Below are positions 1 to 38,998 of a stretch of 38,998 nucleotides of DNA, piece after piece. This stretch comes from Paracoccaceae bacterium. GTDB lineage: Bacteria > Pseudomonadota > Alphaproteobacteria > Rhodobacterales > Rhodobacteraceae. The notes below the pieces were generated by a model. That model had not been told where the DNA came from and did not search any database. It saw only the letters and a program-made list of their open reading frames with translations. Location of the stretch: NCBI GenBank assembly GCA_013214635.1, contig JABSSC010000039.1, forward strand, positions 1 through 38,998, given 5' to 3'. Both the position numbers and the translations under genes were made by a program. How positions within the stretch are numbered: position 1 is the first letter of the stretch; every line of letters starts with the position of its first letter.

Positions 1-1
1 C

Positions 2-538
2 GCCTATACCGTCACCTATCTTGAGATGGCAGCGCGCCCCTCGTACCCGTATCCGCATCTGCCCGCCACGCACCCTGCGTCGCTGATCAAAGCCGATGCG
101 CCGCCCGCGTGGTACTTCCTTGCGCTCTACGATGCCGTGGGTCGTGACTATGCATGGGAAGATGCCCATGACCGCGAAGAGGAAGACATTCAGGCGTGGC
201 TCGATGACCCGATGGTCGAGCTTTATACGCTCCACGCCCGCGGCTGGCCGCAGGGGTTCTTCATGCTTGATGAGCGTGAGCGCGGCACCTGCAACCTTGC
301 CTATTTCGGGCTGGTGCCCGAGGCGGTGGGCAAGGGGCTGGGAAAGTTCCTGCTGCAAACCGCGATCCACACCGCGTGGGACCGCGAAGATGTCAGCCGG
401 CTGACCGTGAACACCTGCACGCTCGACCACCCTCGCGCGCTTCAGAATTACCAAAAGAACGGGTTCAGCCCCGTTCGCCGCGAAGACCATTCGCGTATTC
501 TCAAACGTCCCCGTGACCTGACCCGTATCCCGACCTGA
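2..538 (+). CDS. GNAT family N-acetyltransferase (5' end outside window)
   Basis: Probable acetyl-CoA-dependent N-acetyltransferase of unknown substrate. The frame is open to the first base: before the first ATG (position 26) it reads AYTVTYLEM, which looks like coding sequence, so I treat the gene as truncated by the window edge rather than starting at 26. The C-terminal half carries the GNAT core: a beta-strand NLAYFGLVPE, then an acetyl-CoA pyrophosphate loop of the form GKGLGKFLL (about residues 103-111 counted from the ATG at 26), then the NTCTLDHPRALQNYQKNGF segment typical of the last helix and strand. It lies 20 bp upstream of the aminotransferase on the same strand and is probably co-transcribed with it. 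The family call is firm; the substrate is unknown. Confidence 0.85.
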   Translation, partial: AYTVTYLEMAARPSYPYPHLPATHPASLIKADAPPAWYFLALYDAVGRDYAWEDAHDREEEDIQAWLDDPMVELYTLHARGWPQGFFMLDERERGTCNLAYFGLVPEAVGKGLGKFLLQTAIHTAWDREDVSRLTVNTCTLDHPRALQNYQKNGFSPVRREDHSRILKRPRDLTRIPT

Positions 539-558
539 CCGAAAAAGGCAGCAAGCCC

Positions 559-1743
559 ATGCTGAACGCTCTGAAACCACAACCCGCCGACAAAATTCTT
601 GAGCTGGTGCAGCTCTATCGCGACGACCCGCGCGACACCAAAGTCGATCTGGGCGTGGGCGTGTACAAAAACGCCGACGGTGTGACCCCGGTCATGCGCG
701 CGGTCAAAGCGGCGGAAAAGCAGTTGTGGGAGACGGAGACGACCAAAACTTACGTCAACCTCGTGGGGGATCCGGCGTTTTCGGACGCGATGCGTCAGTT
801 GATCCTGGCCGACAGTGCGCCCGCCAACCGCATTGCGTCGGCGGCGACACCGGGTGGGACCGGCGCGGTGCGTCAGGCCTTTGAGCTTTTCCGCATGGCC
901 TCACCCGAGGGACGGATCTTCGTCTCAGGCCCCACATGGCCGAACCACCTGACGATCATCAAATATCTCGGGATCGAGATGGTGGAGTATCGCTATTTCG
1001 ACAACGCCACCCGCGCGGTGGATTTCGACGGGATGGCCGAGGACCTCAAAGGGGCCAAGGCGGGCGATCTCGTCTTGCTGCACGGCTGCTGCCACAACCC
1101 CACCGGCGCGAACCTGACGCAGGACCAGTGGAAAACCGTGGGGGATATCCTGTTGGAGACCGGCGCGACGCCAATGATCGACATCGCCTATCAGGGCTTT
1201 GGCGACGGGCTTGAGGCCGACGCGTTCGGCACCCGCCACATCGCCTCCCGCGTGCCAGAACTGATGATCGCCGCAAGCTGTTCCAAGAACTTCGGTGTCT
1301 ACCGCGAACGCACGGGCTGCCTGATGGTGATGTCGGAAACGGCCGAGGCCACGAAGACGACCCAAGGCACGCTCGCCTATCTCAACCGTCAGAACTATTC
1401 CTTCCCGCCCGACCACGGCGCGCGGTTGGTGACGATGATCCTGAACGATCCCGCGCTTCGGGCTGATTGGGAGGCCGAGTTGGAAGAGGTGCGGACCGGC
1501 ATGCTGGGCCTGCGCGAGCAATTGGCCAGCGAGCTTCGCCAGCGGACAAACTCGGACCGGTTCGACTTCATCGCCCATCACCGGGGCATGTTCTCGCGCA
1601 TTGGCGCGACGCAGGAACAGGTCCTGACCATGCGCCACGACAACGCGATCTACATGGTCGGGGACAGCCGCATGAACATCGCGGGTCTGAACGCGAAGAC
1701 CGTTCCGCTTCTGGCCGAGGCCATCGTCGCCGCGGGTGTGTGA
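559..1743 (+). CDS. Aromatic/aspartate-type amino acid aminotransferase (PLP, class I)
   Basis: Cytoplasmic PLP enzyme of 394 residues, close to the roughly 396 usual for the AspC/TyrB family, exchanging the amino group between aspartate or aromatic amino acids and 2-oxoacids. Visible hallmarks: the HNPTGAN loop at 179-185 that contacts the cofactor and substrate, Asp208 in MIDIAYQGF (the pyridine-nitrogen ligand) with Tyr211, the Schiff-base Lys243 in SCSKNFGVYRERTG, and Arg251 just after it. The start MLNALKPQPADKI matches the usual N-terminus. It follows the GNAT gene closely and its stop is 6 bp from the stop of the convergent small exported protein. Specificity (aspartate against tyrosine/phenylalanine) cannot be read from the sequence, so I give no symbol. 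Confidence 0.93.
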   Translation: MLNALKPQPADKILELVQLYRDDPRDTKVDLGVGVYKNADGVTPVMRAVKAAEKQLWETETTKTYVNLVGDPAFSDAMRQLILADSAPANRIASAATPGGTGAVRQAFELFRMASPEGRIFVSGPTWPNHLTIIKYLGIEMVEYRYFDNATRAVDFDGMAEDLKGAKAGDLVLLHGCCHNPTGANLTQDQWKTVGDILLETGATPMIDIAYQGFGDGLEADAFGTRHIASRVPELMIAASCSKNFGVYRERTGCLMVMSETAEATKTTQGTLAYLNRQNYSFPPDHGARLVTMILNDPALRADWEAELEEVRTGMLGLREQLASELRQRTNSDRFDFIAHHRGMFSRIGATQEQVLTMRHDNAIYMVGDSRMNIAGLNAKTVPLLAEAIVAAGV

Positions 1744-1749
1744 GGCGAT

Positions 1750-2136
1750 TTAGGGTTTCGACGGATGCCCCAGCATGTCCCGGCACGGGGCAAGCTGGCG
1801 GTCGATGCGGTCGCGCGCCCAAAGCGCGTCTGAGTAATCCCCGTTAAAGGATGCGCGGTTCATCAGATCGCGCATCCCGTCCCGTGCCCCGTCGCGCGTT
1901 GATCTCAGGTGGTCTGCGCGCCCCGGCTCCCACACCGCACCCAAAAGCGCGGTCATCTCAGCCGTCAGAACGCTCGTCTCATCGGTTTTGGGATCGGCAA
2001 ACATCCATTGGTGATCGCGCAGCGCGGTAAAAAGCCCGGTGCACCACGCGAAACTGTCCGACAGGCGTTCCCCCGCCAAGGCGGGCACAGGGGCCGCAGC
2101 AAGCGCGACAGCCATGAACGGACCAGTCCAGCGCAC
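1750..2136 (-). CDS. Small exported hypothetical protein
   Basis: 128 residues, family not recognised. The N-terminus is a clear Sec signal peptide (hydrophobic FMAVALAAAPVPALAG, cleavage expected after ALA near residue 21). The mature part is about 107 residues with two cysteines, Cys32 in the FAWCTGLF segment and one in LAPCRDMLG, which could pair in the periplasm. An internal ATG seven codons downstream (about 2115) would still leave a signal peptide. The gene converges on the aminotransferase and diverges from the acyl-CoA synthetase across 110 bp, so the palindrome at 2190-2204 could serve either direction. Confidence 0.7.
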   Translation of the reverse strand: MRWTGPFMAVALAAAPVPALAGERLSDSFAWCTGLFTALRDHQWMFADPKTDETSVLTAEMTALLGAVWEPGRADHLRSTRDGARDGMRDLMNRASFNGDYSDALWARDRIDRQLAPCRDMLGHPSKP

Positions 2137-2189
2137 GAGAACAGGCTAGGCCAGTTTTGGCGTTTCGCGGGCGTGGCAAAACCCCGCAG

Positions 2190-2204
2190 TTGACCCTGGG
2201 TCAA
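2190..2204. promoter_or_regulatory. Perfect 15-bp palindrome TTGACCCTGGGTCAA, candidate operator
   Basis: The arms TTGACCC and GGGTCAA are exact reverse complements around a single T. The site lies in the 110-bp divergent gap, 42 bp before the acyl-CoA synthetase ATG. Its length and symmetry suit a dimeric repressor such as the TetR or GntR proteins that control fatty-acid genes, but no such regulator is encoded next to it. The left arm also contains TTGACC, which could double as a -35 element. Confidence 0.5.
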
Positions 2205-2246
2205 AGAAACCGTTGGCAGATCGCCATTGCCGTGTAGTCTGATCGT

Positions 2247-4025
2247 ATGAAAATTGACTACGATCCCCAAGGCGTCTGGTCTGACGCTGAGACCGTGCCG
2301 CAGGCCTTTGCCGCGCGGGTTGCCGCCAGCCCCGACAACGTCGCTTATTCCGAGAAAGTTGGCTCCGACTGGCAGGATACAACTTGGACGCAGGCCGCGG
2401 ATATTGTCGCTGCCCGCCGCGCCGCGCTCAAGACGCTGAACCTGGCGCCGGGGGACCGGGTGGGGATCTTCATGCGCAACTGCGTGGACTGGATCACCAC
2501 GGATCTCGCCGCGATGTCCGAAGGGTTGGTGACGGTCCCGCTCTATGACAAGGACAGTGCGGCGAACGTCGCGCATGTGGTGCGCGACAGCGGGATGAAG
2601 TTGTGCCTGATCGATGACGTCGCGCGCTGGAAAGGTCTGTCCGAGCATTGGGACAGCTTTAAGGATGTTGGCGCGGTCTGGGTTGTGGGCGGAGCGGAGG
2701 CCGCAAGCGATGACCCGCGCGTTGCACCCGAACCCACGGGTATGACCCTGACCGAGACGGCGTATATCGCGCCGGTCGATGACCTTGCGACGATCGTCTA
2801 CACATCCGGCACGACCGGACCGCCCAAGGGCGCGATGCTGAGCCACAGGGCGCTGATCTGGACGTCGGGCTCGGTCCTGCAGATCGTTCACATCAATGCC
2901 GAGGACACGCTGTTGTCCTTCCTGCCGCTCGCCCACGGGTTTGAGCGCACGCTGGGCATGCTGTCCCCGATGTTCGGGGGCGGGCGCGTGGCGTTCAACC
3001 GCTCCATCGCGACGCTGCGCAAGGACCTGACCGAAGTGCGGCCCACGGTCCTCCTCGCTGTGCCGCGCCTGTTTGAACAAATCCACGCCAAGGCGGTGGC
3101 CGACGTCCGCAAAGAACCGGTGAAGAAGTTCCTGATGGAACGGACCGAGACCGTGGGCGTTGCCCTGCGGGAAGAGGCCGACGGGACCGGGCCGGGGCCG
3201 GGGCTCTTGGGCAAGCTCTACTGGGCCGCTATTGGCAAATCCGTCGCGGGCCGTGTGCGTGAGGCGTTTGGCGGGCGGCTCAAGGCGGTGATCTCAGGCG
3301 GTGCGCCGCTGTCGGAGGAAACGGGGCGCTTTTTGATGGGGATGCAACTCCCCATCGTTGAGGGCTACGGTCTGACCGAGGCGGGACCGGCGGCCACAGG
3401 CTCCCGCGTGCCGGATGCCCGGATCGGCAGTGTGGGATATGCGCTGCCCGGCGCGAACCTGCGCGTGGGTGAGAAGGACGAAATTCAGATCAACTCCCCC
3501 GGTCTCATGGATGGCTACTGGAACCTTTCCGACGCGACCGCCAAGACGTTTACCGAGGATGGCTGGCTGCGGACCGGTGACGCGGGCGAGATCGTGGATG
3601 GCTACATTTTCATTCGCGGGCGCATCAAGGACATCATCGTTTTGTCCAACGGCGAGAATGTGAACCCGCAGCCGATCGAGGCCGCCATTGGCGCGGACCC
3701 GATGATCGATCAATTGTGCGTGCTGGGCGATGGTCGCCCGTGGTGCAGTGCGGTCGTGGTTGTCGAACCGGGGGCTTATGCGGATTTTGCGAGCGAGCAG
3801 GGGTTCGATCCGGCGGACAAAGACGCCGCAGCCAGCGCGATCCTCAAACGCATCCGGCCTTCGATGGCTGATATCCCGCCCTTTGCGCAAGTGCGCGGGC
3901 TGGTGGTGGAAACCGAGCCGTGGTCGCTGGAGGACGGGTTGATCACGCCCACACTCAAGGTCAAACGCCCCAAGGTCGCCGCCAAGTACAAGGACGCCAC
4001 CGCTGCACTTTATGCGCGGGGTTAG
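2247..4025 (+). CDS. AMP-dependent long-chain acyl-CoA synthetase
   Basis: A 592-residue adenylate-forming enzyme that activates a fatty acid with ATP and joins it to CoA. The ATP-binding signature YTSGTTGPPKGAMLSH lies at 185-200, the EGYGLTEAGP motif near 372-381, the TGD motif in DGWLRTGDAGE near 438-448, the hinge GRIKDIIVLSNGENV near 458-472, and the C-terminal adenylation lysine in TPTLKVKR is about Lys571. The length and the GENVNPQPIE segment resemble the large long-chain (FAA/COG1022-like) branch more than compact FadD proteins. It is transcribed alone, away from the small exported protein, behind the palindrome. Its stop codon overlaps the stop of the broken phosphatase gene on the other strand. 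The exact chain-length preference is unknown. Confidence 0.92.
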   Translation: MKIDYDPQGVWSDAETVPQAFAARVAASPDNVAYSEKVGSDWQDTTWTQAADIVAARRAALKTLNLAPGDRVGIFMRNCVDWITTDLAAMSEGLVTVPLYDKDSAANVAHVVRDSGMKLCLIDDVARWKGLSEHWDSFKDVGAVWVVGGAEAASDDPRVAPEPTGMTLTETAYIAPVDDLATIVYTSGTTGPPKGAMLSHRALIWTSGSVLQIVHINAEDTLLSFLPLAHGFERTLGMLSPMFGGGRVAFNRSIATLRKDLTEVRPTVLLAVPRLFEQIHAKAVADVRKEPVKKFLMERTETVGVALREEADGTGPGPGLLGKLYWAAIGKSVAGRVREAFGGRLKAVISGGAPLSEETGRFLMGMQLPIVEGYGLTEAGPAATGSRVPDARIGSVGYALPGANLRVGEKDEIQINSPGLMDGYWNLSDATAKTFTEDGWLRTGDAGEIVDGYIFIRGRIKDIIVLSNGENVNPQPIEAAIGADPMIDQLCVLGDGRPWCSAVVVVEPGAYADFASEQGFDPADKDAAASAILKRIRPSMADIPPFAQVRGLVVETEPWSLEDGLITPTLKVKRPKVAAKYKDATAALYARG

Positions 4026-4386
4026 TTCCCGACCACCTCCGGCAGAACGACACCCGACGCCCCACTGGGAAGGCCGGTGCCAAAGAGGTCGGGCAGCGTC
4101 ACTGCCAGATCGACGGTTTCAACTTTGCGCCTGACGCCAGGGTCGTATGGCCGACGATGGTTTCGGTGTTGGCGTGGGCGTGGTGGGCATTGGTGTACCA
4201 GACGCCCCTTTCGGGCAGCCGGCGAAGGCCGTCGGGACCAAGGCTGCCGTCAAACCGGGACAAGTGATCACCAGGCAGTTCATCGACCGTGATCTGAACG
4301 ATCAATGCAGGACGCTCCTGCGCGGAAAGAGGCGTTGCCAGCGCGACAATCAGTGCGGTCGTGGTCAGTGCGGTTTTGCACGGCAT
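4022..4386 (-). pseudogene. Alkaline-phosphatase-family gene with large internal deletion and frame change
   Basis: The N-terminal piece starts at 4386 behind a good GGGAGG site, has a Sec signal (MPCKTALTTTALIVALATPLSAQ), and continues into PALIVQITVDELPGDHLSRF and NTETIVGHTTLASGA, the start of the roughly 540-residue periplasmic alkaline phosphatase/phosphodiesterase family. Immediately after LASGA this frame hits a stop at about 4099, but a neighbouring frame continues as KVETVDLAVTLPDLFGTG and PSGASGVVLPEVVGN, ending in TAA at 4022. That is the C-terminus of the same family. About 1.2 kb encoding most of the catalytic domain is therefore missing and the two ends are joined out of frame. 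The remaining product cannot be an active phosphatase. Inferred from remembered family sequences, not from an alignment. Confidence 0.82.
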
Positions 4387-4396
4387 GCCAAAGCCT

Positions 4397-4422
4397 CCCT
4401 TCAAGCGGTTTCGCTTGAAAGG
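4397..4422. repeat. Hairpin over the ribosome-binding site of the phosphatase remnant
   Basis: TTCAAGCG at 4400-4407 and CGCTTGAA at 4412-4419 form a perfect 8-bp stem around GTTT, and two further C:G pairs follow after one mismatch. On the minus strand the stem runs into the GGGAGG sequence that precedes the phosphatase start at 4386. It could be an operator or an RNA hairpin that limits translation; with the gene broken it may now be a relic. Confidence 0.45.
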
Positions 4423-4705
4423 TGCCTCAGTCATGCTTGCGTTTGCAAGGGCCGGGTATCCGGCGGCTATGTCAGAAAGGACGTGGCGCCACATCCGGCA
4501 CCCGCGGGGGAAGCCCCCCGAAATCCTAAAGTGCACCCGTACTGGTGCGTCGCGCTTGGGTCGGACCGCCCGTGATCGGGCCGGGTCGCCTGAGGGTCCG
4601 CCCGGTGCGTCAAACCGGGCAGTGAACGTTCGGGAAGCGGGTATAGCGCGCGGGCGTTGAAAAGTTGTGACGCCAGCGTACGGTGGGCCGAAGGCGCTTC
4701 AAAAA

Positions 4706-4713
4706 TTAACCAT
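4706..4713 (+). promoter_or_regulatory. TTAACCAT motif, possible CtrA half-site
   Basis: TTAACCAT begins 26 bp before the Hint-protein ATG. In alphaproteobacteria the response regulator CtrA binds TTAA-N7-TTAA sites and TTAACCAT is a frequent half-site; the second TTAA is absent here. A single 8-bp match is weak evidence. Confidence 0.3.
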
Positions 4714-4731
4714 TTTCCGCGATGCTGCGCC

Positions 4732-5808
4732 ATGGCCGATCCGTTTCTGTCCGAGCTGAAATACCTGGGAAACCGCAATCTCGACTTTATCGAGATCACG
4801 GTGGATGCGGGCACGGATGTCTCGGACCTTGTGGTGACGGTTTATAACAATGGCGGCAGCGTCCGATCCTCAAACAACGTCAGTGACCTGACCCCGACCA
4901 CCATTGGTAACAAGGATGTCTATGTCATCGACACGACCTCTCCCGTGCCGTTCAACGGGTTGGGGCGGTTCAACGGTGTGTCGCTGTCCGATGACACCAC
5001 GGTCTATTCTTTCGTGACTTTTGACGACCGCACGACGCCTTTGACGGCGACGGCTGGACCAGCGGATGGGCTGACCGCGACCCCGATTGGGATTGCGGGA
5101 AATGGCGAGTCACTGGAATCGAACGACGGTGGACTGACGTATTTCACGCAAACCGACCCCAACCCCGGCACCATTCCCTGCCTGACGGCTGGGACGCGCG
5201 TGCAGACGCCTCAGGGCGCGGTTCTGGTCGAAGAGTTGCAGCCCGGTATGACCGTGACGATCCTGAGCGGGGGAACGGCAGTGCTGGCCGCCTCCTATAG
5301 CCGCACGCTGGACGCGGCTGAGATGGCGGAGGCGCCCGCGCTCTACCCGGTGCGGATCACGGCAGGCGCCTTGGGCGACGGGGTGCCATCGCGCGACCTG
5401 CTGGTATCACGCCAGCATCGGATGCTGGTCGCGTCACAGATCGTGGAGCGCATGTTCGGTGTGCCGGAGGTTCTGGTGGCGGCGGTGCGGCTTACGGAAT
5501 TGCCCGGCATCTATGTGGACACATCTGTGCAGTCGGTGACCTATCTCCACCTGCTGTTTGAAGATCACGAGGTCATCTTTGCCGAGGATGCCCCGACCGA
5601 AAGCCTCTATCTGGGGGAAGAGGCGCTAAAGTCGCTGCCGCAAGCCTTTCAGGATGAGATCGCGACGCTCTTCCCGGACCTGTTGCCGATTGAGGACGAG
5701 CCCGCGTCCCGCGTGCCGATCCCGCGCCGCCGGATGCAACGGCAACTGGTGGCCCGGCACCAGCGGAACGGGAAGCCGGTGTTGGAGGCAGGTCAAGTGG
5801 CAAAATAA
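4732..5808 (+). CDS. Hint-domain protein with lamin-tail-like N-terminal domain
   Basis: 358 residues. Residues 1-100 (LKYLGNRNLDFIEI, VVTVYNNGG and VYSFVTFDD segments) resemble a lamin-tail beta-sandwich. The Hint (hedgehog/intein) domain begins at Cys150 in PCLTAGTRVQTPQG, followed by VEELQPGM, the conserved DLLVSRQHRML near 222-232, and YLHLLFEDHEVIFAEDAPTESL near 271-292. Such Hint_2 proteins are common in Rhodobacterales and are thought to be exported and possibly self-cleaving at the N-side of the cysteine; no Sec signal is visible. I chose ATG 4732 (MADPFL) because the 25 codons upstream do not look coding and begin inside the intergenic region. The C-terminal 35 residues are basic. 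A hairpin terminator follows. Confidence 0.85.
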   Translation: MADPFLSELKYLGNRNLDFIEITVDAGTDVSDLVVTVYNNGGSVRSSNNVSDLTPTTIGNKDVYVIDTTSPVPFNGLGRFNGVSLSDDTTVYSFVTFDDRTTPLTATAGPADGLTATPIGIAGNGESLESNDGGLTYFTQTDPNPGTIPCLTAGTRVQTPQGAVLVEELQPGMTVTILSGGTAVLAASYSRTLDAAEMAEAPALYPVRITAGALGDGVPSRDLLVSRQHRMLVASQIVERMFGVPEVLVAAVRLTELPGIYVDTSVQSVTYLHLLFEDHEVIFAEDAPTESLYLGEEALKSLPQAFQDEIATLFPDLLPIEDEPASRVPIPRRRMQRQLVARHQRNGKPVLEAGQVAK

Positions 5809-5812
5809 GTAT

Positions 5813-5836
5813 CGCCCGCGCGCACAAGCGCGGGCG
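5813..5836 (+). terminator. Hairpin after the Hint gene
   Basis: CGCCCGCGC and GCGCGGGCG form a perfect 9-bp stem around GCACAA, a few bases after the Hint stop codon and before the convergent DoxX gene. There is no good T-run on either side, so it may act weakly or with Rho. Confidence 0.5.
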
Positions 5837-5862
5837 TTGGGCGTGTTGATCCCAATCTCATA

Positions 5863-6285
5863 TCAGATCAGTTTGCGGTCTTTGACGTCCCCGTTCCCGC
5901 GGAAAAGGAAGAACAGACCGGCCGCCAGAAGCATGCCCTGAAGCTGCCATCCCGCAAACGGGCCGAAATAGATCATCACGATGACCCCTGCCACGACCGA
6001 GGCGATGGCGAGGCCACCCAAACGGGTAAGGGCGTCGCTCATCCAGTTATTGCGGATTACACCGCCCAGCAGAATGGCGAGGCCACCCGCGATTTCGGCG
6101 AACGCGGCCAGACCAAAAAGGATAAGCGGCAAACCGTAGCTTTCGGCTTGTGCTGCAAAACCGGGGAGCTTGAATGCGCCCTGTTCGATGATGATGGCGG
6201 CGAGCGGGATCCGCAGGAACCAATCCGCGCTACGGATGGTTGGCAGGCGCATACTTTGGCTGGCGAGTGTATCGATAGCAGTCAT
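5863..6285 (-). CDS. DoxX family membrane protein
   Basis: 140 residues with four hydrophobic segments: one around DWFLRIPLAAIIIEQGAFKL, one around LPLILFGLAAFAEIAGGLAI, one around LGGLAIASVVAGVIVMI and one around GMLLAAGLFFLF. The order and the small size fit the DoxX/DoxD-like family of inner-membrane proteins, whose role is mostly unknown and sometimes linked to thiol or redox stress. The frame is open further upstream, but ATG 6285 is preceded by AGGAGA at ideal spacing, so I use that start. It is apparently monocistronic and converges on the Hint gene. Confidence 0.82.
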   Translation of the reverse strand: MTAIDTLASQSMRLPTIRSADWFLRIPLAAIIIEQGAFKLPGFAAQAESYGLPLILFGLAAFAEIAGGLAILLGGVIRNNWMSDALTRLGGLAIASVVAGVIVMIYFGPFAGWQLQGMLLAAGLFFLFRGNGDVKDRKLI

Positions 6286-6463
6286 GTAACGTCTCCTATT
6301 GTGAAGATTGTTGATAAAAACACTAAGGATACGTTTTGGGTCCTCGTCTGGATGACCGTTCCACCGGAACTGCGACAGTTTGTCCAAAAGGTTCCCAACG
6401 TTTGTCAGGCGTTCGACGAAAGGTCAGCATGTGGACGCGTTTGGGCAAGGCTTCCCTGCCGGG

Positions 6464-6640
6464 TTACCCCGGCTTCTTCGCCAAAAGCCAATACGTCAGA
6501 CCCAGTGCAAAGGCGATGGCCGCGTAGCCTGCGAAATACTGCGGTTCGAGGCTTTTGTCGTCGAGTGTGATGATCTTTCGCGCGACCGCCATCAGCGCGG
6601 TGGCGACGACCAGTTTCACATGGATGACGTCGGCGCCGAG
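6464..6640 (-). pseudogene. C-terminal remnant of a PsiE-like membrane protein gene
   Basis: Reading leftward from 6640 the frame gives DVIHVKLVVATALMAVARKI, then ITLDDKSLEP, a hydrophobic segment AGYAAIAFALGLTYWLLAKK, and a TAA at 6464. This resembles the C-terminal half of phosphate-starvation-inducible PsiE-type proteins (about 130-180 residues). Upstream in the same frame is ATG immediately followed by TAG (6641-6646), and beyond that lies the amtB terminator, so the N-terminal half and any sensible start are missing. About 58 codons remain. The family match is from memory and could be wrong; the absence of a start is seen directly. Confidence 0.5.
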
Positions 6641-6660
6641 CTACATCCTGAGTTTCCGCA

Positions 6661-6693
6661 AAGAAAAAGCCCGGGCGGAAGAACCGCCCGGGC
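6661..6693 (-). terminator. Rho-independent terminator of the glnK-amtB operon
   Basis: GCCCGGGCGG at 6669-6678 pairs perfectly with CCGCCCGGGC at 6684-6693 around AAGAA. Read on the minus strand the stem is followed by TTTTTCTT, a classic intrinsic terminator, 26 bp after the amtB stop. On the plus strand it has a short TTTT at 6697-6700. Confidence 0.88.
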
Positions 6694-6718
6694 CAGTTTT
6701 GGCTGACTGGAAGGGAGA

Positions 6719-8029
6719 TCAGCCTTTAGCTACGAAGTCCGGATAGGCTTCCATGCCGAGCTCTCCGACATCGAGACCGCTCATCTCGACCTCTTCGCTG
6801 ACGCGGAGGCCCATGACGCCCTTCAGGATCGTGAACACGATGAACGAGATCACGAAGGTGAAGACGGCGTAAGCGATGATACCCGTGATCTGAGCGCCCC
6901 AGTTGCCGGTGTAGAAGGCAACGGCCAGCGTGCCCCAGATACCTGCAAAGAGGTGAACCGGGATGGCGCCGACGACGTCGTCGATCTTCATGCGGTCCAG
7001 CATCGGAACGGTCAGGACCACGATGACGCCACCGATTGCGCCTGTCACGAGCGACATGAACAGCGACGGAGCCAGCGGTTCAGCGGTGATCGACACGAGG
7101 CCGGCCAGTGCGCCGTTGAGAACCATGGTCAGGTCGACCTTGCCGTACATCACCTGCGTCAGGATCAGCGCTGCAACAGCACCAGACGCGGCGGCCATGT
7201 TGGTGTTGGCAAAGATGCGGCTGACGTCGGTGATGTCGCCGACGGTGCCAGCAGCAAGCTGCGAACCACCGTTAAAGCCGAACCAACCGAGCCACAGGAT
7301 GAACGTACCCAGCGTTGCAAGGGCCAGGTTCGAGCCCGGCATCGGGTTCACTTTGCCGTCCTTGTACTTGCCCAGACGTGGACCAAGCACGATGGCACCT
7401 GCAAGTGCTGCCCAGCCACCGACCGAGTGCACGATGGTCGAACCAGCAAAGTCAGAGAAGCCCATCTCGGACAGCCAGCCGCCGCCCCACTGCCACGAAC
7501 CCGTGATCGGGTACATGAAGCCGGTGAGGATGATGACGAACACGAGGAACGGCCACAGCTTGATACGTTCGGCCAGAGCACCCGAAACGATCGAGGCGGT
7601 CGCGGCCACAAACATCAGCTGGAAGAAGAAGTCCGAGCCGACAGATGCATAGTCGAGCGCGGCGTCTTCTGCGCCAAGTCCAACAGGCTCAAGCGATGTT
7701 GGGACGAAGTTGAAGGCGAAGTAGCCGTTGAAGTCGCCCGGATACATCAGGTTGAAGCCCACCAGCCAATACATGATCGACGCGATCGAGAAGAGCGCGA
7801 TGTTCTTGGTCAGCTGCATCGTGACGTTTTTCTGGCGCACAAGGCCAGCTTCGAGCATCGCAAAGCCCGCAGCCATCCAGAACACCAGGAAGCCGCCCAC
7901 AAGGAACAGCAGGGTTGTCATGATATAGGGGCCGATCTCGTCAAAGCCCGGCGCGGCGTCTTCCTGAGCGAAGCCCATGGTCGGAAGCGCTACAAGCGCG
8001 GCGACCGGAAGGAGTGTTTTGAAGTTCAT
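6719..8029 (-). CDS. amtB: Ammonium transporter AmtB
   Basis: 436 residues. An N-terminal signal peptide (MNFKTLLPVAALVALPTMGFAQ) is followed by about 11 membrane helices, as in bacterial Amt trimers that conduct ammonium across the inner membrane. Family marks seen: FWMAAGFAMLEAGLVRQKN early in the protein, the first pore histidine in the IVHSVGGWAALAGA stretch, LGWFGFNGGSQ, and the second pore histidine in IPVHLFAGIWGTLAVAF. The frame extends upstream into glnK, but ATG 8029, which begins the signal peptide, is the sensible start. It sits 28 bp downstream of glnK on the same strand. Membrane-bound AmtB is normally plugged by GlnK when nitrogen is ample, so the pair forms a regulatory unit. 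Confidence 0.96.
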   Translation of the reverse strand: MNFKTLLPVAALVALPTMGFAQEDAAPGFDEIGPYIMTTLLFLVGGFLVFWMAAGFAMLEAGLVRQKNVTMQLTKNIALFSIASIMYWLVGFNLMYPGDFNGYFAFNFVPTSLEPVGLGAEDAALDYASVGSDFFFQLMFVAATASIVSGALAERIKLWPFLVFVIILTGFMYPITGSWQWGGGWLSEMGFSDFAGSTIVHSVGGWAALAGAIVLGPRLGKYKDGKVNPMPGSNLALATLGTFILWLGWFGFNGGSQLAAGTVGDITDVSRIFANTNMAAASGAVAALILTQVMYGKVDLTMVLNGALAGLVSITAEPLAPSLFMSLVTGAIGGVIVVLTVPMLDRMKIDDVVGAIPVHLFAGIWGTLAVAFYTGNWGAQITGIIAYAVFTFVISFIVFTILKGVMGLRVSEEVEMSGLDVGELGMEAYPDFVAKG

Positions 8030-8057
8030 TAGTCCGTTTCCCTTGACCTTGCGCGGA

Positions 8058-8402
8058 TCAGATCGCGTCGTCGTTGGTTTCGCCGGTACGCACGCGCAGG
8101 GCGCTTTGTACGTCGAGCACGAAGATCTTGCCGTCGCCGATCTTGTCGGTCTTGGCAGTAGTTGCGATCGTTTCGACCACTTGGTCAGCCATGGAGGCCG
8201 CACATACGATTTCGATCTTCACTTTCGGCACGAAGTTCACGGCGTATTCCGCGCCGCGATAGATTTCGGTGTGACCGGACTGCGAGCCAAAGCCCTTGAT
8301 TTCGGTCACCATCATGCCGCGCACGCCGATTGCGGTGAGCGCCTCGCGCACCTCCTCGAGCTTGAACGGCTTGATCGCTGCAATGATCAGTTTCACTGTC
8401 AT
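8058..8402 (-). CDS. glnK: Nitrogen regulatory protein P-II (GlnK-type)
   Basis: 114 residues, near the usual 112. The N-terminus KLIIAAIKPFKLEEVREAL, the T-loop GHTEIYRGAEYAVNFVPK with the uridylylation tyrosine at Tyr53 (Tyr51 in standard numbering), the B-loop TDKIGDGKIF and the C-terminal RVRTGE are all intact. PII trimers sense 2-oxoglutarate and ATP/ADP and control glutamine synthetase modification, NtrB and the AmtB channel. Being first in an operon with amtB identifies it as GlnK-like rather than GlnB-like. The upstream region carries a tandem GCAC-containing repeat that may bind NtrC. Confidence 0.95.
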   Translation of the reverse strand: MTVKLIIAAIKPFKLEEVREALTAIGVRGMMVTEIKGFGSQSGHTEIYRGAEYAVNFVPKVKIEIVCAASMADQVVETIATTAKTDKIGDGKIFVLDVQSALRVRTGETNDDAI

Positions 8403-8673
8403 CCCCTTCCGTTACGCGAGAGACTCAGCACTCCCGCTTCGTTCACGCGGCAAAAGGGAACTCTGCGCCGGGGGAACTCAAGCAATGGGACCAATTCCGA
8501 AACGGGTGTTCAGGCGATTTTTGCACAATTTTTGCACAAAATACGCGTTATGATGAAAAATTAGGCTGTTTGAAGACGTCTACCTTCACAGACCTGTCAT
8601 CGAACGGTCTCCACAATCGACTCGTCTTTGCCTATGGTGGCTGCAAAAGAACAGTCTTTCTAAGACGGGCAGT
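8403..8673. promoter_or_regulatory. Divergent promoter region, glnK against penicillin-binding protein
   Basis: 271 bp with no gene. It must contain the glnK-amtB promoter (minus strand) and the promoter of the penicillin-binding protein (plus strand). An AT-rich core at about 8515-8565 contains the tandem repeat listed separately. I could not identify a convincing -24/-12 sigma-54 promoter; in Rhodobacter NtrC works with the housekeeping sigma factor, so its absence is not surprising. Confidence 0.55.
8518..8539. repeat. Perfect tandem 11-bp repeat upstream of glnK
   Basis: The unit TTTTTGCACAA occurs twice back to back, with no mismatch, starting 116 bp upstream of the glnK start. Each unit carries a TGCAC/GTGCA core like an NtrC half-site (consensus GCACC-N5-GGTGC), but here the cores are direct rather than inverted and exactly one helical turn apart. 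Confidence 0.55.
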
Positions 8674-10836
8674 ATGAGCGGAAAAAACGGTAAGAAACCG
8701 CCTCTTGTGGCGGAGCGTCGCTATGCGGAGACGGGCAAGGCCAAACCCAAGGCCAAGCCCGCCAAGAAAGCTGCGCCCGCGAAACGCAAACGCAAGCCCG
8801 CGAAAAAGCGGCCCTTCTTCATTGCCTGGCCGCTGGCCTTTGTGCGGTGGGTCGTGGGGTTGCTGTGGTCGATCGGTTGGCGCGTGGGCGTTGTTGTGGG
8901 CCTGATCATCGGGTTTGCGGTGCTCTTTTACGCGGTCAGCCTGCCGCCCGCGACCGAGCTTCTCGATGGACGTGCCCGCGGATCGGTTACGATGCTGGAC
9001 CGCAATGGCGAGGTTTATGCCTGGCGTGGCGAGCAGTTTGGCGGCCAGATCGATGCTCAGGCGGTCAGCCCGCATCTTAAGAACGCGGTGATCGCGACCG
9101 AGGACAAACGGTTCTATCGCCACCTTGGCGTCAGCCCGATTGGGATTGCCGGGGCCATCCGGATCAACCTTTCCGAAGGGCGCAGCCCGCTATCGGGCCA
9201 CGGTGGCTCCACCATCACGCAGCAGGCGGCAAAGCTTCTTTGTCTTGGTGTTCCTTACGATCCCGACACGGGCATGACCGAAGCGGAATACGAGGCCGAC
9301 TGCCGCCGCACGACGATGACGCGCAAGATCAAGGAAGCGATCTATGCAATGGCGATGGAGGCGCGGTATTCCAAGGATGAGGTTCTGACGATCTACCTCA
9401 ACCGGGCGTATCTGGGCGCGGGCACGCGCGGGTTTGAGGCCGCAGCGCAGCGGTACTTCGGGAAATCGGCGTCACAAGTGGAACCGGCGGAAGCGGCCAT
9501 GCTGGCCGGTCTTCTGGTCGCGCCGACACGCTATGCGCCCACGGCCAATCTTCAGCGCAGTCAGGACCGCGCGGCGGTCGTGATCCGGCTGATGGAAGAG
9601 CAGGGGTATATCGACGAGACCGAGGCGCGCTTTGCCCGGGCGAACCCCGCGCAACTGTCTGCCGCCGCGGAAGCACGGGCAGGCGGATATTTTGCCGATT
9701 GGGTCATGGATCTTGGTCCGAGCTTCCTGACCCGCGACACGACCGAAGACGTGATTGTGCGCACAACCTTTGATCAGGACATTCAGACAGCGGCCGAAGA
9801 GGCGCTGGCCTGGGTGTTTGAGAACAAGGTGCGCGAAGGATCGAAAGCACAGGCTGCCGTTATCGTCATGAGCGCCGATGGCGCCGTGCGCGCCATGGTG
9901 GGCGGACGCAAGTTCAAGGGTGTCGCGGGCCAGTTCAACCGCGCCATTCAGGCGAACCGGCAGACCGGGTCGGCGTTCAAACCCTTTGTCTATGCCGCCG
10001 CGCTCGATCTCGGCTATTCCGCCAATGATATCGTGGTGGACGAGCCCTTTACCCTCAACATCCCCGGCTCGGGCCCGTGGAGCCCGCGCAATTATACCAA
10101 CGATTATCAGGGTAGGGTGACGCTGACCCAGGCCTTGGCGCAGTCGCTGAACATTCCCGCTGTAAAGGTGTCCGAAGCCGTGGGCCGTGAAAATGTGCGG
10201 ACCATTGCGCAGTCCTTTGGGTTGGACAGTGATCTGGCGATCGGCCCGGCACTGGCTTTGGGTGCAAGCGAGGCGACGCTTCTGGAAATGACTGGGGCCT
10301 ATGCCGGGATCCTGAACGGTGGGACGGCGGTTGCGCCCTATGGGCTGGTTGAGTTGCGCCTGCAAGGGGAAGACTCCGCGCTGATCGGGCAAGAGGGTGG
10401 CATGGGTGAACGCGTGATCACGCCCGATGCGGCGGGGCAGCTTGTCTATATGATGCGCGAGGTCGTGACCAACGGCACTGGGGGACGGGCCGCGTTGCCG
10501 GACCGTCAGGCCGCAGGCAAGACCGGGACGACGCAGGCCGCGCGCGATGCGTGGTTCGTGGGCTTCACGGCGGATTACGTCGCTGGTGTTTGGATGGGGT
10601 ATGATGACAACACCCCGCTGACGGGCGTGACCGGTGGGGGCCTTCCTGCCGAAATCTGGCGCGAAACGATGGTCCGTGTGCACGAAGGTTTGCCCGCGAC
10701 GCCTCTGCCGATGGTGACACCAAAAGCGTCGCAGCAAGTCGCCCAAACCACCCGGCCCCAAACTCAGCGGCGGGGCGACAACATCGCCGAGCAGATCATT
10801 CTGGACGTTCTGGGGTCGATTTTCGGGAACAGGTAG
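8674..10836 (+). CDS. Class A penicillin-binding protein (PBP1-type glycosyltransferase/transpeptidase)
   Basis: 720 residues. A very basic cytoplasmic tail (KAKPKAKPAKKAAPAKRKRK region, about 20-46) precedes one membrane anchor near 68-90. The GT51 peptidoglycan glycosyltransferase domain shows EDKRFYRHLG with catalytic Glu143 and GGSTITQQ at 177-184. The transpeptidase domain has the nucleophile Ser433 in TGSAFK, the SLN triad at 491-493 and KTG at 616-618. It polymerises and crosslinks peptidoglycan in the periplasm. The family fits PBP 1A/1B/2C-type proteins; it is shorter than typical PBP1a and lacks an OB insertion I can recognise. It is the only cell-wall synthase in the window, transcribed divergently from glnK. 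Confidence 0.93.
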   Translation: MSGKNGKKPPLVAERRYAETGKAKPKAKPAKKAAPAKRKRKPAKKRPFFIAWPLAFVRWVVGLLWSIGWRVGVVVGLIIGFAVLFYAVSLPPATELLDGRARGSVTMLDRNGEVYAWRGEQFGGQIDAQAVSPHLKNAVIATEDKRFYRHLGVSPIGIAGAIRINLSEGRSPLSGHGGSTITQQAAKLLCLGVPYDPDTGMTEAEYEADCRRTTMTRKIKEAIYAMAMEARYSKDEVLTIYLNRAYLGAGTRGFEAAAQRYFGKSASQVEPAEAAMLAGLLVAPTRYAPTANLQRSQDRAAVVIRLMEEQGYIDETEARFARANPAQLSAAAEARAGGYFADWVMDLGPSFLTRDTTEDVIVRTTFDQDIQTAAEEALAWVFENKVREGSKAQAAVIVMSADGAVRAMVGGRKFKGVAGQFNRAIQANRQTGSAFKPFVYAAALDLGYSANDIVVDEPFTLNIPGSGPWSPRNYTNDYQGRVTLTQALAQSLNIPAVKVSEAVGRENVRTIAQSFGLDSDLAIGPALALGASEATLLEMTGAYAGILNGGTAVAPYGLVELRLQGEDSALIGQEGGMGERVITPDAAGQLVYMMREVVTNGTGGRAALPDRQAAGKTGTTQAARDAWFVGFTADYVAGVWMGYDDNTPLTGVTGGGLPAEIWRETMVRVHEGLPATPLPMVTPKASQQVAQTTRPQTQRRGDNIAEQIILDVLGSIFGNR

Positions 10837-10869
10837 GGTCTGATTGCGTATCGGGTGAGGAGATCGCCC

Positions 10870-11706
10870 ATGACCGAAACCGGGACAGTCACTGCCGAAG
10901 ATGTCGCTGCATTCCAGCGCAACGGTGCGGTTCTGTTAAAGAATAAGTTTGCGCCTGAGTGGATCGAGATGCTGCGCGCTGGCATCGACGCGGATCTGGC
11001 CAACCCGACCGCGAATTTTGCCCGCCATACCAAGGACCCCGACGCGCCCGCCTATCTGGAGGATTTCTGGGCGTGGAGCAAAATTCCTGAATTCGAGAAG
11101 TTTGTGCGCAACTCGCCCTGCGCGCCGCTTGCTGCGGGGCTGTTGGGGGCGGAGCGCGTCAATCTGGTGATGGATAACTGGTTTCTGCGGGAAGCGGGGT
11201 CGACCTCACGCCCGCCGTTTCATCAGGACCTCGCCTATTTCGATTTCGAAGGCACGATGTGCGTGCTGTGGTTGCCGTTGGAGCCGGTGACCAAGGACAA
11301 TGGGATCGCGTTCGTGAAGGGGTCGCACTTGTGGGACAAGCTGTTCATGCGGGTGCGATTCAAGGACGGGCATCCGAGTTTTGAGCCTCAGGACGTGGCA
11401 GGGCAGACCTATCACCCGCCGCCAGAAGTCGCCGCCGACCCCGGTGCGTACGAGCTTTTGCAGTGGGATCTTGATCTGGGCGACTGCATTTTCTTTGACA
11501 TGCGGACGTTGCACGGTGGGTTGTCTGATACGACCCCGACCGAGACGGTGCGGCGGTTCACGTTGCGCATGACGGCGCCCGACGGGATGATCCGCTATCG
11601 CGGTGATTGGGCCAAGGACGACCGCGCGATTTTTGAGGCGGCGGGATACGGGGAGGGGGATGCATTGACCGGAGAGATGTTCCCACAACTTTGGCCGCGC
11701 CCATGA
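10870..11706 (+). CDS. Phytanoyl-CoA dioxygenase (PhyH) family oxygenase
   Basis: 278 residues. Non-haem iron, 2-oxoglutarate-dependent oxygenase fold: the metal ligands His118 and Asp120 in PPFHQDLAYFD and distal His215 in RTLHGGLSD, with a downstream arginine in TVRRFTLRM for 2-oxoglutarate. A GTG at 10855 is in frame, but it is part of the GTGAGGAGA ribosome-binding sequence that serves ATG 10870, so I start there. The substrate is unknown; relatives hydroxylate acyl-CoAs, ectoine or small metabolites. The stop overlaps the start of a small lipoprotein gene (ATGA), suggesting translational coupling. Confidence 0.88.
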   Translation: MTETGTVTAEDVAAFQRNGAVLLKNKFAPEWIEMLRAGIDADLANPTANFARHTKDPDAPAYLEDFWAWSKIPEFEKFVRNSPCAPLAAGLLGAERVNLVMDNWFLREAGSTSRPPFHQDLAYFDFEGTMCVLWLPLEPVTKDNGIAFVKGSHLWDKLFMRVRFKDGHPSFEPQDVAGQTYHPPPEVAADPGAYELLQWDLDLGDCIFFDMRTLHGGLSDTTPTETVRRFTLRMTAPDGMIRYRGDWAKDDRAIFEAAGYGEGDALTGEMFPQLWPRP

Positions 11707-11957
11707 GACGCGTGCTGGCAATAGGTCTGGCCGTCGCTCTTGGGGCGTGCAGCCCGCAAGTGGAGCCGCGCGTGTCGATGCAGAATGATTTCCGTGAAGC
11801 AGCCGTAGACGACACCATTCAGGAGGAAGCCCTGACCGCCAATGGTGGGTCGCTCTCCTCCAATGGGGCGACTGTGGTCGCGGTGATCGGATTGGTGGCG
11901 CTGATTGCGCTTGCCGATCAAGTTGGTGGCGCGGTCGGGACGTTGCCCTCAAATTAG
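11703..11957 (+). CDS. Small lipoprotein with C-terminal hydrophobic segment
   Basis: 84 residues, not recognised. MRRVLAIGLAVALGAC is a lipoprotein signal peptide with the lipobox LGAC (Cys16 would be acylated). The mature part is only about 69 residues: a polar linker, then a long hydrophobic stretch (TVVAVIGLVALIALADQVGG) near the C-terminus. An in-frame TTG at 11691 exists, but ATG 11703 in the ATGA overlap with the dioxygenase is far more likely. Its stop codon (TAG 11955-11957) overlaps the stop of the convergent GNAT gene. Lipid-anchored at one end and hydrophobic at the other, it could bridge or insert in a membrane; this is speculation. Confidence 0.72.
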   Translation: MRRVLAIGLAVALGACSPQVEPRVSMQNDFREAAVDDTIQEEALTANGGSLSSNGATVVAVIGLVALIALADQVGGAVGTLPSN

Positions 11958-12391
11958 GCGGGCACGTCCATCGCGCCGTCCCAATCATAGACCACGATAT
12001 CGCCGGTCTCTCTTGCGTTCAGTTTGCGATAGAGGCCGCGGGCGGGGGTGTTGTCGCCCTCTGTGGCAAGCCAAATGCCGCGGCATCCGGCAGCGCGGGC
12101 ATGGTTGACGAGGCGCGTGCAAAGCTCGGTTGCGATCCCCTGCCGTTGCATATCGGGCGTGACATCAACCTCGTTGACGAAAAATGCGGGGTCTTTGTCG
12201 GGATGTAAAAGCACCGTGCCGGAGGCGAAGCCGATCACGCGGTCTGCGCTGGTCGCGAAGATCAGGTGATGACCGGCATCATCGACAAAGCGTTGGAGTT
12301 GCGCAGGCGCAACCGGATTGTCGAAAACATCAGCCTCCGTCAGCAGCGCCGCATTTTCGGCTGTCAGCAGGTGATAAGTGACGCCACTCAT
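11954..12391 (-). CDS. GNAT N-acetyltransferase, AAC(3)-I-like
   Basis: 145 residues. The core VNEVDVTPDMQRQGIATELCTR gives the GNAT acetyl-CoA loop (Q/RxxGxG/A type, here QRQGIA), followed by AAGCRGIWLATEGDNTPARGLYRKL. The arrangement resembles the AAC(3)-I/fortimicin acetyltransferase subgroup, but many members of that subgroup act on unknown small amines, so I do not infer drug resistance. The frame opens six codons earlier, but ATG 12391 forms an ATGA overlap with the stop of the agmatinase-type gene, so this is the start. Its position after an enzyme that may release a polyamine makes an amine substrate plausible. Confidence 0.85.
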   Translation of the reverse strand: MSGVTYHLLTAENAALLTEADVFDNPVAPAQLQRFVDDAGHHLIFATSADRVIGFASGTVLLHPDKDPAFFVNEVDVTPDMQRQGIATELCTRLVNHARAAGCRGIWLATEGDNTPARGLYRKLNARETGDIVVYDWDGAMDVPA

Positions 12392-13326
12392 CGTTCTGGC
12401 AAGACGCAAAGCATCTCATAAAGCAGGTTTGCCGCGATCAAGGCGGTGTTGCCGGAGGGGTCGTAGGGCGGCGAGACCTCGACCAGATCGCAGCCCACAA
12501 GGTTGAGGCCCGCGCAGCCGCGCACGATCTCAAGCGCTTGCCACGTGCTGAGCCCGCCAACTTCGACCGTGCCGGTGCCCGGCGCGAAGGCGGGGTCGAG
12601 GCTGTCGATGTCGAAGCTCAGGTAAACGGGCGCATCGCCGATCTTGGCGCGGATATCGCTCATCAGTGGGGCGAGTGATTTGTACCAGCACTCTTCCGCC
12701 GTCACGACCGTCCACCCCTGTTGCCGACCCCAGTCGAAATCGTCGGCGGCATAGCCCGTGCCGCGCAAGCCGATCTGGAACACCTTGTCGTTTTGCAAAC
12801 ATTCGTCTTCCCACGCGCGGCGAAACGGGCATCCGTGGGCGACCTTTTCGCCGAACATCTCGTCGTTGATATCGGCATGTGCGTCGACATGGATCAGCGC
12901 AACGGGGCCATGACGGTCGCGTACCGCGCGCAGGATCGGCCATGTCAGCGTGTGGTCGCCCCCCAGCGTAAGAGGGATCGTGCCGTGGGAGAGGATGTCG
13001 GTATAGGCGTCCGTGATGATATCGACCGATTTCTTCAGATCGAAGGTGTTGATCGCAACGTCCCCGATATCGGCGACCTGCATCCGCTCGAACGGGGCGG
13101 AGCCCGTAGCCATGTTATAGGGGCGCAGCATACGGCTTTCGTCGCGGATCTGGCGTGGACCTAACCGCGTGCCCGGGCGGTTCGAGGTGCCGATGTCCAT
13201 AGGAATACCGACAAAGGCCGCGTCGAGCCCTTGCGCGGTATCCGCGCTTGGCAGTCGCATCATGGTGACGGGACCACCAAAGCGGGGCATATCGTTGCCG
13301 CCAAGCGGTTGATTGAAGGTGCTCAT
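12388..13326 (-). CDS. Ureohydrolase, agmatinase/guanidino-acid hydrolase family
   Basis: 312 residues. Manganese cluster ligands are all present: His125 in LGGDHTLTW, Asp148/His150/Asp152 in HVDAHAD, and Asp239/Asp241 in SFDIDSLDPAFAPGTG. The fold hydrolyses a guanidino group to urea. The length and the start MSTFNQPLGGNDMPRFGGP are like the agmatinase, guanidinobutyrase and guanidinopropionase branch rather than arginase. Which guanidino compound is used cannot be told. RBS-like GGAGACG precedes the start. It lies 47 bp after mlaC on the same strand and is coupled by ATGA to the downstream GNAT gene. Confidence 0.9.
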   Translation of the reverse strand: MSTFNQPLGGNDMPRFGGPVTMMRLPSADTAQGLDAAFVGIPMDIGTSNRPGTRLGPRQIRDESRMLRPYNMATGSAPFERMQVADIGDVAINTFDLKKSVDIITDAYTDILSHGTIPLTLGGDHTLTWPILRAVRDRHGPVALIHVDAHADINDEMFGEKVAHGCPFRRAWEDECLQNDKVFQIGLRGTGYAADDFDWGRQQGWTVVTAEECWYKSLAPLMSDIRAKIGDAPVYLSFDIDSLDPAFAPGTGTVEVGGLSTWQALEIVRGCAGLNLVGCDLVEVSPPYDPSGNTALIAANLLYEMLCVLPER

Positions 13327-13373
13327 CGAACGTCTCCGGCCGTGTTTCGTGCTGACCGGAGCGTGTCCGGGCG

Positions 13374-13988
13374 TCAGGAGACCGCCTGCAGGTCCCGGAT
13401 CACAGCGTCGAGGTTCCCGCCGCGTTTGTCCAGCATTCCGCCGATTTCCGTGCGTTCGGATTTCAACAGGCTGATGCCTTCGATCACCATATCAAAGAAC
13501 AGATCCTTGCCGGACCGATCCGACACCATGAAGCTGACGGCAAAGGGCGACTGGCCGCGCAGGCGGGCGGTCGCGCGGACTTCGTAGAACGACTTGAGCG
13601 GGCGGGCGTCGCGGACGTCGATCTGGCCGCCCTGAAACTCTCCGAACCGTTTACCGTATTTGGCGGCGAGGTATCCTTGGAAGGCTTGTGTGAACGACCG
13701 CATTTGGGCGGCGCTTGCGCTCCGCGCGGTGGGACCAAGTGCTGAGCGTGCCATCGTCGGCACGTCGCCGTACTTGGCCAGCACGCGTTCAAAGTCCCGG
13801 TTCATGGCAGCTTGCGATTTTCCGGACGAGATAATTGCATTGATTTCGGCCGCGGCCTGATCAATCAGCGCCTTTGCGCGGGCTGTCGTGATCGCGAAAG
13901 CACCCTTGGGCAGCGCCATTACGGCTGCGCCAGCGGTCAGCATCGCGACAAAGCCGCGTCGGGAAATCTTATTCGAATTCAAGCTCAT
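13374..13988 (-). CDS. mlaC: MlaC-like phospholipid-binding protein (Tat-type signal)
   Basis: 204 residues. The N-terminus NKISRRGFVAMLTAGAAVMA ends in LPKGAFA, a twin-arginine signal peptide with cleavage after AFA. The mature protein matches MlaC/Ttg2D (periplasmic shuttle of phospholipids between the outer and inner membrane): NRDFERVLAKYGDVPTMARS early, then FTQAFQGYLAAKYGKRF and SLLKSERTEIGGML near the end. The frame opens much earlier, but upstream codons belong to mlaA in another frame, so I take ATG 13988, which overlaps the 3' end of mlaA by 20 bp. The MlaFED ABC transporter is not in the window. Confidence 0.87.
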   Translation of the reverse strand: MSLNSNKISRRGFVAMLTAGAAVMALPKGAFAITTARAKALIDQAAAEINAIISSGKSQAAMNRDFERVLAKYGDVPTMARSALGPTARSASAAQMRSFTQAFQGYLAAKYGKRFGEFQGGQIDVRDARPLKSFYEVRATARLRGQSPFAVSFMVSDRSGKDLFFDMVIEGISLLKSERTEIGGMLDKRGGNLDAVIRDLQAVS

Positions 13989-14706
13989 CGTAGATATCGC
14001 CAAATTGCTCTTCCAGGTCTCCGCCGCTTCGTTCGAAACGGAGGTTCTGTAGATATAGGCTTCTTGTTTGCGCATAGCTATCCGCGCTTTCATAAAAAAC
14101 TTCGTCGATGGCATCGCCGAACTCGGCCCGGTCATTCAAGAGGTCCACCGCACCGACCCCGGTTGCGGCCAATGCGGATGGGCCTTCGAGGACGTAGGAA
14201 AATGCGTTCGTAAAGAAGTCCCCGACGCGGCCAATCGCTTCGCGTTCGGTCGAAGGGCCGAGGAAGGGAAGTTCGACATAGGCCCCTTCGGGCACGCCGT
14301 AGACCGCCAGCGTTTCCCCAACGCGTGCTTCGCGCCGTTCAAGCCCAAAGTCATTCGTAGCCGGATCAAAGATCCCGAAAACGCCCACGGTCGAATTTAC
14401 CGCAAAGCGGGAAAAGTTGTGCCCGATGTCTTCGGCGTTGCCCTGAAGAATGTCATTCACAAGATCGCCCGAGATCGAGATGTGATCGGCAAGGTTGCTG
14501 AGCAATCCACGGATGGGGCGGGGCAGCGTTTCGGCATAGTAATTGGCGCTGGGCCGCAAAATGGCCTGATCGAAGCTCTTGTTGAATTCATGGACGGCCC
14601 GGTTGGTATTCTCAAATGGGTCGTGAATGTCCACAGGCTCATCCGGCACGGAACACGCGGCCAGACCAACGGTCAGGACAAGGGCAATCGTTCGGGGGGC
14701 GGACAC
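13969..14706 (-). CDS. mlaA: MlaA (VacJ) family outer-membrane lipoprotein
   Basis: 245 residues. A lipoprotein signal (IALVLTVGLAAC, lipobox LAAC, Cys18) precedes the family signature DIHDPFENTNRAVHEFNK. Further marks are LPRPIRGLLSNLADHI, NFSRFAVNSTVGVFGIFDPA, and YGVPEGAYVELPFLGPST. MlaA sits in the outer membrane and removes misplaced phospholipid from the outer leaflet, handing it to MlaC. The overlapping mlaC start supports co-translation of the two partners. The last 25 residues are acidic (GGDLEEQFGDIYDELEFE). Confidence 0.93.
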   Translation of the reverse strand: MSAPRTIALVLTVGLAACSVPDEPVDIHDPFENTNRAVHEFNKSFDQAILRPSANYYAETLPRPIRGLLSNLADHISISGDLVNDILQGNAEDIGHNFSRFAVNSTVGVFGIFDPATNDFGLERREARVGETLAVYGVPEGAYVELPFLGPSTEREAIGRVGDFFTNAFSYVLEGPSALAATGVGAVDLLNDRAEFGDAIDEVFYESADSYAQTRSLYLQNLRFERSGGDLEEQFGDIYDELEFE

Positions 14707-14877
14707 TTTGAAAATCCAGTCGCTTCAATTCCGTACGACGTTACACCTAGGTATTTCGAAACGATAGCCTAGAGGTGCGCATGAATTCGTGTTGTGTCCG
14801 GGTGGCGACAAATGGCCTTTCGCCGGCGGCGGCCCGCCGATAGCTTGGCGCAGAATGAAAGACTGAGGAGAGATTCG

Positions 14878-15342
14878 ATGGCCGGTCAGGTAGAGGCAAA
14901 ACTTGCGGAACTTGGTGTAGAATTGCCCGACGCTTTGGCGCCTGCGGCCAATTATGTGCCGTATGTTCAGGTGGGCAGCATCCTTTATGTGTCCGGTCAG
15001 CTGCCGCTGGGGCCAGACGGTTTGACGGTCGGAAAACTTGGCGCAGACATGGAGGTTCCCGCAGGCGCGGCTGCGGCCAAGCTTTGCGCAATTCAGCTTC
15101 TGGCGCAGGTCAAAAAGGCGTGTGGCGGTGACCTTGATCGGCTCAAGCAGATCGTCAAACTGACAGCCTTCGTCAACTCGGCGCCAGACTTTGGTGAACA
15201 GCACTTGGTGGCCAATGGAGCCACGGATTTTCTTGTTGAGGTGCTGGGCGACGCGGGGCGCCCGTCGCGGTCGGCCATGGGGGCCGGAGCGTTGCCACTG
15301 GGCGTCGCGGTCGAGATTGAAGGCATTTTCGAGATCGAATGA
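14878..15342 (+). CDS. RidA/YjgF-YER057c family protein
   Basis: 154 residues. Members are trimeric cytosolic proteins, several of which hydrolyse reactive enamine/imine intermediates released by PLP enzymes. Seen: PAANYVPYVQVGSILYVSGQ, LPLGPDG, then a QLLAQVKKACGGDLDRLKQI helix, and GRPSRSAMGAGALPLGVAVEI, where RSAMGA replaces the usual RxAxxVxxLP-type segment, as in the longer (about 150-residue) RidA subgroup found in alphaproteobacteria. The residue corresponding to the deaminase arginine is plausibly the Arg in RPSRSA. The frame extends to 14794, but ATG 14878 is preceded by GAGGAG. Its stop overlaps the glycerophosphodiesterase start (ATGA). Confidence 0.9.
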   Translation: MAGQVEAKLAELGVELPDALAPAANYVPYVQVGSILYVSGQLPLGPDGLTVGKLGADMEVPAGAAAAKLCAIQLLAQVKKACGGDLDRLKQIVKLTAFVNSAPDFGEQHLVANGATDFLVEVLGDAGRPSRSAMGAGALPLGVAVEIEGIFEIE

Positions 15343-16112
15343 GCCCGCCGCTCGACCCGTCTTTCGTAAAGATGCCGCTGGCCCATCGCGCTCTGCATGA
15401 TGTGGCGGCGGGTCGCCCGGAGAATTCTCGCGCGGCGGTGCAAGCCGCGATCGACGCGGGCTATGGCATCGAGATCGACGTGCAGCGCAGCACAGATGAT
15501 CGGGCGATGGTCTTTCACGACTATGATCTGAAGCGCCTCACAGGGCAGTCTGGGCCGATCCAACAGCGCAAGTCGGAAGAATTGGCGCTCGTCGAACTGA
15601 CCGGCGGGTCCGAGGGTGTGCCAACCTTGCGCGAGGTTTTGGCGTTGGTGGACGGGCGGGTGCCCTTGCTGGTTGAGATCAAGGATCAGGACGGGGCCTT
15701 GGGGCCGAATGTCGGGCCGCTGGAACGTTCGGTGGCGGAGGATGTCTCTGGCTATGTCGGACCGTTGGCCGTGATGTCGTTCAATCCGGAAAGTGTCCGG
15801 GCCTTTGCCGCGCACGCGCCTGACGTGACGCGCGGGCTGACCACAGGCGCGTTTAGGTTCGTGAACTGGGGTCTTGTGCCCAAGGCGCGGCGGGCGGCCT
15901 TGCGGGAGATTCCCGATTTTGACGATCTGGGATGTGCGTTCATCAGTCATGACACGCGCGATCTGGGGCGGGCGCGGGTTGCAGAGCTAAAAACGCAGGG
16001 TGTTCCGATCTTGTGCTGGACGACGCGGTCGGAAACCGAAGAGCGCGCGGCACGGGTTGTTGCCGACAACGTGACATTCGAAGGTTATGCCGCTGCGCGT
16101 CCCGACGCTTGA
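15339..16112 (+). CDS. Glycerophosphodiester phosphodiesterase family protein
   Basis: 257 residues, cytoplasmic (no signal peptide). GDPD catalytic residues are in place: His16-Arg17 in LAHRALHD, Glu28-Asn29 in PENSRAA, Glu45 and Asp47 in IEIDVQ, His60-Asp61 in VFHDYDLKRLTG, and Glu in LLVEIKDQDG. The usual HRG is HRA here. It would hydrolyse glycerophosphodiesters from lipid turnover to glycerol-3-phosphate and an alcohol. It is translationally coupled to ridA, an arrangement common in Rhodobacterales as far as I recall, but the functional link is not obvious. Confidence 0.9.
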   Translation: MSPPLDPSFVKMPLAHRALHDVAAGRPENSRAAVQAAIDAGYGIEIDVQRSTDDRAMVFHDYDLKRLTGQSGPIQQRKSEELALVELTGGSEGVPTLREVLALVDGRVPLLVEIKDQDGALGPNVGPLERSVAEDVSGYVGPLAVMSFNPESVRAFAAHAPDVTRGLTTGAFRFVNWGLVPKARRAALREIPDFDDLGCAFISHDTRDLGRARVAELKTQGVPILCWTTRSETEERAARVVADNVTFEGYAAARPDA

Positions 16113-16162
16113 CGCGGCAGGTCGCGACCCCACCTAGTGATCCATCCCAACGGAACCCGAAT

Positions 16163-17350
16163 ATGCGCGATACTGCCGTCGAAGTGACCATGCTCAACAG
16201 CCTCTCCGCCATTGGCGAAGAGGATTGGGACGCATGCGCGGCTCCGGAAGCGGCGGATGGTGGGCGGCCTATGGACCCGTTCACGACGTATCGGTTCCTC
16301 AAGGCGCTTGAAGACAGCCGGTCGGTCGGTGTCGGCACGGGCTGGGAGCCGCATTACCTTGTCGCGCGGGCCGATGATCAGGTGATCGCGGTCGCGCCGC
16401 TTTATGCCAAGGGTCATTCGCAGGGCGAGTACATCTTCGACCACAACTGGGCGCATGCCTATGAACGCGCGGGCGGGCGGTATTACCCCAAGCTGCAAAT
16501 GGCGGTGCCGTTCACACCGGCCACAGGTCGGCGGTTTTTGGTACGGCCCGGCTATGAGGCGACGGGGCAGGCGGCGTTGGTTCAGGGGGCGGTTCAGATC
16601 GCGTCGGACAACGGGTTGTCTTCGGTCCATGTGACGTTCTGCACAGAGGACGAGGCGCTGGCAGGGGAAGAAATGGGCCTGATGCGGCGGACAACGCAGC
16701 AGTACCATTGGGAAAACCGGGAGTTTGACGACTTTGACGCGTTTCTGGCTGCACTGAGTTCGCGCAAGCGCAAGACCATCCGCAAGGAACGCCGCACCGC
16801 GCAGGACTTTGGGGGCGACATCCTCCAACTGACGGGCGCTGACCTGAAGCCTGAGCATTGGGATGCATTCTGGGTCTTCTATCAGGACACGGGCGCGCGA
16901 AAGTGGGGCACGCCCTATCTGACGCGCAAGTTTTTTGATGTCGCGCAAGAGACGTTGCAAGACGACATCCTGTTGGTGTTGGCCGAGCGGGAGGGGCGAC
17001 CCGTTGCTGGTGCGCTGAACTTTATCGGGCGCGAGACGCTCTTCGGTCGGTATTGGGGCGCAATTGAACATCACCCCTGCCTGCATTTTGAGGCCTGTTA
17101 TTATCAGGCAATCGACTTTGCCATTTCGCAAGACATGTTGCGCGTCGAGGCCGGGGCGCAGGGCGATCACAAGCTGGCGCGGGGATATTTGCCGGTGCAA
17201 ACCCATTCGCTGCATTGGATCGGCGAGCCGCGCTTCCGCGACGCGATTGCGCAGTATCTGGATGCCGAGCGTGCCGCCGTTGACGAAGAAATCGAAGTCT
17301 TAACCACGTATGGCCCGTTCCGCAGGGACGTGCAGGAGGAACAGGAATGA
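16163..17350 (+). CDS. DUF482/FemAB-like GNAT family protein
   Basis: 395 residues. It looks like the COG3146 (DUF482) group, proteins with a duplicated GNAT fold related to FemAB peptidyltransferases. Recognisable pieces are [19 protein letters not shown] near the N-terminus, [44 protein letters not shown] in the middle, and [15 protein letters not shown] with [15 protein letters not shown] towards the C-terminus. Activity and substrate are unknown. The frame opens at 16013, inside the preceding gene, so I use ATG 16163. It ends in an ATGA overlap with the pterin dehydratase gene. Confidence 0.88.
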
Positions 17351-17646
17351 CCGAGAAACTGACCGGAGAGGCGCGCGACGCCGCGCTTTCCTCGCTGATG
17401 GCGGCGGGCTGGACCGCGACCGATGATGGGCGCGATGCCATCAAGAAGTCGTTCAAGTTCAAGAACTTCCAAGAGGCGTTCGGATGGATGACTGCGATGG
17501 CACTGAAAGCCGAAAAGATGGATCATCACCCGGAATGGTTCAACGTCTACAACCGCGTAGACGTCACGCTCACCACGCATGATGCGGGGGGATTAAGCGC
17601 ATTAGACGCTGAATTGGCATCGCATATGGACGCGACCGCGGGCTGA
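17347..17646 (+). CDS. phhB: Pterin-4a-carbinolamine dehydratase
   Basis: 99 residues, the full family length. The signature [20 protein letters not shown] with [10 protein letters not shown] contains the catalytic histidines. The enzyme dehydrates 4a-hydroxytetrahydrobiopterin after aromatic amino acid hydroxylation. No phenylalanine hydroxylase gene is in this window; the family is also widespread in organisms lacking one, where the role is uncertain. It starts within the stop of the FemAB-like gene (ATGA) and is followed by a MscS channel 44 bp later. Confidence 0.93.
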
Positions 17647-17690
17647 CGCTACTGATTCCACTGGGAACCCCATTAGGGACAGGTGGAGAC

Positions 17691-18500
17691 ATGGAATTTG
17701 AAGAAATGACCGACCCAGGCGTTTGGGTCGATTTGGCAATAAACGTCGGCACGGCGCTTGCGATCATTATCCTTGCGCTATGGATCAGCGGATGGGTCGC
17801 GAACCGCATTCGCAAGATCCCCGAAAAGCAGGAAGAGTTTGACCCGACGCTCGCGCGCTTTTTCGCGTCGATCGTGCGGTATGCAATTCTGGCCTTTGCC
17901 GGGATCGCGGTTCTGTCGCAGTTCGGTATTCAGACAACCTCACTCGCCGCACTGGTCGGTGCCGCTGGTCTGGCCGTTGGTCTGGCCCTGCAAGGCACGC
18001 TAAGCCATCTGGCCTCGGGCGTGATGCTGGTGATGTTCCGGCCCTTCAAGGTTGGTGACTTTGTCGTTGTGGGCGGTCAGATGGGCACGGTGGACGAGAT
18101 CGCGCTTTTCACGACCAAGCTGACCACGGTCGATAACGTGGCGATCATTGTGCCAAACGGCGACGTGTTCTCGGGCGTGATCACCAACTATTCCGCCAAC
18201 GACACGCGCCGTTGCGACATGGTGTTTGGCGTGTCCTATGACGCCGACCTGAAGAAGGCGGAAGAGGTGATCTGGAAGATCGTCAATGCCGATGAGCGCG
18301 TGATGAAGGATCCAGAGCCGTTCGTGAAGGTGACAAACCTTGGTGATTTCTCGGTCGATTTCACGCTGCGCCTCTGGTGCAACGCCGCGGACTACTGGGA
18401 CCTGAAGTTCAACACGACGCGGGCGATCAAGGACGAATTCGACGCCGCCGGGATCGACATTCCGTTCCCGACCTCGATCGAGATCCAAAAAGACGCCTGA
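17691..18500 (+). CDS. Small-conductance mechanosensitive channel (MscS family)
   Basis: 269 residues, close to E. coli MscS (286). Three hydrophobic segments: about 12-40, 64-85, and the pore-lining helix around LVGAAGLAVGLALQGTLSHL with the glycine/alanine packing pattern of MscS TM3. Next come the beta domain FRPFKVGDFVVVGGQMGTVDEI and VPNGDVFSGVITNYS, and a C-terminal alpha/beta domain. It acts as a pressure-release valve in the inner membrane. The start ATG 17691 follows a GGTGGAGAC ribosome-binding sequence. A strong hairpin ends the transcript. Confidence 0.94.
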   Translation: MEFEEMTDPGVWVDLAINVGTALAIIILALWISGWVANRIRKIPEKQEEFDPTLARFFASIVRYAILAFAGIAVLSQFGIQTTSLAALVGAAGLAVGLALQGTLSHLASGVMLVMFRPFKVGDFVVVGGQMGTVDEIALFTTKLTTVDNVAIIVPNGDVFSGVITNYSANDTRRCDMVFGVSYDADLKKAEEVIWKIVNADERVMKDPEPFVKVTNLGDFSVDFTLRLWCNAADYWDLKFNTTRAIKDEFDAAGIDIPFPTSIEIQKDA

Positions 18501-18519
18501 TCTTTCCGGGCCAAAGAAA

Positions 18520-18554
18520 AAGGCCGCCGGACGCATCGTGCGTCGGGCGGCCTT
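18520..18554. terminator. Bidirectional rho-independent terminator
   Basis: AAGGCCGCC (18520-18528) pairs with GGCGGCCTT (18546-18554) and GACGCA with TGCGTC, giving a 15-bp stem interrupted by one G-G mismatch, with a TCG loop. T-rich GTTGTTTTT follows on the plus strand and TTTTCTTT on the minus strand, so it can terminate both the MscS gene and the convergent peroxiredoxin gene. Confidence 0.88.
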
Positions 18555-18573
18555 GTTGTTTTTGCAGGGCTGA

Positions 18574-19062
18574 TCAGAGAAGGTCCCGGATTGCCTCGCC
18601 TGCCGTGAAGTTGCACGCGCCGCGATCTTCTTCGAGGTTGAGCGTCGTCACCTCGCCGTCCTCGACAATCATCGCGTAACGGACGGGGCGATTGAAAAAG
18701 CCCAGTTGCGGGACTGTAAAGGCAAGGCCGATCTCATTGGAATAATCGCCCGTATCGACAAGCATGGTGATCCCGGCGTCATCTGCGCCGGTCTGTTTGG
18801 CCCATTCTGCGGCCACGTGGATGTCATTGACGACGATGCAAATGATCTCATCCACGCCTTTGGCGCGAATCTCATCCGCCGTGCGCACGAAACTTGGCAT
18901 ATGCGCCTGACTGCACGTTGGCGTGAAGGGACCGGGCAGAGAAAAGATCACGACCTTGCGGCCCTTGGTCTTTTCTTCAAGCGTGACCGAGCCGGGCGCC
19001 CCGTCTGCATCGCGGAAGTAGAGTGTTGCTTGGGGGAGTTTGTCGCCAACGGCGATGGTCAT
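18574..19062 (-). CDS. Peroxiredoxin, Prx5/glutaredoxin-dependent type
   Basis: 162 residues, cytoplasmic. The peroxidatic Cys50 lies in SLPGPFTPTCSQAHMPSF, the PxxxTxxC signature. The Prx5 subfamily is indicated by the length and by GVDEIICIVVNDIHVAAEWAK; another cysteine in GACNFTAGEA near residue 150 could be the resolving residue of an atypical 2-Cys mechanism. It reduces hydrogen peroxide and organic hydroperoxides using glutaredoxin or thioredoxin. It is transcribed alone, divergently from the flavoprotein gene across 75 bp. Confidence 0.93.
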   Translation of the reverse strand: MTIAVGDKLPQATLYFRDADGAPGSVTLEEKTKGRKVVIFSLPGPFTPTCSQAHMPSFVRTADEIRAKGVDEIICIVVNDIHVAAEWAKQTGADDAGITMLVDTGDYSNEIGLAFTVPQLGFFNRPVRYAMIVEDGEVTTLNLEEDRGACNFTAGEAIRDLL

Positions 19063-19137
19063 GGCGTGTGCCTTTCATTGCAAATTTCTGGATGTGCCAT
19101 GTAGGGTGCGACCGAGTGCCGGAAAGGGGGGAACCTG

Positions 19138-20346
19138 ATGTCGGGAATTGTTGTTGTCGGAGCAGGGCAGGCCGGGGCGTCGTTGGTCGCGAAACTGCAT
19201 GCGCTGGGATATGACGGCGCCCTGACGCTGATCGGGGATGAGGGCGATCCGCCGTATCAGCGCCCACCTTTGTCCAAGGCCTATCTGAAGGGCGAGATGG
19301 CGCGCGAACGGTTGTATCTGCGGCCCGAGAGTTTCTACCACGACAATGATATCGAGCTGATCACAGGCGCGTCTGTCTCAGGCATCGATACGTCTGCCAA
19401 AACGCTGGAGGTCGGTGGAAAGTCTCTGGGCTATGATCAATTGGCGCTGACCACAGGATCGGTGCCGCGCCGGTTGCCCGCGTCCATCGGCGGGGCGTTG
19501 GCGGGGGTGCATTTTGTGCGGACGCTGGGCGATATCGACGCGATGGCCCCTGCGATTGTCCCCGGTGCGCGCGTTCTGATCGTGGGCGGCGGATATATCG
19601 GGCTGGAAGCGGCAGCGGTCGCGGCCGAGAAGGGTCTTCACGTGACGCTGGTCGAGATGGCGGACCGGATTTTGCAGCGGGTGGCCTGCGCTGCGACATC
19701 AGATTATTTCCGCGCGCTGCATGTGTCGCATGGGGTCGAGATCCGCGAAGCGACGGGGTTGGACCGGTTGACGGGCACAGACGTGGTCACAGGTGCGGTT
19801 CTGTCTGACGGGAGCGCGCTTGAAGTCGATCTGGTGATTGTCGGTGTGGGCATCACGCCAGCAACCGCACTGGCCGAGGCCGCCGGTCTGACCTGCGACA
19901 ACGGGATCGTCGTGGACGAGATGGGGCGCACAAGTGATCCGAGCGTCTGGTCGGCAGGGGATTGCGCGAACTTGCCGTATCGCGGGCATCGTTTGCGTTT
20001 GGAAAGCGTCCAGAACGCCATCGATCAGGCCGAGGCGGTCGCGGCCAATATGCTGGGGGCCGAGACGCCGTATGACCCCAAGCCGTGGTTCTGGTCGGAT
20101 CAGTATGATGTGAAGCTTCAGATTGCGGGGCTGAACATTGGTTATGACCACGTGATTGCCCGCGATGGAGATGGGGGCAGCGTGAGCCATTGGTATTATG
20201 CGGGTGAGCACCTTTTGGCCGTCGACGCGATAAGTGATCCGCGTGCTTATATGGTCGGCAAACGCCTGATCGAAGGCGGTAAGTCGCCTGCACCGTCGGT
20301 GATCGAGGACCCTGCCAGCGATCTCAAGGCGCTCTTGCGCACGTGA
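19138..20346 (+). CDS. FAD-dependent ferredoxin-reductase-like oxidoreductase
   Basis: 402 residues. An N-terminal FAD-binding GAGQAG (8-13) and YQRPPLSKAYLKGE (40-53), an NAD(P)H-binding VLIVGGGYIGLEAAA (146-160), the second FAD motif SVWSAGDCANLPY, and a C-terminal reductase domain beginning near YDPKPWFWSDQYD identify the putidaredoxin/rhodocoxin reductase type. Such enzymes pass electrons from NADH to a 2Fe-2S ferredoxin serving a P450 or a Rieske oxygenase. Neither a ferredoxin nor an oxygenase of that kind is adjacent, so the partner is unknown. The stop overlaps the rsmD GTG start. Confidence 0.91.
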   Translation: MSGIVVVGAGQAGASLVAKLHALGYDGALTLIGDEGDPPYQRPPLSKAYLKGEMARERLYLRPESFYHDNDIELITGASVSGIDTSAKTLEVGGKSLGYDQLALTTGSVPRRLPASIGGALAGVHFVRTLGDIDAMAPAIVPGARVLIVGGGYIGLEAAAVAAEKGLHVTLVEMADRILQRVACAATSDYFRALHVSHGVEIREATGLDRLTGTDVVTGAVLSDGSALEVDLVIVGVGITPATALAEAAGLTCDNGIVVDEMGRTSDPSVWSAGDCANLPYRGHRLRLESVQNAIDQAEAVAANMLGAETPYDPKPWFWSDQYDVKLQIAGLNIGYDHVIARDGDGGSVSHWYYAGEHLLAVDAISDPRAYMVGKRLIEGGKSPAPSVIEDPASDLKALLRT

Positions 20347-20903
20347 GGATCATTGGCGGCACGCGCAAGGGGCTGCGGCTGACCGACGTGGGCAAGGGCG
20401 ACAGTGCTGCGCATTTGCGCCCCACCTCCGACCGGGTGCGTGAAAGCCTGTTCAATCTGTTGATCAATGGCGGGTACGGCGACCCGATCACGGGCGCACG
20501 CGTGCTGGATGTGTTTGCAGGGACCGGGGCGTTGGGGTTAGAGGCGCTATCTCGCGGTTCTGGGTATGCGGCGCTGGTCGACAATGGACGGGCTGCGGGG
20601 CGTTTGATTGCCGAGAACATCGCGAAAGCGCGGTTTGAGGGGGAGGCTGTGCACCTCAGGCGCGACGCACGTCGGTTGGGTGCGAACACAAGCGAGGCGT
20701 TCGATCTGGTTTTCCTCGATCCGCCCTATGGCAAAGGCTTGGTGCCCGAGGTTCTGACGGGGCTCAAGAGCAACGGTTGGCTTTCTGAGGACGCCTTGAT
20801 CGTCGTCGAAGACGCCGAGCAGATACCGATGCCAGAGGGCTTTGAGATGCTGGATCGCCGTACGTACGGCAGCACGCAGATCACGATTATGCGTGTGCGC
20901 TAA
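20343..20903 (+). CDS. rsmD: 16S rRNA (guanine(966)-N(2))-methyltransferase RsmD
   Basis: 186 residues. It starts with GTG at 20343, which forms a GTGA overlap with the preceding gene and gives the canonical MRIIGGTRKGLRL N-terminus. Other family marks: LRPTSDRVRESLFNLL, the SAM-binding VLDVFAGTGALGLEALSRG, and the catalytic LDPPYGKGL (DPPY). It methylates G966 of 16S rRNA in the small subunit. Confidence 0.95.
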   Translation: MRIIGGTRKGLRLTDVGKGDSAAHLRPTSDRVRESLFNLLINGGYGDPITGARVLDVFAGTGALGLEALSRGSGYAALVDNGRAAGRLIAENIAKARFEGEAVHLRRDARRLGANTSEAFDLVFLDPPYGKGLVPEVLTGLKSNGWLSEDALIVVEDAEQIPMPEGFEMLDRRTYGSTQITIMRVR

Positions 20904-20946
20904 GAGGTCGCTGTGCGCGGCGGATGCAATCGTGTAGGCTTACCAC

Positions 20947-21129
20947 ATGGACGACGTGCTCAAACCCGGCGCATTGCCAGTGGAGACACCGGTCGAAAAA
21001 ACCGCTGCCCCGCCCAAACGCACTTGGGCGTTGATGGGGGATGTCGCCACGTTTCGCGGTGGCGTGCCGGAGCATTTGATTCAGTGGAACCGCGCCAAGG
21101 GCGAGGCGGACCCTGACCCTCAGCTATAG
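20947..21129 (+). CDS. Possible small protein of 60 residues
   Basis: ATG at 20947, 43 bp after rsmD, same strand, ending 10 bp inside the convergent map gene. The product (MDDVLKPGALPVETPVEKTA, ending FRGGVPEHLIQWNRAKGEAD and a proline-rich tail) has strong third-position GC and an amino acid mix like real proteins, but no ribosome-binding site stands out and I know no family. It has neither signal peptide nor membrane segment. It could be the last gene of the flavoprotein-rsmD operon, or a chance ORF. Confidence 0.45.
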   Translation: MDDVLKPGALPVETPVEKTAAPPKRTWALMGDVATFRGGVPEHLIQWNRAKGEADPDPQL

Positions 21130-21944
21130 GTCGGGTGGAACTTGCCCGCAGGAGACAGCGTGAAGATGTCCACGCCATCTGCCGTGACGCCAACTGAATG
21201 TTCAAACTGCGCCGAGAGGGACTTGTCGCGGGTGACCGCCGTCCAGTCATCAGACAGGACTTTGGTTTCAGGGCGTCCGAGGTTCACCATCGGCTCGATC
21301 GTAAAGAACATGCCTTCTTCAAGCACGGGTCCAGTTCCGGCGCGGCCGTAGTGGAGGACGTTTGGCGGTGCGTGGAACACACGGCCAAGACCGTGACCGC
21401 AGAAGTCGCGGACAACCGACATGCGGTGCGCTTCGACATAGGCCTGAATGGCGTGGCCGATGTCCCCAAAGGTGTTGCCGGGTTTGACCGCCTCGATACC
21501 TTTGAACAGGGCGTCATGCGTGACCTGAACCAACCGTTCCGACTTACGGGAGATTTTGCCGGCGACATACATCCGGCTGGTGTCGCCATACCAGCCATCG
21601 ACAATGACGGTGACGTCGATGTTCAGGATATCCCCATCCTTGAGCACCTTGCCGCCAGGGATGCCGTGGCAGACGACGTGGTTCACGCTGATGCAGCTTG
21701 CGTGCTTGTAACCTTTGTACCCGATGGTGGCCGAGGTTGCGCCGGCGTCTTCCACCGAGGTGCGGATAAAATCGTCGAGCGCACCGGTCGTGGCGCCGGG
21801 GACGACGAGGTCGGCAACCTCATCCAGAATACGCGCCGCCAATTCACCGGCCTTACGCATGCCAGCGAAGTCTGAGGGTTCGTAAATGCGAATGCCGTCC
21901 TTGGTCAGGCGGCCACGGGTCTTGTCGTCCACAGGTGACTCCAT
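21120..21944 (-). CDS. map: Methionine aminopeptidase, type I
   Basis: 274 residues. All five metal ligands of the pita-bread fold can be seen: Asp110 in ILNIDVTV, Asp121 in YGDTSRM, His184 in FCGHGLGRVFH, Glu217 in FTIEPMVN and Glu248 in QFEHSVGV, with substrate-binding His93 in NHVVCHGIPGGK. It removes the initiator methionine from nascent proteins. The N-terminal 20 residues (DDKTRGRLTKDGIRIYEP) are longer than in E. coli Map. It is followed by no clear terminator and overlaps the end of the 60-codon ORF by 10 bp. The sfsA gene lies 103 bp upstream on the same strand. Confidence 0.96.
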   Translation of the reverse strand: MESPVDDKTRGRLTKDGIRIYEPSDFAGMRKAGELAARILDEVADLVVPGATTGALDDFIRTSVEDAGATSATIGYKGYKHASCISVNHVVCHGIPGGKVLKDGDILNIDVTVIVDGWYGDTSRMYVAGKISRKSERLVQVTHDALFKGIEAVKPGNTFGDIGHAIQAYVEAHRMSVVRDFCGHGLGRVFHAPPNVLHYGRAGTGPVLEEGMFFTIEPMVNLGRPETKVLSDDWTAVTRDKSLSAQFEHSVGVTADGVDIFTLSPAGKFHPTYS

Positions 21945-22047
21945 CCTTGCGGTGCATGTTTAGGCAATCGCGCCAGCAAGCACCAGAGCCGGCATATAGG
22001 GTCTCGGATAAGTGAAGGAAAGGACCTGCGCCTATGCGTCGCTTGGC

Positions 22048-22758
22048 TCAGGTGATCTCAATCGACAACGGGTTGCGCAGCGAAACGCCCGTTGGCGTGA
22101 CCGCTGTGTCGTAGCATATCGCCTCGACCCCTGCATCGCGCGCCGCAGCAAAAGCGGTGGCATAGGCGGGGTCGAGGTCGGCGGCGAGTTTGAATCGGGC
22201 GCAATCGGTGCGTTGCACGAGATAGAACATCACCGCGCGGTGGCCTTGGGCAACGACGTTGGCCAGATCGCGCAAATGCTTGGCGCCGCGTGTTGTGACG
22301 CTGTCGGGAAACTCAGCCCAATCGCCATCGCGGCGCAGATGGACGTTCTTGACCTCAACATAGGCGTCCGGCAGGCCCGGTTCGGTCAGAAGGAAATCGA
22401 CGCGGCTGTTGGTGCCGTATTTGACCTCTGGCCGGACGGTCCCATAAGCGGCAAGCTCGGGTACCGCACGGGCCAGTAACGCCTCTTTAACAACACGGTT
22501 CGGGACGGCGGTGTCGATGCCGGAATAGTGTCCATCCGGAAGCTCGGCCACGCGCCAGGCATATTTCAGCTTTTTCTTCGGGTCGTCATTGGGTTCAAGC
22601 CAGATGCGCAACCCCTCGTCCTTAAGCCCCATCATGCTGCCGGGGTTGGGGCAGTGGGCGGTGACTTCCTCCCCCGTCGCTTCCAGAACGGCATCAGCGA
22701 GGAAGCGCTTGTAGCGGCGGATCAGCCGGGCGGGGACGAGAGGGGTGGTAAACTGCAT
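22048..22758 (-). CDS. sfsA: SfsA family DNA-binding/nuclease-like protein
   Basis: 236 residues. ATG 22758 gives the standard SfsA N-terminus MQFTTPLVPARLIRRYKRFLADA, although the frame is open beyond it. Further marks: VTAHCPNPGSMMGL, RVDFLLTEPGLPDAYVEVKNVHLRRDG, FPDSVTTRGAKHLRDL and the VMFYLVQRTDCARFKLA segment. The D-ExK arrangement (VDFLL...YVEVKNV) resembles a restriction-endonuclease-like active site. It was named for stimulating sugar fermentation in E. coli; its biochemical function is unsettled. It diverges from the CinA-like gene with only 43 bp between the starts. Confidence 0.94.
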   Translation of the reverse strand: MQFTTPLVPARLIRRYKRFLADAVLEATGEEVTAHCPNPGSMMGLKDEGLRIWLEPNDDPKKKLKYAWRVAELPDGHYSGIDTAVPNRVVKEALLARAVPELAAYGTVRPEVKYGTNSRVDFLLTEPGLPDAYVEVKNVHLRRDGDWAEFPDSVTTRGAKHLRDLANVVAQGHRAVMFYLVQRTDCARFKLAADLDPAYATAFAAARDAGVEAICYDTAVTPTGVSLRNPLSIEIT

Positions 22759-22801
22759 CGGCCCCGCCCTATACCGCACGGCAGGAACCGGCAAGGAGAG
22801 C

Positions 22802-23536
22802 ATGATGCCAAACCCCACCGCTGCGATGCTAGTTATCGGGGATGAGATCCTGTCTGGGCGCACGCAGGACACAAACACGCATTACCTTGCCGGGCAGTTG
22901 ACCGAGCGTGGGATCGACCTGTGCGAAGTGCGGGTTGTGTCGGACGATGCGGGGGCGATTGGGGATGCGGCGCGGGCGTTGAGTGCGGCCTATGATCATG
23001 TGTTCACGTCTGGCGGTATCGGGCCGACCCATGATGACATCACCGCAGACGCCATCGGGGCGGCTTTTGGCGCGCATGTTGATGTGCGCGCGGACGCGCG
23101 GGCGATCCTTCAGGCGCATTACGACCGGGTTGGGACCGAGTTGAACGAAGCGCGCTTGCGCATGGCGCGGATACCTGACGCTGCGACCTTAATCGACAAT
23201 CCGGTTTCAGCCGCCCCCGGGTTTACCGTTGGCAATGTGCATGTGATGGCGGGTGTTCCGTCCGTTTTCAAAGCGATGGTGGCGTCGGTTTTGCCGGGTT
23301 TGACCGGAGGCGATCCTCTGGTGTCATCAACCCTTCGCATTTTCCGGGGCGAGGGCGATATCGCGGGGCCTTTGGCGGAACTTGCTACAGCGTATGAGGA
23401 TTTGTCGGTCGGATCCTATCCGTTTTCCAAGGACGGTGTGTATGGCGCGCAGATCGTGATCCGGGGCGCAGATGCCGCGCGCGTTGCGGCGGCGATTGCG
23501 TCGCTCACTGAGACGTTCGGGGCGGATGCCGCATGA
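22802..23536 (+). CDS. CinA-type molybdopterin-binding domain protein (stand-alone)
   Basis: 244 residues. AAMLVIGDEILSGRTQDTNT and HVFTSGGIGPTHDDITADAI are the MoaB/Mog-fold signature of the N-terminal domain of CinA (competence/damage-inducible protein A). The C-terminal nicotinamide-nucleotide amidase (PncC) domain of full CinA is absent, as is usual for the short alphaproteobacterial form. AGGAG precedes tandem ATGs at 22802 and 22805; either could start translation. The stop forms an ATGA overlap with the next GNAT gene. The function of the short form is unproven. Confidence 0.88.
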   Translation: MMPNPTAAMLVIGDEILSGRTQDTNTHYLAGQLTERGIDLCEVRVVSDDAGAIGDAARALSAAYDHVFTSGGIGPTHDDITADAIGAAFGAHVDVRADARAILQAHYDRVGTELNEARLRMARIPDAATLIDNPVSAAPGFTVGNVHVMAGVPSVFKAMVASVLPGLTGGDPLVSSTLRIFRGEGDIAGPLAELATAYEDLSVGSYPFSKDGVYGAQIVIRGADAARVAAAIASLTETFGADAA

Positions 23537-24249
23537 GTAACGCCGCGCTCTGGTCAGCTTTTGAGGCCACTTGGCCGCCCGCGCGGATGGAGCTGCGGGG
23601 TGGCTGGACCATCCGTGACGGGCAGGGCGGGGGCAAGCGGGTCAGTGCAGCATCGGGTGCGGGCGATATTGCCGCTGCCGAGGCGGCGATGCGCAATCTG
23701 GAGCAAGTGCCGATGTTTGCCTTGCGTGGTGACGATCCGCTGGACGGCGAACTTGAGACGCGCGGCTATGTCGTAATGGATCCTGTGACGATCTATACTG
23801 CGCCCGCCGAGACGCTTGCAGCCTTCGCGCCAGACGCGCCGCTCGTCTATGAAGTCTGGCCGCCGCTGGCGATTATGGAAGAGATTTGGGCCGAGGGCGG
23901 CGTCGGGCCCGAGCGGATCGCGGTTATGGAGCGCGCATCCTCACCCAAAACGGCATTGCTTGGACGAATCGACGGGCGCGCGGCGGCTGTGGCCTTCGTC
24001 GCGATTCATGACGGTCTGGCGTTTCTTCACGCGCTCGAAGTGGCGCCGCACGCGCGCAAGCGCGGTGTTGGCAAGCAGATGATGGGTCAGGCCGGGCGCT
24101 GGGCCGCGCAAAACGGCGCTGCGACGCTGAGCCTTGCGGTGACGGACCTCAATGTCGCAGGTAATGCGCTCTACACTTCCATTGGGATGACGCCTGTGGA
24201 TACCTACCACTACCGCGTGATTGCGAATGAGAAGGTTGATGCGTGTTAG
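23533..24249 (+). CDS. GNAT family N-acetyltransferase
   Basis: 238 residues, two-domain arrangement. The N-terminal half (ARMELRGGWTIRDGQGGGKR) is the GNAT-associated portion and the C-terminal half has the active core: FLHALEVAPHARKRGVGKQM with the acetyl-CoA loop RKRGVG, then QNGAATLSLAVTDLNVAGNA and LYTSIGMTPVDTYHYR. The substrate is unknown. Its start is in the stop of the CinA-like gene and it overlaps the beginning of the OmpA-family gene by about 11 bp, so the three are likely one operon. Confidence 0.9.
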   Translation: MSNAALWSAFEATWPPARMELRGGWTIRDGQGGGKRVSAASGAGDIAAAEAAMRNLEQVPMFALRGDDPLDGELETRGYVVMDPVTIYTAPAETLAAFAPDAPLVYEVWPPLAIMEEIWAEGGVGPERIAVMERASSPKTALLGRIDGRAAAVAFVAIHDGLAFLHALEVAPHARKRGVGKQMMGQAGRWAAQNGAATLSLAVTDLNVAGNALYTSIGMTPVDTYHYRVIANEKVDAC

Positions 24250-25174
24250 GGCTCTAAGCGAGTGGATCAGGATTGCGGTGGCGGTTGCGCTATGCGCTGG
24301 GTCTGCGTCGGCGATGGAGCTTGCCTTGCCGGGTGTTGCAGATGCCGTTGCGGAGGATCGCCGGGCTGGCGCAAGCGTGGCGCTGCCAATCAGCGGCTGG
24401 AGCGATGGTGCGGTCGAGACGCTGTCGCGCGACGGCGTGGTAACGCGGCGCGTCTGGAGGATGCGCGGGACCGATGCAACACCGCTGCAGATTTTTGAGG
24501 CCGTTGCGGGTCAGATTGAAGAGGCTGGATTTACGCCGCTTTTTCAATGCCACGACGCGGCCTGTGGCGGGTTTGATTTCCGGTTCTCACTCGATCTGAT
24601 CGGAGAGCCACACATGCATGTCGATCTGCGCAATTTCCGCTATGGCTTGGCCGAAGCAGATGACGCGCTGGTGTCATTCGTGGTGAGCCGGAGTGCGACG
24701 GACGCGTTTTTGCACCTGACCGAAGTGACTACAGATGCCGAGGCCGCGCCGCTTGCCGTGACATCGGTTTTGGCCGATGTGGCGCCGTCACCCGCCCCGC
24801 TTTCTGATCTTGCGCAGATGCTGAACGAGAACGGTCACGCGCCTTTGCCGGATGTTGTCTTTGCCGCGGGGTCGTCGCGTTTTCAGGAGGGGTCGGTGCC
24901 CTCACTGTCCGATCTGGCGGGGTATTTGGTTGAAAATGAGAAAGCGCGTGTCTTGCTGGTCGGACACACAGATGCCGATGGCAGCCTGTCGGCGAATGTC
25001 GGGTTATCGCAGGCACGGGCCGCAGCGGTACGACAGCGATTGATTGATGCGCACGGGGTGGACGGCGCGCGGATCCGTGCCGAGGGGGTGGGGTATCTTG
25101 CGCCCATCGCCTCAAACGAGACGGATGAAGGGCGAGAGGCAAACCGACGGGTTGAGGTCGTTTTGGACCGCTGA
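24239..25174 (+). CDS. OmpA-family peptidoglycan-associated exported protein
   Basis: About 311 residues. Signal peptide MRVRALSEWIRIAVAVALCA ending GSASA. The C-terminal OmpA domain, about residues 205-311, shows VVFAAGSSRFQEGS, LLVGHTDADGSLSANVGLS, QARAAAVRQRL and NRRVEVVL, with the Asp and Arg that bind diaminopimelate of peptidoglycan. The middle part (about 40-190) is not recognised; it contains two cysteines in FQCHDAACGGFD that probably pair. Possible starts are ATG 24227 and ATG 24239; the second has GAGAAGG just before it and is used here. Likely anchors an envelope function to the cell wall. Confidence 0.85.
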   Translation: MRVRALSEWIRIAVAVALCAGSASAMELALPGVADAVAEDRRAGASVALPISGWSDGAVETLSRDGVVTRRVWRMRGTDATPLQIFEAVAGQIEEAGFTPLFQCHDAACGGFDFRFSLDLIGEPHMHVDLRNFRYGLAEADDALVSFVVSRSATDAFLHLTEVTTDAEAAPLAVTSVLADVAPSPAPLSDLAQMLNENGHAPLPDVVFAAGSSRFQEGSVPSLSDLAGYLVENEKARVLLVGHTDADGSLSANVGLSQARAAAVRQRLIDAHGVDGARIRAEGVGYLAPIASNETDEGREANRRVEVVLDR

Positions 25175-25188
25175 AGAAGGGGCGAGCT

Positions 25189-25827
25189 ATGCTGACGATT
25201 TGGGGGCGACGCACATCTTCGAACGTGCAAGCGGTCATGTGGTGCATCGCCGAGCTTGATCTGCCGTACGACCGGATCGACATTGGTCACCGGTTCGGCG
25301 GCAACGACACGCCAGAGTTTCTTGCGATGAACCCGAACGGCAAAATCCCGGTCATCCGGGATGGCGATGGCCCGCCGATTTGGGAGACGGGCGCGATCCT
25401 TCGCTATCTTTCATCCGTCTACGCGCCGGACGCTTTTTGGCCTGACGACCCAGTGGCGCGATCTCAGGTCGATCGCTGGGCGGAGTGGGCCAAGCTGAAT
25501 GTCGCTGTTGGGTTCACGGTTCCGATCTTTTGGTCGGTCGTTCGGACACCTGCGGCAGAGCGCGATTGGCCACAGATCGCGCAGGCGGTTGGGCGATTGG
25601 CCGAGGTGTTGGCGGTCGCTGAGCATCAATTGAGCGAACATGCCTTTCTGGCGGGGCCGGATTTCACTTTGGCTGACATTCAACTCGGCCATCTTCTTTA
25701 CCGGTATTTCGACATTGAGATCGAACGACCCGATCTTCCCGCACTCAGGGCGTATTATGACAGGTTGAAGGAACGCGCGGCCTTTGCCGAGCATGTCATG
25801 ATCTCGTACGACGAGTTGCGGGCGTAA
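25189..25827 (+). CDS. Glutathione S-transferase family protein
   Basis: 212 residues. The thioredoxin-like N-terminal domain reads MLTIWGRRTSSNVQAVMWCIAE, with SSNVQ in the catalytic Ser/Cys position, then NPNGKIPVI (cis-proline) and WETGAILRYL (the glutathione gamma-glutamyl site, usually ESxAIxRYL). The alpha-helical C-terminal domain includes LAGPDFTLADIQLGHLLYRYFD. It starts 14 bp after the OmpA-family gene and may share its transcript. A hairpin follows before the convergent LysR gene. Confidence 0.92.
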   Translation: MLTIWGRRTSSNVQAVMWCIAELDLPYDRIDIGHRFGGNDTPEFLAMNPNGKIPVIRDGDGPPIWETGAILRYLSSVYAPDAFWPDDPVARSQVDRWAEWAKLNVAVGFTVPIFWSVVRTPAAERDWPQIAQAVGRLAEVLAVAEHQLSEHAFLAGPDFTLADIQLGHLLYRYFDIEIERPDLPALRAYYDRLKERAAFAEHVMISYDELRA

Positions 25828-25832
25828 TAACA

Positions 25833-25859
25833 AAAGGGCGCCGCGAATGGGCGCCCTTT
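25833..25859. terminator. Bidirectional hairpin terminator
   Basis: AAAGGGCGCC and GGCGCCCTTT form a perfect 10-bp stem around GCGAATG directly after the GST stop and 32 bp from the LysR stop. The stem ends in A/T tracts on both sides, so it can serve both convergent genes. Confidence 0.8.
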
Positions 25860-25891
25860 GGCAGGATCGATGTCTCGGCGATCCGTTTGTC

Positions 25892-26797
25892 TTACCAGCT
25901 TTCGGGACCCTTTTCGGCGAAAGCGTGGACAAGGAAGTCGATGAATGCGCGCACCTTGGGCTGCGTGAAGCGGCCCGGGGGGTAGACGGCATAGACGCCT
26001 TGCGTCTCCTGCGGCAGATCCGGGATGGCCTCTTCGACCAGACCCTGCTCAAGAGCCTCTCCGTAAAGGAAGCTGGGCAGGAAGGCGATGCCAAGGCCAG
26101 AGATCGCAGCGTTCAGCAATGATTGGCCATCGTTAACGGTCAGCCAACCCGCCGTGCGCACTTGACGCTTTTCACCCGATGGGGCCGTCAGCTTCCACAC
26201 ATTGCCCGAAGACTGGTTCGAATAGTGCAAAAGCTTGTGTTCGTTCAGATCGTCGATCTTTTGCGGACGCCCGTATTGCTGGAAGTAGCTGGGCGAGGCG
26301 ATCATGCGCTTTGATGTTTCGCAAAGCTTGCGGGCGCGGAGTGTGGAATCTTCCAGCTCACCCACCCGGATCGCCATATCAAACCCTTCCGAGATCAATT
26401 CGACGTAGCGGTTGTTCAGCACCATGTTCACGGTGATCTCAGGGAATTCCTGAAGAAAGTCACCAATGACTGGGCTGAGGTGGTTCACACCAAAATCTGT
26501 CGCTACCGAGATGCGCAGGAGACCCGATGGTGCAGATTGCATCGAGGTCACCAGCGCGTCCGCTTCGCCAGCGTCATTCAGGACGCGACGGGCACGGTCG
26601 TAGTAGGCGAGGCCAATTTCAGTAGGGCTAACTCGGCGCGTCGTCCGGTTGAGAAGACGTGCGCCCAAGCGGGCTTCCAGTGATGAGACATGTTTGGAGA
26701 CAGCCGATTTGGAGATCCCCATTTTCTTGGCAGCATCAGTGAACCCACCCTGATCCACAACGGTTGCGAAAGCTTCCATTTCGGTCAGTCGGTCCAT
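25892..26797 (-). CDS. LysR family transcriptional regulator
   Basis: 301 residues. Winged helix-turn-helix at 1-62 (MDRLTEMEAFATVVDQGGFT, SKSAVSKHVSSLEARLGARL), then a periplasmic-binding-protein-like sensor domain from about 90. The EMEAFATVVDQGGFTDAAKK pattern belongs to the CrgA/DsdC-like group that often represses oxidoreductase or transporter genes. The inducer is unknown. An inverted repeat of the LysR T-N11-A form lies 143 bp upstream of its start. Neighbours are the dienoyl-CoA reductase upstream on the same strand and the convergent GST gene, either of which might be regulated; neither is divergently arranged in the classical way. Confidence 0.93.
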   Translation of the reverse strand: MDRLTEMEAFATVVDQGGFTDAAKKMGISKSAVSKHVSSLEARLGARLLNRTTRRVSPTEIGLAYYDRARRVLNDAGEADALVTSMQSAPSGLLRISVATDFGVNHLSPVIGDFLQEFPEITVNMVLNNRYVELISEGFDMAIRVGELEDSTLRARKLCETSKRMIASPSYFQQYGRPQKIDDLNEHKLLHYSNQSSGNVWKLTAPSGEKRQVRTAGWLTVNDGQSLLNAAISGLGIAFLPSFLYGEALEQGLVEEAIPDLPQETQGVYAVYPPGRFTQPKVRAFIDFLVHAFAEKGPESW

Positions 26798-26916
26798 GCG
26801 TTTTCAACCTTTTTTACCTTTACCCTCCAGCGCCGTCCGTTCTCGTGGCCAAATCGGGCAACAATGCGGAACACCCCCGACCAAATCGGGGTCTTTGTTG
26901 GATCGTTTTAGGCAAG

Positions 26917-26935
26917 AAAAGGGGGGCATAGCCCC
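26917..26935 (-). terminator. Possible terminator after the dienoyl-CoA reductase gene
   Basis: On the minus strand GGGGC-TAT-GCCCC forms a short 5-bp stem followed by CCTTTTCTT. It lies about 65 bp after the stop of the reductase gene and before the LysR gene. The stem is short, so efficiency is doubtful. Confidence 0.4.
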
Positions 26936-26940
26936 GGTTT

Positions 26941-26965
26941 GTTTCCAAAGTGAGACAATGGAAAC
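26941..26965. promoter_or_regulatory. Inverted repeat GTTTCCA-N11-TGGAAAC, candidate LysR site
   Basis: Two perfect 7-bp arms are separated by exactly 11 bases. LysR-type regulators bind interrupted palindromes containing T-N11-A, and many regulate themselves. The site lies 143 bp upstream of the LysR start and 35 bp beyond the stop of the reductase gene, which fits an autoregulatory region better than an operator for the reductase. Confidence 0.45.
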
Positions 26966-27000
26966 GGTGATTAAGCCTCAGTAAATATGAGATTTACAGC

Positions 27001-29043
<2,043 letters not shown>

Positions 29044-29075
29044 TCATCCAAAGTCACGCAGAACGCGACGTTACA

Positions 29076-29456
29076 TCAGCCGGTTTCAACGCAATGGCGG
29101 CGGAAGGCGTGTTTGAGCATATCGAGTTCGGCACGCAACAGCGCAATTTCCGCACGGATATCATCGCCAAGCGCCTCACCCGCAAGGATAGCAAAGTCGG
29201 CAATCTTGTCCCCGCTTGTCGCTTCGGTCACCAGAAAGCTTTGTACGCCATCGGACAGGGTTCCGGGCGGGATCGCAAAGCGGACCGCCCACGTGCCCGG
29301 TGCTGTTGGGCGGGCGACAACCTCGGCATAGCCAAGCGGTTTGTCGAGATGTGTGACGATGAAGCGCGGCGTCGGCGCAGCCGTATCTTCTGCCGCTACG
29401 ACAGCCTCCCACGCGCCTTCGCGAATGCGCGACTGGCTGAGCGAGAGCGCCGTCAA
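29076..29456 (-). CDS. Hypothetical protein coupled to a DUF6478-like gene
   Basis: 126 residues, not recognised. No signal peptide or membrane segment. The N-terminal 85 residues look like a beta-rich domain (APTPRFIVTHLDKPLGYAEV, GTWAVRFAIPPGTLSDGVQS), followed by a helical tail, IRAEIALLRAELDMLKHAFR, with leucine spacing suggestive of a short coiled coil. It starts in an ATGA overlap with the stop of the gene upstream (29453), so the two are translated together. Base composition is the same as the neighbours. Confidence 0.72.
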   Translation of the reverse strand: MTALSLSQSRIREGAWEAVVAAEDTAAPTPRFIVTHLDKPLGYAEVVARPTAPGTWAVRFAIPPGTLSDGVQSFLVTEATSGDKIADFAILAGEALGDDIRAEIALLRAELDMLKHAFRRHCVETG

Positions 29457-30226
29457 AGCTCGGCCCGTGGACGGCGTGACAAGGTTAGGTCGCGCAAGGT
29501 GATCTGGTTCATTTCAGGATCTTCGAAAATGAGATCGAGCCACATCCGCTCGACTTTGCTTTCGGTGATGTCGGTATAAGCAAGATCGAACTCGATCACC
29601 TCGACCGCGTCGATGCGCCCAAATTCGCGCACGATCTGTTCGGTATTGGGGCCGTGCCGGACGTTCAGACGGGCGAAAATCTCAATCGGGCGTTCTGTTT
29701 CTATCCATGCCTCAAGCCGGATCATATGGCGCCGTTTCAAGTCCGAGACCGCGGCGCTTGGCAAATCAATCACCGCGCTCAGAAATGAGCCCTCAAAGCG
29801 AAAGACATCCATCCGGAGGGAGAACGGCGCGAGGTCGTCTTCGGCGTTGTTGCGAATTTGCCGAACGGACAGTTCCGCCAAAGGGCAGTCGTGAAATACG
29901 GTCAGGTCCGATCCAAAGGTTGCGCCGCTGGGCACATTGGCCTGTCCCGGTGCTGCAAGGGGGCCGGCCCAGGGATCGGGGCGAAATGCCCAGTCGGAGT
30001 GCAGGGGCGCCTTGATCGCGTCGGCTTCGATCAGCGGCAGTGCCAACCGACCTTCGGCCACATGCAGGACATCGTCGAGGTGGCGTTTAAGCCGCCGCGC
30101 CTCGGCGCGAACAGATCGCAGCGAGGGAATGTCAGCCTGGGGCGCAAGACGGGCTGCGCTGGCCCATCGCCGCCGCGCGCGCCGGTCGATAATCCCGGTC
30201 AGTCCGTTTGGCGGTTTCAATCCCAT
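29453..30226 (-). CDS. Conserved rhodobacterial hypothetical (possibly DUF6478)
   Basis: 257 residues. It resembles a protein I associate with DUF6478 in Rhodobacteraceae; the assignment is from memory. Residues 1-75 are basic and helical (RRARRRWASAARLAP, RAEARRLKRHLDDVLHVAEG); then DSDWAF-like and GSDLTVFHDCPLAEL segments, a long beta-rich region (LRMDVFRFEGSFLSAVIDLP, HMIRLEAWIETERPIEIFAR), and EVIEFDLAYTDITESKVERM near the end. It has no signal peptide and no catalytic pattern that I recognise. It is transcribed with the 126-residue protein and lies 70 bp after the lipoprotein gene on the same strand. Confidence 0.75.
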   Translation of the reverse strand: MGLKPPNGLTGIIDRRARRRWASAARLAPQADIPSLRSVRAEARRLKRHLDDVLHVAEGRLALPLIEADAIKAPLHSDWAFRPDPWAGPLAAPGQANVPSGATFGSDLTVFHDCPLAELSVRQIRNNAEDDLAPFSLRMDVFRFEGSFLSAVIDLPSAAVSDLKRRHMIRLEAWIETERPIEIFARLNVRHGPNTEQIVREFGRIDAVEVIEFDLAYTDITESKVERMWLDLIFEDPEMNQITLRDLTLSRRPRAEL

Positions 30227-30295
30227 ATCGGTTGCGTGCTGTCCTTTTGGCCCTGTTCGGTGATCCTAGCCTAGATGATTATGGTTTCCCAATCC

Positions 30296-30955
30296 TCAAG
30301 ATCGCGTCGGGTTCAGGGCGCGGATGTATTCGGTCGTTTCTTCAACCGCTTCGCGTGCAGCGGCGGAGTTTGCGGGTCTGGAATCGAGGCTGAGCGCTGA
30401 GACGGTAATCAACCGCCCGTTCACATCCGTAATCGCGCGCCAGTAATCGTCGCGTGCGGCCCCAAGCCGCCCACCGCTGGAATCGCGGGTGTGGATGTAA
30501 AGCGTGTCACCCTCGCGTTCGGTCTCAAGTATCTCGACGCTGGATGCACGCCCGTCACGGGCAAGCGCTGACCGGCCCGAGGGCGTGTCGAGCAAACGTT
30601 CAAGGCGCTGGAACTGGTTCTTGACCGGTGTGTTTGCACTGCCTTCGCGCGCAACGGCGACAGTCAGGACAGCGGGAAGCCCGGGCGCCGGGGCCGAGCG
30701 ATCCCCCGAAATCACCGCACAACTGCCCATCAGGACAAAGGCCGTCGCATCGTCGCTACGGCTTTCACGGGGATCAACGCAAAACCCGGGCGGGCCCGAA
30801 ACGACGGTTCCGCCCGCGACTTGGATGGATTGGGGTGCTGCGCGCGTGACGTCGACCGTCTCGGCACAGCCCGAAAGCAGGGCAAGTGCCGCCGCGCTAG
30901 AGATCCATATAGATGTGCTTTTCGAGCTTGCCGCCCGGATGCGTCGCCGCCCCAA
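30296..30955 (-). CDS. Putative lipoprotein with start inside ilvD
   Basis: About 219 residues, family not recognised. The frame carries a lipoprotein signal: [14 protein letters not shown] with lipobox LSGC, then a mature domain containing [20 protein letters not shown] and [12 protein letters not shown] (two cysteines probably paired) and a C-terminal helix [19 protein letters not shown]. There is no in-frame ATG or GTG near the signal sequence; the best candidate is TTG at 30955, inside the 3' end of ilvD, giving an n-region of [15 protein letters not shown]. The start is therefore uncertain although the gene itself is convincing. Overlap with ilvD is about 59 bp. Confidence 0.72.
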
Positions 30956-32630
30956 GTTTGGCAGAGCCAACAAGTTGGGCATATTTCCAAAGTGCCCCAG
31001 TCGCGTAGATCGTTTCACGCGGCCCACCCCAATTTTCTTTTCTTGCGGCCAGCTCATCTTCGGTGAGCGCGACCGAGATTTCCCCAGTAATCGCGTTAAT
31101 CGTAATCTCGTCACCATTTTCCAGCAACGCGATTGGTCCGCCATGAGCGGCTTCCGGCCCAACATGGCCGACGCAGAACCCGCGGGTGGCACCTGAAAAG
31201 CGGCCATCGGTGATAAGCGCCACTTTCTTACCCATGCCTTGTCCCGACAAAGCAGCGGTGGTGGCCAGCATTTCGCGCATACCCGGACCGCCTGCGGGGC
31301 CTTCGTTGCGGATGACGATCACTTCGCCTTCTTCGTACTGGCGGGCTTTGACGGCCTCGAAGGCGTCTTCTTCACATTCAAAGACGCGGGCCGGACCGGT
31401 GAAGACTTGTTCTTCCTCAGACATGCCAGCGACCTTCACGATCGCTCCATCGGGGGCAAGGTTGCCTTTGAGCCCGACAACGCCACCTGTTTTGGTGATG
31501 GGTGTTTCGATCGCGTAAATCACTTTGCCGTCGGCGTCGCGTTCGATCAGGTCAAGCTCTTCGCCCATCGTTTTACCGGTGGCGGTGATGCAGTCTTCGT
31601 GGATCAGACCGGCTTTGCGCAGTTCCTTCATCACTACTGGGACGCCGCCCGCCTCATAGAGGTCTTTGGCCACGTACTGCCCGCCCGGCTTGAGGTCGAC
31701 GAAGTAGGGTGTGTCGCGGAAGATGTCGCAGACATCGTCGAGGTCGAAGTCGATCCCGGCCTCGTGCGCGATGGCCGGCAAGTGCAGACCAGCATTGGTC
31801 GAACCGCCCGTACACGCCACCACGCGCGCGGCGTTTTGCAGCGACTTGAGCGTCACGACATCGCGTGCGCGAATGTTCTTTTCCAGAAGCGTCATCACAG
31901 CCTCGCCTGAGGCAACGCCGTATTGGTCGCGGGATTCGTAAGGCGCAGGTGCACCGGAGGAGTTTGGCAGTGCCAGACCGATTGCCTCAGAGACACATGC
32001 CATGGTGTTCGCGGTGAACTGGCCGCCGCAGGCGCCAGCGCTGGGGCAGGCGACGCGTTCGAGTGTACGCAGCGCTTCGTCCGACATGTTGCCTGCCTGA
32101 TGCTGACCCACGGCTTCGAACACGTCCTGTACGGTGACATCCTTGCCCTCAAGCCGACCCGGGAGGATCGACCCACCATAGATAAAGACGGAAGGGACGT
32201 TCAGGCGGACCATCGCCATCATCATGCCTGGCAGGGATTTGTCGCAGCCTGCAAGGCCGACGATGGCGTCATAGCAGTGACCGCGCATGGTCAGTTCGAC
32301 CGTATCTGCAATGGCTTCGCGAGAGGCTAGGGAGGACCGCATGCCCTCATGGCCCATGGCGATGCCGTCTGTCACAGTGATGGTGGTGAATTCACGAGGT
32401 GTGCCGCTGGCCTGTTTCACGCCCAGCTTGACCGCCTGCGCCTGACGGTTGAGCGCGATGTTGCAGGGTGCTGCTTCGTTCCAGCAGGTGGCGACACCGA
32501 CAAAGGGCTGTACGATCTCTTCTTCGCTGATGCCCATGGCATAGTAGTACGACCGGTGCGGCGCGCGCGCGGGGCCTTCGGTGACGTGGCGGCTAGGCAG
32601 GTTGGATTTGTCGAACTTCGGCTTGAGCAT
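30897..32630 (-). CDS. ilvD: Dihydroxy-acid dehydratase
   Basis: 577 residues. Catalyses dehydration of 2,3-dihydroxy-3-methyl acids in isoleucine, valine and leucine synthesis. Iron-sulphur ligands fit the family: Cys49 in [13 protein letters not shown], Cys129 in AGCDKSLPG, and [16 protein letters not shown] at 195-210. Later marks include [19 protein letters not shown] and the C-terminal EKHIYMDL. The frame extends 19 codons upstream, but ATG 32630 has GGAGGT at perfect distance. The downstream lipoprotein appears to begin within its last codons. Confidence 0.96.
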
Positions 32631-32708
32631 GGCGACCTCCCGGGCTGTGATCCCGGATGGTCTAGGCGAGGGGGACGGGGGTGACAAGAGACCGCGATCA
32701 GAGTTTTT

Positions 32709-32745
32709 GCGAGGCGCTGCCTCGCGCTCCGGAGGTATTTGTGGA
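32709..32745. repeat. Hairpin plus CTCCGGAG motif, candidate Rhodobacteraceae dispersed repeat
   Basis: GCGAGGC-GCT-GCCTCGC is a perfect 7-bp stem with a 3-nt loop (32709-32725), followed by CGCTCCGGAGGTATTTGTGG. The combination of a GC-rich hairpin with a CTCCGGAG(G)TATTT tail is one I recall as a frequent intergenic element in Rhodobacteraceae. Only one copy is in this window, so repetition cannot be shown here. It lies in the 199-bp divergent gap between ilvD and the CPBP protease gene. Confidence 0.5.
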
Positions 32746-32829
32746 CCAATGAAGTCAAGGTGGTGTGCCCAAATCCTGCCGCAGACCCCTGATAGCCGCT
32801 GAATTCGGCCCTATCTGACAGGAGATGAG

Positions 32830-33756
32830 ATGGCAGATGTCCCCATGATGGGCGCGGACGCAGCGGCGTTCGAGCCTCGGTTCGATCGATATGTCGACCC
32901 TGCGCGGCGGCGGCCTGCCTTGTGGCGGCTGATCGTCGGGATCATTTTGATGACTGCCATTTACGCTATTGGCGCGGCGTTGGTCATCGTGGCGGGTTGG
33001 GCGATTCTGGGCGCGACCTCTGATGCCATTGGGTTCGCTGAGTCTGTTGCGTCGGCTGGTGATCCGGCCTCGGTCGCACTGCTGTTGGCCACGTTCCTGC
33101 CAATGGCGCTGGCTGCGATGATCGTGGTGCGCTGGCTGCACAAGCGTCCGGCGGCAAGCCTTTTTGGTCCGCGGGTGCGCGTCTTGCGCGACTTTGGCAA
33201 GGCGGCGGGCATTGTCGCCCTGATCTATGGCGGCTTGACCATTGTGGGCCTGCTGTTTGTCGTTGACGTCGAGCCCAACCTGTCGCTCGCGACCTGGTTA
33301 AGTTGGTTACCGATCCTTTTGCTAGGACTGGTCATCCAGACCGGCGCGGAAGAGTTGGTGTTCCGCGGCTATCTTCAACAGCAGCTTGCGGCGCGATTTG
33401 TCTCGCCCATGATCTGGCTGGTGATCCCTGCAGTTTTGTTCGGGTTGGTGCACTATGACCCCGTCACGGCGGGGGCGAACCTTTGGTATGTGCTGGCGGG
33501 GGTCACGATCTTTGGACTGATCGCCGGGGACCTGACGGCCAAGACGGGAAGCCTTGGGGCGGCGTGGGGATTTCACTTTGCCAACAATGCGTTTGCGATG
33601 TTGATTGTGGCCACGCAGGGCAGCATCGATGGTGCCGCCCTGTTCCGGACACCCTATACGCTGGCCGAGGCAGAGGGCTTTGGCGGGTTGATCATCATCG
33701 ATGCGCTGGTGATGATTCTGGCGTGGTGGCTGGTGCGGCGCGCGGTGTCACGCTGA
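32830..33756 (+). CDS. CPBP family intramembrane glutamic endopeptidase
   Basis: 308 residues with about seven to eight hydrophobic segments. The ABI/CAAX-protease motif EELVFRGYLQQQL supplies Glu174-Glu175 and Arg179; LFGLVHYD supplies His208, and FHFANNAFAMLIV near 256 the last histidine/asparagine motif. Bacterial members are intramembrane proteases or scaffold proteins with unknown substrates; some protect against self-made peptides, but no peptide biosynthesis gene is nearby. ATG 32830 follows CAGGAGATGAG. It ends 69 bp before accD. Confidence 0.9.
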   Translation: MADVPMMGADAAAFEPRFDRYVDPARRRPALWRLIVGIILMTAIYAIGAALVIVAGWAILGATSDAIGFAESVASAGDPASVALLLATFLPMALAAMIVVRWLHKRPAASLFGPRVRVLRDFGKAAGIVALIYGGLTIVGLLFVVDVEPNLSLATWLSWLPILLLGLVIQTGAEELVFRGYLQQQLAARFVSPMIWLVIPAVLFGLVHYDPVTAGANLWYVLAGVTIFGLIAGDLTAKTGSLGAAWGFHFANNAFAMLIVATQGSIDGAALFRTPYTLAEAEGFGGLIIIDALVMILAWWLVRRAVSR

Positions 33757-33825
33757 TTGCAATTCGCCCCTTGGCGGCTTATCTGGGGCGAGCAGAACAA
33801 AAAGCGCCAGGGAACGGCCACCGGA

Positions 33826-34779
33826 ATGAACTGGATATCGAATTACGTCCGTCCGAAGATCAATTCGCTTTTCTCGCGCCGGGATGTGCCGGAAAACCTT
33901 TGGACCAAGTGTGACAATTGCGGAACGATGCTGTTCCATCGCGAACTGAGCGAAAACCTCAACGTTTGCACGAATTGCGGCCACCACATGGGGATCACCC
34001 CGCGTGAAAGGTTCCACGCGCTGTTTGACGGTGGGATTTTCACTGAGGTCCCTGTTCCGGCTCCGCTGGCTGATCCACTGCATTTCCGGGACCAGAAACG
34101 GTACCCCGATCGGATGAAAACAGCCCAAAAATCGACTGGCGAAACTGAGGCGATGCTGGTCGCCGAGGGCGAGATCGGACGCACACCCATCGTGGCCGCC
34201 GGTCAGGACTTTTCCTTCATGGGTGGGTCGATGGGAATGTATGTCGGCAATGCGATTGTCGCCGCTGCCGAACGCGCCGTTGCGTTGAAGCGCCCGCTGA
34301 TCCTCTTCTCAGCCGCCGGGGGCGCGCGGATGCAGGAAGGTATTCTGAGCCTGATGCAGATGCCGCGCACCACGGTCGCGGTGGAGATGCTGAAAGAGGC
34401 CGGGTTGCCTTATATCGTCGTCCTGACGCACCCGACCACCGGCGGCGTGACGGCATCCTATGCGATGCTGGGCGATGTTCATATCGCCGAACCCAACGCG
34501 CTGATCTGCTTTGCCGGACCCCGCGTGATTGAACAGACCATTCGCGAAAAGCTCCCCGAGGGCTTCCAGCGGGCTGAGTATCTGTTGGACCACGGCATGT
34601 TGGATCGGGTCACAAACCGCAAGGACATGAAGAACGAATTGGTGACGATCCTGCGGATGCTGTTGGCCCTGCCGCCAGAAGTGAAAGGCGATCTGCCCGC
34701 GCCGACGCCCGAGCCGGAGACGGTCCCCGAGGCCGACGCGTCCGGCGCGCCGGAGCCCGCCGGAGACGCCAAAGCGTGA
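33826..34779 (+). CDS. accD: Acetyl-CoA carboxylase carboxyltransferase subunit beta
   Basis: 317 residues. The N-terminal zinc ribbon has Cys29, Cys32, Cys48 and Cys51 ([19 protein letters not shown]). The crotonase-fold carboxyltransferase core shows [53 protein letters not shown] and [16 protein letters not shown]. The frame opens upstream at 33757, but ATG 33826 ([12 protein letters not shown]) is the family start. With AccA it transfers the carboxyl group from biotin to acetyl-CoA for fatty-acid synthesis. The last 40 residues are a Pro/Glu/Ala-rich tail. GTGA overlap with folC. Confidence 0.96.
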
Positions 34780-36050
34780 GGGCCGAGACCTCAGACATCA
34801 TCCTTGAAAAGATGATGGCGCTGCACCCCAAGATTATCGACTTAACGCTCGACCGTGTTTGGCGGTTGTTGGAGGCGTTGGATCACCCAGAAACGCGTCT
34901 GCCGCCTGTGGTGCATATCGCGGGAACGAATGGCAAGGGGTCGACGCTGGCCATGATCCGTGCGGGCATCGAAGGGGCCGGGCAGACTGCGCATGCCTAT
35001 ACCTCTCCCCATCTGGCCCGGTTCAACGAGCGCATTCGCGTGGCGGGCGATCTGATCGAAGAGGATCAGCTGGCCGATGTGCTTGAGATTTGCTGGAAAG
35101 CGAACGCGGGCGCCGCAATCACCTATTTTGAGATCACGACCATCGCCGCACTTGTGGCGTTTGTTGAGACGACTGCGGATTGGACTCTGCTTGAAGTTGG
35201 TTTGGGTGGGCGGTTGGACGCGACCAATGTGGTCGAGCGTCCGGCGCTGACCGTGATTACACCCGTCGCTTTTGATCATGAACAGTACCTTGGTGACACG
35301 ATCACCAAGATTGCGCGTGAGAAGGCAGGCATCATCAAACGGGGCGTGCCCTGTGTCGTGGGACCGCAGCGGGACGAGGCGCTTGAGGTCATCGAAGATG
35401 TGGCCGCGCGCATGGGCTCTGAGCTTTTGGTCTATGGCCAGCATTGGCATGTCTGGGAAGAACGCGGGCGGCTTGTCTATCAGGATGAGCGTGGCCTGCT
35501 TGATTTACCGCATCCCATCCTGCGCGGAGAGCATCAGGTGCGTAATGCCGGTGCGGCCTTGGCGGCGCTGCGGCATCTCGGATTTGACGAGGCTGCTTGC
35601 GAGCACGCAATGACTGATGCGGTTTGGCCCGCACGCATGCAGCGGTTGAAGACAGGGCCGCTGGTCGACGCCGCTGGCACGGCGGAGGTTTGGCTGGACG
35701 GTGGTCACAACCCGGCGGCAGGGGCCGCTGTGGCGCAGACACTGGATGAGCTGCCAGAACGCCAGACCCATCTGATCGTGGGCATGTTGAGCACCAAGGA
35801 TGTGATCGGATTTCTTGCCCCCATCGCCGCGCGTGCAGTCGGCCTCCACGCGGTCGATATTCCCGACGCCGTAGCCACATTGCCCGCAAAAGATACCGCC
35901 TCAGCAGGGCGCGATGTCGGGTTGGACTCACGCGTCTCGGGTTCGGTTCTTGAGGCGGTTCAGGACATAATCGCGCAGGACCCAGAGGCCAGAATACTCA
36001 TCTGCGGGTCGCTCTATCTTGCCGGTGCAGTTTTGCAAGAAAACGGCTGA
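34776..36050 (+). CDS. folC: Bifunctional folylpolyglutamate/dihydrofolate synthase
   Basis: 424 residues, starting with GTG at 34776 in a GTGA overlap with accD; accD-folC is a conserved alphaproteobacterial and enterobacterial pair. Mur-ligase fold: P-loop [10 protein letters not shown] at 48-57, the [20 protein letters not shown] segment, [16 protein letters not shown], the [28 protein letters not shown] region, and the C-terminal [14 protein letters not shown]. It adds glutamate to dihydropteroate and to folates. Its stop is 6 bp from the end of the porin-like pseudogene on the other strand. Confidence 0.95.
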
Positions 36051-36055
36051 CGGCG

Positions 36056-36970
36056 TCAGAACCTCCAGCGCGCACCGAACGTAATCGAGGTCAGATCTGC
36101 GTAAGAGATCGCAGCATCACTGAATCCATATTGAATATAGCCGAGGTAGGCTTCGATGCTTTGCGCGTCAAAATCTTGCGTCACGCCGACTCCCCAACTG
36201 TCCGAACTCGAACCGGAGCTCTCGAAATCGGTACCGCGGTAGAAGTCGACCGAAAAGGCCGTATCGCCGATGCTAAGCCACGATCCGCCATAACCCACGT
36301 TGCCATAAACGTAGCTGCCATTGCCGGAGGACAAGGCGTTTATGCCGTAGGCCGCTCCTGCAGTACAGCCAGAGAAGGATGGCGTGTCATAGCGCAGGCG
36401 CGCGCGACGGCTTCCGTCGAGGTCCTTGAAGACGTCGCCAACGTCAATACCGCTCAGAGTGCCTGAGGGATCGCGAAACTGGAACGAACCGGCGAAATCT
36501 GCGCGCGTTACCTTGTTGGCAAGGGTTGTCCCGGATAGGTTATGGTCGCGACATCGTCCGTCGCCATTGAGCCCTGACCCACATAAAACTTGCCGTAGCT
36601 GGCCGTCCAAATTGCTTCCAGTTTCCGTAGGTTCCCGATCTCCCACTGCCAGCCGACGGGTGTGCTTTCCTGACTGACGCCACTGGACTGGCGAAAGCCG
36701 AGTGCCGTTTCGAAATTGAAGCGAAAGGAGCCGCTATCAAGCTGTTGGTCGAAGTTGACACCAATGCGAGAATTTGACGACGCGTTATCTACAACAGTTC
36801 CTGTCGTTCCAAAAACGATCATCAACAGACTGATATGCCGGATTCAATTGACCATAAGCCGTAACCTTACCGCCTGGGTCGTTGGTATATTCCAGGCTTT
36901 GCGCAATTGCGGGCGCCGAGAATGCGCCTGACGTCACGGCAATAGCAGAAATTATTGATGTGCGCGTCAT
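36056..36970 (-). pseudogene. Porin-like outer-membrane beta-barrel gene with two opposite frameshifts
   Basis: Starts at ATG 36970 with GGAG upstream and a Sec signal (MTRTSIISAIAVTSGAFSAP, then AIAQ), followed by VTAYGQLNPAYQSVDD typical of rhodobacterial porins. The first frame stops at 36785; a second frame resumes with GTVVDNASSNSRIGVNFDQQ and continues to AWTASYGKFYVGQGS-type barrel sequence; the third piece returns to the first frame with SGTTLANKVTRADFAGSFQF and ends in a terminal phenylalanine (ARWRF). Removing one base from the A5 run at 36811-36815 and adding one near 36538-36543 restores a 305-residue or so barrel. Either a recent pseudogene or two base-calling errors. Confidence 0.8.
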
Positions 36971-37034
36971 GATCAGCTCCGCTGTTTGGGGACACGGGCC
37001 TAGTGCTTGCATACTTCTATAACATTTTTAAGTC

Positions 37035-38120
37035 TCACAGCGGTGCGCTGACCCAATCCGCACTTTGCATTTCGCGCAGGCGGCTCGCGGTGCGCTCAAA
37101 CTCAAAAACACCATCACCTTCTAGGTAAAGCCTCTCAGGCTCATCCGCGGCAGAGATGATAACACGGGTTCTGGCCTCGTAGAGTGCATCGATAAGGGTG
37201 ACGAACCTCCGAGCGGCGTTGTAATTTTCGCTTGAAAGCCGCGGGACGTTTTCAAGAAACAGAACACGCGCTTTTTCTGCGATGGCGAGATAGTCCGCCG
37301 GTCCAAGCGGTTGCCCGCACAGATCAAAGAAACTGGCCCGTGCGACACCGGACGCGAAGGCAGGCAGCGTGACGGTGCGCCCCTTCACTTGGATTGGCAG
37401 TGGGTGCACGTCGGCCCCGGCTGTCATCGTGGCCCACAGCGCACGCATTCTCTCAGAAGTCTCTGTTCCGAGCGGGGTAAAATAGACCTGCTCGCCATCG
37501 AGCCGCCCCTGCCGATAGTCCGTGGGCGAAGCGAGCTCGACGACCTCCATCTTTTCTTTAAGGAGTTCGATGAAGGGGAGGAACAGGCCTCTATTCAGCC
37601 CGTCCTTGTAAAGATCATCCGGAAACCGGTTTGAGGTGGAGACGATCACCACGCCGTGCTCCATCATGCGTTCAAACAGCCGCCCGACGATCATCGCATC
37701 CGCGATGTCGGTGATCTGCATTTCGTCAAAGCACAAAAGCCGCAGCCCATCGGCCATCTGATCGGCGACCGGTTTGATGGCGTCATCGACCCCGGTTTGA
37801 CGAACCTTATGCAGGGCGGCCTGCACCTCTTGCATGAAGGCATGAAAATGGACGCGCCCTTTTCCTTTTATGCCCGTATGCGCAAAAAACAGGTCCATCA
37901 GCATGGACTTGCCGCGCCCAACGCCGCCCCAGATGTAGAGCCCCTTGGGTGGTTCGGCCGGTTTTGAGAAAAAGCCGCCAAACCCTTTCTTCGGCGGGGG
38001 AGCTTGAAGCGCGTCGCGGATGCGTTCGAAATGGGGAAGTGCCGCGATCTGAACCGGGTCGGCCGAAATCTTACCTTCAGCCGCCATTGCGTCGTAGATC
38101 TGGCGCAGCGTTTCGCTCAT
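37035..38120 (-). CDS. zapE: Cell division protein ZapE (AFG1-like ATPase)
   Basis: 361 residues. P-loop ATPase: Walker A GGVGRGKSMLMD (65-76), HFHAFMQEVQAALHKVR, Walker B LLCFDEMQITDIADAM (128-143), sensor-like VIVSTSNRFPDDLYKDGLNR, and RFVTLIDALYEARTRVIISA near the C-terminus. In E. coli ZapE binds the FtsZ ring under stress; mitochondrial AFG1 relatives assist protein quality control. It reads towards the porin-like gene, 64 bp away, and diverges from the MFS transporter across 99 bp. Confidence 0.94.
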   Translation of the reverse strand: MSETLRQIYDAMAAEGKISADPVQIAALPHFERIRDALQAPPPKKGFGGFFSKPAEPPKGLYIWGGVGRGKSMLMDLFFAHTGIKGKGRVHFHAFMQEVQAALHKVRQTGVDDAIKPVADQMADGLRLLCFDEMQITDIADAMIVGRLFERMMEHGVVIVSTSNRFPDDLYKDGLNRGLFLPFIELLKEKMEVVELASPTDYRQGRLDGEQVYFTPLGTETSERMRALWATMTAGADVHPLPIQVKGRTVTLPAFASGVARASFFDLCGQPLGPADYLAIAEKARVLFLENVPRLSSENYNAARRFVTLIDALYEARTRVIISAADEPERLYLEGDGVFEFERTASRLREMQSADWVSAPL

Positions 38121-38219
38121 ACCGGGGTGTTAGTTTAAGCGATCAGATAAGAAAAGCTGATGCGTTGGCTCAAAACTGTTGATTTGACGAGACTGCGCTG
38201 ATTGCGCACTAGTGTCGCG

Positions 38220-38998
38220 ATGTCAAACTCCGCCCCAACACAATCGCAACTTGTCACGCCGGTCCTGATTGCAGGCTCTGTGATCCTGATTCTGAGCTTC
38301 GCAATCCGGTCGAGTTTTGGTGTTTTTCAGATACCAATTGCCGAAGAATTTGGCTGGCCCCGTGCAAATTTCTCGATGGCGATTGCCATTCAAAACCTCT
38401 TTTGGGGTATCGGGCAGCCAATCTTTGGCGCCTTGGCAGAGCGGTTTAGTGACCGCCGCGCGATCTTGCTGGGCATCCTTATCTATGCGTTCGGTCTGGC
38501 CCTGTCGGCCTTTGCCACCGAACCAGGTCAGCATTTCGTGCTGGAGGCTTTGGTCGGTATGGGCATTGCGGGGACGGGTATGGGCCTGATCCTTGCGATT
38601 GTGGGCCGCGCAAGCTCGGACAAGAATCGGTCCATGGCGCTTGCGCTGGCAACGGCTGCAGCGTCGCTTGGTCAGGTGGTTGGCCCGCCTTTGGCTGAAA
38701 TCCTGCTCAGCAGTTTTGCGTGGCAAACGGTGTTCCTGATTTTCGCCGGTCTCATACTGGCATCCCTTTTGGTCCTACCGGTTTTGACGTCGCCAATGGC
38801 GACCAAGGCACAGCTTGAAGAGTCGATGGGCGCGGTGTTGCGCCGTGCGGCCCGCGATCCGTCCTATGCGCTGATCTTCATGGGGTTCTTTTCCTGCGGC
38901 TATCAGCTTGGGTTCATGACCGCGCATTTCCCGGCCATGGTCACCGAGATGTGTGGACCGATTAACCCTGCAGGCTTTTTGGCCGGGATCGGGATTTC
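38220..38998 (+). CDS. MFS transporter (3' end outside window)
   Basis: 259 codons are visible from ATG 38220 and the frame is open to the end of the window. About seven membrane helices can be drawn, starting with VLIAGSVILILSFAIRSSFG. The loop between helices 2 and 3 has the MFS motif as ALAERFSDRRAILLG, and GLILAIVGRASSDKNRSMAL and ASLGQVVGPPLAEILL follow. The N-terminal VFQIPIAEEFGWPRANFSMA segment is typical of the oxalate/formate and monocarboxylate-type MFS group. Substrate unknown. No obvious ribosome-binding site stands out before ATG 38220 (GTGTCGCG), so the start is only probable. Confidence 0.87.
   Translation, partial: MSNSAPTQSQLVTPVLIAGSVILILSFAIRSSFGVFQIPIAEEFGWPRANFSMAIAIQNLFWGIGQPIFGALAERFSDRRAILLGILIYAFGLALSAFATEPGQHFVLEALVGMGIAGTGMGLILAIVGRASSDKNRSMALALATAAASLGQVVGPPLAEILLSSFAWQTVFLIFAGLILASLLVLPVLTSPMATKAQLEESMGAVLRRAARDPSYALIFMGFFSCGYQLGFMTAHFPAMVTEMCGPINPAGFLAGIGI

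Follow-up and report, generated by a model that had tools for sequence, protein, structure and literature searches.

The window analysed here is the whole stretch of 38,998 nucleotides of contig JABSSC010000039.1 from a Paracoccaceae bacterium. Its minus strand carries, at 4022-4386, what is very probably an unremarkable pseudogene, left by a deletion in an accessory gene for a PafA-like phosphatase. An AMP-ligase gene converges on this relic, a Hint-domain gene starts on its other side at about 4732 on the plus strand, and a second relic, of the PsiE family, lies further along. The features are as follows:

2247-4025, plus strand: AMP-ligase gene (PF00501), convergent with the relic
4022-4129, minus strand: 3' end of the relic, its last 35 residues (RKVETVDLAV...VVGN) and stop codon, in another frame
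4099-4386, minus strand: remaining 95-aa open frame, its last eight residues (KLKPSIWQ) off-frame
4126-4129, minus strand: deletion junction, CGCA (TGCG on the plus strand), assignable to either end
4126-4386, minus strand: 5' end of the relic, with ATG, a start that resembles a signal peptide (judged by eye) and the first 87 residues of a PafA-like phosphatase
4387-4419, minus strand: leader with a GGAGG sequence resembling a ribosome-binding site and an 8-bp inverted repeat
6464-6643, minus strand: PsiE-family relic, C-terminal half only (profile positions 64-120 of 122), with one TAG inside

An earlier note on this DNA had described a gene reduced to its two ends and joined out of frame, and translation of the minus strand from 4386 to 4022 confirms this. 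The 5' part reads MPCKT...TLASGA (MPCKTALTTTALIVALATPLSAQERPALIVQITVDE...HANTETIVGHTTLASGA down to 4126), and its 87 codons contain no stop and no frameshift; after residue 87 come the eight off-frame residues KLKPSIWQ and a stop at 4101-4099. The tail is read in a separate frame, RKVETVDLAVTLPDLF...VVGN and a stop, the full tail being RKVETVDLAVTLPDLFGTGLPSGASGVVLPEVVGN and its stop reaching 4022. The two-end build thus stands, while the sizes of about 85 and 33 residues given for the ends become 87 and 35, the tail gaining R-K towards the junction. The start signals are still in place as described: the GGAGG sequence, spotted by eye, and the 8-bp inverted repeat (TTCAAGCG-AAAC-CGCTTGAA, 4400-4419) precede the ATG.

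The end of the relic tail at 4022 overlaps the stop codon of the AMP-ligase gene, tail to tail. No conserved neighbourhood was detected: in a set of 122 loci, made up of the homologues and nine superfamily matches, 0 of 9 neighbouring proteins matched at 1e-10. The flanks covered were 1.5 kb long, reaching 6 kb at most for loci on genome contigs. At E values up to 1 the same search gave six weak matches, the best of them AMP-ligase-like (4.9e-7, L041), and the window itself, used as a control, returned all nine proteins. Outside the annotated genes a block of about 170 bp occurs in two copies in the genome, 75% identical and beside unrelated genes, at 4483-4650 of the window and at L018 1501-1672 (G000:C41:7310-7481, opposite strand). 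Short stretches of it, 27 and 34 bp long, also have a match in 2 of the 197 other family genomes searched. The block is without an Rfam match, and 4480-4660 folds no better than shuffled sequences on either strand (z -0.29 and -0.37); it may be a small interspersed repeat. We also considered and rejected an RNA element next to the relic: between 4000 and 6800 Rfam gave a single match at E up to 1, a sub-threshold one to sX11. That match (6660-6723, 31.8 against a threshold of 70 bits) falls on a terminator-like hairpin behind an ammonium-transporter gene, shortly behind which the PsiE relic begins.

Next, we asked to which family the two ends belong. The first part of the relic matches PF01663 with an E value of 1.7e-4 and 21.7 bits, just below the curated cut-off of 23 bits, and NF042991 with 2.5e-11, below the whole-protein cut-off as expected for a fragment. 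A 574-aa homologue (P0001; G007:C35, identical to L023) served as reference for both ends: when the entire genome of this bacterium was searched, the first end matched its residues 38-107 (E 9.1e-25) and the tail its residues 539-572 (E 5.2e-5). Since the two parts match the two ends of one homologue, a chance match is excluded, and the proposal that both derive from one gene of one family holds in the alignment with homologues that had been suggested as a check. P0001 aligns with the PafA structure 5tj3 over residues 45-572 (E 1.4e-72). It matches NF042991 at 2.4e-115 and 386 bits, below the NCBIfam equivalog cut-off of 650 bits, and the clade of the relic is therefore PafA-like and not PafA proper; homologues from this clade have frames of 557-613 aa. 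Two more frames of the genome match PF01663 (on C296 and C44), neither of which matches P0001 at E up to 1; by that result they would be other genes of the superfamily. A PhoA identity for the relic was rejected, as PF00245 (PhoA) has no match in the genome and the relic belongs to PF01663.

Counted on P0001, which is a homologue and not an orthologue of the same copy, the missing segment is 1306 bp (about 1.31 kb), somewhat more than the 1.2 kb first estimated, and its loss breaks the reading frame. The junction had been placed at 4090-4115 and actually lies at 4126-4129, where CGCA on the minus strand both completes the Gly-Ala of the first end and starts the Arg-Lys of the tail; among the 14 clade members, 13 retain this Gly-Ala and all 14 the Arg. 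The arrangement would fit a deletion between two copies of CGCA without proving one, the ancestral state having been judged from homologues in a comparison that covered a single genome of the genus. In the whole assembly (3,347,996 bases in 348 contigs, 96.54% complete) nothing beyond the two relic ends matched P0001 at E up to 1. The locus thus has what defines a pseudogene, namely two ends of one ancestral gene, a middle that is absent from the assembly and a broken frame, and a single internal deletion explains it, as the earlier note had argued. Alternatively, the living gene could be whole and the assembler could have joined its ends across a short repeat, a possibility to which the 348 contigs lend some weight. 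We regard it as very improbable: the middle is absent from every other contig, the first end of the relic has unusual changes of the kind expected in a dead gene, among them a Pro at a position where 81 of 81 homologues have Arg, and an overlap of four bases is less than an assembler needs to make a join.

The conservation of the active site was examined in 81 intact homologues, which are distinct frames (P0001 included) taken from 94 frames of 480-720 aa holding the motif and are not a sample of one family. The 5' end of the relic retains a metal-binding Asp (D38, in ITVDE) and the position of the nucleophile Thr (T79, in HANTETIVGH), each present in 81 of 81 homologues. The other eight of the ten active-site positions (N100, K162, R164, D305, H309, D352, H353, and H486) all fall inside the missing segment and are identical in 79 to 81 of the 81. 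Counting along the 5tj3 chain places H486 at the His in MHGSPW, conserved in 81 of 81, and the lost Asn, Lys, and Arg positions are those that differ between the PafA chains 5tj3 and 5too. We take N100, K162, and R164 to form the substrate pocket of PafA, T79 to be its nucleophile, and D38, D305, H309, D352, H353, and H486 to make up its metal sites. P0001 (L005 100-1821, G007), otherwise intact, has a Tyr at the position of H309, a metal-binding His of PafA. Its reading as a lost zinc ligand and the sign of a divergent clade was dropped, the Tyr occurring in P0001 alone, with His in 79 of the 81 homologues and one row masked.

Of roughly 550 mature residues the remaining 95-aa frame keeps some 64, and of the 10 active-site positions it keeps 2; with most of these positions lost the fragment cannot be a PafA-like enzyme; judged from its residues, the relic is not a working member of the family. 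At most, an exported fragment of 95 aa would be made, lacking most of the active site and inactive as a phosphatase. Could such a fragment have been kept in the periplasm for a new role, for example in binding a metal or a partner? The intact start, the sequence resembling a ribosome-binding site, the signal-like peptide and the 87 stop-free codons count in favour of such a protein. We find the idea scarcely credible, however, given how little of the mature protein and its active site is left, given that the changes fall on clade-conserved columns, and given that among 24 copies in the family (below) the only other short two-end version, in genome G110, is cut differently.

For the placement of the relic, we used the 14 of the 81 intact homologues that carry an Asn before the metal-binding His (a grouping by our own row label). 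The first end shares 39-46 of 60 residues with this Asn group (n = 14) versus 32-42 of 60 with the other 67 homologues, and the tail 13-22 of 31 versus 11-20 of 31; the ranges overlap, and the best identity for each end is found within the Asn group. In a tree of the joined ends the relic groups with 13 of the 14 Asn-group members with a support of 99/93, in an alignment of 82 rows and 91 columns; the columns are few, and the position of long rows, the relic included, is unsure. All 13 are labelled Roseobacteraceae except P0001, which is unlabelled, and the 14th Asn-group member, from Desulfosarcina, falls outside the clade. The terminal branch of the relic measures 1.15 changes per column, compared with 0.027-0.70 in the 13 clade members.

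The loss had been called recent, which these data do not support. The relic differs at 8 of 43 clade-conserved columns (at least 90% among the 14 clade members), whereas intact members left out in turn differ at 0-4 (mean 1.0). Across the 81 homologues it differs at 2 of 27 conserved columns (at least 95%), against an intact mean of 0.40, a small excess, with 5 of the 81 also reaching 2; both changed columns, Arg to Pro and Thr to Ser in the relic, are invariant in 81 of 81. The changes at invariant columns and the long end branch speak against a recent event, and the 87 stop-free codons and intact start signals point the other way. The pattern suggests that the deletion is old enough for drift to have followed, or that decay had begun before it; a very recent event appears unlikely.

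For the distribution of the PafA-like gene in the family we then examined 394 genomes, an even draw from a larger group, scoring at most three candidates per genome. Matches were found in 29 genomes, 20 of which we judged to carry this gene, in 24 copies by our count, 17 intact and 7 broken. The broken copies are those of G000 and G110, second copies in G013 and G031, the C38 copy of G007, and C-terminal relics in G036 and G413. The second G013 copy was scored as broken because its 468-aa frame is without the C-terminal part, and G413 (E 1.3e-5) was retained, since its frame resembles the tail of the PafA-like family. Nine genomes with short matches (E 3.8e-6 to 7.8e-4) in unbroken frames of 473-673 aa were set aside, as a matter of judgement, as holding other superfamily genes (G040, G101, G120, G129, G303, G337, G338, G357, and G361). 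The G110 copy (L012 1279-1809) is a second case of a PafA-like gene cut to its two ends, here joined in frame as a 177-aa frame; about 390 codons (on P0001) are gone in a different deletion, and several conserved positions are changed. Among the best 80 of 349 confirmed relatives, 69 show a single full frame, 4 are broken (L043, L082, L087, and L092, L082 also lying at a contig end) and 7 lie at or near a contig edge (L048, L053, L064, L078, L080, L085, and L090); the frames of L053 and L090 end 32 and 77 bases short of the edge and could be broken.

With 20 of 394 genomes carrying the gene and 7 of 24 copies broken, the PafA-like gene is sporadic and often broken. The broken copies suggest that it may be a high-turnover gene in this family. 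One could go further and suppose that PafA-like phosphatases are repeatedly gained and then lost, a constitutive enzyme being costly beside an inducible PhoX, so that the relics would record selection and not neglect; we consider this unlikely. A plasmid origin was looked into and rejected: 15 plasmid records hold a P0001 homologue (four of them from Salipiger, Alisedimentitalea, a Rhodobacteraceae bacterium and Vibrio), all under 60% identical and none linked to this copy.

The earlier note had also raised relaxed selection on phosphate scavenging, citing the PsiE-like remnant beside the lost phosphatase; in E. coli, psiE has a link with phosphate starvation. The remnant is real and is a broken fragment (E 2.1e-14, and 3e-13 for its 51-aa frame alone), the sole PsiE match in the genome. 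A PsiE match occurs in 16 of 198 family genomes, this one included, and with so few members having PsiE a cause shared with the phosphatase loss is not made likely.

The genome has a single PhoX match (PF05787, E 2.3e-167). It lies in an intact 670-aa frame, which aligns with solved structures of PhoX (2e-169) from residue 98 through to the C-terminus. No NCBIfam family was named for this frame at 1e-3, and its identity is based on Pfam and the solved structures. PF09423 (PhoD) has no match in the genome. According to PMC8812569, PafA of Flavobacterium johnsoniae provides over 95% of the constitutive and about half of the inducible phosphatase activity, PhoX and two PhoA enzymes providing the rest of the latter, and three roseobacters in phosphate-replete medium have phosphatase activity near zero. 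From these constitutive and inducible shares, PafA is not simply a starvation enzyme; together with the intact PhoX they mean that little can be read about phosphate starvation from the loss of a PafA-like gene. With PhoX intact and both the PafA-like gene and PsiE sporadic in the family, relaxed selection on phosphate scavenging does not follow.

Taken together, an accessory gene for a PafA-like periplasmic alkaline phosphatase of the Roseobacteraceae type probably lost an internal stretch of about 1.3 kb in a single deletion. The deletion may have run between short matches (CGCA), by slipped replication or end joining, and would also have shifted the frame; the remaining sequence probably drifted afterwards. 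As an unrelated secreted phosphatase, PhoX, is still whole in the same genome, this looks like ordinary gene loss: a genome that retains PhoX has probably turned over a gene it could spare. The relic should be annotated as a pseudogene and not as a short phosphatase, and alone it is of little weight; it also cautions that single relics are no guide to phosphate lifestyle while PhoX is intact.

Compared with the PafA alkaline phosphatase (NF042991, PDB 5tj3, within PF01663), the relic matches the family over its retained parts and is without about 434 central residues. It shares its two-end build with the relic of the same family in G110, which arose from another deletion. Like bacterial deletion pseudogenes in general, the relic has a single internal deletion and an out-of-frame join, with later drift probable and a short repeat at the junction possible; nothing notable differs, and the preservation of both exact ends only makes it easy to read.
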